DNA of 64,000 bases from an uncultured Pelagibacteraceae bacterium (GTDB lineage: Bacteria; Pseudomonadota; Alphaproteobacteria; Pelagibacterales; Pelagibacteraceae): NCBI GenBank assembly GCA_902628495.1, contig CACONH010000001.1:62001-126000 (forward strand), given 5' to 3'. The first letter of the stretch is position 1. Every line of letters begins with the position of its first letter. Under the pieces are notes generated by a model. That model had not been told where the DNA came from. It searched no databases and saw only the letters and a program-made list of their open reading frames with translations. Made by a program: the position numbers and the translations under genes. Of this stretch, positions 1 to 64,000 are shown in pieces.

Positions 1-42
1 CGAGGGTTATACAAACTTAACAATAAATTTACAAGATATTTA

Positions 43-588
43 TTAAATAGGCTGTATGATCATAATCATTTGTTTGCCATCAAATTTTGGTTGTAGCTCA
101 ACTTTTCCAAGTTTTTCCATGTCTGTTTTAATCTTTTGCATTAGTTCATCGCCTAAATTTGAGTGTTGTAATTCTCTTCCTTTAAATTTTATAGTAAATT
201 TTACTTTGTCTCCTTTTGAAAGAAACTTTTGAGCGTTTTTAATCTTAAAAGTATAGTCATGAATTTCAGTAACTGGTCTTAATTTTATTTCTTTTATTTC
301 AATTTTCTTTTGTTTCTTTTTAGCTTTGTTAGCTTTTTTTTGAGCATCATACTTATATTTACCCATATCCATTATTTTACAAACTGGAGGTTTAGCATTC
401 TGAGCTATTTCAATTAAATCCAATCCTTCATTTTTTGCAATTGTAATAGCCTCTTGTGTATTTAGTATTCCTAGATTTTGTCCGTCACTTGATATAACTT
501 GAACCTCTGCTGAAACGATCCGATTATTGGATCTTGGTCCTTTATGTTTAGTCCTTCTTTGAAAATAATTTTGTTTAAAATCTGGCAC
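43..588 (-). CDS. infC: Translation initiation factor IF-3
   Basis: IF-3 binds the 30S subunit, blocks premature 50S joining and checks start codon and initiator tRNA. The 181 residues match the family length. A short basic N-terminus (residues 11-22, RRTKHKGPRSNN) is followed by the N-domain with DGQNLGI near 36-42, a lysine-rich linker around 80-100, and the C-domain with KIKLRPVTEIHDY-like sequence and the GRELQH segment. The start is GTG at 588, immediately next to the TAA of thrS, so the two genes are co-transcribed with no gap. The usual downstream partners rpmI and rplT are not inside the window. IF-3 genes commonly use rare start codons for autoregulation; GTG here is only mildly unusual. 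Identity is secure. Confidence 0.97.
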   Translation of the reverse strand: MPDFKQNYFQRRTKHKGPRSNNRIVSAEVQVISSDGQNLGILNTQEAITIAKNEGLDLIEIAQNAKPPVCKIMDMGKYKYDAQKKANKAKKKQKKIEIKEIKLRPVTEIHDYTFKIKNAQKFLSKGDKVKFTIKFKGRELQHSNLGDELMQKIKTDMEKLGKVELQPKFDGKQMIMIIQPI

Positions 589-2505
589 TTATAAAGAAGG
601 AGCTTTGTTTAAAGCTTGATGGATAGTTATAAATTTTTTCAATTCTATATTTTCCTGTTTATTAGAATCCAATCTTCTAATAGTTACACTGTTAGAGTCA
701 ACTTCTTTTTTTCCACATATTAATAAAATTGGGACTTTTGATAAAGAATGATCTCTAATTTTATAATTTAAATTATGATTTTTAAGATCTACTTCCGATG
801 AAAAACCTGCATCGATTAATTGTTTATTTACTTTTTTTGAATACTCGTCAAATTCATCAGAAACAGGTATTACAACAGTTTGCAATGGACTAATCCAAAA
901 TGGAAGTTTACCAGAATAATTCTCAATTAGTATTCCTATAAATCTTTCAAGTGATCCAAATAAAGCTCGATGCAACATGACTGGAACTTTTTTAGAGCCA
1001 TCTTTCTCTACATATGATGCTCCTAATCTTTCTGGTAAATTAAGATCTACTTGCAACGTTCCACATTGCCAATCTCTACCAATTGCATCTCTTAGAACGA
1101 ATTCAATTTTCGGACCATAAAAAGCACCCTCACCCTTATTTATACTGTAATCTAGTTTTGTTTCTTTCACTGCTTTCAGTAAAGCTTTTTCAGACTTGTC
1201 CCAAACTGCGTCACTACCAACTCTAAGATCTGGTCTATCTGAGTATTTAAGAATAACATTTTCAAAACCCAAATCTTTGTAAATTTCCAGAATTAAGTTT
1301 GTTATAGAAAGCGATTGCTCTGTTATTTGATCCTCAGTGCAAAAAATGTGTGCATCGTCCTGCGTAAAAGCTCTTACCCTTAATAATCCATGTAAAGCAC
1401 CAGATGGTTCATACCTATGAACTTTTCCAAACTCTGACATTTTAAGCGGAAGATCTCTGTAGCTTTTCAAGCCTTGGTTAAATACCTGAACACATCCAGG
1501 ACAATTCATTGGTTTAACTGCAAAAATTTTTTCATCTGGGGTTTGTGAAGTATACATATGAGCGCCAAATTTTTCCCAATGTCCAGATTTCTCCCATAAA
1601 GATCTATCTAATATTTCGGGAGTGTTAATTTCTTTATAACCAGCATTTTGCTGTTTTTTCCTCATATAATTAACTAGCTTTTGAAATAAGTTCCATCCTT
1701 TTTCATGCCAAAAAACTGCTCCCGGACTCTCCTCTCTAAAATGAAATAGATTCATCTCTTTGCCCAATTTTCTGTGATCTCTTTTTTCAGCCTCTTCTAA
1801 TCTTTTTAAATAATCCTCTAAATCCTTTTTTGATGCCCAAGATGTTCCATAGATTCTCTGTAACATTTCATTTTTTGAATCACCTCTCCAATACGCACCT
1901 GCAACTTTTGTTAATTTAAAATGTTTACCAATTCTACCAGTCGAAGGTAAATGTGGACCTCTGCAAAGATCATGCCATTTGCCATGAAAATAAATTGAAA
2001 TCTCCTCACCTTTGGGAATGTCTTGAATAATTTCAGCTTTATAATTTTCTCCCATTTTTTTAAAATGAGTAATTGCTTTGTCTCTTTCCCAAACTTCTCT
2101 ATAAGTAGTTTCATTCCTGTCAACTATTTCGGACATTTTAGTCTCTATCTTCTTTAAGTCTGTCTCCGTAAAAGGTTCTTTTCTTGCAAAATCATAATAA
2201 AATCCATTTTCTATTGTTGGACCAATTGTGACCTGGGTTCCAGGAAATAACTCTTGCACAGCCATTGCTAAAATATGAGCAGTGTCGTGTCTTATGGTAT
2301 CTAAGCCGTCATCATCTTTTGATGTTAAAATTTTTACTTTAGAATCTTTTTCTATTTCAAAGCTCAAGTCTTTTAAATTTCCATCAACACTCATTATAAG
2401 TGCTTCTTTAGCTAATGACTTACTAATTTTTTCTACAATCTGTTTTCCTGTTACCTTTTCATCAAAAGATAACTTTTTTCCATCTGGTAAAGTTATATTA
2501 GGCAT
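589..2505 (-). CDS. thrS: Threonyl-tRNA synthetase
   Basis: It charges tRNA-Thr and edits mischarged Ser-tRNA-Thr in the cytosol. Domains in order: TGS (about 1-60); N2 editing domain with the H73xxxH77 motif (HDTAH) and CRGPH near 182; class II catalytic core (about 240-530) with the zinc ligands visible as MNCPGC, the His of DDAHIF and the His of MLHRAL; C-terminal anticodon-binding domain (about 540-638). The length of 638 is standard. Its ATG overlaps the end of the upstream glycosyltransferase gene by 8 nt, and its stop abuts the infC GTG, giving the common thrS-infC order. I see no T-box, as expected for a proteobacterium. Confidence 0.98.
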   Translation of the reverse strand: MPNITLPDGKKLSFDEKVTGKQIVEKISKSLAKEALIMSVDGNLKDLSFEIEKDSKVKILTSKDDDGLDTIRHDTAHILAMAVQELFPGTQVTIGPTIENGFYYDFARKEPFTETDLKKIETKMSEIVDRNETTYREVWERDKAITHFKKMGENYKAEIIQDIPKGEEISIYFHGKWHDLCRGPHLPSTGRIGKHFKLTKVAGAYWRGDSKNEMLQRIYGTSWASKKDLEDYLKRLEEAEKRDHRKLGKEMNLFHFREESPGAVFWHEKGWNLFQKLVNYMRKKQQNAGYKEINTPEILDRSLWEKSGHWEKFGAHMYTSQTPDEKIFAVKPMNCPGCVQVFNQGLKSYRDLPLKMSEFGKVHRYEPSGALHGLLRVRAFTQDDAHIFCTEDQITEQSLSITNLILEIYKDLGFENVILKYSDRPDLRVGSDAVWDKSEKALLKAVKETKLDYSINKGEGAFYGPKIEFVLRDAIGRDWQCGTLQVDLNLPERLGASYVEKDGSKKVPVMLHRALFGSLERFIGILIENYSGKLPFWISPLQTVVIPVSDEFDEYSKKVNKQLIDAGFSSEVDLKNHNLNYKIRDHSLSKVPILLICGKKEVDSNSVTIRRLDSNKQENIELKKFITIHQALNKAPSL

Positions 2506-3655
2506 TTATTAGTTTTTTATATTCTGAATAAGTTGAAAAACACATTTTTTCAACATTAAATTTTTGTTCGACATTTTTTCTTCCACTATTTCCCATAGCA
2601 TTAAGTGTTGTATCATCAGATCTGAAAATATTATCAATTTTTTCACTTAAAGATTTTGGATCTCCAGACTTAAATAATAGTCCTGTTCTATTATCTATGA
2701 TAGTCTCTTTAGAACCACCAATATCACTTGCTATAATAGGTCTTTTCATTGACTGAGCCTCTACAGAAACCCTTCCAAAAGCCTCAGGTTCAATTGAAGC
2801 AGATACAACAACATTCGCTATACTATATGCAACAGGCATTGAATTTGCGTGTTCTAAAAAAATAACATCATTATTAAGTCTATGTTGTTCAACCAGTCTT
2901 AATAGTTTTTTTTTGTAGGTATCTCGTCCTTGATCTGACCCCAAAATAATAGCTACAAAATTTTTATATCCAAAATTGTTTTTTAAAATATTTAAAGATT
3001 CAATTAACAACTCTTGACCTTTCCACTCTGTTAGACGTCCAGGCATAAGAATAATCTTTTTACCTGGTTCAATATTTAATTTTGCAAAAAATTTTGTTCT
3101 TTCTTTTTTGTTAATATTATTTGGATCATAATATTCTGTATTAATGCCTCTAAATATTACTAAAAATTTTTTCATTTTTGGAACATGCTCGGGGTAATTT
3201 TCTGAAATATGTTTAAATATAAAATTTGAGCCTGCTATTACACAATCTGATTTAAGCATAATTGAATTATAATATTTTTTTAATGATGAATTAAAGTTAT
3301 ATGTCCCATGGAATGTGGTCACTAACTTGCATCTAGTAATTTTAGCTACAAAATAACACGACCAAGCAGGCGCTCTACTTCTAACATGGATGATATTAAT
3401 TCTATAAAAGATAACAATTAATGATAAAATAAAAATATTTAAAATCATTAATATCGGATTTTTACTATGAACTGGGGTTTTGAATAATTTAACTTTTTTT
3501 TTGTTGATATATTTAGTTAATTTACCTCCACTAGATGCAATATAAGATTTGCTTTTTTGCTCGCTTAAGTAATGCGCTAAATCATAACACCCTATTTCAG
3601 CTCCTCCATAGTCTAATCTAGGTATTACTTGTAAAACTTTTAATTTAGATGACAT
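2498..3655 (-). CDS. Glycosyltransferase family 4 protein
   Basis: This is a retaining GT-B glycosyltransferase of 385 residues that likely adds a sugar to a lipid-linked or envelope glycan in the cytoplasm. The N-terminus carries the GT4 opening VIPRLDYGGAE (about 9-19). The C-terminal Rossmann half has MPGRLTEWKGQELLI near 205 and the EPEAFGRVSVEAQ segment near 290, containing the paired glutamates (E-x7-E) that contact the nucleotide sugar. It overlaps thrS by 8 nt and appears to head the GT-thrS-infC transcription unit. Donor and acceptor cannot be read from sequence. Related proteins are often annotated as lipopolysaccharide or sialic-acid-capsule transferases; I do not assign one. Confidence 0.85.
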   Translation of the reverse strand: MSSKLKVLQVIPRLDYGGAEIGCYDLAHYLSEQKSKSYIASSGGKLTKYINKKKVKLFKTPVHSKNPILMILNIFILSLIVIFYRINIIHVRSRAPAWSCYFVAKITRCKLVTTFHGTYNFNSSLKKYYNSIMLKSDCVIAGSNFIFKHISENYPEHVPKMKKFLVIFRGINTEYYDPNNINKKERTKFFAKLNIEPGKKIILMPGRLTEWKGQELLIESLNILKNNFGYKNFVAIILGSDQGRDTYKKKLLRLVEQHRLNNDVIFLEHANSMPVAYSIANVVVSASIEPEAFGRVSVEAQSMKRPIIASDIGGSKETIIDNRTGLLFKSGDPKSLSEKIDNIFRSDDTTLNAMGNSGRKNVEQKFNVEKMCFSTYSEYKKLINA

Positions 3656-3691
3656 ATAATATTCTTATATTATCATATTTTGTAATTCTTT

Positions 3692-4456
3692 ATGACTAAA
3701 TTTAAATTTGTAAAATATAAAACAAACAAGAAAATTAGGGTTATATTTAAAGATCCTGGATCTGATATTTTTGTAGTTTTTTTACATGGCTTAAAGTCAG
3801 ATTTAACTGGTAAGAAACCTAATTATTTAATGAAACAATGTAAAAGAAGAAAAGTTGGTTTCATGGGTGTCGAGTACTCAGGTCATGGTAAATCATATGG
3901 TAAATTTGAAACAGGAACTATTACTAGTTGGTCGAATGATGTAAAATTCATTATTAAACAAAAACTAATTAACAAAAAAATTATAATTATAGGATCTAGT
4001 TTAGGTGCATGGTTAGGTTTAATTCAGCTCAAATATTTTAAAAACATAGTAGGTTTTATTGGGATTGGAGCAGCGCCGGAATTTCTGGATAGGTTAATAT
4101 GGAAAAAATTAAGTAGAAAAAATAAAAATTTGGTACTTAAAAACAAATATTATAATTTAGAAAACGATGACTATTCATATAAAATTACTTTAAAGATAAT
4201 TAAAGACGGTCGAAAAAATAAAGTTCTTAATAAAAAAAACAATTCAAAATTTCCGATATATCTTTTACATGGTGAAAAAGATAATGTAGTGCCACAAAGT
4301 TTATCAAAAAAAATATTAAAAGTATTCCCAAATTCAAACAAAGAATTTATAAAAATAAAAAACGGAGATCATAGTCTATCAAGAATAAAAGACTTGAAAA
4401 TTTTAAGTAATTATATGGATAAAATAATTGATTATTGCGCTAAACCCTCTTTATAA
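3692..4456 (+). CDS. Alpha/beta hydrolase (serine hydrolase)
   Basis: A 254-residue soluble alpha/beta-hydrolase. The oxyanion-hole strand VVFLHGLKSD lies near 28-37, the nucleophile elbow G101-S-S103-L-G is intact, the acid is in HGEKDNVVP (about 194-202), and the catalytic His is in GDHSLSR near 230. It resembles the ABHD10 / acyl-thioesterase-like group more than lipases, but the substrate is unknown. It is transcribed divergently from the glycosyltransferase (36-bp gap) and convergently with the next gene, overlapping its 3' end by 25 bp. Fold assignment is firm; function is not. Confidence 0.8.
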   Translation: MTKFKFVKYKTNKKIRVIFKDPGSDIFVVFLHGLKSDLTGKKPNYLMKQCKRRKVGFMGVEYSGHGKSYGKFETGTITSWSNDVKFIIKQKLINKKIIIIGSSLGAWLGLIQLKYFKNIVGFIGIGAAPEFLDRLIWKKLSRKNKNLVLKNKYYNLENDDYSYKITLKIIKDGRKNKVLNKKNNSKFPIYLLHGEKDNVVPQSLSKKILKVFPNSNKEFIKIKNGDHSLSRIKDLKILSNYMDKIIDYCAKPSL

Positions 4457-5283
4457 GAAGGGTATATAAACTCATAGCTTAAGGCTTTTTTTACTTTTTC
4501 ATTAGAAACCTTTTTTGAGTCTCTATAAAAATCCTTTAAAACCCCTTCCTCTAGGTCCTCAAAATTTATTTTTGTAGGTAATTCGCATCCTAACAATTTA
4601 GATGCATAACTTGTAACCTCAACACTCGATGCTGGTTTATTATCAGCAAGATTGAATATTTGATTTTCTTTAATATTTGTTAGAGACAGATATAATATTT
4701 CAGATATATCCTTAACGTGTATTCTTGAAAAAAAATGATTTTCTTTAACCACTAAAAAACTTTGTTTGTTTTGGAGCCTGCTTACTGCATTATTTTTTTC
4801 TGAATAAATACCGGCTAATCTAAATATCTGAATTGGTAATTTTTTCTTTTTTGAAAATTCTATCCACTTATTTTCTATTTGCAGTCTGTCAATCCCCATT
4901 TTAGTTTTTGGTTTGGTTTCGCTTTCTTCATTTACCCATGCACCATTATGATCTCCGTATACGCTAGTTGATGATAAATATAGAATAGATTTAATTTTAC
5001 TGTTTTCGCTTACATGATTAGCAAGAATTTTTAAAAATAAATCGTTTGAATTAATTGGTGGAACAGAAATTAAAATATAATCATACTCATTTAATTTATC
5101 CAAAATTTTCTTGTCGTAGGTGTTTTCTTTAAATTGTAAGTTTTCAAATTCAAAGACACCCAATTTTTTAATTGAAGAGTTTTCTCTAGTTGAAATTGTC
5201 AAATTTAAATTTACTTTTTTTTTTAAAAGATTTGATACTAAGTTTTTGGCAACTTGACCATAACCAAAACATAAAAGATTCAT
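4432..5283 (-). CDS. NAD(P)-binding SDR / epimerase-like protein
   Basis: A 283-residue extended short-chain dehydrogenase-like protein. The N-terminal Rossmann motif is LLCFGYGQVAKNL (about 3-15, GxGxxA form). The strand ending YILISVPP (about 72-79) and SSTSVYGDHNG (about 106-116) correspond to the S/Y part of the active site of NAD-dependent epimerases and UDP-sugar or nucleoside-diphosphate-sugar modifying enzymes. Alphaproteobacterial relatives are usually annotated only as SDR family or NAD(P)H-binding protein. It lies 7 nt downstream of gltB on the same strand and may be the last gene of a gltD-gltB operon. The substrate cannot be inferred. Confidence 0.75.
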   Translation of the reverse strand: MNLLCFGYGQVAKNLVSNLLKKKVNLNLTISTRENSSIKKLGVFEFENLQFKENTYDKKILDKLNEYDYILISVPPINSNDLFLKILANHVSENSKIKSILYLSSTSVYGDHNGAWVNEESETKPKTKMGIDRLQIENKWIEFSKKKKLPIQIFRLAGIYSEKNNAVSRLQNKQSFLVVKENHFFSRIHVKDISEILYLSLTNIKENQIFNLADNKPASSVEVTSYASKLLGCELPTKINFEDLEEGVLKDFYRDSKKVSNEKVKKALSYEFIYPSYKEGLAQ

Positions 5284-5290
5284 CTATATC

Positions 5291-8200
5291 CTAACTTGCG
5301 AAACTAACAACTTTATTTGAAATTGGATTTTCCAATTTATCGATCATTTCCTTTGGACAAACTTGTATAAAATTTTCTATTTCTTGATCAAAATTATCAA
5401 TTATTTTTTTTGATAGTAAAGATTCTGTTTCATAATGATGTTCTGTAATCAAATTTTTTAAAAATGATTTCCAATAATCTGTCTCTACCTTTTGCCAAAT
5501 TACTGACTCTGGGTTAACTCTTTTATCGAATTCTTTTTTTGAGTCGTAAATAAAGGCCATTCCGCCTGTCATTCCAGCTCCAAAATTGTCACCTGTTTCA
5601 CCTAAAATTACTATATTGCCTCCTGTCATGTACTCGCAACCATTTGAGTCACAACCCTCAACTACTGCTGTTGCACCTGAATTTCTAACAGCAAATCTTT
5701 CTCCAGCTTGACCTGCTGCAAATAATTTGCCTGAAGTTGCTCCATATAAAACTGTATTACCAATAATTGTATTTTCAAAAGAAATTAGATTACTTTCTTT
5801 TTGAAGTTTTACTACAAGAGTTGCGCCTGAAAGACCCTTTCCAACATAATCGTTTGCATCACCATTTAATATTAGTTTTAAACCTTTAATTCCAAATGCT
5901 CCAAATGATTGGCCTGCAGAACCTTTAAAATTTATTTTTAAAAAACCATCATCCAGAGTTTTATTTTGGAATTTTTTGTATAATTCGTAAGATATTCTTG
6001 TACCAACAGCTCTATCAGTATTCTCAACTAAATACTCATCTTTTAGAGGTGTTTTATTATCTAAGTTATTTAATATCTCCGGCCAGATTTTTTGATCAAC
6101 TGTATCAGGAACATAGTTAATTTTAGGATCTTCACAATACCTTTTGTTTTTACCTGGGTCAGCTTTAACAAACAAAGGGTTAAGATCTAGGTCATCTAGA
6201 TTAGGTGAGCCTTTGCTTATCTGCCTTAGTAAATCAGTTCTTCCAATTATTTCATTAAGTGTTTTAAATCCTAATTCTGCAAGTATTTCTCTAACCTCTT
6301 CAGAGATAAATTTGAATAAATTTACAACTTTATCTGGTGTGCCTGTAAATTTCTTTCTTAACTCATCGTCTTGTGTGCAAACTCCAACCGGACATGTGTT
6401 TGAGTGACATTGTCTTACCATAATGCAACCCATTGCAACTAATGCAGTTGTAGCTACTCCAAATTCCTCTGCTCCCATCATTGCTGCAATGACTACATCT
6501 CTGCCAGTTTTAATTCCTCCATCAGTTCTTAAAGTCACTTGATGTCTTAAATTATTCAAAGTTAAAACTTGGTTAGCTTCAGTCAATCCCATCTCCCATG
6601 GTATACCAACATATTTAACACTTGTTTGTGGTGTTGCTCCTGTACCTCCGTTATGACCGGATATAAGTATAATGTCAGCTTTTGCTTTAGCTACACCTGC
6701 TGCAATTGTGCCAATTCCTGAAGATGCAACGAGTTTTACTCCAACCCTAGCTTTTGGATTAATTTGTTTTAGATCATAAATAAGCTGGGCTAAATCTTCT
6801 ATTGAGTAAATGTCGTGATGCGGAGGTGGAGAAATTAAAGTAACTCCTGGGGTTGAGTGTCTTAGTCTTGCAATTTCTTTTGTGACTTTAAATCCAGGTA
6901 GTTGTCCTCCTTCACCAGGTTTTGCGCCTTGAGCAATTTTTATCTCAATTTCGTTACAATTATTTAAGTAATCAATTGTTACCCCAAATCTAGCTGAAGC
7001 AACTTGTTTTACACGTGAATTAGCACTGTCTCCATTTTCCATTTTTTTAAATCGGGAAGCATCTTCTCCACCCTCACCACTGCACGATGCCCCTTTAATT
7101 CTATTCATGCCAATAGCAAGAGTTTCATGTGCTTCTTTTGATAGGGCGCCATGAGACATGCTTCCGCTGCCAAATCTTTTTTGTATTTCTTCAACCGACT
7201 CTACTAAATCTATAGATATTGGGTTTCTTTTTTTAAAATCGATTAAGTCTCTTAAATTTATAGGTGGTAAATCTTGTATACCTTTAGAATATTTTTTATA
7301 TAAATCGTAGGAGCCTGCAGTCACAGCCGATTGAAGCAAATGAATCAATTTACCTTGGTATTGATGTGTTTCTCCATTTTTTCTATATCTATAAATTCCA
7401 CCAATAGGTAATACATTATTTTCATTGTTAAACGCCTCTTCGTGTATCTTTCTAACTTTTTTTTCAATACCTGTTAATCCAATTCCTGAAATTTTAGACA
7501 AAACACCAGGAAAAAAATCTCTTACAATTGTTCTACTTAGGCCAACAGTTTCAAAATTACATCCACCTCTGTACGAGCTTATCACCGAAATACCCATCTT
7601 CGACATGATTTTTAAAAGACCTAAGTTCACTGATTTCACATATCTTTCAACACACTCCTCATACAGGAATTTGCCAAATAATTTTTTTTCAAATCTTTGA
7701 TACAAACTATCTAGGGCCAAATAAGGATTTACTGTAGTTGCGCCCACTCCTATTAGAGTAGCAAATGAATGTGTATCAAGCGCTTCTCCGGTCTGTACGT
7801 TTATTGAAACATAGCCTCTTAATTTCATTTTTGTTAAATGAGTATGAACAGCACCGATACATAAAAGCATCGGAACAGGATAGTTTTCTTTAGAAACATT
7901 TTTATCACTTAATATTATCTGAGTTACACCTTGTCTTACATAAATTTCAGCCTCTTGCTTGATAGAGTTCAGTTTAGACTCTATGTTTTCATCAGAATTA
8001 AAAGTGCAGTCAATAGTCTTATTATTCTTATCAAAAAAACTTACAAATTTTTCAAATTGATTATTTGTAAGTATAGGACTATTTAAAACGTAAATATTTT
8101 CCTCTGTTAAATTATTAAAATCTAAAATATTACCTAAATTTCCAAATCTAGTTTTTAAACTCATAACCTTATTTTCTCTTAATGAGTCAATTGGAGGATT

Positions 8201-9787
8201 GGTTACTTGACTAAAATTTTGTCTAAAGAAATGGTAAAGTGGTCTGTATTTATTTGATAAGACTGCAAGCGGGGTATCATCTCCCATAGAACCTGTCGCC
8301 TCTTTGGCATCTTCTGCCATCGGGTGAAGTATTAATTCCAAATCCTCTAAACTATATCCAAAACAATGTTGAAGTTTTCTTAAACTGTCTCCTGAAAATA
8401 TATTTTTTTCATTTTTGATAGGTAGTTTTTTATCTAAATCGATGATTTGGTTATTGAAATGTTTATATTCTTTAGCAAGATAATTTTTAATATCTTTATT
8501 ATTAAAGACCTTTCCTTTCTCTATTCTAACTCCTAAAATTTCTCCCGGCCCTAATCTACCTTTAGATATAATTTTCTTTTCATTAAGCTCAATCATTCCA
8601 GTCTCTGAGCCAGCAAAAAGAAGATTATCTTTTGTCAATGTATATCTCATAGGTCTTAAACCGTTACGGTCAGTTGCTACAATTACCCATTCATTATCAG
8701 TGGCTGCAATAGCTGCAGGTCCATCCCAAGGTTCCATTGTACTGTTTAAAAAATTAAATAATTTTTGGTGATCGGCAGGTAGTATTTTACTTTTTTTTGA
8801 CCAAGCATCTGGTATCAACATTAATTTCGCTAAAGGAGCTGGTTGTCCAGAGATATTGAGTATTTCGAAAACATTATCTAATGAAGCAGAGTCTGAATTA
8901 CCACTTGGTATAACTGGTTTTAAATTTTCCATATCCTCAAATATTGGGCTAAACATTTCTTCCTCATGGACTCTCATCCAATTAATATTGCCTTTTAATG
9001 TATTTATCTCTCCATTATGAGCTAAAGCTCTAAATGGCTGGGCTAGGTCCCAACTAGGTGCTGTGTTTGTAGAAAAACGTTGGTGAAAAATTGCATATCT
9101 AGATGTAAATCTCTCGTCTTTTAAATCCAAATAAAAGTCCGATAAAGCTTCAGCAAGAAACATTCCTTTGTAGATGATTGATTTGGAGCTAAATGAACAA
9201 ATATAAAAGTCATTTAAATTCGCCTCTAATATTTTCTTTTCAATTTTTCTTCTAGCTTCATAAAGTTTTATTTCTAATTTTTTACCTTTCTCTTCTTTAA
9301 TATTATGTTTAAAAAGCACTTGCGTAATTTCAGGTCTATTTGACTCTGCTGTTTCACCCAACACTGATGGATCTACTGGAACTTGTCTCCATCCATAAAT
9401 ATTAAAGTTACTTTTTGTTAATTCACTCTCCACAATTGATCTACATTCCTCCTGTGCTGAATAATTATTTCTTGGTAAAAAAAGCATTCCGACACAAACT
9501 TCGGAGTCGTCGTGCTTATGTCCAGTAGCCTCTATTTTTTCAATAAAGAAATCAGAGGGAATTTCTATATGAATACCAGCTCCATCACCTGTTTTTCCAT
9601 CTGCATCAATCGCTCCCCTATGCCAAACAGCTTTTAAAGCTTGAATGCCATACTCAACAACTTTTCTAGATTTTTTTCCATCAGTTGATGCAACTAAACC
9701 AACGCCACAAGCATCATGCTCCATAGATTCATGGTAAACACCTGATTTTTTTAATAAGTCTAAATTTTTTTTTCTTAATTTGTTCAT
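5291..9787 (-). CDS. gltB: Glutamate synthase, large (alpha) subunit
   Basis: Together with GltD it converts glutamine plus 2-oxoglutarate and NADPH into two glutamates, the core of ammonium assimilation. It has 1498 residues, normal for the bacterial alpha subunit. The class II glutaminase domain begins at Cys27 (MEHDACGVGL), which becomes the N-terminal nucleophile after removal of a short propeptide. A central domain and an FMN-binding synthase domain follow, with GEGGEDASRF, GAKPGEGGQLPG and GHNGGTGATP. The [3Fe-4S] ligand region CIMVRQCHSNTCPVGVC lies near 1140, and a C-terminal GXGXG beta-helix follows (SGATAVVEG, MTGGNIVILGETG). It overlaps gltD by 4 nt. Confidence 0.98.
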   Translation of the reverse strand: MNKLRKKNLDLLKKSGVYHESMEHDACGVGLVASTDGKKSRKVVEYGIQALKAVWHRGAIDADGKTGDGAGIHIEIPSDFFIEKIEATGHKHDDSEVCVGMLFLPRNNYSAQEECRSIVESELTKSNFNIYGWRQVPVDPSVLGETAESNRPEITQVLFKHNIKEEKGKKLEIKLYEARRKIEKKILEANLNDFYICSFSSKSIIYKGMFLAEALSDFYLDLKDERFTSRYAIFHQRFSTNTAPSWDLAQPFRALAHNGEINTLKGNINWMRVHEEEMFSPIFEDMENLKPVIPSGNSDSASLDNVFEILNISGQPAPLAKLMLIPDAWSKKSKILPADHQKLFNFLNSTMEPWDGPAAIAATDNEWVIVATDRNGLRPMRYTLTKDNLLFAGSETGMIELNEKKIISKGRLGPGEILGVRIEKGKVFNNKDIKNYLAKEYKHFNNQIIDLDKKLPIKNEKNIFSGDSLRKLQHCFGYSLEDLELILHPMAEDAKEATGSMGDDTPLAVLSNKYRPLYHFFRQNFSQVTNPPIDSLRENKVMSLKTRFGNLGNILDFNNLTEENIYVLNSPILTNNQFEKFVSFFDKNNKTIDCTFNSDENIESKLNSIKQEAEIYVRQGVTQIILSDKNVSKENYPVPMLLCIGAVHTHLTKMKLRGYVSINVQTGEALDTHSFATLIGVGATTVNPYLALDSLYQRFEKKLFGKFLYEECVERYVKSVNLGLLKIMSKMGISVISSYRGGCNFETVGLSRTIVRDFFPGVLSKISGIGLTGIEKKVRKIHEEAFNNENNVLPIGGIYRYRKNGETHQYQGKLIHLLQSAVTAGSYDLYKKYSKGIQDLPPINLRDLIDFKKRNPISIDLVESVEEIQKRFGSGSMSHGALSKEAHETLAIGMNRIKGASCSGEGGEDASRFKKMENGDSANSRVKQVASARFGVTIDYLNNCNEIEIKIAQGAKPGEGGQLPGFKVTKEIARLRHSTPGVTLISPPPHHDIYSIEDLAQLIYDLKQINPKARVGVKLVASSGIGTIAAGVAKAKADIILISGHNGGTGATPQTSVKYVGIPWEMGLTEANQVLTLNNLRHQVTLRTDGGIKTGRDVVIAAMMGAEEFGVATTALVAMGCIMVRQCHSNTCPVGVCTQDDELRKKFTGTPDKVVNLFKFISEEVREILAELGFKTLNEIIGRTDLLRQISKGSPNLDDLDLNPLFVKADPGKNKRYCEDPKINYVPDTVDQKIWPEILNNLDNKTPLKDEYLVENTDRAVGTRISYELYKKFQNKTLDDGFLKINFKGSAGQSFGAFGIKGLKLILNGDANDYVGKGLSGATLVVKLQKESNLISFENTIIGNTVLYGATSGKLFAAGQAGERFAVRNSGATAVVEGCDSNGCEYMTGGNIVILGETGDNFGAGMTGGMAFIYDSKKEFDKRVNPESVIWQKVETDYWKSFLKNLITEHHYETESLLSKKIIDNFDQEIENFIQVCPKEMIDKLENPISNKVVSFAS

Positions 9788-11223
9788 GCTACTTTTAAAT
9801 CTTGTTTTCTTTTTGACTTTAGTAATTTATCTATACTCTCGGCTACATCTCTACCATCTTTAATAGCCCAAACCACAAGCGAAGCGCCTCTTACAATATC
9901 ACCTGCAGCAAAAACTCCTTTTAAATTTGTTTCCATAGTATCAAAATCAATTTTAATTGTTCCCCACTTGGAAACTTGAAGATCTTTTTCATCAAATAAT
10001 TTAGGGAGATCTTCGGGATCAAATCCTAAAGATTTTATAACAATATCAGTCTCAATTTCATATTCAGAGCCTTCATCAATAATTGGTTTTCTCCTTCCAC
10101 CATCGTCAGGATCACCTAGTTTCATCTTATTCACTAAAACCTTTTCAACTTTATTTTTTCCAATAAATTCTTTTGGACCACTTAACCAAACAAATTCAAC
10201 ACCCTCTTCTTCTGCATTAGCAACCTCTCTTGCAGACCCAGGCATATTTTCTTTGTCTCTTCTGTAAAGGCATTTTACAGATTTAGCTTTTTGTCTAACA
10301 GCAGTTCTGACACAATCCATTGCTGTATCACCACCACCAATAACTACTACGTTCTTATCTTTTGCATTTAAGGTTCCGTTCTCAAAATTCTCAACTTTAT
10401 CACCTAAACCTTTTTTATTTGAAGTTGTTAAAAATTCCATTGCTGGAAATATATTTCCAAGATCACTACCTTTAATATCTATTTCTCTAGGTTTATAAAC
10501 ACCTGTAGCAATAAGTATTGCATCGTGCTCTTTTTTTAATTCATCTAAAGTTGCATCTTTTCCAACTTCAAAATTTAATTTAAAATTTATTCCACCATCT
10601 TTTAAAAGTTTAATTCTTCTTTCAACAACTTCTTTCTCAAGTTTAAAATTAGGTATTCCATAAATTAATAAACCTCCTGCACGGTCATAGCGATCGTAAA
10701 CAGTTATTTTGTAACCCTTCTTTCTTAGTTGTTCGGCGCAAGCTAAGCCCGCTGGTCCTGATCCTATTATTCCAATACTTTGATTTAATTCTTTTTCTAT
10801 TTTGATTGGTTTTACCCAACCATTTGCCCAAGCATTATCTGTGATAAATTTTTCTACAGATCCTATTGTAACTGTACCATGACCAGATTGTTCTATTACG
10901 CAATTTCCCTCACATAATCTGTCTTGAGGACAAATTCTACCACAAACCTCAGGCATGTTATTTGTGCTTTGAGCTAAATTATAAGCCTCCTCCAGTCTGC
11001 CCTCAGCTGTTAACTTAAGCCAATCGGGTATGTTATTACTTAAAGGACAATGTACTTGGCAAAATGGAACTCCACATTGAGAACATCGGCTAGACTGTTC
11101 TTGAGCTTTTCCATGAATAAATTCCTTATAGATCTCATTAAAATCATCCTTCCTATTATCGGTATCTCTTTTAGGTGGATTTTGCTGACCTATATTTACG
11201 AATTTGAGCATTTTTTCTGACAT
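9784..11223 (-). CDS. gltD: Glutamate synthase, small (beta) subunit
   Basis: This FAD/NADPH-dependent subunit feeds electrons to GltB. Its 479 residues match the family. The N-terminal cysteine clusters CSQCGVPFCQVHCP (about 43-56) and CGRICPQDRLCEGNC (about 94-108) hold [4Fe-4S] centres. The FAD site GSGPAGLACAEQL follows near 153 and the NADPH site GGGDTAMDC near 298; GVFAAGDIVRG near 435 closes the FAD domain. It is the first gene of the gltD-gltB unit and reads away from uppP across a 170-bp region with a candidate operator. The gltD-before-gltB order is one of the two usual arrangements. Confidence 0.98.
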   Translation of the reverse strand: MSEKMLKFVNIGQQNPPKRDTDNRKDDFNEIYKEFIHGKAQEQSSRCSQCGVPFCQVHCPLSNNIPDWLKLTAEGRLEEAYNLAQSTNNMPEVCGRICPQDRLCEGNCVIEQSGHGTVTIGSVEKFITDNAWANGWVKPIKIEKELNQSIGIIGSGPAGLACAEQLRKKGYKITVYDRYDRAGGLLIYGIPNFKLEKEVVERRIKLLKDGGINFKLNFEVGKDATLDELKKEHDAILIATGVYKPREIDIKGSDLGNIFPAMEFLTTSNKKGLGDKVENFENGTLNAKDKNVVVIGGGDTAMDCVRTAVRQKAKSVKCLYRRDKENMPGSAREVANAEEEGVEFVWLSGPKEFIGKNKVEKVLVNKMKLGDPDDGGRRKPIIDEGSEYEIETDIVIKSLGFDPEDLPKLFDEKDLQVSKWGTIKIDFDTMETNLKGVFAAGDIVRGASLVVWAIKDGRDVAESIDKLLKSKRKQDLKVA

Positions 11224-11333
11224 AATCGATCGCCCTTATACAATAAGCGATGGAGTATATAAATGAAAATTGGGACATAATAATTGACCTAAATTTTAAA
11301 AAAAGTAAGAAAATTAAGCATTAATTCATATTT

Positions 11334-11350
11334 TGCATAGCAAGTATGCA
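11334..11350. promoter_or_regulatory. Inverted repeat in the gltD/uppP divergent region
   Basis: TGCATA (11334-11339), a 5-base spacer GCAAG, then TATGCA (11345-11350) form a perfect 6-bp inverted repeat. It lies just upstream of a candidate uppP promoter and about 110 bp upstream of gltD. The symmetry is compatible with a small operator, but no known regulator consensus is recognised and short AT-rich palindromes are common here. Confidence 0.35.
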
Positions 11351-11363
11351 TACATCTTATTGC

Positions 11364-11369
11364 TATAAT
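11364..11369 (+). promoter_or_regulatory. Candidate extended -10 element for uppP
   Basis: The sequence TGCTATAAT contains a consensus TATAAT preceded by TG and one base, the extended -10 form that can work without a good -35. No TTGACA-like hexamer lies at 16-18 bp. A start about 7 nt downstream would give a short leader of roughly 18 nt to the uppP ATG at 11394. Confidence 0.45.
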
Positions 11370-11393
11370 TTTGAAATATCCTAAGAAAATAAG

Positions 11394-12161
11394 ATGTTGT
11401 TTGATTATTACGAAATTTTAATTCTTTCTTTAATTCAAGGAATTTCAGAATTTATACCAATAAGTTCTTCTGCACATCTTTATATAATTTCAGAATTATT
11501 TGATTTTAAAAATCAATCACTAATGATTGATGTTGGAATGCATTTAGGGTCTCTTTTAGCAGTTCTATTCTATTTCAGACAAGACTTCTTAAATATTCTT
11601 AAAAATAAACAAATTTTAAATTTAATGGTCATTGGATCTATTCCTCTGATTATAGCTGGCTTTATAATTTATACGACAGGTTTAATAGATTTTATAAGAA
11701 ACCTAAAACTGCTTGCTTGGTTATCGTTAATTTTTGCAATAGTACTTTATTTTGCTGATAAAATTAAAGTAACAAAAAAAATAGATACTGATTTGAATTT
11801 AAAAACAATCTTAATTATTGGACTGTTCCAAATTGCTTCTCTTTTTCCTGGGGTAAGTAGATCTGGAATAGTGATAACAGCAGGAAGATTTTTGAATTTT
11901 GATAGATATGATGCTACTAAAATATCTTTTTACTTATCTGTACCAGCAATAGCTGGTGCAAGTTTTTTAAGTTTAAAAGATGTATTTACAAACGAAGCAG
12001 CTTTTAATTCATTAATAATATTATCAATATTCTTATCTTTTATTTTTTCTTATATCACAATTAAATATTTTTTGATCTTCATAAAAAATTTTAATTTTAA
12101 TTTATTTGTAATTTATAGAATTATTTTATCTTTATTTATTTTTTATATTATTTATAGCTAG
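11394..12161 (+). CDS. uppP: Undecaprenyl-diphosphatase
   Basis: This integral membrane enzyme dephosphorylates undecaprenyl pyrophosphate to recycle the lipid carrier for peptidoglycan and other envelope glycans (BacA family). The 255 residues form about seven to eight hydrophobic helices. The two family signatures are present: EFIPISSSAHL (about 18-28) and FPGVSRSGIVITAG (about 150-163), holding the catalytic Glu/Ser/Arg set. It is monocistronic on the plus strand and ends overlapping the convergent EamA gene by 14 bp. Identity is secure from the two motifs. Confidence 0.96.
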   Translation: MLFDYYEILILSLIQGISEFIPISSSAHLYIISELFDFKNQSLMIDVGMHLGSLLAVLFYFRQDFLNILKNKQILNLMVIGSIPLIIAGFIIYTTGLIDFIRNLKLLAWLSLIFAIVLYFADKIKVTKKIDTDLNLKTILIIGLFQIASLFPGVSRSGIVITAGRFLNFDRYDATKISFYLSVPAIAGASFLSLKDVFTNEAAFNSLIILSIFLSFIFSYITIKYFLIFIKNFNFNLFVIYRIILSLFIFYIIYS

Positions 12162-13044
12162 CCTTTTTAATTTCTGGAAGTAACTGTGATAACAGAACTC
12201 CAATTAAAATAAAAACACATCCAAGAATGTTATTTATATTTAAAACTTGACTTAGAATTAGCCATGCAGCAATAGCAGCAAAAACACCTTCTAAAGAATA
12301 TATTATAGCAGCAGGGGCAGGATTAATATTCTTTTGAGCATAAATTTGCAAAACAAATGCAAATCCACCTGATAAAACTCCCGCATAAAGGATTTCGTAT
12401 TTTTCAGATAGTATTTTTTGAATGTTGATTTCCTCAACATAGAGACTAATTAACAACGAGAGAACAGATACAATAAAAGTTTGTACTAAACCAACAGTAA
12501 TTGGGAGCTCAAAACTTTTTACGAGTTCACCTATAAAAATAATATGTAGAGCCCAAAAAAATGCACAAAAAATAACTAACATGTCTCCTTTTCTAACAGT
12601 GGCATCATAAAAATTAGTCAATAAATACCCACCAATTACACATAAAACTACTGAGGGATAAACACTCCAATGAACTTTTTTTTTAAATAAAAAAAGAACT
12701 ATAAAGGGAACCATTGGAACGTAAAAAATTGTAAAAAATGCTGCATTAGCAATATCTGTGTATAATAGAGCAACTTGTTGCAAAGCAGTTCCTAAAAAGA
12801 GAAAAATACCAATTGAAAAAGATAAATATACAAATTTTTTTTTGTCTTTGTTAAACTCTGATGTGAAATTTTTTTTTTCTATCAATAAAAAAATAGGTAA
12901 TAAAGCAAAGAAACCAACCATAAATCTTACGCCATTAAAAGTGTAGGGCCCTATGTTGTCCATACCTGTGTCTTGTGCAATAAAAGTCGTTCCCCAAATA
13001 AAACAACAAAGTAGTGCACTTGCTAGGGAAGTTTTTTTTGTCAT
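12148..13044 (-). CDS. EamA/DMT-family transporter
   Basis: A 298-residue inner-membrane protein with about ten hydrophobic helices arranged as two repeated EamA halves, the layout of drug/metabolite transporters such as RhaT/YdcZ relatives. The first helix begins right at the N-terminus (SALLCCFIWGTTF) and the second repeat begins near 150 (MLVIFCAFFWALHIIF). It lies 4 nt downstream of aceF on the same strand, so it may be co-transcribed with pyruvate dehydrogenase genes. That association is suggestive only; the substrate (amino acid, metabolite or purine) cannot be read from sequence. Confidence 0.88.
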   Translation of the reverse strand: MTKKTSLASALLCCFIWGTTFIAQDTGMDNIGPYTFNGVRFMVGFFALLPIFLLIEKKNFTSEFNKDKKKFVYLSFSIGIFLFLGTALQQVALLYTDIANAAFFTIFYVPMVPFIVLFLFKKKVHWSVYPSVVLCVIGGYLLTNFYDATVRKGDMLVIFCAFFWALHIIFIGELVKSFELPITVGLVQTFIVSVLSLLISLYVEEINIQKILSEKYEILYAGVLSGGFAFVLQIYAQKNINPAPAAIIYSLEGVFAAIAAWLILSQVLNINNILGCVFILIGVLLSQLLPEIKKASYK

Positions 13045-13048
13045 TTAA

Positions 13049-13945
13049 TTATAGTGATAATTTATAAGCGAAATTTTCCCCAAGGTTGTCTTTTAATTCG
13101 TTACAAAATCTTGCTGCATCCGCACCATTAACTACTCTGTGATCATAAGACAAAGATAGTGGAAGCATTAAATTTTTACCTCGTTCTGCTATTTTGCCAA
13201 TACCTAATATTGCAACTTCAGGAGGGTTGATAATCGGTGTAAAAAAAGTCCCGCCAATACCTCCTAAACTTGTAATTGTCATAGAGCCTCCAAAAAATTC
13301 TTTTTTGGCAATTTTTAAATTTCTACATTTTTCACTTATATCCTTAAGTTCAATCGATAAATCTTCTATCTTTTTGCTATCTGCATTTCTTATTTTTGGT
13401 ACCATTAGACCATGCTCTGTATCAACTGCTATTCCTATATGAAAATATTTTTTTAATATAAGTTCATAGCTTTCTTCATCCTTAATAGAACAATTAAAAT
13501 GTGGAAACTTTTTTAAACTATTTACTAAAGCCTTAATAATAAAAGCTAAAGGGGTTATTTTTTTCTTTTCACCAGTAAAATTATCCTTCAGATTTTTTCT
13601 AAAACTTTCAAGTTCAGTAACGTCAGCTTCATCATGGTGAGTTACATGTGGAATTGTTCGCCAAGATTCAGATAAATTTGGTGCTGCCAATCTTTTTATA
13701 CGTGGCATTTGTGTTACTTCTATTTCACCAAACTCACTATGATCAAACTCTAATTTCTTTTTTTCATCTTTTATTGATTTCTTTGGAGGGTTTTCTTGTT
13801 GTTTAATTTGATTTTTTATAAAATTTCGGACATCATCCTCTGTGATCCTGCCATTTCTTTCTGACCCTTTTAACTGAGAAATGTCTGCACCAAGTTGCCT
13901 TGCAAACTTTCTTACCTTTGGACTCGCATGTATAATTTGGTTCAT
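13049..13945 (-). CDS. aceF: Pyruvate dehydrogenase E2 core lacking a lipoyl domain
   Basis: Dihydrolipoamide acetyltransferase transfers acetyl groups from lipoamide to CoA. Only two of the usual three parts are present in these 298 residues: a peripheral-subunit-binding domain at 6-43 (ASPKVRKFARQLGADI ... GRITEDDVRNFI) and the catalytic domain from about 70 to the end. The active-site motif is DHRVVNG with His269; Asn273 stands where many E2s have Asp, a variant also known in the Azotobacter E2. Typical AceF proteins are 400-650 residues with one to three lipoyl domains at the N-terminus. Here there is none, and the lipoyl domain sits on the E1 encoded 2 nt upstream. The catalytic domain looks intact. 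Confidence 0.93.
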   Translation of the reverse strand: MNQIIHASPKVRKFARQLGADISQLKGSERNGRITEDDVRNFIKNQIKQQENPPKKSIKDEKKKLEFDHSEFGEIEVTQMPRIKRLAAPNLSESWRTIPHVTHHDEADVTELESFRKNLKDNFTGEKKKITPLAFIIKALVNSLKKFPHFNCSIKDEESYELILKKYFHIGIAVDTEHGLMVPKIRNADSKKIEDLSIELKDISEKCRNLKIAKKEFFGGSMTITSLGGIGGTFFTPIINPPEVAILGIGKIAERGKNLMLPLSLSYDHRVVNGADAARFCNELKDNLGENFAYKLSL

Positions 13946-13947
13946 TT

Positions 13948-16900
13948 TTATAACTTAGTCGGCATCGGTTTATTTTTATCAATATTGTATTTTTTAATCG
14001 CTTCCTCAGCGTATTTAGATGCAATTAATTGTTCTTTTGAAAGAACACTCAAGGCATAAGTAACAATATATTTTTTATCAACCTCGAAAAAGTTTCTAAG
14101 ATTTTTTCTCGTATCGCTTCTTCCATACCCATCTGTACCAAGGGAATAAAAACTCTTGTTTGTATATGGTCTTATTTGATCAGATGAAATTCTCATATAG
14201 TCTGATGCAGCTAATATAGGTCCTTCAGAATTTTTTAAACATTTTTCTACATACGTTTCTTTAGGTTTCTCATTAGGATTAAGTAAATTATATCTCTCTA
14301 TCTCTAAACCATCTTTTCGTAATTCGTTGTAACTTGTCACGCTCCACACATCAGAATCAATTTTATAATCTTTATTTAATATTTCTGAAGCCTCTAACAT
14401 TTCTCTTAATATTGAACCTGATCCTAAAAGTGTGATTTTTGTTTTTTTATTATTATTTATAGATTTTATCTTATACATTCCTTTTAAAATTGAGTCTTCA
14501 ATACCTTTTTCATTTGGTATTTCTGGATGTGGGTAATTTTCATTTAATGTTGTTACGTAGTAAAAAATATTTTCTTTATTTTCATGCATTCTCTTTAAAC
14601 CATCTCTAAAAATTACAGCTAACTCGTATGCAAAAGTTGGGTCATATGAAACACAGTTTGGGATTGTAGATGCAATAATATGACTATGGCCATCTTGATG
14701 TTGTAAACCTTCACCTGCGAGCGTAGTTCTTCCTGATGTTGCTCCGATTAAAAATCCTCTTGCTTGACTATCTCCAGCAGCCCAAGCAAAATCTCCTACT
14801 CTTTGAAATCCAAACATTGAGTAAAACAGATAAATAGGGATCATTTCAATATCATGGTTTGAATATGCCGTGCCTGCTGCTATCCAAGAAGACATTGAGC
14901 CTGCTTCAGTAATTCCCTCTTCAAGTACTTGTCCTTTTTTGTCTTCTCTATAAGAAGATAATTGTTCTGAGTCTACTGGCTCATACTTTTGTCCTTCGTG
15001 AGCGTATATGCCAATTTTTTGAAAAAAACCTTCCATTCCGAAAGTTCTAGCTTCATCTGGAATGATAGGAACCAATCTTGGAGAAACATTCTTGTCTCTT
15101 AAAAGATTAGTAAGCATTCTAACAAGTGCCATAGTAGTAGACATTTCTTTTGAACCAGTTGATTTCTTAAAGGTCTCAAAAATATCTTTTGGTGGAGCCT
15201 TAATAGGTTTTGCAAAAGTAGATCTTTCAGGAATATTTCCACCAAGTTTAATTCTTCTATCTTTTAAATATTTTATCTCTTCTGAATTTTCATCAGGTTT
15301 ATAATATTGAATATTTTTAACTTGTTCATCTGTTAGTGGAACATCAAACCTATCCCTATAATATAAAAGATCTTTCTCATCTAATTTTTTTTGTTGGTGA
15401 GTTGTATTTATACTTTCTCCTGATTTGCCCATTCCGTAACCTTTTATCGTTTTTGCTATAATAACAGTAGGTTTTCCAATATTGTTAACTGCTTGATGAT
15501 AGGCTGCATAAACTTTATGTGGGTCATGTCCACCTCTGTTAAGTTTCCAAATATCTTGGTCTGTCATAGAAGACACCATATCTTTTAATTCTTTATATTT
15601 TCCGAAGAACTTCTCTCTCACATATGATCCACCTTTAGCTTTAAAAGCTTGGTATTCACCATCAACAGCTTCGTTCATTCTTTTTACTAGCAGACCTTTT
15701 TTGTCATTTGCTAATAATTGATCCCAATAAGAACCCCAAATTACCTTGAGCACATTCCAGCCAGCTCCTCTAAAAATACCCTCAAGTTCTTGGATAATTT
15801 TTCCGTTACCTCTTACTGGTCCATCCAACCTCTGAAGATTGCAATTAACAACAAAAATTAAATTATCTAATTTTTCTCTGGCGGCTAAGCCTATAGCTCC
15901 TAAAGATTCTGGTTCATCCATTTCTCCATCTCCTAAGAAAGCCCAAACCTTTCTACCTTCATCTTTAATGAGACCCCTATTAATCAGGTATTTCATAAAT
16001 CTTGCCTGATAAATTGCAAGCATAGGACCTAATCCCATTGATACAGTTGGAAACTGCCAATACTCTGGCATCAACCATGGATGTGGATAAGATGACAGTC
16101 CACCCGGTTTAACTTCTTGTCTGAAATTATCTAATTGTTTTTCTGTTAATCTTCCTTCAAGATAAGATCTTGCATAAATTCCCGGTGCACTATGACCCTG
16201 AAAATATATTAAATCTCCACCAAATTTATTATTTTTTGCTCTCCAAAAATGGTTCATTCCTACATCGTATAAAGTTGCGGCTGAAGCAAAAGTTCCAATG
16301 TGTCCACCTAATTCTGGGTTTTTTTTATTAGCTCTTACAACCATGGCAGCTGCGTTCCATCTAATTAGAGATCTGATTTTTCGCTCTATATTTTGATCGC
16401 CAGGTAATTTTTTTTCTTCCTCAGGAGGTATTGTATTAATGTACGGAGTATTTCTAGACATTACTAGTCCAGAACCCTCTCTGTATGAATGCTCTATTAA
16501 TTGTCTAATTATATATTGTGCCCGTTCTTTACCATCGCTATTAAGCACTGCAGATAACGACTCAAGCCATTCTTTGGTCTCACTAGGATCTATATCATTT
16601 GTATCTGAGACAATCTCAATTTTTGAATTTTCTAGTTTGGAAGTTTTTTTATTCTCAGAAACTTCTTGTCTGATAATTTTTGGTTCCTCAATTTTTTGTA
16701 TTTTTTCTGCATCACTTATAATTTTTTCTGTATCTTTTGGTATTTCTGTATCTTTTTTAACTTCCTTAACTTCCTCGATTTTTTCACTTCCACCCTCTAC
16801 AGAAATTGAAACTAATTTATCACCTTTTGAAACTTTATCTCCTATCTTGACTGATATGCTTTCTATAATCCCTTCCTCTGTTGATGGTACTTCAACACTA

Positions 16901-17028
16901 GATTTATCACTTTCTAATGTTACTATTGGATCATTAATAGAAATTTTTTGGCCTTGTTTTACTAACAACTCTATAATTTCAACATTTTCAAAATCACCAA
17001 TATCAGGTACTAAAAGATCTTTTTTCAT
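13948..17028 (-). CDS. aceE: Pyruvate dehydrogenase E1 with N-terminal lipoyl domain
   Basis: A homodimer-type E1 (AceE) that decarboxylates pyruvate with thiamine diphosphate. It has 1026 residues against about 885 for E. coli AceE; the excess is N-terminal. Residues 1-77 are a complete biotinyl/lipoyl domain opening VPDIGDFENVEIIELLV, with lipoylation Lys42 in ESDKSSVEVPS. A charged, low-complexity linker follows (about 80-145), then the normal E1 start DIDPSETKEWLESL. The TPP motif GDGEMDEPE is near 369 and strong AceE signatures continue to the end (FGMEGFFQKIGIY, GLQHQDGHSHI). It is co-transcribed with the lipoyl-less aceF. No E3 gene is in the window. Confidence 0.96.
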   Translation of the reverse strand: MKKDLLVPDIGDFENVEIIELLVKQGQKISINDPIVTLESDKSSVEVPSTEEGIIESISVKIGDKVSKGDKLVSISVEGGSEKIEEVKEVKKDTEIPKDTEKIISDAEKIQKIEEPKIIRQEVSENKKTSKLENSKIEIVSDTNDIDPSETKEWLESLSAVLNSDGKERAQYIIRQLIEHSYREGSGLVMSRNTPYINTIPPEEEKKLPGDQNIERKIRSLIRWNAAAMVVRANKKNPELGGHIGTFASAATLYDVGMNHFWRAKNNKFGGDLIYFQGHSAPGIYARSYLEGRLTEKQLDNFRQEVKPGGLSSYPHPWLMPEYWQFPTVSMGLGPMLAIYQARFMKYLINRGLIKDEGRKVWAFLGDGEMDEPESLGAIGLAAREKLDNLIFVVNCNLQRLDGPVRGNGKIIQELEGIFRGAGWNVLKVIWGSYWDQLLANDKKGLLVKRMNEAVDGEYQAFKAKGGSYVREKFFGKYKELKDMVSSMTDQDIWKLNRGGHDPHKVYAAYHQAVNNIGKPTVIIAKTIKGYGMGKSGESINTTHQQKKLDEKDLLYYRDRFDVPLTDEQVKNIQYYKPDENSEEIKYLKDRRIKLGGNIPERSTFAKPIKAPPKDIFETFKKSTGSKEMSTTMALVRMLTNLLRDKNVSPRLVPIIPDEARTFGMEGFFQKIGIYAHEGQKYEPVDSEQLSSYREDKKGQVLEEGITEAGSMSSWIAAGTAYSNHDIEMIPIYLFYSMFGFQRVGDFAWAAGDSQARGFLIGATSGRTTLAGEGLQHQDGHSHIIASTIPNCVSYDPTFAYELAVIFRDGLKRMHENKENIFYYVTTLNENYPHPEIPNEKGIEDSILKGMYKIKSINNNKKTKITLLGSGSILREMLEASEILNKDYKIDSDVWSVTSYNELRKDGLEIERYNLLNPNEKPKETYVEKCLKNSEGPILAASDYMRISSDQIRPYTNKSFYSLGTDGYGRSDTRKNLRNFFEVDKKYIVTYALSVLSKEQLIASKYAEEAIKKYNIDKNKPMPTKL

Positions 17029-17096
17029 TATTTGAAGCTATATTTATAACATATTTATATCTTTTTTTTGACATCCTTAAATATGAAAGTATTAAA

Positions 17097-17213
17097 ATGA
17101 TTAATTTATTAAAAAAATTATTATTAAAAAGAGATAATAGCAAAAAATTTGATGCAAGAGTATGGATACAATTGGCGCTATTAAATAAGAACTTAAAATC
17201 TTTAAAATATTAA
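17097..17213 (+). CDS. Candidate small basic protein (38 aa)
   Basis: A 38-codon open frame starts at ATG 17097 between aceE and the thiolase gene and ends TAA at 17213, overlapping the thiolase stop by 4 bp. The peptide is Lys/Leu-rich with a protein-like core DARVWIQLALLNKN. A TTGACA hexamer at 17068-17073 is upstream, but 17-bp spacing would put the -10 directly on the ATG, which argues against that promoter serving this frame. No homologue is recognised. In such AT-rich DNA a chance frame of this size is possible. Confidence 0.35.
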   Translation: MINLLKKLLLKRDNSKKFDARVWIQLALLNKNLKSLKY

Positions 17214-18316
17214 TCGCGAGCAATACACATAGAAATACCCATACCACCACCTATACAAAGAGTAACTAAACCTTTTTTATTATCTCTTTTGATCATTTCA
17301 TGAATTAATGTGACTATCAATCTTGCACCTGATGCTCCGATTGGATGACCTATAGCAATTGCTCCTCCATTAACATTTAACTTTTCTTTAGGAATTTTAA
17401 GCTCTTTAACAACTGCAATTGTTTGTGCAGCAAAAGCTTCATTACACTCTATTAAATCTAAATCATTTATACTCCAACCAGCAATTTCAAGAGCTTTTGT
17501 AGAGGACGGAATAGGTCCCAAACCCATTAAAGTTGGATCAACTCCAGAAGTGGCCCAAGAAACAATTTTTGCTTGGATATCTAAATTTTTTTTCTCTGCT
17601 AAATCTCTTGTGGTAAGTAATACACCGGCTGCACCATCGTTTATACCAGATGAGTTACCAGCAGTAACAGTACCTTCTTTTTTAAAAGCAGGTTTTAACT
17701 TTTTTAGATTTTCAATATTTAAATTAAACCTTGGGTGTTCGTCTTGATTATTATCAATTATTTCATTTAAAAATTTTTTGCTTTTGATTGAACTTTCTGT
17801 TTTAGATTGTGAGTCTAGTGCAAAATAATCTTGTTCATCTCTTGAAATATTAAATTTCTCTGCAACATTTTCTGCAGTTACACCCATATGGTAATTGTTA
17901 AAAGCATCAATTAAACCATTTGTTAACATTTCTTTCTCATCTGAATTTGACATACTTTCTTGCCCACCAGCGATAACAAATTTTGATGAGCCCATAGCAA
18001 TTGACTGGTATCCTAAAACAATAGCTCTTAGTCCTGATCCACAAACTTGATTAATATTAAAAGCAGTTTTCTCTTTAGGGATTCCAGATTTTATTAAGGC
18101 TTGTCTTGCAGGATTTTGTCCGCCTAAACTTGGTAAAACTTGGCCAAGTATGACTTCATCTATCTCTAGCGGATCTAAGTTGGTTTTTTTTAAAATACCT
18201 TTTATAACAATTGAGCCTAATTCATGGGCTTGAAGTTTCTTATGAATGCCACCGAATTTGCCTACTGATGTTCTCAAGGCAGATGTTAAAACTATATCTT
18301 TAGAATTTTTTGACAT
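17210..18316 (-). CDS. Acetyl-CoA acetyltransferase (thiolase), short form
   Basis: A type II thiolase that condenses two acetyl-CoA or cleaves beta-ketoacyl-CoA. Cys92 in NQVCGSGLRA is the nucleophile. NEAFAAQ near 293, GGAIAIGHPIGASGAR near 318 and the second catalytic Cys in CIGGGMG near 355 are all present. The length is 368, about 25 shorter than the usual 390-395. The missing part falls between GGQESMSNS and DGL/NGLIDAF (about 118-130), where relatives carry an extra loop before the YHMG-TAEN segment. The residue set still looks catalytic. Whether the role is degradative (FadA/AtoB) or PHB-type (PhaA) is undecided; no partner genes adjoin it. Confidence 0.93.
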   Translation of the reverse strand: MSKNSKDIVLTSALRTSVGKFGGIHKKLQAHELGSIVIKGILKKTNLDPLEIDEVILGQVLPSLGGQNPARQALIKSGIPKEKTAFNINQVCGSGLRAIVLGYQSIAMGSSKFVIAGGQESMSNSDEKEMLTNGLIDAFNNYHMGVTAENVAEKFNISRDEQDYFALDSQSKTESSIKSKKFLNEIIDNNQDEHPRFNLNIENLKKLKPAFKKEGTVTAGNSSGINDGAAGVLLTTRDLAEKKNLDIQAKIVSWATSGVDPTLMGLGPIPSSTKALEIAGWSINDLDLIECNEAFAAQTIAVVKELKIPKEKLNVNGGAIAIGHPIGASGARLIVTLIHEMIKRDNKKGLVTLCIGGGMGISMCIARD

Positions 18317-18381
18317 TACGATAGAATAAACTTAAATTTAAAAATTACATTAAAATATAGATGATTTATGTTAATTTATTA

Positions 18382-18458
18382 GCGCCTGTAGCTCAATTGG
18401 ATAGAGCGCTTGGCTACGGACCAGGAGGTTCTGGGTTCGACTCCTAGCAGGCGCACCA
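18382..18458 (+). tRNA. tRNA-Arg (ACG)
   Basis: A full cloverleaf can be folded: 7-bp acceptor GCGCCTG/CAGGCGC, D stem GCTC/GAGC, anticodon stem CTTGG/CCAGG around loop CTACGGA, and T arm with GGTTCGACTCC. The anticodon is ACG, whose A34 is normally edited to inosine to read CGU/CGC/CGA. Discriminator A and an encoded CCA end at 18458. Confidence 0.97.
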
Positions 18459-18463
18459 ATTAT

Positions 18464-18547
18464 ATGAAAATTTCCTTACAGAAAAGTGTTATAATTTTTT
18501 TTGCAATTGTATTTTTATTTTTGTTGTTACTAACTGTAATTCTTTAA
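18464..18547 (+). CDS. Candidate 27-aa single-helix membrane peptide
   Basis: A 27-codon frame starts 5 nt after the tRNA-Arg and ends 6 nt before the thioesterase ATG. The peptide has a short basic, polar head (KISLQKS) and then one unbroken hydrophobic stretch of about 19 residues ending in ILxxxTVIL-like sequence, the pattern of a one-pass small membrane protein. Its tight fit between two real genes is suggestive. Chance Phe/Leu/Ile-rich frames are common in AT-rich DNA, so confidence is low. Confidence 0.3.
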   Translation: MKISLQKSVIIFFAIVFLFLLLLTVIL

Positions 18548-18553
18548 TTATAT

Positions 18554-18955
18554 ATGAAACAAGATTTTGAACAAATTAGTAGAGTATCTGGATTTATGCA
18601 CCACAATGGTGGTCTTTATTTTAGAGAAATTTCTGAAAATGAATATGAATTTAAAGCTACAATTAAGGAGTTTCATTTAAATAAACGAGAAATTACCCAT
18701 GGTGGTTTTATTTGCTCATTAATAGACGCTGGAGCAGGAACTGCTGTGCATAGAGCAACTAATCAAAAATCTTGTGTGACAGTATCGCTTGATATCAAAT
18801 TTATAGCACCGTCAAGGAAAGATGATGAGTTGATAGGAAATGTACAAATACTTAAAAAAACTAAAAGTATGGTATTCGTTAATTGTACCCTAAAAAAAAA
18901 AGATCAATTAATTGCCTCTGCAACAGGAGTTTGGAAAGTGATTAGGAAAATATGA
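18554..18955 (+). CDS. PaaI-family hotdog thioesterase
   Basis: A 133-residue hotdog-fold acyl-CoA thioesterase. The signature REITHGGFICSLIDAGAGTAV (about 47-67) has the HGG turn and the acidic residue on the central helix that polarises water in PaaI/YbgC relatives; TVSLDIKFIAPS (about 76-87) is the paired strand. It overlaps the following racemase gene by 4 nt (ATGA), so they are translated together. The likely role is clearing dead-end acyl-CoA esters; the substrate is unknown. No signal peptide. Confidence 0.85.
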   Translation: MKQDFEQISRVSGFMHHNGGLYFREISENEYEFKATIKEFHLNKREITHGGFICSLIDAGAGTAVHRATNQKSCVTVSLDIKFIAPSRKDDELIGNVQILKKTKSMVFVNCTLKKKDQLIASATGVWKVIRKI

Positions 18956-19650
18956 TTGGAATTTTAGGTGGTATGGGAACCCAAGCAGGATTGGATTTTT
19001 GTAATAAAATTGCAGTGTTAAATAGAGGCAAAAAAGACCAACAATATCCTAAATTTATATTATTTAATAAATCTGATACTCCAAAAAGACCAGAGAATTT
19101 AAAAAGATATTTTAATGTTCTTGACGAGCTTGTTAAAGGTTGTCGATTACTTCAGAAAAATAAATGTAAATTTATTGTAATGCCATGTAACACAGCACAT
19201 TACTGGTATAATGATTTACAAAGAAAAATAAAAATTCCAATAATTAGTATGCCTAAAGAAGTTTTTCTTCATACTAAAAAAACATGTAAAAAAAATTGTA
19301 AAATTGGATTATTGGCAACTGAAGCCACTATAAATACAAAAATTTATCATAACTATTTATCCAGAAATTTTGAATTAGCAACACCTACTAAAAATTTACA
19401 AAAAAAATGTGTCAACAAAGCTATTCAGTTAGTTAAATCCGGTAAGGTTAAAGAAGCTGAAAAAATCATTGGTCCTGCTGTAAGATATTTAATTAAAATT
19501 AAGTGTAAAAAAATTATTCTCGGATGTACTGAGATACCAATAGCTATTTTTGCTTTTAAGTCTTTCAAAAAAGCTAAGAAATCAAAAATATTCATAGACC
19601 CTAATTTATTATTAGCAGATGTATGTATGAGAAAATATAAAGGTATTTAA
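18952..19650 (+). CDS. Aspartate/glutamate racemase family protein
   Basis: A 232-residue PLP-independent amino-acid racemase. It opens GILGGMGTQAGLDF (about 3-16). The two catalytic cysteines are in MPCNTAH (Cys79) and in LGCTEIP near 193, the two-base pair used by aspartate and glutamate racemases. The GGMG opening and SDTPKRP segment favour the aspartate-racemase branch over MurI, but D-glutamate supply for peptidoglycan cannot be excluded. No murI is otherwise visible in the window. It overlaps the thioesterase by 4 nt. Confidence 0.88.
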   Translation: MIGILGGMGTQAGLDFCNKIAVLNRGKKDQQYPKFILFNKSDTPKRPENLKRYFNVLDELVKGCRLLQKNKCKFIVMPCNTAHYWYNDLQRKIKIPIISMPKEVFLHTKKTCKKNCKIGLLATEATINTKIYHNYLSRNFELATPTKNLQKKCVNKAIQLVKSGKVKEAEKIIGPAVRYLIKIKCKKIILGCTEIPIAIFAFKSFKKAKKSKIFIDPNLLLADVCMRKYKGI

Positions 19651-19679
19651 ATTATGATTGAATATAAAAAATATGAAAA

Positions 19680-19732
19680 TGAGAACTTTTTTTTCTTCGA
19701 TTCGGTCATGTTTTAGACCATTTTTGTTCTCA
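19680..19732 (+). other. Nested inverted repeats upstream of the Suv3-like helicase
   Basis: TGAGAAC (19680-19686) pairs perfectly with GTTCTCA (19726-19732). Inside, GGTC and GACC (about 19703-19718) form a second short stem around ATGTTTTA. No U-run follows, so this is not an ordinary terminator on the plus strand. It lies 50 nt before the helicase ATG and could be a structured leader, a small RNA or an operator. The family is not recognised. Confidence 0.35.
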
Positions 19733-19782
19733 CTGGGTAACAACATATAGTAGGTAAAAATTTTGACACACAAACAATAGAA

Positions 19783-22263
19783 ATGAAAAAAAATAAAATC
19801 ACAGCAGTTCTAGGTCCGACAAATACTGGAAAAACTTTTTTAGCAATTGAAACGATGCTTTCATTTGATACTGGAATGATGGGTTTTCCATTAAGATTAT
19901 TAGCCAGAGAAGTTTATGACAAAGTAATTAAAAAAGTTGACCCAAATAAAGTCGCTCTGATCACAGGAGAGGAAAAAATAATACCCGCTAATGCTAAGTA
20001 TTATTTTTGCACCGTAGAATCTATGCCAATTGATAAGATTTTGGAGTTTGTTGGAATAGATGAAATACAAATGTGTAGTGATCACGAGAGAGGCCATATA
20101 TTTACAGATAGATTACTAAATTTGAGAGGAGAAAAGCTAACGATGTTTATGGGCTCAAACTCCATGCGAAATATAATTGAAAAATTAGAGGAGGATATTG
20201 AATATATAGATAGAAAAAGACTTTCTAAATTAACTTATTCAGGCCATAAAAAAATATCTAGAATTGAAAGAAAAAGTGCAATAATCGCTTTTTCTGCTGA
20301 GGAGGTTTACGCAATCGCAGAACTAATAAGAAGACAAAAGGGTGGTGCCGCAATAGTAATGGGATCTTTAAGCCCTAAAACTCGAAACTCACAAGTAAGT
20401 TTATACCAGTCAGGTGATGTTGATTATTTAGTTGCGACTGATGCAATCGGAATGGGTATTAACATGGATTTAAACAATGTTTATTTTTCTAATTTAAAAA
20501 AATTTGATGGTAAAAAACTTAGAAGATTGAAACTTTCAGAAATATCCCAAATAGCTGGTAGAGCCGGCAGATATTTAAATGATGGATCATTTGGAATAAC
20601 TGGAGACTGTGGAGAAATAAGTGCAGAAGAAATAGAATTATTAGAGAACCATAAAATAGATGAAATACACACAATTTTTTGGAGAAATCCAAATTTAAAT
20701 TTTAAAAATGGTGACAAATTAATTAAATCTTTAGAGGAAAGACCTAATAAAAGTTGGTTAAGAAAAGTTTCTGAGTGTGAGGATGAAAAAGTATTAAAAT
20801 ATATTCTTAAAGATACAGAGAAACTTCAAATATTTAACAATGAAAATGAGCTAAAATTACTTTGGGAATGTTGTCAAATACCTGACTTTGTAAAAAAAAC
20901 TTATGGAAATCATTTAGAGGTTGTTGGTAAAGTTTTCAACTTTTTAAGAGAATCCCCAGGAAGGATAACAAGTAAATATATGAAGCAACAGTTGTCTATA
21001 TTAAATAAACTAGATGGTAATGTAGACTCTGTTTCAAACAGAATTGCAAATGTAAGAACATGGTCATATGTAGCTAATAAAAATGGATGGGTAGAAAACC
21101 AAGATTATTGGGTAGAAAGAACTAAATTTCTTGAAGATAGATTATCCGATAGATTGCACGAGGAACTTACTAAAAGCTTTATTGATAAAAGAGCAAGCGT
21201 ATTAGCTAAAGGTTTAAAACAAGACATTATTTTTGAGACTAAAATAGTCGATAATGAAAAGGTAATGATTAATAACCAATTTATCGGAAATTTGAAAGGG
21301 CTAAAACTTGAACTAGATTTTAAAATTGGAGATTTAGACTCTGACATAAAGTCTTTGAAAAAAGCATCAAGACAAAATGTTGGTCCAGAGATAGTGGAAA
21401 GAATTAATCAAATAATTAAAACAAAAAATATTGAATTAAATAAAGATTTCAAAATTTATTGGAATAATTTTCCAATAGCATATTTAGTAAAAGGAAATGA
21501 TTACTTAAAACCTGAAATAAATGTAATTGTTGATGATGTTGTAGAAACTGAACATAGAAATGTTCTACAAAATTTTTTAAAGACCTGGTTAAACGATAAG
21601 ATAAATACTGAATTAGGCAGTCTTATAAAATTAAAAGATATAAAATCATCTAATTCTTCAACGAGGGCATTATCTTACATGTTATATGAGAATAATGGAG
21701 TTTTAAAAAGAGATAATATTGAAAAATTATTAAGAAATATTGATCAGAAAGAGAGAAAAATTCTCAGAGATCAAGGAGTAAAGTTTGGAAGATATCACAT
21801 ATTTTTGTACAAGCTATTTAAGCCAAATGTAGTTTCATTAAGATTAATTCTTTGGAAAAACTATAATGAAAAATATTACGATCTAGAGCCACCAACTTTT
21901 GGTTTAAATTTTTTAAATGATAAAAAATTTAATGATAAAAATTTTATGCTACTTTGCGGTTTTGAAAAGTTCGATGATTATTTTGTCCGAATAGATATTC
22001 TAGAGAGATTATTTCTAGAAATAATAAGCTCAAATTCCATTAAAGATAATAAAATTGAGCTGGTTCCAAAAATGTTAAATCTTTTAGGCTGTAATAAAGA
22101 AAATTTTTTAAAATTGTTAAAGAAAATGAACTACAATGTCTCACTTGAAAATGATAAATACTTTTTTAAATATAGCCCTATTAGAAAAGTTAACAAAAAA
22201 AATAGAGGTAAATTTGAAAGTGATAACCCTTTTGCAGTTTTAAAAGAGTTAAATATAAAATAA
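19783..22263 (+). CDS. Suv3-like ATP-dependent RNA helicase
   Basis: A superfamily 2 helicase of 826 residues related to mitochondrial Suv3 and the alphaproteobacterial MgpS group, which unwinds RNA, probably in RNA turnover. Walker A is GPTNTGKT (11-18), motif II is DEIQ (93-96) rather than DEAD, as in Suv3, and motif VI is QIAGRAGR near 254-262. The C-terminal half (about 330-826) is Lys/Asn-rich and less conserved; it ends in a basic tail. It starts an operon helicase-terB-fdxA-carD with 1-4 nt overlaps. Relatives elsewhere in Alphaproteobacteria sit beside an S4 RNA-binding gene, fdxA and carD; here the S4 gene is absent. Confidence 0.9.
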   Translation: MKKNKITAVLGPTNTGKTFLAIETMLSFDTGMMGFPLRLLAREVYDKVIKKVDPNKVALITGEEKIIPANAKYYFCTVESMPIDKILEFVGIDEIQMCSDHERGHIFTDRLLNLRGEKLTMFMGSNSMRNIIEKLEEDIEYIDRKRLSKLTYSGHKKISRIERKSAIIAFSAEEVYAIAELIRRQKGGAAIVMGSLSPKTRNSQVSLYQSGDVDYLVATDAIGMGINMDLNNVYFSNLKKFDGKKLRRLKLSEISQIAGRAGRYLNDGSFGITGDCGEISAEEIELLENHKIDEIHTIFWRNPNLNFKNGDKLIKSLEERPNKSWLRKVSECEDEKVLKYILKDTEKLQIFNNENELKLLWECCQIPDFVKKTYGNHLEVVGKVFNFLRESPGRITSKYMKQQLSILNKLDGNVDSVSNRIANVRTWSYVANKNGWVENQDYWVERTKFLEDRLSDRLHEELTKSFIDKRASVLAKGLKQDIIFETKIVDNEKVMINNQFIGNLKGLKLELDFKIGDLDSDIKSLKKASRQNVGPEIVERINQIIKTKNIELNKDFKIYWNNFPIAYLVKGNDYLKPEINVIVDDVVETEHRNVLQNFLKTWLNDKINTELGSLIKLKDIKSSNSSTRALSYMLYENNGVLKRDNIEKLLRNIDQKERKILRDQGVKFGRYHIFLYKLFKPNVVSLRLILWKNYNEKYYDLEPPTFGLNFLNDKKFNDKNFMLLCGFEKFDDYFVRIDILERLFLEIISSNSIKDNKIELVPKMLNLLGCNKENFLKLLKKMNYNVSLENDKYFFKYSPIRKVNKKNRGKFESDNPFAVLKELNIK

Positions 22264-22685
22264 TGCTTAAATTTTTTAACAAAGAGGAACAATCAAATAG
22301 CGATAATGATTTAATTAATGTGGCTTGTTTAATGATACATGCAGCTAAAATTGATGAAAATTATACTGATAAAGAAAAAACAATTATTAAAAACACTATA
22401 AAAAAACTTGAAAATAATAATGAAGATATAGATAAATTGATATTAGAAGCAGAAAAAAAAGAATCTGACTCAAATCATATTCAAGATTTTACAAAAAATA
22501 TAAAAGCTATGGATAAAGAAAATAAGATAGAAATTATCAAAAATATTTGGAGTATTATTTTATCTGATGGAAACTCAGATATATATGAAGAAAACCTTAT
22601 GAGACGTTTAGCAGGATTGCTTTACATAGATTCTAAAACTATGGGTGATATAAAATTAGATATCCAGAATAAACAAAAACAATGA
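22263..22685 (+). CDS. TerB-family protein
   Basis: A 140-residue acidic, all-helical protein of the TerB/DjlA-N type. The family pattern of a helix with [16 protein letters not shown] (about 32-47) and a second repeat [22 protein letters not shown] (about 96-117) supplies paired acidic residues that may bind metal. The start overlaps the helicase stop (TAATG) and its end overlaps fdxA by 4 nt. It occupies the slot where other Alphaproteobacteria often carry an S4-domain RNA-binding gene. The cellular role is unknown; the tellurite-resistance name is historical. Confidence 0.82.
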
Positions 22686-23008
22686 CATATATTGTTAACG
22701 ATAAATGCATAAAGTGTAAATTAATGGACTGTGTTGAAGTTTGTCCGGTTGACTGTTTTTATGAAGGAAAAAATATGCTTGTAATTAAACCTGATGAGTG
22801 TATAGATTGTGGCGTTTGCGAACCAGAATGTCCAGTAGATGCTATAAAGCCCGATACAGAAAAAGGATCAGAGAAATGGTTAGAAATAAATCAGAAATAT
22901 TCGGAAATTTGGCCAAATATATCTCAAAAAAAAGAGCCGCCAGTAGATAACGAGAAATATAAAGATGAAGAAAATAAATTTGAAAAGTATTTTAAAGAAA
23001 ACCTTTAA
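22682..23008 (+). CDS. fdxA: 7Fe ferredoxin, FdxA type
   Basis: A 108-residue ferredoxin carrying [3Fe-4S] and [4Fe-4S] clusters. Cysteines sit at 9, 12, 17, 21 and 25 ([17 protein letters not shown]) and at 40, 43, 46 and 50 ([12 protein letters not shown]). The C-terminal tail is charged and continues past the core as in FdxA. It is translationally coupled to the TerB-like gene, and its last 44 nt overlap the predicted start of carD, a long overlap even for this genome. Electron partners are not indicated by context. Confidence 0.95.
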
Positions 23009-23846
23009 AAAAAAAACTAAGTCTAAAAATCCAAAAAAAAAAGTTAAAGTTAAAATAAAAAAAGACATTTTAAAGAAAAAAGTTGGGAGGCCAAAGATAA
23101 TTAAAAAAAAAGATGATCTTGTCAAAAATAGTAAAAAAAAGGAAATTAAAAAGAATAATATCAAAAATGAAAATTTAAAACTTACCAAAACTTTAGACCA
23201 AAAACCCGAAATTATTAAAATTAAAAAACAAGGAACTGAAAAAAGAGAATATAAAGTAAAAGATTATGTTGTTTACCCTAAGCATGGAGTTGGCCAAATT
23301 CTTTCTGTAAGTGCAAAAAAGATTGGAGGGATAGATGTTCAATGTTATGATATAAAATTTGAAAAAGATAAAGCGATTGGATTGTTGCCTATAAACAAGC
23401 AATCTCATCTCAGACCATTGTCAACAATTAATCAAGTTAATAAATCAATATCTATTCTAAAAGGTAAACCTAAAATAAAAAGATCTATGTGGAGTAGAAG
23501 AGCTCAAGAATATGAGCAGAAAATTACATCTGGCAAAATATATGAACTTGCAGAAGTTGTGAGAGATTTAAACAAAGGTGATGATATAATGATAGATCAA
23601 TCATATAGCGAAAGACAATTATTTGAAAAAGCTTATGAGAGAATTATTTCCGAATTTCAAATAGTATTAAACCTTTCTTTAGAAAATACTCAAAAAAAAC
23701 TAGACAAGGCCTTAAAAAGAAATTTAGAGAAAAGCGAGCAGGCAAATGAAAAGGTTAAAAAAACTGAAATTCAAAAACAACCTGATCAAGAAATTAGTGA
23801 AGATGATAATACGGGTTTAGTTGCAGAAAATGAGCAAGAGGAATAA
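22965..23846 (+). CDS. carD: CarD-family transcription regulator with basic N-terminal extension
   Basis: CarD/CdnL proteins bind RNA polymerase beta through a Tudor-like domain and stabilise open complexes. The CarD module starts near 94 ([18 protein letters not shown]) and its helical DNA-contact half reaches about 250 ([25 protein letters not shown]). Canonical alphaproteobacterial CarD is about 170 residues; here 293. The first about 90 are almost entirely Lys/Asn/Ile, with an AT-hook-like core GRPK (41-44), and the last 20 or so are acidic (EISEDDNTG). No Met lies between 1 and the CarD domain, so a later ATG start is excluded; a GTG/TTG/ATT start is possible. It ends at a strong terminator. 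Confidence 0.9.
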
Positions 23847-23847
23847 A

Positions 23848-23886
23848 AAAAACGCTTCTCACACAATCGTTATGAGAAGCGTTTTT
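23848..23886. terminator. Strong intrinsic terminator after carD, symmetric
   Basis: Perfect 14-bp stem: AAAAACGCTTCTCA (23848-23861) pairs with TGAGAAGCGTTTTT (23873-23886) around an 11-nt loop. A- and T-runs flank both sides, so it can end the helicase-carD operon on plus and the tiny basic-protein transcript on minus. Confidence 0.92.
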
Positions 23887-23898
23887 AAAAAAGAAATA

Positions 23899-23970
23899 TT
23901 ATCTTCTTCTTCTTCTTTTTTTAGCTTTTTTCTTAGCTTTTTTCTTAGCTTTTTTTCTTCTTTTAGCCAT
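23899..23970 (-). CDS. 23-residue histone-like basic protein
   Basis: ATG at 23970 opens a 23-codon frame ending TAA at 23899. Apart from the initiator Met, all residues are Lys, Arg or Ala: it starts MAKRR, runs as three KKKA-type repeats and ends with five Arg. A strong Shine-Dalgarno GGGAG (23981-23977) lies 6 nt upstream, rare in this window. A TTGACA promoter is further upstream and a terminator downstream, making a complete small gene. The composition suggests nucleic-acid binding (nucleoid or ribosome). It resembles the C-tails of H1-like proteins and the basic head of the neighbouring CarD; no named family is recognised. Confidence 0.75.
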   Translation of the reverse strand: MAKRRKKAKKKAKKKAKKRRRRR

Positions 23971-23989
23971 CTTTAGCTCCCTGTTTGTA

Positions 23990-24006
23990 CGAATCATTTT
24001 GATTCG
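23990..24006 (-). promoter_or_regulatory. Leader hairpin of the 23-aa basic gene
   Basis: CGAATCA and TGATTCG form a perfect 7-bp stem around a 3-base loop, ending 8 nt before the GGGAG ribosome-binding site. It may stabilise the mRNA or gate translation. Confidence 0.5.
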
Positions 24007-24018
24007 TTGTTTATATAA

Positions 24019-24047
24019 TTTTTAAATTTTTTCTTATGTTATGTCAA
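24019..24047 (-). promoter_or_regulatory. Candidate sigma70 promoter for the 23-aa basic gene
   Basis: On the minus strand a consensus -35 TTGACA (24047-24042) is followed after 17 bp by TAAAAA (24024-24019). A better TATATA at 24017-24012 has a 24-bp spacing, too wide, so the exact -10 is uncertain. Either gives a leader of about 40 nt containing the hairpin and Shine-Dalgarno site. Confidence 0.5.
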
Positions 24048-24121
24048 TTATATAATTTTTTAGAAGTTAAGTTGTAAAATTAAAATTTTAAATTTATAAA
24101 TTTTATTTTTAACAAATGTAA

Positions 24122-24135
24122 AAACATTAATGTTT
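24122..24135. repeat. 14-bp palindrome downstream of the acyl-CoA synthetase
   Basis: AAACATTAATGTTT is perfectly self-complementary, and on minus it continues into TTTT. It could act as a weak terminator for the synthetase gene, but the stem contains only two G-C pairs. Confidence 0.3.
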
Positions 24136-24163
24136 ATGCGCTTAATATAACGATGTTTAGTAA

Positions 24164-25867
24164 TTATTTTTTGTAAAGATCTTCAAAATTATTTTTATAA
24201 ATATTAATAATTTTATATCTTTTTAACTTTAAAGTTGGTGTCATCATTCCATTTTCAATAGAAAATTTTTCTTTTATAACAAAAAACTTTTTAATTTTTT
24301 CTATTTTAGTCAAATTTTTATTTATTTTTTCTATCTCATCACTCAAGTTTTTTTCATTAATGTCAATTTCTGAATTTAAAACTAATAAAGCTACAAGATA
24401 TGGTTTGTTGTCGCCATATACTAAACTTTGATCTATATAATTTGAATTATTTAGTGCTGTCTCTACCTTTACAGGTGAAATATTGTCACCACCTGGGGTA
24501 ATTAATATATCTTTTTTTCTATCTGTAATTTTTAAAAAACCATTTACAAATTTACCTATATCTCCTGTATGAAGCCATCCATCAACTAATACTTTATCTG
24601 TCTCAGCCTTTTTATTCCAATAACCTAACATTACATTTTCTCCCTTCACCAATATTTCCCCATCCTCAGCTATTTTCACATTATTGCACCTAAAAGGAAT
24701 TCCTACAGTATCAATCCTTATATCTTCTATTGGGTTACAACTAACAACAGGTGATGTTTCAGTTAAGCCGTACCCTTGTAATGTTGGTAATCCTATTGAA
24801 TTGAGAAAAATACCAATTTCAGGGTCAAGAGCACCACCACCAGATACGAATGTCTTAAGACTACCTCCAAATTGTTTTTTAATCTTAGATCTGACTGTAA
24901 TTTCACAAATCTTATTTACTATTTTATCTTTAATGCTCATTTTTTCTCTATTAAATTTTTTAGACCCTAAATTAACAGTATTTTCTACAAGGAATTTTTT
25001 TAAACCTTTCGCTTTACTAAAAGTAGAGCTTATCTTTTGGTATAGGTTTTGATAAAATCTTGGAACAGCTGTCATTATGTCAGGTGAGCAATCACTAATA
25101 TTTTTGAGTAATTTGTCTATACTCTCTGCGTAAAATACTTTTGCACCTACAGCAATTTGTATGAATTGTACCGTGTGTTCATAGGAATGTGATAATGGCA
25201 ACCAGGTCAAAAATTTCATATCTTTCGATATGATTGATTTTAGTAACTCATAACCACCTTCGCAATTACTCAAAATTCCTCCGTGGCTCAAAATTACACC
25301 TTTTGGATTTCCTTGTGTTCCAGATGTATAGATAATACAAGCAGGGTCTGAACGCTTTAAACTAATTTCGCTATCAAAATTTTCAAAACCGTCTTTTTTA
25401 TTTACAATATCTTCAATGCATAAATAATTTTGAAATTTCAAATTTTCTAATCTGTCAAATGAAATAATTTTTTTGATTTTTTTGTAGTCTAATATGTCTT
25501 TAATTTTATTAAACTGAGTATTATTTGAAACTATTAATACTGATGGTTCACAATCTTTAATAATGTATTCATAATCTTTAGTAGTATAAGTGGTGTAAGA
25601 AGGTACACTAATTCCTCCAGCTAACATAATTGCCAAATCAGATATCAACCATTCGGGTCTATTTTCTGAAATTAAGATACATCTATCACCTAATTTAATA
25701 TCTTTAGATATTTGATTGGATAAGTGATTAACTAATAAGTATGTTTTCTCCCAACTTAATTTATGTTTTGGAGTACCCAAGTTAATTAGGAAAATATTAT
25801 TTTTGTCTTGTTTTTTGTATTGGTCAAAAAAAAGTTCTAGAAGGTTATTATAATTATCTAATTTCAT
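24164..25867 (-). CDS. Long-chain acyl-CoA synthetase (AMP-forming)
   Basis: Activates fatty acids to acyl-CoA through an acyl-adenylate. It has 567 residues. The P-loop-like AMP-binding signature YTSGTQGNPKGVILSHGG lies at about 178-195, then GYGLTETSPVVSC near 362, WLHTGDIG near 436 and the hinge/C-domain TDRKKDILITPGGDNISP near 449. No signal peptide is present. It belongs to the FadD15-like group by length and motif form. It is a single gene on minus, 7 nt downstream of tRNA-Leu, with only weak AT palindromes downstream of its stop. Confidence 0.92.
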   Translation of the reverse strand: MKLDNYNNLLELFFDQYKKQDKNNIFLINLGTPKHKLSWEKTYLLVNHLSNQISKDIKLGDRCILISENRPEWLISDLAIMLAGGISVPSYTTYTTKDYEYIIKDCEPSVLIVSNNTQFNKIKDILDYKKIKKIISFDRLENLKFQNYLCIEDIVNKKDGFENFDSEISLKRSDPACIIYTSGTQGNPKGVILSHGGILSNCEGGYELLKSIISKDMKFLTWLPLSHSYEHTVQFIQIAVGAKVFYAESIDKLLKNISDCSPDIMTAVPRFYQNLYQKISSTFSKAKGLKKFLVENTVNLGSKKFNREKMSIKDKIVNKICEITVRSKIKKQFGGSLKTFVSGGGALDPEIGIFLNSIGLPTLQGYGLTETSPVVSCNPIEDIRIDTVGIPFRCNNVKIAEDGEILVKGENVMLGYWNKKAETDKVLVDGWLHTGDIGKFVNGFLKITDRKKDILITPGGDNISPVKVETALNNSNYIDQSLVYGDNKPYLVALLVLNSEIDINEKNLSDEIEKINKNLTKIEKIKKFFVIKEKFSIENGMMTPTLKLKRYKIINIYKNNFEDLYKK

Positions 25868-25874
25868 TTTACTT

Positions 25875-25961
25875 TGGTGGGCGAAGAGAGACTCGAACTC
25901 TCACAACATTGCTGCTATTGGATTTTGAGTCCAACGCGTCTACCAGTTCCGCCATTCGCCC
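25875..25961 (-). tRNA. tRNA-Leu (CAA)
   Basis: A class II tRNA on the minus strand: acceptor GGGCGAA/TTCGCCC, D arm with AACTGGTAGACGC, anticodon stem TTGGA/TCCAA around loop CTCAAAA giving anticodon CAA (reads UUG), a long variable arm, and T arm GAGTTCGAGTCTC. Discriminator A and CCA are encoded at 25878-25875. Confidence 0.97.
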
Positions 25962-26020
25962 TTTTTAATTAATTTAATATAAAATTTATAGTATAAAGAG
26001 TGTTTTTAGAACATAAAATT

Positions 26021-26623
26021 ATGATTAAAAATATTTATAATAAATCTATTAAAATTGCTGGTCACAAAAACTCTAAAAAATTTTTAGGGTTTATATCATT
26101 TATTGAAAGCTTTATTTTTCCTATACCACCTGATGTATTTATAATACCTATGACAATTGCAAAGAAAAATGAGTGGAAAAAAATAGCATTTATAGCAACA
26201 ACAGGTTCTGTATTAGGTGCATGTTTAGGATATCTTATAGGATACATTTTTTTTAACGAGATCGGCGTAAAGATATTTGAGCTATATGGAGTTGATAACA
26301 CTAATTTTTTAAAAGATAAGGTTTCCTCTGACGGTGGAACTATTGCGTGGGTTACATTACTTGCGATTGCGGGTTTTACACCTGTACCCTTTAAATTACT
26401 AACAATCACGAGTGGGTTTGTGCATTTTAACTTCATTTATTTTGTTATAATCTCTCTTCTAACTAGAGGATCTAGATTTTTTATAATCGCCTTTCTATTG
26501 GGTAATTTTGGTGCAGCAATGAAAAAGATTATTGAAAAAAAACTGGTTCCAGTCTCTATATTAGTATCGATAATTATTATAGTTTTAGCATTTTTTGTAT
26601 ATAAATTTCTTATTAATTTTTAA
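26021..26623 (+). CDS. YqaA/VTT-domain inner-membrane protein
   Basis: A 200-residue membrane protein of the SNARE-associated / DedA-like VTT family, YqaA branch. It has an early amphipathic stretch, then ESFIFPIPPDVFIIPMTIA (family E...PIPPD motif) and about four more helices. The GYLIGY and GFTPVPFK segments are the conserved re-entrant features. A longer frame opens at GTG 26000, but ATG 26021 is the better start because it matches the family N-terminus. These proteins are thought to move or scramble lipids; no substrate can be assigned. Six nt separate it from dsbB, implying co-transcription. Confidence 0.85.
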   Translation: MIKNIYNKSIKIAGHKNSKKFLGFISFIESFIFPIPPDVFIIPMTIAKKNEWKKIAFIATTGSVLGACLGYLIGYIFFNEIGVKIFELYGVDNTNFLKDKVSSDGGTIAWVTLLAIAGFTPVPFKLLTITSGFVHFNFIYFVIISLLTRGSRFFIIAFLLGNFGAAMKKIIEKKLVPVSILVSIIIIVLAFFVYKFLINF

Positions 26624-26628
26624 AATAA

Positions 26629-27102
26629 ATGTCAGATCAAAACATAAAAAAATTTTATATAATAATTTTTACTCTTAGTTTTTTTTCTTTAGCTGCAGCT
26701 TTATATATAGAGTACATACTTGGCTTTAAACCATGTATACTATGCGTATACCAGAGAATACCTTATGCTATAGCAATATTAATAAGTTTGACTGCTTTTT
26801 TCATTGGTAATAGAAATATATTATTAATAATTTTAGGATTAACTTTTTTGGCAGGTATTTTGTTGTCAGGTTATCATGTAAGTATTGAAAAAGGATTTAT
26901 TGAACCAATGTTTTCATGCACAGGTGAAAATATTAAAGCCCTCGAGAAAGAGGAAATACTTAAATCTCTAAATAATATTCAGCCTGATTGTAAAGATGTA
27001 GATTTTTCAATATTTGGGGTTTCACTTGCGACCTTAAATTTTATAATTTCGTTTGTTTTAACCATAGTCATTGTCTATATATTCAAGTATGCAAAAAAGT
27101 AA
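26629..27102 (+). CDS. dsbB: Disulfide bond formation protein B
   Basis: An inner-membrane quinone reductase that reoxidises DsbA. It has 157 residues and four helices. The first periplasmic redox pair is C36-I-L-C39 followed by VYQRIPYA, the DsbB signature. The second pair lies in the loop MFSCTG...PDCKD (about 97-124). It overlaps the next gene, coq7, by 14 nt when the ATG start of coq7 is used. The pairing with a quinone-biosynthesis gene is functionally neat, since DsbB passes electrons to ubiquinone, though this may be coincidence. No dsbA is in the window. Confidence 0.93.
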   Translation: MSDQNIKKFYIIIFTLSFFSLAAALYIEYILGFKPCILCVYQRIPYAIAILISLTAFFIGNRNILLIILGLTFLAGILLSGYHVSIEKGFIEPMFSCTGENIKALEKEEILKSLNNIQPDCKDVDFSIFGVSLATLNFIISFVLTIVIVYIFKYAKK

Positions 27103-27622
27103 TAAAAGAAAAATTGAAGAATTTATTAGAGTAGATCATGCAGGTGAAAGAGGTGCCATCAAAATATATGAGGGTCAGCTTTTAGCGTTAAATACTATAG
27201 TCAAAAATGAAGAACTAAAGAAGACTATTGAGCATATGAAAGAGCATGAAGTAGAGCATTGTGAGTTTTTTGAAAAAGAAATAAAAAAAAGAGGAATTGA
27301 ACCAACAAAATTTTTACCTTTATGGGATCTTTTGGGTTTAGGTTTAGGTTTTGGTAGCACATTACTAGGAAAAAAAGCAGCAATGCTTTGTACTGCATCT
27401 GTCGAGGAAGTAATAGATGAACATTATTTAAACCAAATAAAAGAAATTAAAAATGATGAAAAATCACTTAGAAAAAAGATAGAAAAATTTAGACAAGACG
27501 AAATAGATCATAAAGATATTGCTTACGATGAAGGAGCAACTAAAGAGGGTTTATATTCAATTTTTGATAAAGTAATAAAAACTGGTTCTAAAATTGCAAT
27601 TAATATTTCTGAAAAAATCTAG
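27089..27622 (+). CDS. coq7: Demethoxyubiquinone hydroxylase
   Basis: A carboxylate-bridged di-iron monooxygenase that makes the last ring hydroxylation in ubiquinone synthesis. From the ATG at 27089 it has 177 residues; a longer TTG frame at 27071 adds six poor residues and is rejected. Iron ligands are visible in two repeats: RVDHAGERGA with Glu, EHEVEH (ExxH), ASVEEVIDEHY (Glu) and DEIDHKD (ExxH). The short form, without the extra Coq7 domain, is usual in Alphaproteobacteria. It ends directly against the convergent HNH gene with no gap. Confidence 0.95.
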   Translation: MQKSNKRKIEEFIRVDHAGERGAIKIYEGQLLALNTIVKNEELKKTIEHMKEHEVEHCEFFEKEIKKRGIEPTKFLPLWDLLGLGLGFGSTLLGKKAAMLCTASVEEVIDEHYLNQIKEIKNDEKSLRKKIEKFRQDEIDHKDIAYDEGATKEGLYSIFDKVIKTGSKIAINISEKI

Positions 27623-28189
27623 TTAAGGTTCTAATTCAACATCCCAATACAAATAATCCATCCAACTTTTATGTAAAAAATTTGGCGGAAAATTTCTACC
27701 ATTTTTATGAAGATCTTCGGTAGTAGGTTGAAAAGGCCTTTGGTTTAATTTCATTCCTGATTTTTCTAACAACCGGCCTCCTTTTTTAACGTTACAAGCC
27801 GAGCAAGCTGTCACAACATTATCCCAATCAGTTTTTCCTCCTTTTGATCTTGGTAACAAATGATCAAAAGTTAATTCGTGTTTACTTCCGCAATACTGAC
27901 AAGAGAATTTATCTCTTAAGAAAACATTAAATCTTGTAAAATTTGGATTAGAAAGTGGTTTGATGTAGCTTTTAAGTGCAATAACACTTGGTAGTTTCAT
28001 GCTAAATGAAGGACTTCTGATTACTCTATCATAATAAGAAACTATTGATACTCTATCTAAAAACACTGATTTAATCGAATCTTGCCAACTCCATAAAGAC
28101 AATGGATAATAACTTAAAGGCCTATAGTCTGCATTTAAAACAAGTGCAGGGCATTTTTCTAATGAAACATTGTGATCTTGAAAATTCAT
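27623..28189 (-). CDS. HNH endonuclease family protein
   Basis: A 188-residue protein with a Cys4-type HNH domain: FSCQYCG (about 94-100), the catalytic LTFDHLLPRSKGGKTDWDNVV (His near 110 and the downstream Asn), and CSACNVKKG (about 132-140). The long conserved N-terminal part (LVLNADYRPLSYYPLSLWSWQDSIK) is the signature of a widespread proteobacterial HNH family encoded singly, outside restriction loci. It is a chromosomal housekeeping-type gene of unknown cleavage target. Spacing and base composition do not suggest mobility. Confidence 0.88.
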   Translation of the reverse strand: MNFQDHNVSLEKCPALVLNADYRPLSYYPLSLWSWQDSIKSVFLDRVSIVSYYDRVIRSPSFSMKLPSVIALKSYIKPLSNPNFTRFNVFLRDKFSCQYCGSKHELTFDHLLPRSKGGKTDWDNVVTACSACNVKKGGRLLEKSGMKLNQRPFQPTTEDLHKNGRNFPPNFLHKSWMDYLYWDVELEP

Positions 28190-28241
28190 AAATTAAATTA
28201 ACCTAAAAAAAAAATTAATTCAATGCTTCAAATTGTTTAAT

Positions 28242-28901
28242 TTAATTTAAATCAAATATTTTTTTAATAAATTTTAATCCTATACTTGATGCCTCAATAG
28301 GTATATGATGACCACAGTTTTTAATTATTTCTAATTGGACTGGAATTTTGTTTCTTTCCAAGAAATCTTTGGCTTCTAAAGATTTTACACAAGGAACAAT
28401 GTCATCATTTTCACCGTGTACTAAAAACGTTTCAGGTTTATGGATTATTCTTTTAGATAAATCTTTTTTACTGATTATTTTTCCGGAAAAACCCAAAATT
28501 CCAGAGTATTTTTCATCTGATGAAAGTCCAACATTAATTGACATCATGCATCCTTGACTAAATCCAGATAAACATATCTTAGAATTTGGTAATGAAAATT
28601 TCTCTTTAACCTCATTTAAGAATTTTTTTAATATTATCTCATTTTTTTTGCTCTCATTCAAAATGAATTCATCATTGTCTTTGCTTAGATCAAACCATTG
28701 GTAACCTGATGGACTAATCAAACATTTTTCTGGAGCATTAGGGCAGACAAATAGTGTATTAGGCAAGAATCTTTTCCAGTTTAATGTAACTTGTGCAATA
28801 TCATTTCCGTCACCACCGTAACCATGTAATAATACAATTATATTTTTTATTTCTTTGTCAGACTCTGGTTTTATTAGTTTTGTATCAAGGCAAAATGTCA
28901 T
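28242..28901 (-). CDS. Phospholipase/carboxylesterase family hydrolase
   Basis: A 219-residue alpha/beta hydrolase of the acyl-protein-thioesterase/carboxylesterase family. LLHGYGGDGNDIA (about 28-40) forms the oxyanion region, GFSQGCMMS near 117-125 contains the nucleophile Ser, VHGENDDIVP near 165 has the Asp, and CGHHIP near 198 has the His. No signal peptide, so it is cytoplasmic. It is divergent from the HIG1 gene by 50 bp. The substrate is unknown. Confidence 0.87.
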   Translation of the reverse strand: MTFCLDTKLIKPESDKEIKNIIVLLHGYGGDGNDIAQVTLNWKRFLPNTLFVCPNAPEKCLISPSGYQWFDLSKDNDEFILNESKKNEIILKKFLNEVKEKFSLPNSKICLSGFSQGCMMSINVGLSSDEKYSGILGFSGKIISKKDLSKRIIHKPETFLVHGENDDIVPCVKSLEAKDFLERNKIPVQLEIIKNCGHHIPIEASSIGLKFIKKIFDLN

Positions 28902-28951
28902 AAATAAATTATTTTATTTTTTTTTTACTATTTATGTAATAAATACTTTTA

Positions 28952-29155
28952 ATGGTTTCCGAAATATTAATAAAGGTAATAGCAATAGTTCTTATATTGG
29001 CTGTTGCTATCGTTTTGGTTCTAGGTATTGGCACTCTTTTCAAAGGTGGTTCTACAAGTAAAAAATATTCAAATAAACTTATGCAGCTAAGAGTTCTTTT
29101 ACAGTTTATTGCCATCATAGTTTTAGTTTGTCTTGCTTATTTTTTTAAAGATTAA
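28952..29155 (+). CDS. HIG1-domain twin-transmembrane protein
   Basis: A 67-residue membrane protein with two helices (about 5-29 and 47-64) joined by a polar loop GGSTSKKYSNKLMQLRVLLQF. The SNKLM-x-LRVLLQ segment is the hallmark of bacterial HIG1-type twin-transmembrane proteins, relatives of the mitochondrial factors associated with cytochrome oxidase assembly. A respiratory role is inferred from the family only. Its 3' end overlaps the convergent TlpA-like gene by 4 bp. Confidence 0.85.
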   Translation: MVSEILIKVIAIVLILAVAIVLVLGIGTLFKGGSTSKKYSNKLMQLRVLLQFIAIIVLVCLAYFFKD

Positions 29156-29679
29156 TCAAACTTCTGAAGCCACATTTTAAAGTTTTTATCTTGGAAATCT
29201 ATGGATCCTACAACTCTAGCAATTTCACCACCATCTTTGTTAATTATCAATGTTGTTGGTAGACCTCTTAGTAAAAACTTTTTAGCTAATCTAACGTCTG
29301 TATCGTAAAAAATATCTAAATTTTCAATATTAGTTTTAATATAAAATTCTTTTATTTTATTAATTTTTTCTTGACCGATATTTATTGGTAGAATTTCTAA
29401 ATTCTTAAAATTTTTATCTAGAGAAAGTTTATCAAGTGATGGCATTTCCTCTTTACAAGGTTCGCACCAAGTCGCCCAAAAATTCATTAACACTAACTTT
29501 CCGTCATAATTAATTAAATTTATATCCTTTTCTAATGTATTCTTAAAAGTTACATCCTTATATTCTTTTGGTTTTTCATAAATAATCAAATTTTTTGGTA
29601 AATTTAAATCTTTTGAATAGCTACTAAATGTAGAAAAAATAATTATAACTGTTATAAAAAATTTAATTAAATTAGGCAT
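29152..29679 (-). CDS. tlpA: TlpA-like periplasmic thioredoxin
   Basis: A 175-residue protein with an N-terminal hydrophobic signal or anchor (about 5-22), then a thioredoxin fold with the redox motif WATWCEPCKEEMP (CxxC near 75-78) and the cis-Pro loop GLPTTLIIN near 140. TlpA/ResA-type proteins reduce apocytochrome c or copper-site cysteines during cytochrome oxidase assembly, which would fit the adjacent HIG1 gene. It is divergent from argH, the same tlpA-argH neighbourhood known in rhizobia, and this supports the assignment over a generic thioredoxin. Confidence 0.87.
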   Translation of the reverse strand: MPNLIKFFITVIIIFSTFSSYSKDLNLPKNLIIYEKPKEYKDVTFKNTLEKDINLINYDGKLVLMNFWATWCEPCKEEMPSLDKLSLDKNFKNLEILPINIGQEKINKIKEFYIKTNIENLDIFYDTDVRLAKKFLLRGLPTTLIINKDGGEIARVVGSIDFQDKNFKMWLQKFD

Positions 29680-29702
29680 ACTAAATATTACAAATAATTA
29701 TC

Positions 29703-31097
29703 ATGGGAAAAAATAAAAACAACTATGCAGTTTGGAGCACTCGTATTAAGAAACAAACTTCTAATAATTTTAAAAAAGTAGGATCCTCAATAAACATCGA
29801 TAAACGATTGTACAAAGAGGATATCAGAGGTTCTATGGTTCATACAGATATGCTTTATAAACAAAAAATTATTTCTCTTAAAGTTAAAGAAAAAATTTTA
29901 TGGGGTTTAAACAGAATTAAAAATGAGATTGATAAGAAAAAATTTAAATTCGATATTTCTAAAGAGGACATTCATATGAATATTGAAAGTAGATTATTTG
30001 AATTAATAGGTGATGATGCTGGTTTTTTGCACACAGCAAGATCAAGAAACGACCAAGTTTTAACAGATCTTAAGATTTGGATGAAGAGCTCTGTAAGTGA
30101 AATTGACAAGTTATTAACTAAAGTAATTAAAAGCTTATTAAATAATGCAGATAAAAATTTAAAAACAGTCTTACCAGGATTTACACATCTAAAAAATGCT
30201 CAACCTATTTCTCTAGCACATTATTTTATGTCATGTGTTGAAATGTTTAATAGAGATAAAAAAAGATTTAAAAATAGTTTGGAAAGTTTAAATGAAAACC
30301 CTTTGGGGGTTTGTGCGATTTCTGGTACATCTTTTAAAATCGATAGGTGGTATACAACAAAAAGACTGAAATTTAGTAAACCAACTAATAACTCAATAGA
30401 TACAGTATCAGATAGAGATTTTGTTTTAGACTTTTTATATAATGTCTCAATATGCTCAATGCATATTTCAAGAATTTCAGAAGAATTGATTATTTGGAAC
30501 TCTGACCAATTCAATTTTATTAAATTAAAAGACAACTTGGTAACTGGTTCATCTATTATGCCACAAAAAAAAAACCCAGATACACTGGAGTATCTAAGAG
30601 GAAAGGCGGGTGTAAATTATGGTTCTTTAATTTCTATGCTTACTATTGTTAAAGGATTACCTTTGTCCTATTTTAAAGATCTCCAAGACGATAAAGAGTT
30701 AGTATTTAATTCATTTGATACTTTAAAAAATAGTTTATTAATATTTGATGAAGTTTTAAAAGGTTTAATAATTAATAAGAATGTAATGCTTCAAGCAGCT
30801 AATAGAGGCTATACCACAGCAACTGACTTAGCTGATAATATGGTTAAAAATTTAAAGATTACTTTTAGAGAGTCTTATAAAATAACTTCAAAAATAGTTA
30901 ATTTAGCAGAAAAATTAAATTTATCGCTTGAGGAATTAAAATTAGATCAAGTTAGAAACATTGATAAAAGACTAAATAACCAAATATTAGAGGAAGCAAG
31001 CATAAAAAATTCGGTTAACTCAAAGAAATCATATGGAGGAACATCTTTTGAAAACATAAAGAAAATGATAAATAAACTTAAAAAGGAAATTAAATGA
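29703..31097 (+). CDS. argH: Argininosuccinate lyase
   Basis: Last step of arginine synthesis: argininosuccinate to arginine plus fumarate. It has 464 residues. HTARSRNDQV (about 103-112), GFTHLKNAQP near 161 and the fumarase/aspartase signature GSSIMPQKKNPD near 282-293 with the mobile-loop Ser are all present. The N-terminus is slightly extended relative to E. coli (MGKNKNNYAVWSTR). It starts the argH-lipoprotein-lysA operon, each junction overlapping by 1-4 nt. Confidence 0.97.
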   Translation: MGKNKNNYAVWSTRIKKQTSNNFKKVGSSINIDKRLYKEDIRGSMVHTDMLYKQKIISLKVKEKILWGLNRIKNEIDKKKFKFDISKEDIHMNIESRLFELIGDDAGFLHTARSRNDQVLTDLKIWMKSSVSEIDKLLTKVIKSLLNNADKNLKTVLPGFTHLKNAQPISLAHYFMSCVEMFNRDKKRFKNSLESLNENPLGVCAISGTSFKIDRWYTTKRLKFSKPTNNSIDTVSDRDFVLDFLYNVSICSMHISRISEELIIWNSDQFNFIKLKDNLVTGSSIMPQKKNPDTLEYLRGKAGVNYGSLISMLTIVKGLPLSYFKDLQDDKELVFNSFDTLKNSLLIFDEVLKGLIINKNVMLQAANRGYTTATDLADNMVKNLKITFRESYKITSKIVNLAEKLNLSLEELKLDQVRNIDKRLNNQILEEASIKNSVNSKKSYGGTSFENIKKMINKLKKEIK

Positions 31098-31210
31098 AAA
31101 ATTTGTTATTAGTTATAATTGTATTTCTATCTTTAGTCTCATGTGGAAAAAAAAGTGATCCTGAATATAAAGGTAATAGTATGATACAAAGTCAGAAAAT
31201 TACTATTTAA
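31094..31210 (+). CDS. Small LptM-like lipoprotein between argH and lysA
   Basis: A 38-residue lipoprotein. The ATG overlaps the argH stop (ATGA) and its TAA overlaps the lysA ATG (TAATG), so it is fixed in the operon. The first 16 residues form a signal peptide with lipobox L-V-S-C; Cys17 would be acylated, followed by GKKSDPEY. The C-G-x-K start of the mature part and the position beside a lysine-pathway gene match the small LptM/YifL-like lipoproteins seen before lysA or dapF in proteobacteria, where LptM assists LptD maturation. The mature part is only about 22 residues. Confidence 0.8.
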   Translation: MKNLLLVIIVFLSLVSCGKKSDPEYKGNSMIQSQKITI

Positions 31211-32424
31211 TGAATTATAAAAACAATAATTTTTACATTGAAAAAATTAAAGCAGATAATTTAATTAAAAAATACGGGTCTCCAATTTATTGTTATTCTA
31301 ATAAAAGACTAGTTGATAATATAATTAATTTTAAAAATTCATTTAAATCCTTCAATCCTTTAATTTGTTTCTCCGTTAAATCAAATTATAATTCAACAAT
31401 TTTAAGAATAATTAAGCAACATGGTCTTGGAGCAGATGTTGTATCTGACGGTGAATTAAAAAAAGTATTATCTTTAGGTTTTAAGCCTAATAGGATCGTA
31501 TATTCAGGTGTAGGAAAAAAATTTGAAGAATTAAAATTTGCAATTAGCAAAAATATACTTTTAATAAACGTTGAATCTGAAAGTGAACTAAAAAATATAG
31601 AAAAATTAGCTAAAAAATTTAGAAAAAAAGTAAGCGTAGGTTTAAGATTGAACCCTAATATTGATGCAAAAACTAATACAAAGATATCAACAGGTAGAAT
31701 ACAAGACAAATTCGGTTTGAACGGCAATGATATTATCAAAATTTTGAACAAATTTAAAAACTCCAGGAATATCAAAATTAAATGTTTGAGTGTTCACATT
31801 GGCAGCCAGATAACACAAAACAAACCCTACAATAATGTACTTGTTGCTATAAATAAAATTTTATCAAAATCTAAATATAAATTTGAATATATTGATCTTG
31901 GTGGAGGTATGGGCATTAAGTATATTAAAGATAACAAAAAACTAGATTATTCAAAACTTTCAAAAAATATCCATAAATTTTCAAAAAAAAATAATTGTAA
32001 AATTATTTTTGAGCCAGGTCGTTCTATTGTTGGAAATACAGCTGTTTTACTTACAAAAGTAATTTATATAAAAAACAGTTCAAATAAAAAATTTATTATT
32101 ATAGATGCTGGTATGAACGACTTGATACGTCCTGCTTTATACAGCGCTACTCATGATATAATACCACTAACTAAAAAATCATCTAGAAATTTTAGCTCTC
32201 ATGATTTTGTTGGGCCAATATGTGAAACATCTGATCGTTTCCTTAGAACAAAAAATTATCAAAAAATTAACGAGGGAGACAATTTAGCTATTAAAGACGT
32301 TGGTGCATATGGAATAGTTTTATCCTCAAATTATAATTTGAGACCTCGCCCAGTTGAATTAATTATAAAAAATTCAAAGATTAAAAAGATAAGTAAAAAA
32401 CAAAGATTAAATGACATAATTTAA
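31210..32424 (+). CDS. lysA: Diaminopimelate decarboxylase
   Basis: A PLP enzyme converting meso-diaminopimelate to lysine. It has 404 residues. The Schiff-base Lys is in CFSVKSNYN (about 54-62), HIGSQI near 197 and the GGGMGIKY phosphate loop near 231 follow, and the C-terminal barrel has CETSDRF near 338 with the substrate-binding Cys/Glu and GAYG near 378. The start is ATG 31210, overlapping the lipoprotein stop. It closes the argH-lysA amino-acid unit; plsC follows after 4 nt. Confidence 0.96.
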   Translation: MNYKNNNFYIEKIKADNLIKKYGSPIYCYSNKRLVDNIINFKNSFKSFNPLICFSVKSNYNSTILRIIKQHGLGADVVSDGELKKVLSLGFKPNRIVYSGVGKKFEELKFAISKNILLINVESESELKNIEKLAKKFRKKVSVGLRLNPNIDAKTNTKISTGRIQDKFGLNGNDIIKILNKFKNSRNIKIKCLSVHIGSQITQNKPYNNVLVAINKILSKSKYKFEYIDLGGGMGIKYIKDNKKLDYSKLSKNIHKFSKKNNCKIIFEPGRSIVGNTAVLLTKVIYIKNSSNKKFIIIDAGMNDLIRPALYSATHDIIPLTKKSSRNFSSHDFVGPICETSDRFLRTKNYQKINEGDNLAIKDVGAYGIVLSSNYNLRPRPVELIIKNSKIKKISKKQRLNDII

Positions 32425-32428
32425 TTAA

Positions 32429-33130
32429 ATGATAAGAAATATTATTTTTTTATTAGTTTTCTATTTTGGTTTAATATTTCTATTAATTTTATTCATTCCA
32501 AGTTTAATACTTCCTCAACATATAATTACAATGGGTGGTAGATTCTTAGGTTATTGGACTGGTTTTTGTCTTAAGTATATAATGCTTACTAAAATCGAGA
32601 TTAAAGGAATTGATAATATTTCAAGCAATCAAAAATATTTTGTAGCATCATCTCATCAGTCAGTTTTTGAGACTTTTTTTTTACAAACAATATTTGATAA
32701 CCCGGTCTTTATACTAAAAAAAGAACTTACTAAAATCCCTTTATTTGGATGGTATTTAAAAAAAATGGGTTGTATATCGATTGATAGAAACAAAATTTCT
32801 AAAGAAAATCTCAATTTTTCTGACGAAGTAGGTAAGGTGATTAAGAATACAAATAAAATCCTCATAATTTTTCCACAAGGTACTAGAAAAAGTTTTGATG
32901 ATAGGTCCAAATTTAAAAAAGGTTTTTCTAGAATATACAATGATCTTAATATTGCGTGTTTGCCGGTCGCTATTAACTCTGGAAAGGTATGGCCTAAGCG
33001 TGGAAAGCTAATTCCCAATCAAAGAATTACAGTTTCAATTTTAAATATGTTACCCCCGGGAATTGAACAAAATGAACTAGCAAATCAAGTTGAGCAAATT
33101 ATTTACAATGAGCTCGATAAAAATTCTTGA
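32429..33130 (+). CDS. plsC: 1-acyl-sn-glycerol-3-phosphate acyltransferase
   Basis: Makes phosphatidic acid from lysophosphatidate at the inner membrane. It has 233 residues with an N-terminal helix (about 3-27). Motif I reads SSHQSVFETFF, an H-x4-E form instead of the textbook H-x4-D, and motif III reads FPQGTRKSF instead of FPEGTR. Both variants keep the His and Arg; the H-x4-E form occurs in other alphaproteobacterial PlsC. It is 4 nt downstream of lysA and convergent with dnaN. Confidence 0.88.
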   Translation: MIRNIIFLLVFYFGLIFLLILFIPSLILPQHIITMGGRFLGYWTGFCLKYIMLTKIEIKGIDNISSNQKYFVASSHQSVFETFFLQTIFDNPVFILKKELTKIPLFGWYLKKMGCISIDRNKISKENLNFSDEVGKVIKNTNKILIIFPQGTRKSFDDRSKFKKGFSRIYNDLNIACLPVAINSGKVWPKRGKLIPNQRITVSILNMLPPGIEQNELANQVEQIIYNELDKNS

Positions 33131-33135
33131 GAGAT

Positions 33136-34248
33136 TTAGCCTTTCATTGGCATGATTACATATATACTATCGAAGTCACTTGGGTCTTTGATTAGCGCAG
33201 GTGAGGATATGTCATTGAAATAAATTTCAATATTTTCACCTTCAAGCTGACTAGCAACATCAACTAAATATTTTGAATTAAAACTAATATCTAAATCATG
33301 ATCAAATTTTACAGACAAAGTTTCCTTTCCATCTCCGCTGTTCGCGTTATTAACAGACAAGTCTAATTTGTTTTTTGATAAACTAAATCTAACACCATCT
33401 TTTTTATCTGTTGAGACCGAGGCAACTCTGTCTACGCTATGGTGAAATAATTCCAAATCTGCCTCTAATTTTTTTTTATTATTTTTTGGTATAACTTGAA
33501 TATAATTCGGGAATTTTCCATCTATAACTTTAGAAGTTAATGTGCTGTTATTTAAATAAAATTTAATCTTAGATTTTGAATTGAGTAACTTAATATTTCC
33601 ATTAAAGTTTTCTAATATAGAGCAAAGTTGATAAATAGTTTTTTTTGGCAAAATTATAGGTTCAAACTTTATTTGTTCCTCCAATCTCATTTTAGAAATA
33701 GACATTCTGTGAGAGTCTGTGGAAACAGCAGTAAGATAATTTTTGTCTTCACTTTGAGTAAAATGTAAAAAAATTCCACTTAAGTAATGCCTTGTCTCAT
33801 CGCTGGATATAGAAAATTTGCATTTGTTTAGAAGTTTCAAAAAGCTTTGTGAGTTAATAGTTATAGACTCTCCATCTTGATCATCTTCAGATAATGGAAA
33901 TTCTTTTGAGTCTATACAATTTAGCTTAAATACGGATTTTTCAGATTCTAATTGAAGCTTACTATCAGAGATTGCCTCAATATTTATTTTTTTTCCTGCT
34001 GAAAACTTTCTAACTATGTCATGCATTATAGATGAATTAGTTGTGGTTTCTCCCTCTTCATTAATTTCTACATTTGAAATATTATGAACAAAAATCATAT
34101 CTAAATCTGTTGCTGTGATTCTTAAGATTTTATTTTTTGCTTCTATTAAAACATTTGACAAAATCGGCAGAGTGCTTCGTCTTTCAATTACATTTTGACA
34201 GAAACCTAAAGATTCTTGTAAATCTTTTTGATTGATACTAAATTTCAT
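33136..34248 (-). CDS. dnaN: DNA polymerase III beta subunit (sliding clamp)
   Basis: The processivity clamp. It has 370 residues built from three copies of the clamp fold. The start MKFSINQKDLQESL and ERRSTLPILSNVLIEA (about 22-37) are characteristic, and the C-terminal VIMPMKG (about 364-370) forms part of the client-binding cleft. The start overlaps the dnaA end by 11 nt, keeping the classical dnaA-dnaN order. recF is not next: plsC lies convergently downstream. Confidence 0.97.
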   Translation of the reverse strand: MKFSINQKDLQESLGFCQNVIERRSTLPILSNVLIEAKNKILRITATDLDMIFVHNISNVEINEEGETTTNSSIMHDIVRKFSAGKKINIEAISDSKLQLESEKSVFKLNCIDSKEFPLSEDDQDGESITINSQSFLKLLNKCKFSISSDETRHYLSGIFLHFTQSEDKNYLTAVSTDSHRMSISKMRLEEQIKFEPIILPKKTIYQLCSILENFNGNIKLLNSKSKIKFYLNNSTLTSKVIDGKFPNYIQVIPKNNKKKLEADLELFHHSVDRVASVSTDKKDGVRFSLSKNKLDLSVNNANSGDGKETLSVKFDHDLDISFNSKYLVDVASQLEGENIEIYFNDISSPALIKDPSDFDSIYVIMPMKG

Positions 34249-35626
34249 TCTCGTTCTTATATAGTATTTGATTTTTTAGGTGATTTAATCCGTTAGATAT
34301 TTCAGTATTTTCTACTTTTAGCCTCTCTATTGTTTTAACAGAATGAATTACCGTTGTGTGATCTCTATTAGAAAATTCTCTTCCAATCTCTGGCAGAGAC
34401 TTTGTTGTTAGAATTTTAGATAAATAAATTGCAACTTGTCTTGGTCTTACCAAATATCTAGATCTTCTAGAAGAAAGCATTTCATTTTTGCTAATTTTGA
34501 AATATTTGCAGACTAAAGTTTGAATGTTATCTATAGTTATTTTAGTTTCATTTATGTTAAGTAAATCTTTCAAAATTATCTTAACTTCATTTATATTTGG
34601 AACTCTGTCGTAAATCCTAGCAAATGAAGCAACTCTATTTAAAGCCCCAACTAATTCTCTTATACTATTTCTTATTTCGCTACTTATAAAATTCAAAATA
34701 TCTGAAGATAGTTTTAATTTTTCATTGTATAAAATATTTAAATCATCGACTTTAGTTTTTAAAATTTTCAAACGCAATTCATGTTCTGGGCTTTGAATAT
34801 CTACTACTAGACCTCCTGAAAATCTTGACTTAATTCTTTCTTGAATTTTGACAAGTTTATTTGGTGGTCTATCAGCTGATAAAATAACTTGTGAACCCTT
34901 TTCTAATAATGAATTAAAAGTATGGAAAAATTCCTCCTGCATTGCCTCTTTTCCATTCATAAATTGAATGTCATCAATAATTAGTACATCGGTATTTCTA
35001 AAATTATCTTTAAATTTTACCATTTCATTTGATTTAATAGACTTAACGAATTGATACATAAATCTTTCTGCTGATATAAATGTGACTTTTTTATCTTGCT
35101 TAAGTTTAAGTCCTATAGCATTTAATAAATGTGTTTTTCCCATACCAACACCTGCATATAGATAAAAAGGATTATAGTGTGCAATTTTTTCTGAAACTTT
35201 TTTTGCTGCCTCAAAAGCAAGTTTGTTACTTTCGCCTATTACAAAATTTTCAAATGATTTATTTTGGTCTATCCTATTGTATTGTAAAAAAGAGTCTTTA
35301 ATGAAAGATATTTTAGTGTTGGCATTAATTTGATTATCGTTTTTATTAAAATCTACTTTATTCTCTATTTTGAACTCAACCCTAATTATTTCTTTATTGA
35401 ATTTTTTAATTATCCCTAAAATTTGGTCGAGGTATCTGGAAACAATCCAGTCCCTAATAAATCTTGTCGATACTGAAACTAAAATATGATTTGTAAATTT
35501 TTCTTCAAATACAATTTTTTTTAGCCAACTTTCGTAAATTTCATTTCCAAATTGATTGCGTAATTCTTTTTGAATGATTTCCCAATTAAAATTTTTATCT
35601 ATATTTACATTTAAATTATTTTTCAT
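34238..35626 (-). CDS. dnaA: Chromosomal replication initiator DnaA
   Basis: ATP-dependent origin-binding initiator. It has 462 residues. Domain I (about 12-95) is followed by a short domain II, the AAA+ domain with Walker A GVGMGKTHLLNA (about 160-171) and Walker B VLIIDDIQF near 220, the sensor loop SADRPP, and the DNA-binding domain IV with RPRQVAIYLSKILT near 398 and SNRDHTTVIHSVKTI near 421-435. A Shine-Dalgarno GGAG lies 7 nt before the ATG. The rpsT-dnaA-dnaN order on one strand with mutM beyond is ancestral for Alphaproteobacteria. Confidence 0.98.
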   Translation of the reverse strand: MKNNLNVNIDKNFNWEIIQKELRNQFGNEIYESWLKKIVFEEKFTNHILVSVSTRFIRDWIVSRYLDQILGIIKKFNKEIIRVEFKIENKVDFNKNDNQINANTKISFIKDSFLQYNRIDQNKSFENFVIGESNKLAFEAAKKVSEKIAHYNPFYLYAGVGMGKTHLLNAIGLKLKQDKKVTFISAERFMYQFVKSIKSNEMVKFKDNFRNTDVLIIDDIQFMNGKEAMQEEFFHTFNSLLEKGSQVILSADRPPNKLVKIQERIKSRFSGGLVVDIQSPEHELRLKILKTKVDDLNILYNEKLKLSSDILNFISSEIRNSIRELVGALNRVASFARIYDRVPNINEVKIILKDLLNINETKITIDNIQTLVCKYFKISKNEMLSSRRSRYLVRPRQVAIYLSKILTTKSLPEIGREFSNRDHTTVIHSVKTIERLKVENTEISNGLNHLKNQILYKNENEI

Positions 35627-35880
35627 TGGAAAACTCCATGTAAAATCTTAGGCAAAAATATTCAATAAAATTTTTTCATTTAAAAAAAAAAAATAAAATC
35701 CTTAATTGAATAACTTATGAATTGAATTTCAAATTTGCATGATAGTAAAAAAATAATTACCAAAATTTTTATCAAATTTTAAAATATAATTTGACTCAAT
35801 ATGTAGTTAATTAAATTTTGGCTTGTTTATATATAGTGTGAGTAAATTTAAAGTTGTTTTTTTTCGTAACCCTAGGTTGA
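35627..35880. other. Intergenic region between rpsT and dnaA
   Basis: 254 bp, extremely AT-rich, with A/T runs such as a 12-A stretch near 35682. No coding frame is convincing. I found no TTATCCACA-type DnaA box and no clear terminator for rpsT. A short inverted repeat AACC-cta-GGTT lies near 35868-35878. It must contain the dnaA leader. It is a plausible place for control of dnaA, but nothing specific can be assigned. Confidence 0.5.
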
Positions 35881-36141
35881 TTAAAGAGCGCTAATCTTTC
35901 TAGTTATCCTTGAAATGTTTCTTGAAGCATTTCCTTTTTTAATAATACCAGTTTTAGCTATCTTCATGAGTTCTGAATTCAACTTAGGCAAGTAGGCAAG
36001 AGCTTTTTTTTTGTCTTTATTTTCAATTAGACCGTTCATTTTTTTTAAAGCTGTCTTGTATCTGCTTTTTCTGGCTTTGTTCACAGAGGTTTGCTTTCTT
36101 ATTCTTCTTATTCTTTTGATTGCTGATTTTGTATTTGCCAT
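35881..36141 (-). CDS. rpsT: 30S ribosomal protein S20
   Basis: A basic 86-residue protein that binds 16S rRNA in the body of the 30S subunit. MANTKSAIKRIRR is the canonical S20 start, so ATG 36141 is used; the open frame continues 20 codons upstream into the promoter but this extension is not S20-like. Helical repeats rich in Lys/Arg continue through KGIIKKGNASRNISRITRKI. It lies between mutM and dnaA, as in many Alphaproteobacteria. A good promoter sits so close upstream that the mRNA leader would be only about 5 nt. Confidence 0.96.
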   Translation of the reverse strand: MANTKSAIKRIRRIRKQTSVNKARKSRYKTALKKMNGLIENKDKKKALAYLPKLNSELMKIAKTGIIKKGNASRNISRITRKISAL

Positions 36142-36151
36142 AAAACGCGAT

Positions 36152-36180
36152 GGTATAACCCTAGAAAGAGACGCGGTCAA
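36152..36180 (-). promoter_or_regulatory. sigma70-type promoter of rpsT
   Basis: On the minus strand TTGACC (36180-36175), a 17-bp spacer, and TATACC (36157-36152) match -35/-10 elements. They lie in the short gap between the mutM stop and rpsT. Transcription would begin near 36146, about five bases before the rpsT ATG. Confidence 0.65.
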
Positions 36181-36188
36181 TATTTTTT

Positions 36189-37043
36189 TTAAAATTGGCA
36201 AAAATTACAAATAAAAGTCGACCTATTTGATATATACATTTTTTTTATAATTCCCTTACATTTACGTTTAGTACATTTTAGATTTTCCCTGTTATAAACT
36301 GTAAATTTAGTTTGAAAACTCCCTCCACCACCAGAAACACCTTTGAAGTCTTTGATTGAAGAGCCACCAAATTTTATCGCATTCTTAAGGGTTATTCTAG
36401 AAAATTTAATTATTTTTTCTAATTCTACTGAGCGTAATTTTTTAACACTTTTCATAGGTGAAATTTGTGATTTATATAATATTTCATTTGCATAAATATT
36501 TCCTATGCCTGAAACAATTTTCTGATCTAATAAAAAGTTTTTTATATTTTTTTTTCTATATTTAATTTTATTTTTTAAGTACACCAAATTAAATCCTTTA
36601 TCTAAAGCCTCAGGTCCAATCCTTGTAAAATAGCTATTAAAGTCATATTTATTTTTTAATATTTTGAAATAACCAAACCTTCTAGGATCATTGTAAATTA
36701 ATTTGATTTTATCAAACTCAATAATTATATGATTATGTTTTTTTGGCAAAGTTGGATTACTATAAAAACTTAGATTTGTGACGTTTTTGTTAGATGGAAT
36801 ATGTAAGGTTCCTGACATGCCTAAGTGTAAAATTGTATAAAAATTATTACCAAAATCAAATATGATATATTTAGATTTTCTTGCAATATTTTTTACAATT
36901 TTATTTTTCAAAATACTTTCAAAATTTTTAGGGAGCTTAAACCTTAAATTTCGATTGTTAACAATAATTTTAATAATTTTACGGTTTTTAATCGTTTTTT
37001 TTAGTGAACGTGTGACTACTTCTACTTCTGGTAATTCTGGCAT
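36189..37043 (-). CDS. mutM: Formamidopyrimidine-DNA glycosylase
   Basis: Excises 8-oxoguanine and Fapy lesions. It has 284 residues. The mature N-terminus PELPEVEVVTRSL supplies the catalytic Pro1/Glu2. The helix-two-turn-helix NFLLDQKIVSGIGNIYANEILY is near 166-187, followed by GGSSIKDF. A C-terminal zinc finger (about 257-283) has C-x4-C (CTKRKC) and C-x2-C (CNFC); the C-x4-C form is usual for alphaproteobacterial MutM. It is divergent from ubiE by 34 bp. Confidence 0.96.
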   Translation of the reverse strand: MPELPEVEVVTRSLKKTIKNRKIIKIIVNNRNLRFKLPKNFESILKNKIVKNIARKSKYIIFDFGNNFYTILHLGMSGTLHIPSNKNVTNLSFYSNPTLPKKHNHIIIEFDKIKLIYNDPRRFGYFKILKNKYDFNSYFTRIGPEALDKGFNLVYLKNKIKYRKKNIKNFLLDQKIVSGIGNIYANEILYKSQISPMKSVKKLRSVELEKIIKFSRITLKNAIKFGGSSIKDFKGVSGGGGSFQTKFTVYNRENLKCTKRKCKGIIKKMYISNRSTFICNFCQF

Positions 37044-37077
37044 TTAATATTATATTAATAAAAATAATATTATTACT

Positions 37078-37782
37078 ATGCAGCAAAATCTTCAGCAAAA
37101 AAAAGGTTTAGTGAAAAGTGTTTTTGACACAGTTTATAATAAATATGATTTAATGAACGATTTTATGTCTTTAGGTATTCACAGATATTGGAAAAAAGAA
37201 TTGATAAGACAAATTAATCCATCATCAAACGATACACTTGTTGATGTGGCTTGTGGTACGGGAGACATCGCAAAACTATTTTCGGACGTTAATCAAAATA
37301 AATCAAAAATATTGTGTGTAGATTTTAATCGCAAAATGTTGGATGAAGGAAAAAAAAGATTAAAAACTTATAAAAATATTAAATGGAAACTTTCTAATGC
37401 CGAAAAACTAAATTTGCCGAGTAATAGTTTTGATTTTTATACAATAAGTTTTGGACTAAGAAATACTAAAAATTTAAATAAATCTATTAAAGAAGCTTAC
37501 AGAGTATTAAAAAAAGGTGGAAGATTTTTTTGTTTAGAATTTTCAAAAATTCAAAATCAAAATTTAGAATTTTTATACAAAAATTACTCTAAATTTATAC
37601 CAACAATTGGCAAAATAGTTGTGGGGGAAAGTAAACCATACGAATATTTAATAAAAAGTATTGAAAATTTTGTAAATCAAGAGGAGTTAATAGAAATTTT
37701 AAAGAGTAATAAATTTTATAAACCAAATTATAAAAATCTTTCAGGTGGTATAGTTTCGATACATTCAGGTTGGAAAATATGA
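37078..37782 (+). CDS. ubiE: Ubiquinone/menaquinone C-methyltransferase
   Basis: SAM-dependent C-methylation of 2-polyprenyl-6-methoxybenzoquinol in ubiquinone synthesis. It has 234 residues. It opens VFDTVYNKYDLMNDFMSLGIHRYWK (about 15-39), has the SAM motif LVDVACGTGDIA near 58-69, and the family-specific SFGLRNTKNL near 124. No menaquinone genes are seen, so the ubiquinone role is preferred. It is coupled to ubiB by an ATGA overlap. Confidence 0.97.
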   Translation: MQQNLQQKKGLVKSVFDTVYNKYDLMNDFMSLGIHRYWKKELIRQINPSSNDTLVDVACGTGDIAKLFSDVNQNKSKILCVDFNRKMLDEGKKRLKTYKNIKWKLSNAEKLNLPSNSFDFYTISFGLRNTKNLNKSIKEAYRVLKKGGRFFCLEFSKIQNQNLEFLYKNYSKFIPTIGKIVVGESKPYEYLIKSIENFVNQEELIEILKSNKFYKPNYKNLSGGIVSIHSGWKI

Positions 37783-39338
37783 TTAATAGAATTATTATAT
37801 TATTTAAAATCGCAAGAAAGATAGGTTCATCAGATATTATAGAAATTGTTGATAAATCTCACAAAGTTCCATTTTTTATCAAATTATTTTTTAATTTAGT
37901 TTCATTATCCTTTACTAAAAACCAAAAAAAAACAAGCAACACAAATGATCTGAGTTCAACAATTCAGGATTTAGGAACTACTTTTATAAAGCTTGGACAA
38001 TTTTTAGCAACAAGACCAGATATCATTGGAGAAGAACTTACAAAAAATTTAGAAAAATTGCAGGACAAATTACCTCCATTTTCAAAATCGTTGGCAGAAA
38101 ATATTATAAGAGATGAGCTTGGAGAATTAACAGCAAAAAATATAATTGAATTTTCTGATCCTATCGCAGCAGCATCAATAGCACAAGTTCATAAAGCTAA
38201 GATAAATGAGGGTAATACCATAAAGGATGTAGCCATAAAAGTTTTAAGACCAAATATTAAAGAAATATTTAATTCTGAAATTGATGCAATAATGATGCTG
38301 GCTTATTTGGTAGAAACGTTAATTCCAAAAACTAAAAGATTAAAATTAATTGAAGTTGTCTTTTTATTTAAAGAAATAACAAATCACGAAATGGACTTGA
38401 GATTTGAAGCAGCAGCCGCTAACGAATACTTAGAAAATACAAAGAATGATTTAGGTTTTAACGTGCCTAAAATATACTGGAATTTTACTAGTGAAAGTGT
38501 GCTAACTTTAGATTGGGTAGATGGTATATCTATAAGAGAGAAAGATAAATTAATTCAGAGTGGAAAAAATACCTCAAAAATTGCATCTGACTTAATACAG
38601 CATTTTTTAAGACAGGCTGTTAGGGATGGCTTTTTTCACGCTGATATGCATCAAGGAAATATTTTTATTAATTCGTCAGGACAAATTGTACCAATAGATT
38701 TTGGAATTATGGGAAGAATTGATAAATTAAATAGGAGATATCTTGCTGAGATATTATTTGGTTTTGTAAGTCGAGATTATAAGAAAGTAGCTGAGGTTCA
38801 TTTAGTTGCAGGATTAGTGCCCAAAAATGTTTCAGTTGATGAACTTGCTCAAGCTTTAAGATCAATTGGAGAACCAATATTTGGTCAAAGTGTTAAAGAT
38901 ATATCTGGTGGAAAATTATTAAAACAGTTATTTGATATTACTGAAAAATTTAATATGCAAACACAGCCACAACTTTTGTTACTGCAAAAGACAATGGTAG
39001 TTGTAGAAGGAGTTTCAAGAAAGTTAGATCCAAATACTAATATATGGGAAACCTCAAGACCTGTACTTGAAAACTGGTTGAAAGAAACAAAAGATCCAAT
39101 TAAAAATGTTGTAGACTCTTTAAAAGATTCAGCAGAGATTTTAAAAAAAATTCCAGAATTTCCAAAAGTTATGGAAAATGCAAATCAAGCACTAGCATTC
39201 TTGGCTAGTGGTCAAATTCCACAAAATACTAATTCTTATTCTTCGTTAAATGAGAAGAAAAACGAAATGAAGTCTCTTAGAAACCAAAGTATTATTGGTT
39301 TATTATTGCTTGTTTTTTTAGGTGTCATAGTATTTTAA
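37779..39338 (+). CDS. ubiB: Ubiquinone biosynthesis atypical kinase UbiB
   Basis: An ABC1/ADCK-type protein with ATPase activity that supports the membrane Coq complex. From the ATG at 37779, which overlaps the ubiE TGA, it has 519 residues; the 3-codon-longer TTG frame is less likely. The KxGQ motif reads TFIKLGQFLATRPD near 67-80, the Ala-rich loop is DPIAAASIAQVH near 124-135, and the DGFFHADMHQGNIF and PIDFGIMGR catalytic segments lie near 282 and 302. A C-terminal hydrophobic helix (about 502-518) anchors it to the membrane. Confidence 0.95.
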   Translation: MINRIIILFKIARKIGSSDIIEIVDKSHKVPFFIKLFFNLVSLSFTKNQKKTSNTNDLSSTIQDLGTTFIKLGQFLATRPDIIGEELTKNLEKLQDKLPPFSKSLAENIIRDELGELTAKNIIEFSDPIAAASIAQVHKAKINEGNTIKDVAIKVLRPNIKEIFNSEIDAIMMLAYLVETLIPKTKRLKLIEVVFLFKEITNHEMDLRFEAAAANEYLENTKNDLGFNVPKIYWNFTSESVLTLDWVDGISIREKDKLIQSGKNTSKIASDLIQHFLRQAVRDGFFHADMHQGNIFINSSGQIVPIDFGIMGRIDKLNRRYLAEILFGFVSRDYKKVAEVHLVAGLVPKNVSVDELAQALRSIGEPIFGQSVKDISGGKLLKQLFDITEKFNMQTQPQLLLLQKTMVVVEGVSRKLDPNTNIWETSRPVLENWLKETKDPIKNVVDSLKDSAEILKKIPEFPKVMENANQALAFLASGQIPQNTNSYSSLNEKKNEMKSLRNQSIIGLLLLVFLGVIVF

Positions 39339-39344
39339 TTCAAT

Positions 39345-40553
39345 ATGAAGTTTTTAGAGAAAAAAAAAATATTACTTATAATTTCAGGAGGCATAGCTGC
39401 CTATAAATCATTAGATTTAATTAGATCTTTAATAAAAATTCAGTGTGAAGTTAAAACTATACTTACGAAAGGTGGTGCTGAATTTGTTACACCTTTGTCT
39501 ATTGCTTCACTTTCGAAAAATAAAGTTTATTCAGATATGTACTCTTTTGAAAATGAGTCTGAGATGGACCATATTTCCCTATCAAGGTGGTCAGATTTAA
39601 TACTTATAGCTCCAGCTACCTCAAATATTATTGCTAAGATGAGTCAGGGTATAAGTGATGATTTAGCAACAACTGTTGTTCAAGCATCTAATAAATGCAT
39701 ATTTGTTTGTCCTGCTATGAATGTGAGAATGTGGGAACATGTATCAAATAAACAAAATTTAGAAAAAATTAAAAGCTACAATTACAGGATTATAGGGCCA
39801 TTTAATGGGGAAATGGCATGTGGAGAATATGGTGACGGACGCATGGCTGATATAAATTACATACTTAATGAACTTGATAATTTTTTTAAATCAAAAAGTA
39901 GTAATAAAAAATATAGAGCAATTGTTACAGCTGGTCCTACACGAGAATATATAGACCCAGTTAGGTACATTTCAAACAGATCTAGTGGAAAACAAGGCTA
40001 CGAGATAGCAAAATCATTATTTAATAATGGTTTTGATACAACTTTAATTTCTGGTCCATCAAAGCTTGCCCCTGATCCAAACATTAATTTACTAAAAGTA
40101 AATACTGCTGAAGAAATGTATCAAAAGACAATAGAAAATTTACCTTGTGATGTTGCTATTTTCTGTGCAGCTGTAGGTGATTTTAAAGTAAAAAATTTAA
40201 GTGAAAATAAAATTAAAAAAAATAATGATTTAAAATTGGATTTTGAAAAAAATATAGATATTCTAAAATTAATATCAAAAAGTAATAATAAACCAAAATT
40301 AGTCATAGGTTTTTCTGCGGAAACTAATAACTTACACTCGAATAGTAAACAAAAACTGCAAAATAAAGGTTGTGATTGGATAATAGCCAATGATGTTAGC
40401 AAGAAAGATATTGGCTTTGACTCTGATTTTAACGAGGTTTCAATATTTTATAAAGATGGAAAAGTTGAAGATGAAATTATTTCTAAAACTTATAAATCAG
40501 TAGTAGCTGATGAGATTGTAAAAAGGGTTATCAATCAGCTGAGTTTGATTTGA
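39345..40553 (+). CDS. coaBC: Bifunctional phosphopantothenoylcysteine decarboxylase/synthetase
   Basis: Two steps of coenzyme A synthesis in one chain (Dfp). It has 402 residues. The N-terminal flavin decarboxylase half begins ISGGIAAYKSLDLIR (about 13-27), carries the PASANTIAK-equivalent APATSNIIAKMS near 85 and the PAMNVRMWEH substrate clamp near 124. The C-terminal CTP-dependent synthetase begins AIVTAGPTREYIDPVRYISNRSSGKQG near 193. It sits between ubiB and dut as in other Alphaproteobacteria. Confidence 0.96.
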   Translation: MKFLEKKKILLIISGGIAAYKSLDLIRSLIKIQCEVKTILTKGGAEFVTPLSIASLSKNKVYSDMYSFENESEMDHISLSRWSDLILIAPATSNIIAKMSQGISDDLATTVVQASNKCIFVCPAMNVRMWEHVSNKQNLEKIKSYNYRIIGPFNGEMACGEYGDGRMADINYILNELDNFFKSKSSNKKYRAIVTAGPTREYIDPVRYISNRSSGKQGYEIAKSLFNNGFDTTLISGPSKLAPDPNINLLKVNTAEEMYQKTIENLPCDVAIFCAAVGDFKVKNLSENKIKKNNDLKLDFEKNIDILKLISKSNNKPKLVIGFSAETNNLHSNSKQKLQNKGCDWIIANDVSKKDIGFDSDFNEVSIFYKDGKVEDEIISKTYKSVVADEIVKRVINQLSLI

Positions 40554-40993
40554 TGGTCAAAATATTAATTAAAAAGACTAGTAAAAAAGTAATCACTCCA
40601 AAATATAAAACTGATGGCTCATCTGGGGTGGATTTATCTGCATTTTTAGATAAAGAAGTTGTAATTAAACCAAACAGCTCAGATTTAATTCCAACAGGAT
40701 TGCAAGTTGCAATACCTGAAGAATTTGAAATTCAAATACGGCCTAGATCGGGTTTAGCTGCTAAAGAAAGCATAGGTGTATTAAATTCTCCTGGTACCAT
40801 AGATAGTGACTATAGAGGTGAACTAAAGATAATTTTATTCAATCATAGTAACAAAGATTTCATAATTAATAATGGTGATAGAATTGCTCAAATGGTTTTA
40901 GTTCCAATTCTTAAAATGGAATTTGAGGAAGTTGATAGTTTACCTAACACTGTTAGAGGTCAAGGTGGTTTCGGGTCCACTGGAAAAAAATGA
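40553..40993 (+). CDS. dut: Deoxyuridine 5'-triphosphate nucleotidohydrolase
   Basis: Hydrolyses dUTP to dUMP, preventing uracil incorporation. It has 146 residues from ATG 40553, whose first base is the last base of the coaBC TGA. All five trimeric dUTPase motifs are visible: SGVDLSAF (motif 1), RPRSGLA (2), GTIDSDYRGEL (3), GDRIAQMV (4) and the C-terminal GQGGFGSTG (5). Confidence 0.97.
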   Translation: MVKILIKKTSKKVITPKYKTDGSSGVDLSAFLDKEVVIKPNSSDLIPTGLQVAIPEEFEIQIRPRSGLAAKESIGVLNSPGTIDSDYRGELKIILFNHSNKDFIINNGDRIAQMVLVPILKMEFEEVDSLPNTVRGQGGFGSTGKK

Positions 40994-41715
40994 GCCTAAC
41001 AAATAATGAAATAGAGAGATATTCGAGGCAAATTATTCTTAAAGATATAGGTGTAAGTGGGCAAAAAAAACTCAAGAAATCAAAAGTTTTAATCGTGGGT
41101 CTTGGAGGACTAGGTTGTCCTGCAGCAGAATACTTGAGTAGAGCCGGGGTTGGAACAATAGGCTTAATTGACCATGACAAAGTTAATTTATCGAATATTC
41201 ATAGGCAATCTATATTTACTACTAGTGATATTAAAAAATACAAAGTTGATGCAGTAAAGCAAAGAATTAAAAAAGTTAATCCTCACATTAAAATAAAAAG
41301 TTTTAAAAAAAGAATTGATGATTTTAATACAAAAAAAATAATGCAATCTTTTGATATAATTATAGATGGGACTGATAACTTTAGTAGTAAATTTTTAATA
41401 AACAAATTTTCCAAAATTTTAAAAAAAATTTTAATTTCAGGAGCAATAGGAAAATTTGATGGACATATTTTTGGGTTCAACTTTTCAAAAAAAACTAAAC
41501 CTTGCTTGGAATCTTTTTACCAAGGTATACCTGACGAAGATATAGCTAATTGTGAGGAAGATGGAGTAATTGGCACAGTTGCAGGTATAGTTGGCAACAT
41601 TCAAGCTAATGAAGCTATTAAATATATTCTAGGCGTAGGAAAGTGTTTAAATTGCGAAGTTTTAATTATTAATTTGTTAAATTTAGAATTCAGAATTTGT
41701 AATTTAGTAAAATAA
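40990..41715 (+). CDS. HesA/MoeB/ThiF-family adenylyltransferase
   Basis: An E1-like enzyme that adenylates the C-terminal glycine of a ubiquitin-like sulfur carrier (MoaD or ThiS). It has 241 residues. The nucleotide-binding motif is LIVGLGGLGCPAAEYLSRAGVG (about 34-55) and the acidic/arginine pair is DHDKVNLSNIHRQ (about 61-73). The catalytic Cys is in NCEEDGVIGTVAG near 187. The usual zinc site is incomplete: where MoeB has CxxC the sequence reads PCLESFY, while the second pair survives as CLNC. It overlaps dut by 4 nt. Whether it serves molybdopterin or thiamine synthesis is undecided. Confidence 0.88.
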   Translation: MSLTNNEIERYSRQIILKDIGVSGQKKLKKSKVLIVGLGGLGCPAAEYLSRAGVGTIGLIDHDKVNLSNIHRQSIFTTSDIKKYKVDAVKQRIKKVNPHIKIKSFKKRIDDFNTKKIMQSFDIIIDGTDNFSSKFLINKFSKILKKILISGAIGKFDGHIFGFNFSKKTKPCLESFYQGIPDEDIANCEEDGVIGTVAGIVGNIQANEAIKYILGVGKCLNCEVLIINLLNLEFRICNLVK

Positions 41716-41716
41716 A

Positions 41717-42154
41717 ATGTTTAGGATCTTACTTATATTATTTTTGTTCTTTTTTTTTAATAATATAAAAGCAAACGAAAATTACTTTCTTTCTTTAAAA
41801 TACAATAAGGTAAATGTAAGATACGGACCTGGATTAGACTATCCAATTAAATTTGTGTATTCAAAAAAAAATTTTCCAGTTGAAGTTATAGATGAAAAAG
41901 AAAATTTTAGAAAAATTCTTGATTATAAAAATAATGGCGGATGGGTTCATAGGTCTCAGCTTAAAAAGAACAAATCATTAATTACTCTTCAAGAAAAAAT
42001 ACTCTTTAAAAATTCTACTAAATATTCAAAGCCGATAGCAGTGATCAATAGTGGTAGATTATTAATTGTAAAAAAAGAAGGAAAAAAATGGTTTAAAGTT
42101 GTTACTGGAAACTATGTGGGATGGATTGATAATGAATATTTGTGGGGAAACTAA
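41717..42154 (+). CDS. Exported SH3-domain protein
   Basis: A 145-residue protein with a cleavable-looking signal peptide (about 1-20, ending KANEN). Two bacterial SH3-like repeats follow, the first with KVNVRYGPGLDYPIKFVY and GGWVHRSQL (about 33-77), the second near 85-143 ending VGWIDNEYLWG. Such periplasmic SH3 proteins often contact peptidoglycan or envelope proteins. It follows the MoeB/ThiF-like gene by one base. The exact role is unknown. Confidence 0.85.
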   Translation: MFRILLILFLFFFFNNIKANENYFLSLKYNKVNVRYGPGLDYPIKFVYSKKNFPVEVIDEKENFRKILDYKNNGGWVHRSQLKKNKSLITLQEKILFKNSTKYSKPIAVINSGRLLIVKKEGKKWFKVVTGNYVGWIDNEYLWGN

Positions 42155-42160
42155 AATTAC

Positions 42161-42397
42161 TTATTTTTTACTTGCCCACCACTTGTCGAGCACAAAGTAC
42201 CAAACTGAATTAGCTATTGGCTCTACTATTGCATCGGTTAGTGCAATCATAAAAGATACGTCTGCTACAAGCATTAAGACTGTTATAGCTATTGCGAAGT
42301 GACCAATTGTGTAAACTATAGTTCTTAATATTGAACCCCTATTGTTTTTATAAATATCTCTAGTAACTTCAAATATGCCTTTAGTAAATTCAGTCAT
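42161..42397 (-). CDS. Small inner-membrane protein, DUF2061-like
   Basis: A 78-residue membrane protein from ATG 42397; the frame opens one codon earlier at GTG. Two hydrophobic helices (about 23-43 and 48-65) flank ADVSFMIALTDAIVEPIANSVWYFVLDKWW. The E-P-x-x-N-x-x-W/Y-Y and terminal D-K-W-W pattern resembles DUF2061 and paired-helix membrane proteins; this is a pattern judgement only. It is translationally coupled (TGATG) to the hydroxylase gene upstream, so it shares the Irr-box promoter. Function unknown. Confidence 0.7.
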   Translation of the reverse strand: MTEFTKGIFEVTRDIYKNNRGSILRTIVYTIGHFAIAITVLMLVADVSFMIALTDAIVEPIANSVWYFVLDKWWASKK

Positions 42398-43008
42398 CAC
42401 TTAAATGGACTCTCTAATACACACGCTACTAAGTGTATTCTAGCTTGTTCCCCTCCGTTAAAAAAATTATGGTATTTAGTGTTATTTGTTATCCAAACTT
42501 TACCGTCAGCTGGTAAATGTTTTGCAACATTTTCTATGACCATTGAACAGCCTGGGTTTGTAATTATTGGAACATGCAATCTACATTCTGGATCCTTATG
42601 CCAACTCAATGTTGATCTTGGTTCCTTAAGTAACAATCTTACTCTCCCTAATTTGAATTTTTTACTTAAAGTTTCATAAACTTCTTTGAAATATGTCTTC
42701 TCAAACTCAGGCACTAGTTTTGTATATTTTGACTCATCTATATCAATGTCTCTTGATACTTCTTTGCCTGTTTCATCTGCGATAGTCCAATATTTTCCTC
42801 TAATATTATTACCTTTTATAGAACTTTCATCATTTGGTATTTGATTCAAAGGGATAGCACCAAAATGAGTAACGCCTGGTGAATTAAATTTTTTTTCTCC
42901 AAGTATTTTCTCTAAATCAGCTCTTAATCTTTCAATATCAAATTTTAAATTTGGTACTTCGTAAAAATCTTCAAATGATACTTTGGGATGTTGAAGTGCT
43001 TTTTCCAT
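42397..43008 (-). CDS. Aspartyl/asparaginyl beta-hydroxylase-like 2OG-Fe(II) oxygenase
   Basis: A 203-residue cytosolic protein with the double-stranded beta-helix iron site of the aspartyl/asparaginyl hydroxylase family. Iron ligands are the HKD of STLSWHKDPECRLHVPI (about 126-142) and a distal His in YHNFFNGGEQARIHLV near 178-193, whose Arg would bind 2-oxoglutarate. The substrate is unknown; bacterial members modify small molecules or peptides. Expression starts from a near-consensus promoter overlapped by two Irr-box-like palindromes. An iron-dependent enzyme under an iron/heme-status repressor would be consistent with iron sparing. Confidence 0.83.
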   Translation of the reverse strand: MEKALQHPKVSFEDFYEVPNLKFDIERLRADLEKILGEKKFNSPGVTHFGAIPLNQIPNDESSIKGNNIRGKYWTIADETGKEVSRDIDIDESKYTKLVPEFEKTYFKEVYETLSKKFKLGRVRLLLKEPRSTLSWHKDPECRLHVPIITNPGCSMVIENVAKHLPADGKVWITNNTKYHNFFNGGEQARIHLVACVLESPFK

Positions 43009-43110
43009 TTTTTACTGTGTTTTAATTTAAATCCGCAAGAATTCGCTTGTTTTTTTCATACTGCGACTTTGAATTCTTTTTGTTTTGTTTTTACTTATCT
43101 CCTTTAGTTT

Positions 43111-43127
43111 TTTATAATAATTCTAAA
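43111..43127. promoter_or_regulatory. Irr-box-like operator 1 (over the hydroxylase -10)
   Basis: TTTATAATAATTCTAAA matches the Irr iron-control palindrome TTTAGAA-N3-TTCTAAA at 13 of 14 fixed positions. It covers the -10 hexamer and spacer of the hydroxylase promoter, a repressor position. The irr gene lies 45 bp away. Confidence 0.65.
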
Positions 43128-43139
43128 TTAATTTGTCAA
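43111..43139 (-). promoter_or_regulatory. Near-consensus sigma70 promoter of the hydroxylase operon
   Basis: On minus: TTGACA (43139-43134), a 17-bp spacer and TATAAA (43116-43111), the best promoter match in the window. The predicted start near 43104 leaves a leader of about 96 nt that contains an unused-looking Shine-Dalgarno AAAGGAG near its 5' end. Confidence 0.8.
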
Positions 43140-43142
43140 TAG

Positions 43143-43159
43143 TTTAGAATGGTTATAAT
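43143..43159. promoter_or_regulatory. Irr-box-like operator 2 (upstream of the hydroxylase -35)
   Basis: TTTAGAATGGTTATAAT has one perfect half-site TTTAGAA and a degenerate second half (12 of 14 fixed positions). It begins 4 bp upstream of the -35 element and 12 bp from the irr stop. Confidence 0.5.
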
Positions 43160-43171
43160 GTAAAAAATAAT

Positions 43172-43591
43172 TTAAGTGTTGTCGTCTTCAACTTTTACAA
43201 TTATCTCAACTGACTTGATTTTTTTACCTGGTATTTTTGTATTAATTTTAACAGGTTCTACATCTGCCTCATCAAGGTCTATTAAATCTTTTTGGCTCTC
43301 GTCATAAAAATGATGATGATGCGACGTATTGGTATCAAAATAACTTTGATCAGAATTAATGGGTATTTCTTTTACATAACCTTTTTTTTTAAATGCATGA
43401 ACTGTATTGTAAACAGTCGCTAGTGAAATTTTATGATTTGTTGACTTGCTTATTTTTTCTACAAGTTCATTAATAGTAAAATGAAAAGTTTTATCTGTGT
43501 TAAACAACACTTCACAGATTTTTATTCTTTGTTTAGTGGGTCTTAAGCCAGAATTTCTTAGTTTCTCAGTATATTGGCTATTATTTATCAT
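43172..43591 (-). CDS. irr: Iron response regulator Irr (Fur family)
   Basis: A 139-residue Fur-superfamily repressor. The winged helix contains [16 protein letters not shown] (about 15-30) and [22 protein letters not shown] (about 54-75). [22 protein letters not shown] (about 82-97) is the His-rich signature of Irr as opposed to Fur or Zur. The N-terminal heme-regulatory GCP motif of Bradyrhizobium Irr is absent. In Alphaproteobacteria Irr represses or activates iron and heme genes through ICE palindromes. It is divergent from fabA, the standard irr/fabA-fabB-fabI arrangement, with a box-like site over its own start region. Confidence 0.9.
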
Positions 43592-43596
43592 TGTTA

Positions 43597-43613
43597 TTTA
43601 TAACTATTCTAAA
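43597..43613. promoter_or_regulatory. Irr-box-like operator 3 (irr/fabA intergenic)
   Basis: TTTATAACTATTCTAAA matches TTTAGAA-N3-TTCTAAA at 13 of 14 fixed positions. It lies 5 bp upstream of the irr ATG, downstream of a minus-strand TATAAT (43629-43624), and 50 bp before the fabA ATG. It would suit Irr autoregulation. Confidence 0.6.
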
Positions 43614-43662
43614 TAAAATCTATATTATATATTTGTTAAATCAAGTATTAAGAATATCGAAA

Positions 43663-44163
43663 ATGAAAAAAAACTCCTATACTTACGATGAACTAATCAG
43701 TTGTGCAAACGGTGAACTTTTTGGTCCAGGTAATGCTAAATTACCAGCTCCACCTATGTTGATGTTTGATAGAATCTCAGAAATCAATGAAAACAAAGGT
43801 GAATTCGGCAAAGGATTTATTGTTGCTGAATTAGATATAAAAGATAGTCTATGGTTTTTTGACTGTCATTTCAAAAAAGATCCTGTAATGCCAGGATGCC
43901 TTGGTTTAGATGCTATGTGGCAATTAGTTGGATTTTATTTGGGATGGCTAGGAAATCCTGGAAGAGGAAGAGCTCTAGGGGTTAACACAGTAAAGTTCAC
44001 TGGTGAAGTTCTTAAAAATGTCAAAAAAGCAGTTTACGAGATTAATATGAAAAGAGTTCTTATAAAAGAAGGTACTACAGTTGGCTTAGCAAATGGAATT
44101 TTACTAGCGGACGGCAAAAAAATTTACTCAACAGAAAATTTAAAAGTAGGTTTATTTAAATAA
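43663..44163 (+). CDS. fabA: 3-hydroxydecanoyl-ACP dehydratase/isomerase
   Basis: Introduces the cis double bond in anaerobic-type unsaturated fatty-acid synthesis. It has 166 residues from ATG 43663. The frame extends 24 codons upstream with sequence unlike FabA, through the irr promoter, so the longer start is rejected. The active-site His is in [24 protein letters not shown] (about 66-89) together with the Asp of GLDAM. The start overlap TAATG couples it to fabB. Confidence 0.96.
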
Positions 44164-45374
44164 TGAAAAGAGTTGTTGTAACAGGGATAGGGGTTGTTTC
44201 TTGTTTAGGAAATAATCAAGAGGAAGTTTATCAATCACTATTAAATTCAAAATCAGGAATTTCTTTTTCAGAAGAATACAAAGAATACAATTTAAAGAGC
44301 CATGTGCATGGTAAGCCAAATATTAATCTTGAGGATCATGTTGATAGAAAGTTTATTAGATTTATGGGACCAGGATCAGCTTATAATTATATTTCTATGG
44401 CAGAAGCAGTTAAAGACTCTGGTCTAGAGGAAAAAGATGTAAGCAATACTTCAACTGGTATGATTATGGGTTCAGGTGGTCCATCAATTGAAAATGTTAT
44501 TTTAGCAGCAGACAAAACTAGAGCAAAGAGCCCTAAACGTATGGGTCCATTTATTGTTCCAAGAACAATGTCTAGTACAGCATCAGCAACCTTGGCTGTA
44601 CCATTTAAGATTAAAGGGATTAATTATACAATCAGTTCAGCGTGTGCAACAAGCGGCCATTGTATTGGTAATGCAATGGAAATAATTCAATTAGGAAAAC
44701 AAAAAATAATTTTTGCTGGTGGAAGTGATGAAGTGCATTTTGCAATGACAGCAATGTTTGATGCAATGACTGCCCTATCTTCGAAATATAATGATACTCC
44801 TGAAAAAGCATCAAGACCTTATGACAAAACTAGAGATGGTTTTGTTATATCTGGTGGAGGTGGAGTTTTGGTACTAGAAGAATACGAACATGCAAAAGCT
44901 AGAGGTGCAAAAATTTATGCAGAATTAACTGGTTATGGCGCTACCTCCGATGGTTACGATATGGTTGCTCCATCAGGAGAAGGTGCAGTAAGATGTATGC
45001 AGATGGCATTAAGTACGACTAAAAATAAAATCGATTATATAAATACTCACGGAACATCTACTCCGGTTGGAGATATAACAGAATTAAAAGCAGTTGGAGA
45101 GGCTTTTAAAGATTACAAACCAAAAATAAGTTCAACTAAATCTTTAGCTGGTCACTCTTTAGGCGCAACCTCGGTTCACGAGGCGGTTTATAGTTTAATA
45201 ATGATGAAAAATAAGTTTATTGCTGCATCTGCAAATATTCAAGATATGGACGATGAAGCAAAAAATTACCCAATAGTAACTAAAGTTGAAAAAGATGTTA
45301 ATTTAAATGCTGTAATGTCTAACAGTTTCGGTTTTGGTGGAACTAATGCCACTTTAGTATTTGAAAAGGTTTGA
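44163..45374 (+). CDS. fabB: 3-oxoacyl-ACP synthase I
   Basis: Condensing enzyme that elongates unsaturated acyl-ACP made by FabA. It has 403 residues. The Cys-His-His triad is visible: Cys in [12 protein letters not shown] near 163, His in [11 protein letters not shown] near 298 and His in [11 protein letters not shown] near 334. The terminal [13 protein letters not shown] is characteristic. fabA-fabB pairing confirms FabB over FabF. It is adjacent to fabI by 2 nt. Confidence 0.97.
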
Positions 45375-45376
45375 TA

Positions 45377-46162
45377 ATGAGTTTAATGAAAGGAAAAAAA
45401 GGATTGATCATGGGTGTTGCTAACGAACGATCAATTGCTTGGGGTATTTCTCAAAAACTTGCAGAGGCTGGAGCAGAACTAGCATTTACCTATTTAGGTG
45501 ATGCGTTAAAGAAAAGGGTTGTTCCTTTAGCGGAAAAATTAAATTCAAATGTTACTTTTAGTTGTGATGTTGAAAAAAAAGAGGAAGTAACAAAATTATT
45601 TGAAGATATAAAGTCTAAATGGGGTGAAATAGATTTCGTAGTTCATGCAATAGCATTTTCAGATAAATCTGAATTATCAGGTGAATATCTAAATACAACT
45701 AGAGAAAACTTTTTAAGAAGTATGTTGATTTCTTGTTTCTCATTTACAGAAGTTGCAAAAGAAGCTTCCAAAATCATGAAACAAGGTGGAAGCATGATTA
45801 CCTTAAGTTATGAAGCTAATAAAGCTATTCCTAATTATAATGTAATGGGAGTATGTAAAGCTGCGCTTGAAGCAAGTGTTAAGTATCTTGCAAGAGACTT
45901 GGGATCAAAAGGCATTAGAGTTAATGCAATTAGTGCAGGTCCAATCAAAACTTTAGCAGCATCAGCAATTGGAGATGCAAAATTTTTATATAAATGGAAC
46001 GCTGATCATTCTTTTTTGAAAAGAAACGTCGATAATCTTGATGTTGGAAATTCTGCTTTATATCTATTAAGCGATATGGCTGGAGGTGTCACTGGTGAAA
46101 TACATTATGTTGATGCTGGTTATAATAAGGTAGGAATGCCAGATCCAAAAAATATTACATAA
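45377..46162 (+). CDS. fabI: Enoyl-ACP reductase I
   Basis: NADH-dependent last step of the elongation cycle. It has 261 residues from ATG 45377; a TTG two codons upstream overlaps the fabB stop and is less likely. The SDR-like nucleotide motif is GLIMGVANERSIAWGIS (about 10-26), and the catalytic Tyr-x6-Lys is YNVMGVCKAALEASVKYLARD near 155-175. SAGPIKTLAAS near 192 is also FabI-typical. It is the third gene of fabA-fabB-fabI. No terminator follows before sodB. Confidence 0.96.
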   Translation: MSLMKGKKGLIMGVANERSIAWGISQKLAEAGAELAFTYLGDALKKRVVPLAEKLNSNVTFSCDVEKKEEVTKLFEDIKSKWGEIDFVVHAIAFSDKSELSGEYLNTTRENFLRSMLISCFSFTEVAKEASKIMKQGGSMITLSYEANKAIPNYNVMGVCKAALEASVKYLARDLGSKGIRVNAISAGPIKTLAASAIGDAKFLYKWNADHSFLKRNVDNLDVGNSALYLLSDMAGGVTGEIHYVDAGYNKVGMPDPKNIT

Positions 46163-46221
46163 GTTTTATATAAGCGTCATAATAGTCATTTAAAAATTTA
46201 TTAAAAATTATATGTTTAATT

Positions 46222-46815
46222 ATGACTTTTGAATTACCAAAATTAGATTACTCAAAATCTGCACTTGCTCCAATAATGTCTGAGGAAACTCTTGATCTTC
46301 ATCACGGCAAACATCACCAAACTTACATTACTAATTTAAATAATTTTATTAAAGATACTGATATGTCTAAAATGTCATTGGAAGAAATTATTACTAGCTC
46401 TTCTAAAGATAAATCTAAAGCAGGTATTTTTAACAATGCTAGCCAACACTGGAACCACATCATGTTCTGGAAATGTATGAAACCAAATGGTGGAGGTGCG
46501 ATTCCTGAAAAATTAAAAAAAAGAATTGAAGCAGACTTTGGGAGCACCGATGAATTTAAAAAACAGTTTATTCAAGCTGGTATTACTCAATTTGGTTCTG
46601 GATGGTGTTGGTTATCAATTAACAACGGCAAGTTAGTAGTTAGCAAAACACCTAATGCTGAAAATACTTTAATTCAAAATATGAAGCCTATTTTAGGCTG
46701 TGATGTGTGGGAACATTCTTATTACGTAGATTACAAAAATAGAAGACCCGAGTATTTAGAAAATTTTTACGAAAAATTAATAAATTGGGAATTTGTAGAA
46801 TCTCAACTAGATTAG
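46222..46815 (+). CDS. sodB: Superoxide dismutase (Fe/Mn family, probably Fe)
   Basis: Converts superoxide to peroxide in the cytosol. It has 197 residues. Metal ligands are His in LHHGKHHQTYI (about 26-31), His in SQHWNHIMFW (about 76), and Asp/His in DVWEHSYYVDYKNRRPEY (about 158-175). The Gln of NNASQHWNH occupies the position typical of the Fe form. Cambialistic use of Mn cannot be excluded. Its stop codon touches the first copy of a 27-bp repeat. Confidence 0.96.
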   Translation: MTFELPKLDYSKSALAPIMSEETLDLHHGKHHQTYITNLNNFIKDTDMSKMSLEEIITSSSKDKSKAGIFNNASQHWNHIMFWKCMKPNGGGAIPEKLKKRIEADFGSTDEFKKQFIQAGITQFGSGWCWLSINNGKLVVSKTPNAENTLIQNMKPILGCDVWEHSYYVDYKNRRPEYLENFYEKLINWEFVESQLD

Positions 46816-46841
46816 AAGGGGCGTTCTGTTGCCAGGTGCCC
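46815..46841 (+). repeat. 27-bp hairpin-forming repeat, copy 1
   Basis: Identical over 27 bases to 48661-48687. It folds as GGGGC-gtt-CTG-ttgc-CAG-gt-GCCC(T), where the outermost pair is G-U here and G-C in copy 2. It begins on the last base of the sodB stop codon. It is strikingly G+C-rich for this genome. Confidence 0.85.
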
Positions 46842-46901
46842 TTAACTTTGCTTGATTATAGTCAATTATTTCTGCAAAATCACAATAATTTTACGTATTA
46901 G

Positions 46902-46935
46902 GACGAGTAAATGACGAGCCAAAAACGACTCGTCA
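46902..46935 (+). repeat. GACGAG inverted repeats before the protease gene
   Basis: GACGAGT (46902-46908) and TGACGAG (46912-46918) can each pair with the downstream GACTCGTCA (46927-46935), giving two mutually exclusive stems. The best is TGACGAG/CTCGTCA around a 10-nt loop. Related GGACGAGT copies lie after the gene near 48590-48607. A TATAAT at 46940-46945 follows. A regulatory switch or operator is possible. Confidence 0.5.
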
Positions 46936-46978
46936 ATAATATAATTTCATGCTAGCATTTTGACGAAACCAATAAGTT

Positions 46979-48580
46979 ATGCGCAAAATTTTAATCATAT
47001 TTTTTGCTATGTTTCTAACTCAGTGTGGGACTCAGGTTCCAACTGAAAGAAAAGTTACTAAAGTAGAAAATATAGTTGGAACTCCAAAAAAAATATTCCT
47101 AGAAGAGAAAAGTGAAAAAGTAAAAGATCATTTAATTTCAAAAAAAATAAATTTTAAAGGTCAATTTGCATTTGAATTTAAGATTAAGGAACAATTTAAG
47201 ATTCCAGAAGTTTTAATGCGAGAAGATATAGCAAGAAGTTACGTAACAAAGAAAAAAAGAGCAACAATGGTTCACAATCCTATTGGAGAAGGCACAGGTT
47301 CCATTTTTGCTTTTGGAATGATAGAATTATGGTGTCTTTCAGAGTGGATGGCCACAGCATTACCTGGAAAACAGAAAAATATCTATCTTGATAAGTGCAA
47401 GGAAAGATATGTTGGAACTAAAACTAAAACTACTGAAGATAAAGTTTCCAAAACTATTCTTAATAAAACAGGTAACTATAAAACCAAATATCAAGATTAT
47501 GATACTGGATCTTTAGATTTTACAATTAATAATTCTTCTAATTATTCAATGAACTATGAATTAGAAAGAGCTTGTGATGGAAAGAATTTAAAAGAATTTG
47601 GATGTGGAAAACGTTATGTACTAACAGCAAATAATATTGCTGAAAAATTGCTCATTGATAATGATAACCCTATAATAAATAACGATTATGTAGCAAAAGT
47701 TTCTTTTGAAGGTCTAGAAAAAGAAGTCACTTTTCCCAAAAAACAAATTGAAAAAGCTATTTTAGACGTTAAAGAAATTAAGCGTAAAAAAAAAGAAAAA
47801 CTTAAAATCGCTAAACTTAAAGAAAAAGAAGAACAAGAAAAAAAAGAGAGAGAATTAAAAGAAAGATATAAGCCTGTTGCAGCATGGAACGGATCTGGTT
47901 TTTTTATAAATGCTGAAGGACATATAATCACTAATAATCACGTTATCGAAGATACTTCTGTTAAAAATATTAGTGGTAAATGTGATGAAGTGAATGCTTT
48001 TCTAAATGATGAAAAATTTACTGCAAGAATTATTTCTCAAGATAGATTGAATGATCTAGCTCTTTTAAAAATTAAAGAAAAAACTCGAATTAAAAAATTT
48101 GCAAATTTTAGAAACAAGTCAGTAGTTTTAGGTGAGAAGGTTGTAGCTATGGGGTATCCGTATGGAAAGACAGTAAGTTCAGAAATTAAACTCACTTCTG
48201 GAAGTGTTAGTTCTCTTTCAGGTCTTGGTGATGAGTTTACTAGAATGCAAATAGATGCAGCTTTGCAACCAGGAAATAGTGGTGGACCTTTGTTTGACAA
48301 AGCTGGAAATGTGATTGGTGTAGCAGTCGCTAAAGCAAGCTTATGGGCTTTCCTTGAGGCATTTGGAACTTTACCAGAAAACGTAAACTTTGGTATTAAG
48401 CCGTCAGTGGTAAAAACATTTTTAGATTCTAACAATATTAGATATACGACTAAAAATTACAGTAGAGATATTGGAACAGAAAAAATTGCTGAAAAAGGAT
48501 CTGATAGTACAGTTTATATTGAGTGTTTGATAAGAAAAGATAAGCTTGCAAAAATAAATAAGCAAAAAGAAAAAAATTAG
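46979..48580 (+). CDS. Trypsin-like serine protease lipoprotein
   Basis: A 533-residue exported protease. A signal peptide (about 1-15) ends with FLTQC, so Cys16 may be lipidated, although Gln at -1 is atypical for a lipobox. A long N-terminal region (about 30-265) has no recognised domain, then a Lys/Glu coiled coil (about 262-300). An S1C trypsin fold follows: His near 321 in ITNNHVIED, Asp near 359 in LNDLALLKIK and Ser near 434 in LQPGNSGGPLFD. There is no PDZ domain, so it is not a full HtrA/DegP. The gene is bracketed by identical 27-bp repeats. Confidence 0.85.
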   Translation: MRKILIIFFAMFLTQCGTQVPTERKVTKVENIVGTPKKIFLEEKSEKVKDHLISKKINFKGQFAFEFKIKEQFKIPEVLMREDIARSYVTKKKRATMVHNPIGEGTGSIFAFGMIELWCLSEWMATALPGKQKNIYLDKCKERYVGTKTKTTEDKVSKTILNKTGNYKTKYQDYDTGSLDFTINNSSNYSMNYELERACDGKNLKEFGCGKRYVLTANNIAEKLLIDNDNPIINNDYVAKVSFEGLEKEVTFPKKQIEKAILDVKEIKRKKKEKLKIAKLKEKEEQEKKERELKERYKPVAAWNGSGFFINAEGHIITNNHVIEDTSVKNISGKCDEVNAFLNDEKFTARIISQDRLNDLALLKIKEKTRIKKFANFRNKSVVLGEKVVAMGYPYGKTVSSEIKLTSGSVSSLSGLGDEFTRMQIDAALQPGNSGGPLFDKAGNVIGVAVAKASLWAFLEAFGTLPENVNFGIKPSVVKTFLDSNNIRYTTKNYSRDIGTEKIAEKGSDSTVYIECLIRKDKLAKINKQKEKN

Positions 48581-48631
48581 TTTTTAAAAACGAGTACAGG
48601 ACGAGTCACTAGATTGTATTTCTAAATTTAC

Positions 48632-48705
48632 GTTGATAATCAAAACTTATTTTAAAATAGGAAGGGGCGTTCTGTTGCCAGGTGCCCCCATACCCCGTTG
48701 ATAAT
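48632..48705. repeat. GTTGATAAT direct repeats flanking copy 2
   Basis: GTTGATAAT occurs at 48632-48640 and 48697-48705, in the same orientation, bracketing the second 27-bp repeat. They could be target-site duplications of a small element or chance; copy 1 has no such pair. Confidence 0.4.
48661..48687 (+). repeat. 27-bp hairpin-forming repeat, copy 2
   Basis: Same 27 bases as 46815-46841 and the same orientation. The outer stem is GGGGC (48664-48668) with GCCCC (48684-48688). It is itself flanked by two copies of the 9-mer GTTGATAAT at 48632-48640 and 48697-48705. Confidence 0.85.
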
Positions 48706-48896
48706 TAAATTTTTTTCGGCTCTTTCTTTATATGTCCAACAATTTTTCCAGAGTTTTTTCCAGATTTAATAACGTATCCACTTGTGCCATTGGCATTTGT
48801 AGAAACAGACTTTATATTTCTGAACATTAATTGATTTAGCCTAGCGATCTTTGAGCCTCGGCTAAACGAATTAAGAACTCTGTGCATTCTTTTCAT
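48705..48896 (-). CDS. Small basic protein of unknown function (63 aa)
   Basis: A 63-residue Lys/Arg-rich soluble protein (KRMHRVLNSFSRGSKIARLN at its start, Gly/Ser-rich middle, KKEPKK near the end). ATG 48896 is chosen over an in-frame GTG two codons upstream because a clear Shine-Dalgarno GGAG (48905-48902) sits 5 nt before it. Two short hairpins precede it in the leader. A ribosome- or nucleic-acid-binding role is conceivable from charge alone. No family is recognised. It lies downstream of pnp and the 50-aa membrane gene on the same strand. Confidence 0.65.
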   Translation of the reverse strand: MKRMHRVLNSFSRGSKIARLNQLMFRNIKSVSTNANGTSGYVIKSGKNSGKIVGHIKKEPKKI

Positions 48897-48933
48897 ACAC
48901 ACTCCTTGTTAGTTTTTCCAAAACTCGCTTTTA

Positions 48934-48950
48934 ACCGATGCGATATCGGT
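48934..48950 (-). promoter_or_regulatory. Leader hairpin A of the 63-aa gene
   Basis: ACCGAT / ATCGGT, perfect 6-bp stem with 5-nt loop, 38 nt before the ATG. It is G+C-richer than its surroundings. Confidence 0.5.
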
Positions 48951-48959
48951 CTCTTTATC

Positions 48960-48974
48960 ACCATGAGATATGGT
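48960..48974 (-). promoter_or_regulatory. Leader hairpin B of the 63-aa gene
   Basis: ACCAT / ATGGT, perfect 5-bp stem with 5-nt loop, 9 nt from hairpin A. The tandem arrangement suggests a structured leader. Confidence 0.4.
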
Positions 48975-49015
48975 TAAAGAAAGCTTACATTATTGAGAAG
49001 TTATTTCAACAGATT

Positions 49016-49168
49016 TTACAGAAAGTTAAAGGCGCTAAAACCTACAGAAAATAACAATACTAGCCAAATGAGACCCTTAATAAAAAAGAAAGCAAAGCCG
49101 CCTACAACTAAATATTTTCCATACTTATTTTTCATAAGTGTATTTTTTATTTTAGCTAATGAAGACAT
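49016..49168 (-). CDS. 50-residue single-pass membrane protein after pnp
   Basis: ATG 49168 lies 8 nt after the pnp stop on the same strand and the frame ends TAA at 49016. The head is basic (KIKNTLMKNKYGKY), followed by a Gly/Phe/Trp hydrophobic helix from about 20 (LVVGGFAFFFIKGLIWLVLL) to 41. Residue choice, including Trp and paired Gly, is protein-like rather than random A/T. The opposite-strand 67-codon frame here starts at TTG and is judged a shadow. Function unknown; probably co-transcribed with pnp. Confidence 0.7.
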   Translation of the reverse strand: MSSLAKIKNTLMKNKYGKYLVVGGFAFFFIKGLIWLVLLFSVGFSAFNFL

Positions 49169-49176
49169 TAAACTAA

Positions 49177-51249
49177 TTAGACAGCTGCTTGTTTAATAGA
49201 AAGTTTTACTTTTCCTCTATCAAAACCTATGACTTTTACTTTTACCTCATCGCCTTCTTTTACAACATCTGTAACTTTTGCAACTCTTTTGTCCGCTAAT
49301 TCAGATATGTGAACAAGTCCATCTTGTTTGCCTAAGAAATTAACAAATGCACCAAACTCCATAATCTTCATAACTTTACCGTTATAAATTTTATTAAGTT
49401 CAGCTTTCGCTGTTAAATCTTTAATCATTTGCATTGCTTTATTTCTAGAATCTTCATCTGGTGCTGCTACTGTTACTTCACCTTCATCATTGACATCAAC
49501 TTTAGCGCCTGATTTTTCAACAATCTCTCTAATTGTTGCACCGCCTTTTCCAATGACTGTAGCTATATCTTTCTTTTCAACAGTTATTTTTTCCATTTTA
49601 GGAGTATGTTTTCCCACATCATCTCTTGATTTAGATAATGCTTTATTCATCTCATCAAGGATATGTACTCTACCATCTTTAGCTTGTTTTAAAGCTTGCT
49701 CCATAATTTCAAATGTAATTCCTGTTATTTTTATATCCATTTGCAGAGAAGTAATTCCATCTTTTGTGCCAGCAACTTTAAAATCCATATCGCCTAAATG
49801 ATCCTCATCACCTAGGATATCTGAGAGAACGCTAAAATCATCTCCTTCTTTAATTAATCCCATTGCTATCCCAGCAACTGGTTCTTTGATAGGTACACCT
49901 GCATCCATAAGCGCTAAAGATGAACCACAAACAGTTGCCATCGATGAAGAACCATTGGATTCTGTGATTTCTGAAACTATTCTAAATGTATATGGAAAAC
50001 TTTCTTTAGTAGGTAAAGATGAGTTTATTGCTCTCCATGCTAATTTACCATGACCAATTTCTCTTCTCCCAGTTCCTATTCTTCCCGTTTCTCCAACAGA
50101 AAAAGGTGGAAAATTATAGTGAAGCATAAATCTCTCACGTTGAAGACCTTCTAAACTTTCAATTCTTTGTTCATCATCAGATGTTCCAAGTGTTGTCGTA
50201 ACAATTGCTTGAGTTTCTCCTCTAGTGAATAATGCTGATCCATGAACTCTTGGTAGTATTCCAACTTCACATTTAATTGGTCTTACATCAGACAAACCTC
50301 GGCCATCAATACGATTTTTATTTTTTAGTATGTCAGTTCTTACAATGCCTTTTTCTAGATTTTTCAATTCATGCATGACATCTAGCTCTGAATAATTTTC
50401 ATCTTCTTCGTATAACTTTTTAGCTTTTTCAGTTACCTCAGAAATTAAATTTGATCTTTCTTGTTTATTTTTAATAGAAAATGCTTTTTTTAGATCTTTA
50501 GTAAATTCATCCTCTAATTTTTTCTTCACTTCTGATAAATCTTTCTTTTCAACAACCCAATCCGGTTTTTTACATTCTTTTGCAAGTTCTTCGATCATTT
50601 TTATGACTGGAACAAATCCTTCATGACCAAATTTTACTGCATCCAACATTTGCTGTTCAGTTAAACCTTTTGCTTCAGACTCAACCATCAAGACAGCATC
50701 TTTTGTTCCTGCTACAACTAAATCTAGTTTTGAATTTTCTAATTCTTTTTTCGTAGGATTTAAAACATATTTTCCACCTATAAAGCCCACTCTTGATGCA
50801 CCTACTGGTCCCATAAATGGCATTCCAGATATTGCCAATGCAGCTGAAGATGCAATAATTGATAAAATATCTGCTTCATTTTCTTTATCATAAGAAATTA
50901 CTGTAGGTAATAATTGAACTTCATTTCTAAATTCATCTGGAAACAAAGGTCTAATAGGTCTATCAATCAATCTTGAAATAAGAGTTTCACTTTCTGTAGG
51001 TCTAGCCTCTCTTTTAAAATATCCACCAGGTATCTTTCCTGCTGCGTAGTACTTTTCTTGATAATTTACCGACAGTGGAAAATAATCTACATCAGGGTTT
51101 ACTTTTTTTGCTCCAACGACAGTTGCTAGAACAACTGTTTCTCCACACGTAGCAATTATTGCTCCATCTGCTTGCCTTGCAATTTTACCAGTTTCTAACC
51201 TGATTTTCTTTCCACTAACTTCAACTTCTTTTTTAAATATTTTAAACAT
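49177..51249 (-). CDS. pnp: Polyribonucleotide nucleotidyltransferase (PNPase)
   Basis: Phosphorolytic 3'-5' exoribonuclease of the RNA degradosome. It has 690 residues. Two RNase PH domains are separated by a helical linker; [23 protein letters not shown] (about 84-106) and the second-domain [16 protein letters not shown] near 393 and [19 protein letters not shown] near 482 are catalytic or family signatures. A KH domain (about 552-612, [11 protein letters not shown]) and an S1 domain (about 621-688) follow. rpsO-pnp order is standard. Confidence 0.98.
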
Positions 51250-51498
51250 TTATTTCCTTAAATTTAATTTCGTTAATATATTTTTATATGAAGCAATTTT
51301 ATTTTTCTTAAGATAATCCAATAGTTTTTTTCTTTTATTAACTGCTTTTAATAATCCAACAGATGAGTGTTTATCTTTTTTATACTGCTTCACATGTTTT
51401 GATAAAGTTTCTATTTTATCTGTTAAAAGACCTATTTGAACCTCCGAAGAACCTGTATCTTTTTCGTGTAAACTTAATTCTTTAATATTCTTTTTCAT
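51250..51498 (-). CDS. rpsO: 30S ribosomal protein S15
   Basis: Primary 16S rRNA binder in the 30S platform. At 82 residues it is slightly shorter than the usual 88-89, because the N-terminus is trimmed. HEKDTGSSEVQIGLLTDKIETLSKHVK (about 11-37) and the KDKHSSVGLL-x-VNKRKKLLDYL segment (about 42-63) are the conserved rRNA-contact helices. pnp starts directly at its end with no gap. Confidence 0.96.
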   Translation of the reverse strand: MKKNIKELSLHEKDTGSSEVQIGLLTDKIETLSKHVKQYKKDKHSSVGLLKAVNKRKKLLDYLKKNKIASYKNILTKLNLRK

Positions 51499-51505
51499 AG
51501 TTTTC

Positions 51506-51871
51506 CTATTTGTTAGCTTGTTTTATTAAATTTTCAATTTTTTCTGCATAATCAAAAGATTCGTCTTTAACAAAAAATAGTTTTGGTAAAAATTTCATTA
51601 TGATTTTTTTGGACAATACTTTTCTCACAACAAAAGAAAATTCTTTTAATTTCTCTATAATTTCTTCTGAATTTTTACCTCCCAGTGGTAGCACAAAGAC
51701 CTTGGCAGTTTTTAAATCTGGGCTCATTCTTACCTCTGTGACAGTAATTTCTTTAGAATTAATGTCAGGTATTTTTGCTTCATCTTTTAGAAATATCATA
51801 CTTAATGATTGTTTTATCATTTCCCCAACTCTTAATTGTCTCTGAGAAACTGGTTTACCTGCGTTTGCCAT
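51506..51871 (-). CDS. rbfA: Ribosome-binding factor A
   Basis: A KH-like small protein that helps 30S maturation and cold adaptation. It has 121 residues. RQLRVGEMIKQSLSMIF (about 11-27), ITVTEVRMSPDLKTAKVFVLPLG (about 42-64) with the kinked KH helix, and the terminal FVKDESFDYAEKIENLI are family features. It sits between infB and rpsO in the conserved nusA operon order. Confidence 0.95.
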   Translation of the reverse strand: MANAGKPVSQRQLRVGEMIKQSLSMIFLKDEAKIPDINSKEITVTEVRMSPDLKTAKVFVLPLGGKNSEEIIEKLKEFSFVVRKVLSKKIIMKFLPKLFFVKDESFDYAEKIENLIKQANK

Positions 51872-51875
51872 GAGA

Positions 51876-54035
51876 TTATATTACCCTTTCCGTTGTAGTA
51901 GAACTGTAAGCCTCTATAATGTCTTTTTTTTGAAAGTCATTAAAATCTTTAAAAGATATACCACATTCCAGTCCAGCTGACACTTGCTTGGCTTGGTTTT
52001 TTTCCCTAAAAATGGTGCTTATTTTACCATTATAAATTATTGCTCCATCTCTAATAATTCTAGCTAAAGCGTCCTGAGAAATTTCACCATCAATAACCTT
52101 TGAACCAGCGACTTTTCCCACTTTTGATACTTTAAAAATTTCTAAAATTTCAGCTGAACCAATTACCTTTTCTTCCACATCTGGGGATAATAGTCCAGAC
52201 ATCTGATTTTTTACAAAATCAATCAATTCATAGATTATATTAAATGAGGAAATTTTAACGTTATTTTGTTCTGCAATTTTTTTTGCTTCCTTACTAGGTT
52301 TAACGTTAAAAGCAATTAGAATTGCATTAGAAGCCTTAGCTAAATTGACATCTGTCTCGGTTACCATTCCAACATCGACTAAAATTATTTTTACCTTTAC
52401 CTCATCGTGTTGAATTTGATTAATTGCACTTTTTATTGCCTCTGACGACCCGTGCACATCTGATTTTACTATAATATTTAAATCTTCAGACTTGTTATCT
52501 TTAAAAGCAGATTCTTGTGTAAACATAGTTAAAGGATTTTTTGAAGTTTTGGTCTCTTCAATTCTTGCTTCTGATAAAGCCTTGGCCTCTTTTTCTGAGT
52601 CAAGAACCAAGAAGTCATCTCCAGATTTTGCTGCACCATTTATACCTAAAACTTCGACTGGTGTTGATGGTAATGCTTCATTAATTTGTTTTCCAGTATC
52701 ATCTATAATTGCTCTGACTTTTCCCCATTTTGTACCACAAACAAAATAATCTCCTTTTTTAAGATTACCGGATGTAACAATAATATTTGCTATCGGTCCT
52801 CTACCTATATCTATTTTTGACTCAAGGACTACACCGTTAGAGTTACAGCTAAAATCACATTTTAAATCTAAAAGTTCTGCTTGTAGTAAAATCAATTCGA
52901 GTAATTTATCTATATTTTTTTTAGTTTTTGTTGAAATTTCGACCATGATTGTATCTCCAGATAAGTCCTCTGAAATTAATTCATGCTCTAATAGCTGGTT
53001 TTTAATTTTTTGAGGATCAGCGTCTGGAAGATCACACTTGTTAATTGCTACAACAATTGGGACTTTTGCTGCTTTTGCGTGTTTTATTGATTCAACGGTT
53101 TGAGGCATCACTCCATCATTGGCTGCAACTACTAATACAACTATATCTGTCAACTTCGATCCTCTTGCTCTCATTTCAGTGAAAGCAGCATGACCCGGTG
53201 TGTCTATAAATGTGATTTTTTCATTACTTTTCGTTATTTGATAGGCTCCTATATGTTGCGTAATACCACCAAACTCTCCAGACACAATGTTTGTACTCCT
53301 TATAACATCTAAAACTGAAGTTTTACCATGATCAACATGACCCATAACTGTAATTATTGGAGGACGATTTTTTAGATTTTTGGATTTTGTATCTATAATA
53401 CTTTTTATTATTTCATCTGCTTTTTTTTCTCTAATAGGATTATGGCCAAATTCTTTTACTAAATATTCTGCTGTGTCAGAATCAATTGTATGATTAATAG
53501 TAACAGCAACACCCATACTCATTAAATGTTTAATTATATTTGATGATTGCTCGGCCATTCTGTTGGCAAGATCTCTAATTGTTATAAATTCAGGTATATT
53601 AATATCTCTCTTAATGTTTGCATTTTCTTCATCACCAATTTTACTTTTTGAAATTCTAAGCTCTTTTTCTCTAGCTCGTTTAATTGATGCAAGACTTCTT
53701 GATTTAAATTCTAAATCTTCGCTTAAAGCTCTAGAGACTGTTAGTTTAGTCTCTCTTTTTTTTGTACTAAATTTTGACTTATTGTCTTTATCTTTTTGGT
53801 TATTTTCACCTCTTATTACTTTCGTTGCTTTTTGTTCAGCTAACTTTCTACGTTCATAATCGCTTAGTTTTGTAGTTATAGGCTTAGTTTTAAAATTTTT
53901 TTTAAAATTATTCGTAGATTTTGAAAACTTTTGATTGTTAAAAGAAAATTTTTTTTTACTTTCAAAATTTTGTTGAGAAACAAAATTTTTTTTCGGCTTT
54001 CCGGATATTGTTAGTTTTTTCTTTTGTTTTTCCAT
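51876..54035 (-). CDS. infB: Translation initiation factor IF-2
   Basis: The GTPase that delivers fMet-tRNA to the ribosome. It has 719 residues, short for IF-2, with a Lys/Asn-rich N-terminal region (about 1-145) replacing longer variable domains. An IF2-N motif TIRDLANRMAEQSSNIIKHLM lies near 152. The G-domain has GHVDHGKTSVLD (about 230), DTPGHAAF (about 277) and NKCD (about 331). Domains II, III and C2 follow. The gap to nusA is 10 nt; the YlxR and L7Ae-like genes often found between nusA and infB are absent. Confidence 0.97.
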   Translation of the reverse strand: MEKQKKKLTISGKPKKNFVSQQNFESKKKFSFNNQKFSKSTNNFKKNFKTKPITTKLSDYERRKLAEQKATKVIRGENNQKDKDNKSKFSTKKRETKLTVSRALSEDLEFKSRSLASIKRAREKELRISKSKIGDEENANIKRDINIPEFITIRDLANRMAEQSSNIIKHLMSMGVAVTINHTIDSDTAEYLVKEFGHNPIREKKADEIIKSIIDTKSKNLKNRPPIITVMGHVDHGKTSVLDVIRSTNIVSGEFGGITQHIGAYQITKSNEKITFIDTPGHAAFTEMRARGSKLTDIVVLVVAANDGVMPQTVESIKHAKAAKVPIVVAINKCDLPDADPQKIKNQLLEHELISEDLSGDTIMVEISTKTKKNIDKLLELILLQAELLDLKCDFSCNSNGVVLESKIDIGRGPIANIIVTSGNLKKGDYFVCGTKWGKVRAIIDDTGKQINEALPSTPVEVLGINGAAKSGDDFLVLDSEKEAKALSEARIEETKTSKNPLTMFTQESAFKDNKSEDLNIIVKSDVHGSSEAIKSAINQIQHDEVKVKIILVDVGMVTETDVNLAKASNAILIAFNVKPSKEAKKIAEQNNVKISSFNIIYELIDFVKNQMSGLLSPDVEEKVIGSAEILEIFKVSKVGKVAGSKVIDGEISQDALARIIRDGAIIYNGKISTIFREKNQAKQVSAGLECGISFKDFNDFQKKDIIEAYSSTTTERVI

Positions 54036-54045
54036 TTTTCATCAC

Positions 54046-55590
54046 CTAATTATTATAAACTTTTTCTCGGGCTTTCATTATGAGGTCGTCCGCCTCTGCT
54101 TTTGATAAAGCAAAGTCTTCGAGATAGCCATTTATCCTGATCTTTTCACCTTTGATAATATCAAAACCACCGATTAATTCGTCAGATGCAAGATCTGCAA
54201 AATCGTTAAGAGTTAATATTTTTTTCTCACCTAATGTTAAAAGCATCCCAGGTGTTAATCCCGAATGATTTATTAAATCAGCTTCTAAACCTAAATCTTT
54301 TATCTTTTTTTGAATTTCTTCTTGATTTTTTTTATCAAATTCTATAGCTCTTTCAATTAGCTCTTTAGCAGTCTCCTCTTCAATACCTTCAATCTTTACT
54401 AAATCATTTAGTTTGCTATCTTTTAATAATTCAATTGTCGAGAAACCCTCGGCTACTAAAAGCTGACCAAGTGTTTCATCCACCTCTAAATTTTTCATCA
54501 AATTTTCTGTTCTATCTTTAAACTCTTCTTGTCTTTTTTCCGATTCTTCTTTATCAGTCATGATATTTATTTCATAATCAATAAGTTTTGTTGCAAGTCT
54601 AACGTTTTGTCCTCTTCTTCCAATCGCTTTACTCAAATTTTCCTCAGTCAGAATAACATCTAATTTTTTTGCTTCTTGATAAATATTAACTTTTAATACT
54701 TCAGCAGGTGAGAGAGCATTTGAAACTACTACCGTTACATCCTCAGACCAATTCACTATATCAATTTTTTCTCCTTGTAATTCATTAACAACTGCTTGTA
54801 CCCTACTACCTCTCATTCCAACGCAGGCTCCAACTGGATCTAATGATGTATCGATAGCTTTAACACAAATTTTTGCTCTACTACCCGGGTCTCTTGCTGA
54901 GGATTTTATCTCAATTAAACCATCGTATATTTCTGGAACTTCTTGAATGAATAGTTTCTCCATAAATTTTGGATGAGCTCTAGATAAGAATATTTGTTGT
55001 CCTCTTTGCTCTCTTCTAACATCATAACAATATGCTTTTACTCTGTCTCCTGCTTTTATATTTTCTCTTGGGATCATTTCATTTTTTTGTATTATTGCTT
55101 CTGCTTTTCCTAAATCAACAATTACATTTCCAAACTCTAATCTTTTGACTATCCCGCTCAATATTGTGTCTTTTTTATCAATAAAATCGTTAAACTGTCT
55201 TTCTTTTTCAGCCTCCCTGACACTAAAACTAATAACTTGTTTAGCAGTCTGTGCAGCAATTCTTCCAAAATCAAATGTTGGAAGAGGTTGCAATATTTCT
55301 TCACCTAATTTTTTCTCATTATTAAGAGCTTTAGCTCTTTCTAAGCTTATTTCTGTATTTTTGTTTTCTGGTTTTTCGACAATTATTAATTTTCTAAAAA
55401 TTTCAATATCGCCATTTTCTCTATTAATATTAACTTGAATTTCATTTTCATTACCAAATTTTGACTTAGCGGCTTTAGCAATACCAGTTTCCATAGAATT
55501 AATAATTAATTCTTTATCTATAGACTTTTCTAGTGCAACTGCTTCTGCAATTCTTAATAATTCAAGTTTATCTGCTCGTCTGTTTAACAT
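54046..55590 (-). CDS. nusA: Transcription termination/antitermination factor NusA
   Basis: Binds RNA polymerase and modulates pausing, intrinsic termination and antitermination. It has 514 residues from ATG 55590 (MLNRRADKLELLRIAEAVA); the frame opens 12 codons earlier inside a terminator hairpin, so the longer start is rejected. The NTD (about 1-120) is followed by S1 (about 125-190), then KH1/KH2 with VGMRGSRVQAVVNEL (about 263) and SKAIGRRGQNVRLA (about 320). A C-terminal acidic helix-hairpin-helix region resembles the repeat domain of proteobacterial NusA. A GGAG Shine-Dalgarno lies 8 nt upstream, directly after the terminator U-run. rimP is missing from its usual place upstream. Confidence 0.96.
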   Translation of the reverse strand: MLNRRADKLELLRIAEAVALEKSIDKELIINSMETGIAKAAKSKFGNENEIQVNINRENGDIEIFRKLIIVEKPENKNTEISLERAKALNNEKKLGEEILQPLPTFDFGRIAAQTAKQVISFSVREAEKERQFNDFIDKKDTILSGIVKRLEFGNVIVDLGKAEAIIQKNEMIPRENIKAGDRVKAYCYDVRREQRGQQIFLSRAHPKFMEKLFIQEVPEIYDGLIEIKSSARDPGSRAKICVKAIDTSLDPVGACVGMRGSRVQAVVNELQGEKIDIVNWSEDVTVVVSNALSPAEVLKVNIYQEAKKLDVILTEENLSKAIGRRGQNVRLATKLIDYEINIMTDKEESEKRQEEFKDRTENLMKNLEVDETLGQLLVAEGFSTIELLKDSKLNDLVKIEGIEEETAKELIERAIEFDKKNQEEIQKKIKDLGLEADLINHSGLTPGMLLTLGEKKILTLNDFADLASDELIGGFDIIKGEKIRINGYLEDFALSKAEADDLIMKAREKVYNN

Positions 55591-55602
55591 ATTTTTTTCT
55601 CC

Positions 55603-55625
55603 AAAAAAAAATGGGCCGAAGCCCA
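55603..55625 (-). terminator. Intrinsic terminator in the nusA leader
   Basis: On minus: TGGGC-TTCG-GCCCA (55625-55612), a 5-bp GC stem with a UUCG tetraloop, followed by nine U (55611-55603). The U-run ends exactly where the nusA GGAG ribosome-binding site begins (55602-55599). No promoter can fit between it and nusA, so nusA mRNA must read through it. Confidence 0.88.
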
Positions 55626-55627
55626 CT

Positions 55628-55639
55628 TTGATATATCAA
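55628..55639. repeat. 12-bp palindrome in the nusA leader
   Basis: TTGATATATCAA is perfectly self-complementary and lies 2 nt upstream of the terminator stem, between the candidate promoter and the terminator. It could be an operator or a stacking hairpin. Confidence 0.45.
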
Positions 55640-55652
55640 CAATGTTATAAGT

Positions 55653-55680
55653 TTTATAATTAATATTTATAAATTTTCAA
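55653..55680 (-). promoter_or_regulatory. Candidate sigma70 promoter for the nusA operon
   Basis: On minus: TTGAAA (55680-55675), 16-bp spacer, TATAAA (55658-55653), located between the metK stop and the leader terminator. A start near 55646 would give a leader of about 56 nt holding the palindrome, the terminator and the Shine-Dalgarno site. Confidence 0.55.
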
Positions 55681-55687
55681 CTTATTA

Positions 55688-56851
55688 TTACTTACTGAAA
55701 ATGTCTTTTTTATCGACTTTTTCCCATGAAAAAGAGCCATCAGGTCCTGGATCCCTACCAAAGTGTCCATATGCTGCGGATTTTTCATATATAGGTTTAT
55801 TCAATCCTAACATCTCCCTAATACCTCTAGGACTTAAATCAAAATTTTTTTGTATTAAGCTTTCTACATGTTTATTCTTTTCTTCATCGTTATCAAATAA
55901 ATCTACATATATTGAAAGTGGCTTTGACACGCCAATTGCATAGGCTAATTGAATGAGACACTTATCTGCAATTTTTGAAGCTACAATATTTTTTGCAAGA
56001 TATCGTGATGCATATGCTGCTGATCTATCAACCTTCGTGGGATCTTTTCCTGAGAAAGCTCCTCCACCGTGTGGTGCAGCTCCACCATAAGTGTCGACTA
56101 TTATTTTTCTGCCTGTTAGACCGCTATCTCCATCTGGGCCGCCAATAACAAAATTTCCAGTTGGATTGACATAAATTTCTGACTCGGACAAATTTTTTAA
56201 TAATTCTCTAGGAATTGATTTCTCAATATAAGGCTTAACTAATTCTCTAACTTGAGATTGATTTACATCTGCAGAATGTTGTGTAGATATCACTACAGAT
56301 TTTACATTAGTTGGTTTTCCATCTTTATATTCAATAGTTATTTGACTTTTAGAATCAGGTTCAATATTTTTAAGTTTTCCTGACTTTCTATCTTCAGCCA
56401 TTAATCTTAAAATCTTATGTGAATAATGTATCGGGGCTGGCATTAAAACATCGGTTTCGTTACAAGCATATCCAAACATTATTCCTTGATCTCCTGCTCC
56501 TTCATCTTTGTTTCCTGAAGAATCAACTCCCATTGCAATATCTGATGATTGAGCATGCAAATGACTTTCTATTTTTGTGGCTTCCTTATAAGTGAAACCA
56601 TCTTGATCATATCCAATGTCTTTAATACAAGATCTGACTTTCTGGATTAAATCATCTTTTTTAATTTCAGGCCCCCTTACCTCTCCAGCCAAAACAACTT
56701 TATTTGTTGTAGTTAAAGTCTCGCATGCAACTCTGGACTGAGGCTCAGCGCCAAGGTAAGTATCTACTACCATATCAGATATCCTGTCACAGACTTTATC
56801 TGGATGGCCTTCAGATACTGACTCGCTTGTAAATAAATAATTTTTTTTCAT
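55688..56851 (-). CDS. metK: S-adenosylmethionine synthetase
   Basis: Makes SAM from methionine and ATP. It has 387 residues. [14 protein letters not shown] (about 11-24), [12 protein letters not shown] (about 117-128) and [25 protein letters not shown] (about 258-282) are the substrate and phosphate-loop signatures. It overlaps lnt by 4 nt. SAM riboswitches are common in SAR11 but none is visible here, since metK sits inside an operon. It is followed by the nusA promoter and terminator. Confidence 0.98.
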
Positions 56852-58368
56852 TTAAATTTTTTTAAAAAGAAAATTAAACTAATATAAAAAAATATTAAAA
56901 AAAAGAAAATCTTGTTACCATAAACGCTAAAGAATGTGGGATAATCATTAGAAACCGAGTTAATTTCTATGCTTCCCTTTTGAGTTGTGTTGAGCATTTT
57001 ATTAACTTTACCATTTGAACTTATATGAGCAGAAATTCCATTGTTAGCAACTCTTAAAATATCTTTGCCTTCCTCAATTGATCTAAATATAGAGTGTGAA
57101 AAATGTTGAACAGGTCCTATACTGTTTCCAAACCAGCCGTCTTCAGAAATATTTAATATAAAATCGTAATTATCTTCATTTTTAGTTAATGCACCAGAAA
57201 ATATAATTTCATAACAGATCAAAGGTAAAAATGAAATTTCACCTACACTAAGAATGTTTCTCTCAGTTGAAGAGCTGAACGATTTATATCCATGAGTTAT
57301 TTTTTTTAAACCAAACTTGCTTAAAAATTTTTCTAAAGGTAGAAATTCTCCAAATGGGACAAGCTTATTTTTATTATATTTATCCTCTATTTCAAATTCC
57401 TTGTTAAATACTGCTAATGAATTAAATATTTTTTCTCCGTCATCTGAAGTAATACCTAAGATTATTTTTGATTTATCTGTTAATTGATTAGAAATATTAC
57501 CAAAATTATTTTCTAAATGATTTATTTCTCCAATATTAGTTATGCCTTCTGGAAAAACTAAAATTACATCTTTATCAAGTGGATAACTATTTTCAAAAAG
57601 TTCGTTTATTTTATCTTCTATGGGTTCATTGATAAAAAACCTCTCAATATTAAACTTAGGAGAAACTAATTTTATTGATGGAAAGATTATTTTTTTTGGT
57701 TTATTTTCAATTTGCTCAATTTTATTAAATCCATAGTAAACATTAATTAATAACGTCAAAACTGCTAATAATAAGATAGTGAATTTTCCTAAATTTTTAA
57801 TATTGAAAAAAATTATTATTGGTAAAGTGTAAAAGGTAATAACTAATAAGTTTAAAGAGTAAGTCCCTATAAAGCTAAGTATTTGCAGCGAACTAATAAT
57901 ATTTACTAAACTAAATGTAATTAAATTCCAAGGAAATCCACCAAGAATTGTTCCTCTCAAGTATTCAACAATGGACAGTGAAAGTGAGAAAATTAAAATT
58001 GAACTAAAATTCATTTTTATATTAAAAAATTTCAGTAGATAGGAAAATAATCCATAAAATAACGCTAACAAAAAGGGGATTAATAAAATTGATAAAATAA
58101 TTAAATTTTCAAAATTTTTATCGAATTTAAGGGAATATGAAATCCAATATAAATTAGATAAAAAATATCCGAATCCATAAAACCATCCAATTAAGAAATT
58201 ATTAAGTAAATTTCGACTAATATTAATAACCAAAATATAAAATAAAACTGGAAAAGTAAAAAAATTTATTAAAAAAAAATTATAAGGAGGTAGGCTATAT
58301 GATGAAAGAAAACCTAAAAAAAGTAAAATAATTATTATTAAAAATTTGTTATTTAAAATTTGAGCCAA
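56848..58368 (-). CDS. lnt: Apolipoprotein N-acyltransferase
   Basis: Adds the third acyl chain to lipoproteins at the periplasmic face. It has 506 residues. About seven N-terminal helices (to about 215) precede a nitrilase-like domain whose triad is visible: Glu in VFPEGITN (about 274), Lys in [13 protein letters not shown] (about 336) and Cys in [12 protein letters not shown] (about 388). A last helix is at 480-500. It begins with TTG at 58368, one base after the ybeY stop; no ATG lies nearby. Its substrates in the window include the protease and the argH-lysA lipoproteins. Confidence 0.95.
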
Positions 58369-58369
58369 T

Positions 58370-58810
58370 TTAAAAATTAAGTTGTTTAAATATTAAATTT
58401 TCTTTTCTAGACATCTTTTTAAAATCTTTATATTTAATGTGATCATGTCCACATAAGTGTAGGTATCCATGGATCCACATTTTATCTAATTCATGCTCGA
58501 ACAAGGATTTTTTGGATCTTTTATTAATTATTTCATAACTAATAGCTATGTCTCCAAGATAAATGTTACTTTTATTGTTTATTTTTAATGGAAATGACAA
58601 AACATCTGTTGGTTTATTAACTTTTCTAAATTTATTATTTAATTTTTTCATTTTCAAATTATTTGTTAAAAATACAGTAAATTCTTTTTTTTTTTTTGAT
58701 GAATTTATTTGAGTGTTAAATTTTCTTTGTTTTATTTTGAAGTAATTTTTTAAATTTTTAATCTTTTTTTTCCATTTGGGGAAATCAACAACAACATAAA
58801 TTTTGATCAT
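58370..58810 (-). CDS. ybeY: Endoribonuclease YbeY
   Basis: Zinc-dependent RNase for rRNA maturation and ribosome quality control. It has 146 residues. The UPF0054 signature HELDKMWIHGYLHLCGHDH (about 111-129) provides the three zinc-binding His (HGxLHLxGxDH). RKVNKPTDVLSFPL (about 62-75) is the other conserved block. Its ATG overlaps the phoH stop (ATGA). The phoH-ybeY-lnt order is conserved; a CorC-type gene often found between ybeY and lnt is absent. Confidence 0.95.
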   Translation of the reverse strand: MIKIYVVVDFPKWKKKIKNLKNYFKIKQRKFNTQINSSKKKKEFTVFLTNNLKMKKLNNKFRKVNKPTDVLSFPLKINNKSNIYLGDIAISYEIINKRSKKSLFEHELDKMWIHGYLHLCGHDHIKYKDFKKMSRKENLIFKQLNF

Positions 58811-59805
58811 TTCTTAGAATTTTGATCGGAATATGCTTTTACTATTTTAGAAACTAATGGGTGTCTCACCACATCTGTGTGATCAAAATCTATTACAGAT
58901 ATCTCATTTAAATGCCCAAGTATTTCTTTAGATCTTTTTAAACCAGATAAAGATTTATTAGGTAAATCTATTTGTGATGGATCACCATTAATAACAATTT
59001 TTGAGTTTTCTCCTATTCTAGTTAAAAACATTTTAATTTGAGTATCAGTTGCATTTTGAGCCTCGTCTAAAATAGCAAAAGAATTTTTTAATGTTCTGCC
59101 TCGCATAAATGCCAAAGGTGCTATTTCTATATCACCAATTTCAATACGTTTTTGGATTTTTTCAAAATCTAAAAGATCATAAAGCGCATCATATAAAGGT
59201 CGTAGATATGGATCTACCTTTTCCTTCATATCTCCAGGTAAAAACCCTAGTCTTTCTCCGGCCTCAACTGCTGGTCTAGATAATATTATCCTCTCTATTT
59301 TTTTATCTAGAAGCATGGTTAAAGCGATAGCTACTGCTAAATAAGTTTTTCCAGTACCAGCGGGTCCAGAAGATATTATAATTTCGCTATCTCTTAGTGC
59401 TCTAACATATTTTTTTTGTTTCTCTGATCTTGGTATTACTGATTTTTTCGGCGTTTTAATTATGTATTCTATTTTATCTGTTTTTTCCTCAATCATAAAT
59501 TTATTTACCGAAGATATAATATCTTTCGTTTCAATTGTGCCGTTATTTATAAATCTATCAAATAAAAAAACAATTGCATTTTTTACTAATTCATTTTTTT
59601 TTGATGTACTTTTTACTAAAATTGAATTACCACGAGAATAAATACTTGTATCAGTTATTTTTTCCAATTCTTTTATATTATTGTTAAATTCGCCGACAAC
59701 ACCCATTAATATTTCATTGTTTTTAAATATAATACTTAGGGTATTATTTTCAGAGTATACAAATTTTAAATCATCAACAGCTTTTTTATAAGAAAAGTTA
59801 TTCAA
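58807..59805 (-). CDS. PhoH-like ATPase (YbeZ type)
   Basis: A 332-residue P-loop ATPase linked to RNA metabolism. An N-terminal KH-like part (about 15-100) precedes Walker A SSGPAGTGKTYLAVAIAL (about 141-158), the RPAVEAGERLGFLPGDM block near 176 and Walker B FAILDEAQNAT near 235. It begins with TTG at 59805, one base after the miaB stop. The neighbour ybeY, an RNase, is its usual partner. Confidence 0.93.
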   Translation of the reverse strand: MNNFSYKKAVDDLKFVYSENNTLSIIFKNNEILMGVVGEFNNNIKELEKITDTSIYSRGNSILVKSTSKKNELVKNAIVFLFDRFINNGTIETKDIISSVNKFMIEEKTDKIEYIIKTPKKSVIPRSEKQKKYVRALRDSEIIISSGPAGTGKTYLAVAIALTMLLDKKIERIILSRPAVEAGERLGFLPGDMKEKVDPYLRPLYDALYDLLDFEKIQKRIEIGDIEIAPLAFMRGRTLKNSFAILDEAQNATDTQIKMFLTRIGENSKIVINGDPSQIDLPNKSLSGLKRSKEILGHLNEISVIDFDHTDVVRHPLVSKIVKAYSDQNSKK

Positions 59806-59806
59806 A

Positions 59807-61141
59807 TTAAGCGGCTCTCATATCTTTACTTTTATCAATTCTTCCAAATAAAGTATTTCGATTTATTTTTTCTATTTTTACATTTACTAATTTTCCAATA
59901 AACTTTTCCTCACCATCAAAAATTACGGAGTTTAAAAATATATTTCTTCCAAAATACTTATTCTGACTTTTTAATTTATTTTCTACTAAAACTTCAATTG
60001 TTGAACCTATTAATGACTCATTTTTTTTAATTTGGTGATCCTCTAAAACACTTTGTAAATTTAGTAAACGTTCTTTTGCAATTTCTTTATTAATTTGTTT
60101 CAATTTTGATGCAGGGGTGCCAGGCCTTGGACTGTATATAAAAGAATAAGAATTAATAAATTTAATTTTTTTTACTAACTTAATAGTATCATTAAAATCA
60201 CAATCTGTTTCTCCTGGATAACCCACGATAAAATCACTAGAAAATTCAACATTATGATTTTTTTGCTTTATGAGTTTATAAATTTCTAAATATTTCTCTA
60301 CTTTGTGATTTCTATTCATTAATTTTAAAATTTTATTGGAGCCGCTTTGGATTGGCAAATGTATAAAAGGCATTAGTTTTTTACAATTAGAATAGCATTC
60401 AATCAAATCTTCTGTCATGTCTCTTGGGTGAGATGTGGTGTATCTAATTCTATTTAATTCTTTTATTTTATCTAACTCCAATATTAGGTGTGACAAATTG
60501 AAATTTTTTTCTTTATCTTTGAAAAGATATGCATTTACATTTTGTCCTAATAAAATAATTTCCCTTGTACCATTTTTTACTAAATTCTCAGCTTCATCAA
60601 TAATTCTTTTAAAAGGTCTGGAATACTCAGGTCCTCTTGTATAGGGAACAACACAAAAACTGCAAAACTTATCACATCCCTCTTGAATTGTTAAAAAAGA
60701 TGAAACCTTGCTATCATTATTTTTAATTTTATCTAAATAATTAAATTTATCTTCAGTTTCAAATTCCGTTAATTCATGTTTTTTTTTTGAATCAAAATTA
60801 TGAATAATCTTATTTATCTTATGATATGATTGTGGGCCAATAATGATATCTATAAAAGGTTCTCTTTTGATCATTTCCCTACTCTCAGCTTGAGCAACAC
60901 AACCTGCAACAATCACGATAGGTTTTTTTTTATTTTTATAGTTTTTTCTTACTCTCCCTATTTCGTCAAAAACTTTTTCTTTTGACTTATCTCTGATATG
61001 ACAAGTGTTTAACAAATAACAATCAGCGCTTAAGTGATCATTTGTTTTTAAATAACCAATATTTTTTACAGTATCGTAAATACGATTCGTATCATATTCA
61101 TTCATTTGACAACCGAAGGTTCTAATGAATATTTTTTTCAC
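59807..61141 (-). CDS. miaB: tRNA (N6-isopentenyl adenosine-37-C2)-methylthiotransferase
   Basis: A radical-SAM enzyme with two [4Fe-4S] clusters that makes ms2i6A37 in tRNAs reading U-starting codons, such as the tRNA-Leu here. It has 444 residues. The UPF0004 domain has FGCQMNEYDT (about 9-18), NTCHIRDK and VAGCVAQ. The radical-SAM motif CDKFCSFCVVPYTRG lies near 156-170, and a C-terminal TRAM domain follows. It begins with GTG at 61141, 2 nt after the fur stop. Confidence 0.97.
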   Translation of the reverse strand: MKKIFIRTFGCQMNEYDTNRIYDTVKNIGYLKTNDHLSADCYLLNTCHIRDKSKEKVFDEIGRVRKNYKNKKKPIVIVAGCVAQAESREMIKREPFIDIIIGPQSYHKINKIIHNFDSKKKHELTEFETEDKFNYLDKIKNNDSKVSSFLTIQEGCDKFCSFCVVPYTRGPEYSRPFKRIIDEAENLVKNGTREIILLGQNVNAYLFKDKEKNFNLSHLILELDKIKELNRIRYTTSHPRDMTEDLIECYSNCKKLMPFIHLPIQSGSNKILKLMNRNHKVEKYLEIYKLIKQKNHNVEFSSDFIVGYPGETDCDFNDTIKLVKKIKFINSYSFIYSPRPGTPASKLKQINKEIAKERLLNLQSVLEDHQIKKNESLIGSTIEVLVENKLKSQNKYFGRNIFLNSVIFDGEEKFIGKLVNVKIEKINRNTLFGRIDKSKDMRAA

Positions 61142-61143
61142 AA

Positions 61144-61569
61144 TTACTCAGATTTATTTTTAACACAGTAAAGTTCAAGTTTTGAGTCAACTAACTTATA
61201 TCCATGTTTTTCTGCTATTTTTTTTTGAATAATTTCAATCTCATCACTAGTAAATTCAATTATATTTCCAGTTTTTATATCTATTAAATGATTATGATCA
61301 TCATTAAGCTCATATCTTGCTTTTCCGTCTTTAAAATCATGTTTCATTAAAATGCCAGACTCTTCAAATAATTTTACTGTTCTATAAACTGTTGCAATAC
61401 TTATCTTGCTATCTATGTCGGAAACTCTTTTATAAAGTTCATCAACATCGGGGTGATCTGACTCACCATAATTCTTTTTAGACTCGGATATAACTCTTGC
61501 AATAGTTTTTCTTTGATCGGTTAATTTTACACCTTTGGCTAAACATTTTTGCTCTATTGTATCTGTCAT
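61144..61569 (-). CDS. fur: Fur-family metalloregulator (Fur/Mur)
   Basis: A 141-residue repressor. The winged helix has GVKLTDQRKTIARVI (about 13-27) and ISIATVYRTVKLFEESGI (about 57-74). The metal-binding DDHNHLIDIKTGNIIEF (about 89-105) lacks the CxxC zinc pair, as is common in alphaproteobacterial Fur/Mur. It is placed between tsaB and miaB as in relatives. In clades with Irr, this protein often senses manganese or iron as a secondary regulator, so Mur remains possible. Two Fur-family genes (this and irr) lie in the window. Confidence 0.9.
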   Translation of the reverse strand: MTDTIEQKCLAKGVKLTDQRKTIARVISESKKNYGESDHPDVDELYKRVSDIDSKISIATVYRTVKLFEESGILMKHDFKDGKARYELNDDHNHLIDIKTGNIIEFTSDEIEIIQKKIAEKHGYKLVDSKLELYCVKNKSE

Positions 61570-61578
61570 AATATTATT

Positions 61579-61971
61579 TTAACTCATATAAAGTGGTTTA
61601 ATCAATTTTTTTATTAATTTACCTTTTTTTAATAATTCAAAAACTCTTGAATAGTCATATTTTTCAACATCTTTTGAAGAAAATCCATAAATTTTGAATT
61701 TATATATTAAGTTTAGAGCTTTTAAAGTCGATATTGAGGTTCTGATACTTGAATATTTACCTGGTCCTAAATTTACCATAACTTTTTCAACTAATTCAAA
61801 ATTAACCTTCTTTTTATCTAAAAATTTGAACAAAAGCATAGCAAACTTGTCAAAGTTTTTTCTACTGTTATCATATTCGTTAGTATAAGTTTTATTCTTA
61901 TCTATGATTTTGAAAATAATTTTTTCATTTGCTGCGTCTATTATTAAATTTTTTTTGATTTTGTTTTTCAT
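61579..61971 (-). CDS. tsaB: Shortened TsaB-like protein (t6A synthesis)
   Basis: TsaB is the scaffold partner of TsaD in tRNA t6A37 synthesis. Only 130 residues are present against about 200-230 usually. The conserved first strand LIIDAANEKIIFKIID (about 9-24) and the signature VNLGPGKYSSIRTSISTLKALNL (about 67-89, equivalent to GPGSFTGLR) are kept. The C-terminal half is missing or reduced to KLIKKLIKPLYM. Position before fur-miaB is standard for tsaB, which supports the call; rimI, often between tsaB and fur, is absent. The start overlaps the divergent deacetylase frame by 68 bp. Confidence 0.75.
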   Translation of the reverse strand: MKNKIKKNLIIDAANEKIIFKIIDKNKTYTNEYDNSRKNFDKFAMLLFKFLDKKKVNFELVEKVMVNLGPGKYSSIRTSISTLKALNLIYKFKIYGFSSKDVEKYDYSRVFELLKKGKLIKKLIKPLYMS

Positions 61972-62962
61972 AAATAGTTCAGCTCATGCAGAAAAAAATA
62001 TTAAATATTTTCCTAATGACCATGGTGTTATATCTATTATGTACCATAGATTTAATGAAAATAAATATCCATCGACAAATATTAAAATAGATGTTTTTGA
62101 AAAGCAACTCGAACTAATTGAGAAAAATAATATAGAATATTATGATCCATCTATGTTCGATAATGAATTTAATAATCCAAAGAAAAATAAAAAAATCTTA
62201 ATAACTGTGGATGATGCGTTTACATCCTTTTATGATAATGCATGGCCAATTCTTAAGAAAAAAAAGATACCATTTATATTATTTGTCTCTACAGAACCGG
62301 TAGGAAAGCCTGGATACATGAACTGGGACCAAATTAAAGAGGTATCAAGTTATGATTTTGCATTTATAGGTAATCATTCACATACTCATGAATATTTGTT
62401 GGATTTTTCATACGATGAGTTCGAAAGAGATATTAAAAATTCTATAAAAATTTTTGAGGAAAAATTGGGATATAACCCAATTTTTTTTTCCTACCCATTT
62501 GGAGAATTTAATTTAAAGCAAACAGAATTTATTAAAGGTAATTTTAAATATGGTTTTGGTCAACATTCTGGGGTAATTGATTTAACTAAAAATCGTTTTG
62601 AGCTACCTAGATTTCCAATAAATGAAAAATATGGCGAATTAGAAAGATTTGATTTTATTCTAAAATTATTTCCAATTGCATATAAAAATTTAAAACCTAG
62701 TGATAAATTTATAAGTAAAGATCAAAATCCTCCAACTATTGAGATTGAATTTTTTAAGGAACAAAAAAATATCCAAAAAATTAATTGTTTTTCAAACGAA
62801 GGAAATGAATGGAGAAATTCAATCATGAAATTTGAGGATAATATTCTCAAAATTGACTTTAGAGAAAAATTTACATTCAGGAGAGGTAGAATAAATTGCT
62901 CACTTAATGATGGAGATATTTGGAGATGGTTAGGTATTCAAATGTCAATTGAAGTAAATTAG
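61904..62962 (+). CDS. Exported polysaccharide deacetylase family protein
   Basis: A 352-residue protein with a signal peptide or anchor (about 5-29, ending SSAHAE). The NodB-homology core has VISIMYHRFN (about 42-51), the Asp-Asp motif ILITVDDAF (about 97-105), the metal-binding GNHSHTHEY (about 155-163, HxxxH type) and SYPFGEFN near 193. A C-terminal beta-rich region of about 90 residues has no recognised domain. The chosen ATG lies inside the 5' end of divergent tsaB; a downstream TTG near 61948 would shorten the overlap but also the signal. It may act on peptidoglycan or an exopolysaccharide. It is convergent with a glucosaminidase gene. Confidence 0.83.
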   Translation: MILKIIFSFAASIIKFFLILFFINSSAHAEKNIKYFPNDHGVISIMYHRFNENKYPSTNIKIDVFEKQLELIEKNNIEYYDPSMFDNEFNNPKKNKKILITVDDAFTSFYDNAWPILKKKKIPFILFVSTEPVGKPGYMNWDQIKEVSSYDFAFIGNHSHTHEYLLDFSYDEFERDIKNSIKIFEEKLGYNPIFFSYPFGEFNLKQTEFIKGNFKYGFGQHSGVIDLTKNRFELPRFPINEKYGELERFDFILKLFPIAYKNLKPSDKFISKDQNPPTIEIEFFKEQKNIQKINCFSNEGNEWRNSIMKFEDNILKIDFREKFTFRRGRINCSLNDGDIWRWLGIQMSIEVN

Positions 62963-64000
62963 ATCAAATTTTTGTATTTAACACTAAGAGGCATTAATTT
63001 TACATCATCAAAATCTTTTAAAGAATTCTGATTTATAATTTGTTTAAGTATTTTAGTGTACTCTTTGCCTGTCTCAGCGTAATTATCTAATTGATCAGCG
63101 AGCAATAAACTATCAAGAGATGCACTGTCATCTCTCAATTGAGCCCTTAATTGTCTAAAATTTTTGTAACTTGAATGAGTGTTTAAATTTCTTTGATAAG
63201 CTCTTACAGATGCTTTTAACACTCTAAATTTCATTACTTTATGCTTAGTGTCACTGTCAGCACCGGCAGGTTTAATACCATCTCCAGACCATGTCCATTG
63301 ACCAAACAGTGCGTTTCCTTCAAGAGCGAACCTAGATGTTCCCCACCCAGTTTCTTTTGCTGCTTGAGCTATAGCTAATGAGACAGGAACAATATCCATT
63401 CGCACTTTTAAAGTGGGTATATCCTTATTTAAAACTCCATATTGTCTAAATTTTCGATTTAACCAATTTATTTCTTTTTTTGAATTTTTATTTTTGTTTA
63501 AAATACTAAACAGTTTTTTTCTATCTAACAAAATTAAATTATTTTCCTCTAATATAAGTGGCAAAATAATTTGAATAAATAAGCTTTTCCTTTTTTTTGA
63601 ACTTTCGATCTGCTTGATTTCATTTGGTAAAAGTGAAAGCCTTATTGGTTTAACCTTTTTACTTTTTCTTACTTCACTTAATGAATAGTTAGTATCCTCA
63701 AAAAGTTGTTCTATTGTAGATGCGCTAAGCCGAACGGTGTCTTCAGGCAAATCCTCAAATTTAAAAACATCCTCCAAAATATTTGATAAATCTAGCCCCT
63801 CATCTATCTTTGAATTATTTTCTAACTCCCCACCTTCTAAAATCTTTTTAAATTTTTTATTTGAGTCATTAATTTTAAAATTTTTGGCAACCTGCGGACT
63901 CATATCTGATAACAATGGCATTATAGTAGAAATTACAATTATAAATAAACTGGATAGTCCTGTTAAATATAAAGTTTTAAATTTTTCAAAACCAAATTTA
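62959..64000 (-). CDS. Bax-type glucosaminidase, 5' end beyond the window
   Basis: A putative N-acetylglucosaminidase acting on peptidoglycan. From the first internal ATG (63921) it has 320 residues, but the frame stays open to base 64000. The extra upstream codons read as a hydrophobic anchor (LYLTGLSSLFIIVISTI), so the true start is outside the window. The catalytic domain has SLAIAQAAKETGWGTSRFA (Glu near 191) and GNALFGQWTWSGDG, as in the E. coli Bax / Bacillus LytD family. The middle is Lys/Glu-rich. It overlaps the deacetylase gene tail-to-tail by 4 bp. Confidence 0.85.
   Translation of the reverse strand, partial: KFGFEKFKTLYLTGLSSLFIIVISTIMPLLSDMSPQVAKNFKINDSNKKFKKILEGGELENNSKIDEGLDLSNILEDVFKFEDLPEDTVRLSASTIEQLFEDTNYSLSEVRKSKKVKPIRLSLLPNEIKQIESSKKRKSLFIQIILPLILEENNLILLDRKKLFSILNKNKNSKKEINWLNRKFRQYGVLNKDIPTLKVRMDIVPVSLAIAQAAKETGWGTSRFALEGNALFGQWTWSGDGIKPAGADSDTKHKVMKFRVLKASVRAYQRNLNTHSSYKNFRQLRAQLRDDSASLDSLLLADQLDNYAETGKEYTKILKQIINQNSLKDFDDVKLMPLSVKYKNLI

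Follow-up and report, generated by a model that had tools for sequence, protein, structure and literature searches.

A lipoyl domain on an AceE-type pyruvate dehydrogenase E1 beside a lipoyl-less E2 in Pelagibacteraceae

In textbooks, the pyruvate dehydrogenase (PDH) complex stands as the model of a swinging-arm machine whose arm is carried by E2. In complexes of the Zymomonas mobilis type, E2 retains a lipoyl domain and the lipoyl-bearing subunit of E1 is PdhB. One study names the lipoyl-bearing Zymomonas subunit PdhA and places lipoyl domains on E3 in Neisseria meningitidis, Alcaligenes eutrophus and Mycoplasma hyopneumoniae – in the last of these on PdhD, lipoylated at K42 (PMC7873978). Escherichia coli E2 (AceF) bears three lipoyl domains, or 72 per 24-mer core, and its Arg407 touches E242 and D244 of the lipoyl domain (PMC8421416). 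In actinobacterial OdhA, the acyltransferase domain uses lipoyl groups of another chain (PMC7568260, PMC10415282). As for the group considered here, aceEF and extra aceE copies have been reported in SAR11 IIIa, the available text making no mention of a lipoyl domain (PMC10030771).

The window analysed here – 64,000 nucleotides from an uncultured Pelagibacteraceae bacterium (GCA_902628495.1, contig CACONH010000001.1, positions 62,001 to 126,000) – contains adjacent E1 and E2 genes, both within the piece that an earlier note, made from the letters alone, had singled out for a lipoyl domain 'moved' from E2 to E1.

The E1–E2 gene pair and its genome

The features, in window coordinates, are as follows.

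13948..17028, minus strand: pyruvate dehydrogenase E1 of the AceE type, bearing a lipoyl domain at its N-terminus (1026 aa; coordinates take in the stop)
16789..17028, minus strand: E1 lipoyl domain, residues 1–80 (Pfam Biotin_lipoyl at 5–75)
16903..16905, minus strand: codon of Lys42, the predicted lipoylation site (ESDKSS)
16603..16788, minus strand: charged E1 linker, residues 81–142 (D, E, K or R at 31 of 62 residues)
16459..16602, minus strand: E1 segment 143–190 (residues 143–184 share homology with the N-terminal fragment of AceE from entry 9h1n)
13951..16602, minus strand: AceE part of E1, residues 143–1026 (TIGR00759; 144–1023 aligned with E. coli E1, 1l8a)
13049..13945, minus strand: dihydrolipoyl acetyltransferase E2, without a lipoyl domain (298 aa; coordinates take in the stop)
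13826..13933, minus strand: E2 peripheral subunit-binding domain, approximately residues 5–40 (Pfam E3_binding)
13082..13726, minus strand: E2 catalytic domain, approximately residues 74–288, with DHRVVNG motif and Arg82 (Pfam 2-oxoacid_dh; alignment to E. coli AceF, 7b9k)

Both genes are intact reading frames, and 2 nt separate the E1 stop from the E2 start. Residues 143–1024 of E1 score 1434.8 bits against TIGR00759 (aceE; cut-off 859.9), which identifies a homodimeric, AceE-type E1, and residues 5–75 score 60.6 bits against Biotin_lipoyl (PF00364; cut-off 22.1). An E1-beta assignment is not indicated, the model for E1-beta with a lipoyl domain (PRK11892) reaching 20.4 bits against a cut-off of 454 and covering residues 13–128 only; nor is this an OdhA-type E2–E1 fusion, since the two chains are separate frames and E1 is of the AceE type. 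Lys42, read from the translation, lies within ESDKSSVEVPS, with the DK motif in the hairpin, and is aligned with the DK lysines of all three E. coli AceF lipoyl domains; its SDKSS context is found in 139 of 139 E1 lipoyl domains examined among relatives. Among solved structures, the domain is matched best by lipoyl domains from PDH E2 and from E3 proteins that carry one. AlphaFold gives it an all-beta fold (pLDDT 72–88), with a TMt of 0.83 against 1iyu, a lipoyl domain; beyond this domain the E1 model is poor (mean pLDDT 40.6), so that it is usable for the lipoyl domain only. Over most of the linker the confidence is low, as expected of a flexible stretch. Over 21 pairs, median dN/dS is 0.092 for the lipoyl domain, 0.228 for the linker and 0.034 for residues 191–1026, which points to purifying selection on the lipoyl domain. 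Entry 9h1n holds the AceE N-terminal fragment together with a fragment of AceF (chain A); by this homology, the lipoyl arm of E1 appears to be attached at the segment corresponding to the E2-docking N-terminus of AceE.

The E2 exceeds the Pfam cut-offs for E3_binding (PF02817) and 2-oxoacid_dh (PF00198), both canonical AceF domains thus being present, and the Pfam scan gave no match to the lipoyl domain of which an AceF has at least one at its N-terminus. The AceF model TIGR01348 reaches 328.8 bits (cut-off 552.1) in a match that begins at model position 283; the resemblance to PRK11857, a dihydrolipoamide acetyltransferase model of 308 positions, is one of length only (177.2 bits, cut-off 378). 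A six-frame scan of window positions 12001–18000 (frames of at least 70 aa) found the lipoyl domain of E1 and no other. Besides its catalytic motif, E2 keeps Arg82, which the 7b9k alignment pairs with E. coli AceF Arg407; the counterparts of E. coli lipoyl-domain residues E242 and D244 in the aligned E1 lipoyl domain are E39 and D41. The AlphaFold model of E2 is poor (mean pLDDT 52.4), and an RNA element search around the two genes gave a single match, far under the gathering score. Thus, the earlier description of the two proteins – a complete lipoyl domain and charged flexible linker on E1, an E2 limited to subunit-binding and catalytic domains, intact genes 2 nt apart – holds throughout.

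Elsewhere in the genome, which is 91.7% complete, Biotin_lipoyl matches are confined to E1, a SucB and an AccB (the latter two named by eye from their frames), and 2-oxoacid_dh matches to SucB and the lipoyl-less E2; the profile search found no second PDH E2, and hence no lipoyl-bearing aceF of the kind that the earlier note had named as fatal to its reading. The single full-scoring E3 has no lipoyl match and adjoins SucB. LipB and LipA genes are present, which makes lipoylation of Lys42 possible.

Distribution and history of the two lipoyl domains

Near relatives whose E1 is 94–98% identical have the same E1–E2 pair on other contigs. All 80 named Pelagibacteraceae loci – the best 80 of 526 relatives, and as such biased towards the kin of the window – have the E1 lipoyl domain, and 46 of their 78 visible neighbouring E2s lack one (47 of 79 when shorter frames are taken, presumably because the truncated L055 E2 is then counted). 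In a sample spread evenly over the order, at 90% completeness or more, 127 genomes gave a match, from which five (G169, G043, G172, G174 and G185) were excluded for a cut frame or a SucB-like match only. Judged by frame length, E2 is lipoyl-less in 22 of the remaining 122, all 22 being also scanned for the domain, and of lipoyl-bearing length in 100, with the domain present in 34 of the 34 that were fetched.

No lipoyl-bearing PDH E2 was found elsewhere in any of the other bare-E2 genomes (21 of 21). Their lipoyl frames are of SucB, AccB and E1 size only, bar weak partial matches, of which G155 and G067 each have one extra; G184 is without one of the three frames. Together with the genome of the window itself, this lends good support to the claim that E1 carries the sole PDH arms. 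Among the relatives we saw no uncut E1 that adjoins E2 and lacks the lipoyl domain. In two of them, the bare-E2 genome G193 and G363, a frame break – possibly a sequencing error – splits the domain from the rest of E1; of seven genomes fetched for their short E1 frame, six have that frame truncated where the contig ends, while the seventh, G363, has the domain as a separate frame just upstream.

Two AceE matches occur in 27 genomes of the relatives listed. Full-length second AceE proteins without a lipoyl domain number 25 in 37 genomes (53–55% identical), plus one in G021, so not every AceE of the family depends on having such a domain. A second AceE of this kind was seen only where E2, if read, has lipoyl-bearing length, the genomes concerned being related and non-independent; two matches were found in none of the 22 bare-E2 genomes, each of which has a single one.

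Beyond the order, a class sample showed an AceE-type E1 in 12 of 387 genomes, with the lipoyl domain on six of six from Pelagibacteraceae and on none of the six others. A sample of the phylum Pseudomonadota gave AceE in 184 of 397 genomes at E 1e-60; among the matches listed, only two, both from Pelagibacteraceae, begin at model position 1–4; the next earliest starts from position 63, and its reading runs across a stop codon. Weaker separate matches were hidden in that search. For this reason the listed AceEs from outside Pelagibacteraceae were followed up by scanning their five longest frames, none of which has a lipoyl domain.

Within the family, the lipoyl domains of E1 group with the first lipoyl domains of E2 in a single starred clade, separate from the outgroup domains, in a tree of 78 columns and 84 hand-picked rows – uninformative on SucB, which was set as outgroup, and not trusted in its inner order, where E1 and E2 domains partly intermix. 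This shows the two to be copies of one another, sharing descent within the family. The lipoyl state of E2 changes seven times on a 146-row tree and eight times on a 54-row IQ-TREE, on which well-supported (starred) branches force at least five changes; the 55 family genomes used (21 other bare and 34 others) were hand-picked, so that their proportions carry no meaning. At one fork, which bears on the order of some early losses, a loss followed by a regain can do as well as two losses. That E2 regained its domain as a copy of the one on E1 is disfavoured because the E2 domains read VPNIG (60 of 66 first lipoyl domains) and the E1 domains VPDIG (133 of 135, a count that excludes L097, L167 and L177). 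The domain was thus first copied to E1, where it stays, and the E2 copy was then lost in several separate lineages. What stands of the proposed 'move' from E2 to E1 is the present distribution, with the domain on E1 and absent from E2; a single event is rejected, given that most relatives bear the domain on both chains.

The E1 linker has a median length of 68 residues in bare-E2 lineages (n=67) and 58 in the others (n=58); no link to the bare state is claimed, because five well-supported independent pairs cannot show one.

Proposed working of the complex

We are confident, on these grounds, that the pair forms a functional PDH operon, its swinging lipoyl arms borne by a homodimeric AceE-type E1 and none by the core of E2. 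Most likely, E1 would supply every arm to the bare core. Lys42 would be lipoylated by LipB and LipA, and the N-terminal segment of E1 would dock on the subunit-binding domain of E2. With the arm joined to this N-terminal segment by the 62-residue charged linker, every E1 dimer that binds would bring two arms. These would take acetyl groups from E1, hand them to CoA in the active site of E2 and be re-oxidised by the shared E3. The number of arms would then be fixed by the count of bound E1 dimers rather than by the E2 core. From this arrangement we infer the changed stoichiometry, and the acetyl delivery by E1-borne arms, that the earlier note had put forward.

It is unlikely that E1 and the bare E2 instead use the arms of SucB in trans, in a mixed complex of PDH and 2-oxoglutarate dehydrogenase (OGDH) with the E1 domain as an auxiliary. 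SucB does keep a normal lipoyl domain next to the only full-scoring E3, and lipoyl use in trans has been described for C. glutamicum (PMC7568260, PMC10415282); however, the invariant SDKSS context and low dN/dS of the E1 domain, and its position as the sole PDH-linked lipoyl domain in bare lineages, speak against a subsidiary part. It is very improbable, too, that the domain serves not to transfer acyl groups but to dock or to regulate: a structural use is conceivable for a domain joined to a presumed E2-docking segment, but its lipoyl lysine is invariant, and how a domain freed from lipoylation looks can be seen in four g5/g6 loci, whose second E2 lipoyl-like domain lacks that lysine.

That E2 is truncated or mis-called, or the E1 fusion an assembly error, is scarcely credible, even though E2 is short and begins 2 nt past the E1 stop. 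Its catalytic motif and aligned Arg are retained, the six-frame scan gave no lipoyl domain beyond that of E1, and bare E2s occur in several lineages; because relatives share the architecture, with the same pair in many other genomes, we exclude an assembly artefact, the other outcome that would have undone the earlier claim.

With E1-borne arms retained as the preferred reading, we think it probable that an ocean bacterial family runs PDH with E1-tethered arms, that the E2 cores of several of its lineages are armless, that arm number depends on E1 occupancy, that E2–E3 alone cannot turn over and that the arm-on-E2 layout is dispensable even with an AceE-type E1. SAR11, to which the relatives show this bacterium to belong, thus offers a natural series for the study of PDH rewiring: both E2 and E1 bore arms at first, several separate lineages later kept only those of E1, and the two states can be compared between close relatives. 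This makes testable the need for an arm tied to the core, the roles of arm number and E1 binding as rate setters, and the way in which genome streamlining trims complexes. Where genes are annotated only by name (aceE, aceF), the arrangement stays hidden.

Comparison with known systems

The E. coli complex (AceE, AceF, Lpd) shares the homodimeric AceE-type E1, aligned over residues 144–1023, and an E2 with subunit-binding and catalytic domains. Its three lipoyl domains, however, are on E2, whereas here there is none on E2 and one on E1, and its E1, in the solved structure, begins at the segment that follows the linker in ours. The E1-beta of the Zymomonas mobilis type (NCBIfam PRK11892) also has an N-terminal lipoyl domain on an E1 chain, and the domain of the window matches the start of that model; its E1, though, is of two chains and not AceE.

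In Mycoplasma hyopneumoniae, and likewise in Neisseria and Alcaligenes, the domain is similarly on a component other than E2, but the carrier is E3. In six AceE operons of outgroup Alphaproteobacteria, a neighbouring gene encodes a lipoyl-bearing protein, presumably E3 (five by length, one a fragment), and in all six the E2 of the same operon keeps its own lipoyl domain or domains. Actinobacterial OdhA, an E2o–E1o fusion, differs in receiving its arms from the PDH E2; nor is it an E1 to which an arm has been added.

A full-text search of open-licence PMC papers for a lipoyl domain on AceE, for SAR11 PDH or for docking returned no description of the arrangement in the text available, nor do the available portions of PMC7873978, PMC7494870, PMC8421416, PMC7568260, PMC10415282, PMC10030771 and PMC11109978 contain one. 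The known precedents are a lipoyl domain on E3 or E1-beta, or supply in trans to OdhA; an arm on an AceE-type E1 with a bare E2 differs from them all.

Architecture of the gene pair

Two minus-strand genes of the pyruvate dehydrogenase (PDH) complex, both apparently intact, are separated by 2 nt, the spacing given in the earlier note, and profile matches agree with the architecture it described: an AceE-type E1 with an N-terminal lipoyl domain (the arm) and an E2 with subunit-binding and catalytic domains only.

13948-17028, minus strand: E1 gene, 1026 residues (lipoyl domain, linker and AceE part)
E1 residues 5-75: lipoyl domain (Pfam match)
E1 residues about 81-142: charged linker (31 of 62 residues charged)
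E1 residues 143-1024: complete AceE-type E1 part (TIGR00759)
13049-13945, minus strand: E2 gene, 298 residues
E2 residues about 5-40: subunit-binding domain
E2 residues about 74-288: acyltransferase domain

E1 residues 144-1023 align with E. coli E1, whose catalytic histidines 106, 142 and 407 correspond, as counted in the alignment, to His 243, 279 and 544. E2, with nothing N-terminal of its subunit-binding domain, retains the DHR motif as DHRVVNG; Azotobacter E2p likewise has Asn at this place in the motif. Beyond the pair, large minus-strand ORFs at 5291-11223 were identified by eye as both glutamate synthase subunits, and are adjoined by an ORF that looks undecaprenyl-diphosphatase-like (11394-12161).

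In the predicted model, E1 residues 1-80 are all-beta (pLDDT 72-88), most of the linker is of low confidence, and the lipoyl domain is close to solved ones such as 1iyu (TMt 0.83, rmsd 1.3). The lipoyl lysine sits in SDKSS in 139 of 139 E1 lipoyl domains. Across the 21 pairs formed by seven close relatives, median dN/dS – a rough figure, as few substitutions fall in the short parts – is lowest in residues 191-1026 (0.034), higher in the lipoyl domain (0.092) and highest in the linker (0.228).

Distribution of lipoyl domains

A domain search across Pelagibacterales and other Alphaproteobacteria, as the earlier note had proposed, found the fusion recurring in the family and missing from the six AceE genomes outside it. 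The named loci examined, the best 80 of 526 relatives, come without exception from records titled Pelagibacteraceae or Candidatus Pelagibacter, and E1 identity to the window's reaches 98% in the closest of them; the window is on this basis taken to be SAR11. All 80 carry the domain on E1; where E2 is in view (78 of these 80), 46 lack and 32 bear a lipoyl domain. An even draw of the order comprised 148 genomes, each at least 90% complete, with an E2 match in 127 and a usable frame in 122; E2 is bare, that is, free of lipoyl domains, in 22 of the 122 (all 22 scanned), 21 from the window's genus and one (G100) from another. Written as lipoyl domains on E1 + on E2, the family shows layouts 1 + 1 and 1 + 0; a further three genera (g4, g5 and g6) add 2 + 1, 1 + 2 and 2 + 2. 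Tandem lipoyl domains on E1, in frames of 1111-1131 aa, occur in other Pelagibacteraceae genera at L174 and L175 (G021, G024) and L179 and L180 (G107, G166). A second E2 lipoyl-like domain without the lipoyl lysine (L176-L179, from G025, G065, G119 and G107; g5 and g6) is either decayed or repurposed, and forms long branches in the lipoyl-domain tree, which includes three of the four. Genomes of f2, another family of the order (including G013-G020), gave no match to the window's E2 at the threshold used and are absent among the AceE matches listed.

The lipoyl domain lies inside the E1 frame in 135 of 136 E1s (80 named, 55 fetched and the window's). The exception, G193 (L167, G193:C7:63200-69500), has it in a separate 116-aa frame, and its E1 therefore has a frame break. 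Seven of the short E1 frames were followed up: contig ends truncate six of them, and G363 (L266, G363:C1:397000-402500) shows a second break, with the domain in a frame apart, immediately upstream of E1. Both split E1s reflect a frame shift, a split gene or a sequencing error. Many relatives also carry, elsewhere, a second AceE of about 884-902 aa, 53-55% identical to the window's E1 and without a lipoyl domain (25 full-length copies in 37 genomes examined and one more in G021: L223, G021:C1:8000-15000); several aceE copies are reported in SAR11 IIIa in a passage of PMC10030771. Each of the 22 bare-E2 genomes has a single AceE match, and the lipoyl-free AceE was found only in genomes with a lipoyl-bearing E2, to the extent that E2 was read. 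This confinement fits an E1-borne arm serving a bare E2, although the genomes are close relatives and so give no independent test of it; the second frame break and the second AceE copies leave the odds of that reading unchanged.

A lipoyl-bearing aceF elsewhere in the genome, the alternative raised in the earlier note, was sought by lipoyl search. The window's genome (1.0 Mb, 17 contigs, 91.7% complete) has three Biotin_lipoyl matches: E1; a SucB-like protein (444 aa, lipoyl and acyltransferase domains) behind an E1o-like frame; and an AccB-like protein (138 aa) adjoining a biotin-carboxylase-like frame, the names SucB and AccB being given by eye. Acyltransferase domains occur only in SucB and the window's E2; the single full-scoring E3, a 470-aa frame directly behind SucB, has no lipoyl match; and genes for LipB and LipA are present. 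Because this genome is incomplete, the search was repeated in 21 further bare-E2 genomes, with completeness of 90% or more and 99% in the best. Clear matches were confined to frames of SucB, AccB and E1 size – G184 had two matches instead of three, G155 and G067 each had one additional weak partial match in a 447-aa frame, and in G193 the E1 domain was in the separate 116-aa frame – and thus none of the 22 gives any hint of another aceF that bears a lipoyl domain.

Beyond the family, an AceE-type E1 occurs in 12 of 387 genomes of the class: six Pelagibacteraceae with the domain in the E1 frame, and six others whose scanned E1 frames lack it. In the operons of the latter, lipoyl domains lie on E2 and on a further E3-length neighbour (one a fragment), presumed to be E3. 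Across the phylum (AceE in 184 of 397 genomes), only two Pelagibacteraceae among the matches listed match from the model's start, and the five longest outsider frames among these matches contain no lipoyl domain when scanned; within Pseudomonadota, the fusion seems to be characteristic of Pelagibacteraceae. In the outgroup AceE operons L213-L217, L219 and L222, neighbours of E3 length bear one or two lipoyl domains beside a lipoyl-bearing E2, so that such domains seem to move frequently between components of the PDH complex.

Origin of the E1-borne arm

A 146-row tree built from concatenated E1 and E2 cores without their lipoyl domains groups all 134 family rows together, and their earliest branches have a lipoyl-bearing E2. 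E2 lipoyl presence changes at least 7 times on this tree and 8 times on a 54-row IQ-TREE, whose starred branches alone force at least 5. The N-termini of bare E2s are short, differing and directly before the subunit-binding domain, as would be expected of separate deletions. In the lipoyl-domain tree, the family's E1 domains fall together with its first E2 domains in a single starred clade (97/96) that excludes the outgroup domains, and a single position separates the two types (VPDIG in 133 of 135 on E1, VPNIG in 60 of 66 on E2). One of the two was thus copied from the other; from PDH E2 to E1 is the more likely direction, because in the outgroups the domain is present on E2 and absent from E1. 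Taken together, tree, clade and loss counts indicate that E1 had received its copy of the arm by the time the sampled family began to diverge, and that the E2 copy was later lost repeatedly. The earlier note's observation stands, as does its interpretation in substance, but not its history, in which the domain had 'moved'.

Proposed cycle and known systems

E1 residues 143-184 match the AceE N-terminal fragment in 9h1n, whose chain A, a piece of AceF, is in turn matched by the window's E2 subunit-binding domain; 4qoy is titled as a PDH–acetyltransferase structure with a novel binding motif. This segment is most likely the part by which E1 holds E2, and the arm is therefore tied, via the linker, to the segment presumed to do so. 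In E. coli, passages of PMC8421416 report, the E2 subunit-binding domain recruits E1 and E3, and E2 Arg407 contacts Glu242 and Asp244 of the lipoyl domain. Arg407 aligns with Arg82 of the window's E2 (invariant in 11 bare E2s compared), and Glu242 and Asp244 with Glu39 and Asp41 of its E1 (invariant in 16 E1s compared); the E1-borne arm thus keeps, by alignment, residues that in E. coli meet the E2 active-site entrance. E1 would acetylate its own arm or its neighbour's; the arm would swing to E2, where the acetyl group would pass to CoA, and be re-oxidised by an E3 sitting on another subunit-binding domain. Each E1 dimer would bring two arms and the core none. The predicted lipoylation site is Lys42 of E1, and PDH activity would depend on it.

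In the portions of the open-licence PMC literature searched, neither a lipoyl-bearing AceE-type E1 beside a bare E2 nor graded, repeated loss of the E2 arm within one family was found. That a partner of E2 can carry the arm is already known: according to passages of PMC7873978, E3 bears a lipoyl domain in Alcaligenes eutrophus, Neisseria meningitidis and Mycoplasma hyopneumoniae, as does one of the E1 subunits of Zymomonas, and actinobacterial OdhA is described as using lipoyl groups in trans. The N-terminal part of PRK11892, an NCBIfam E1-beta model, matches the window's E1 lipoyl domain; and whereas M. hyopneumoniae, in that account, carries the PDH lipoyl domain on E3, the window carries it on E1.
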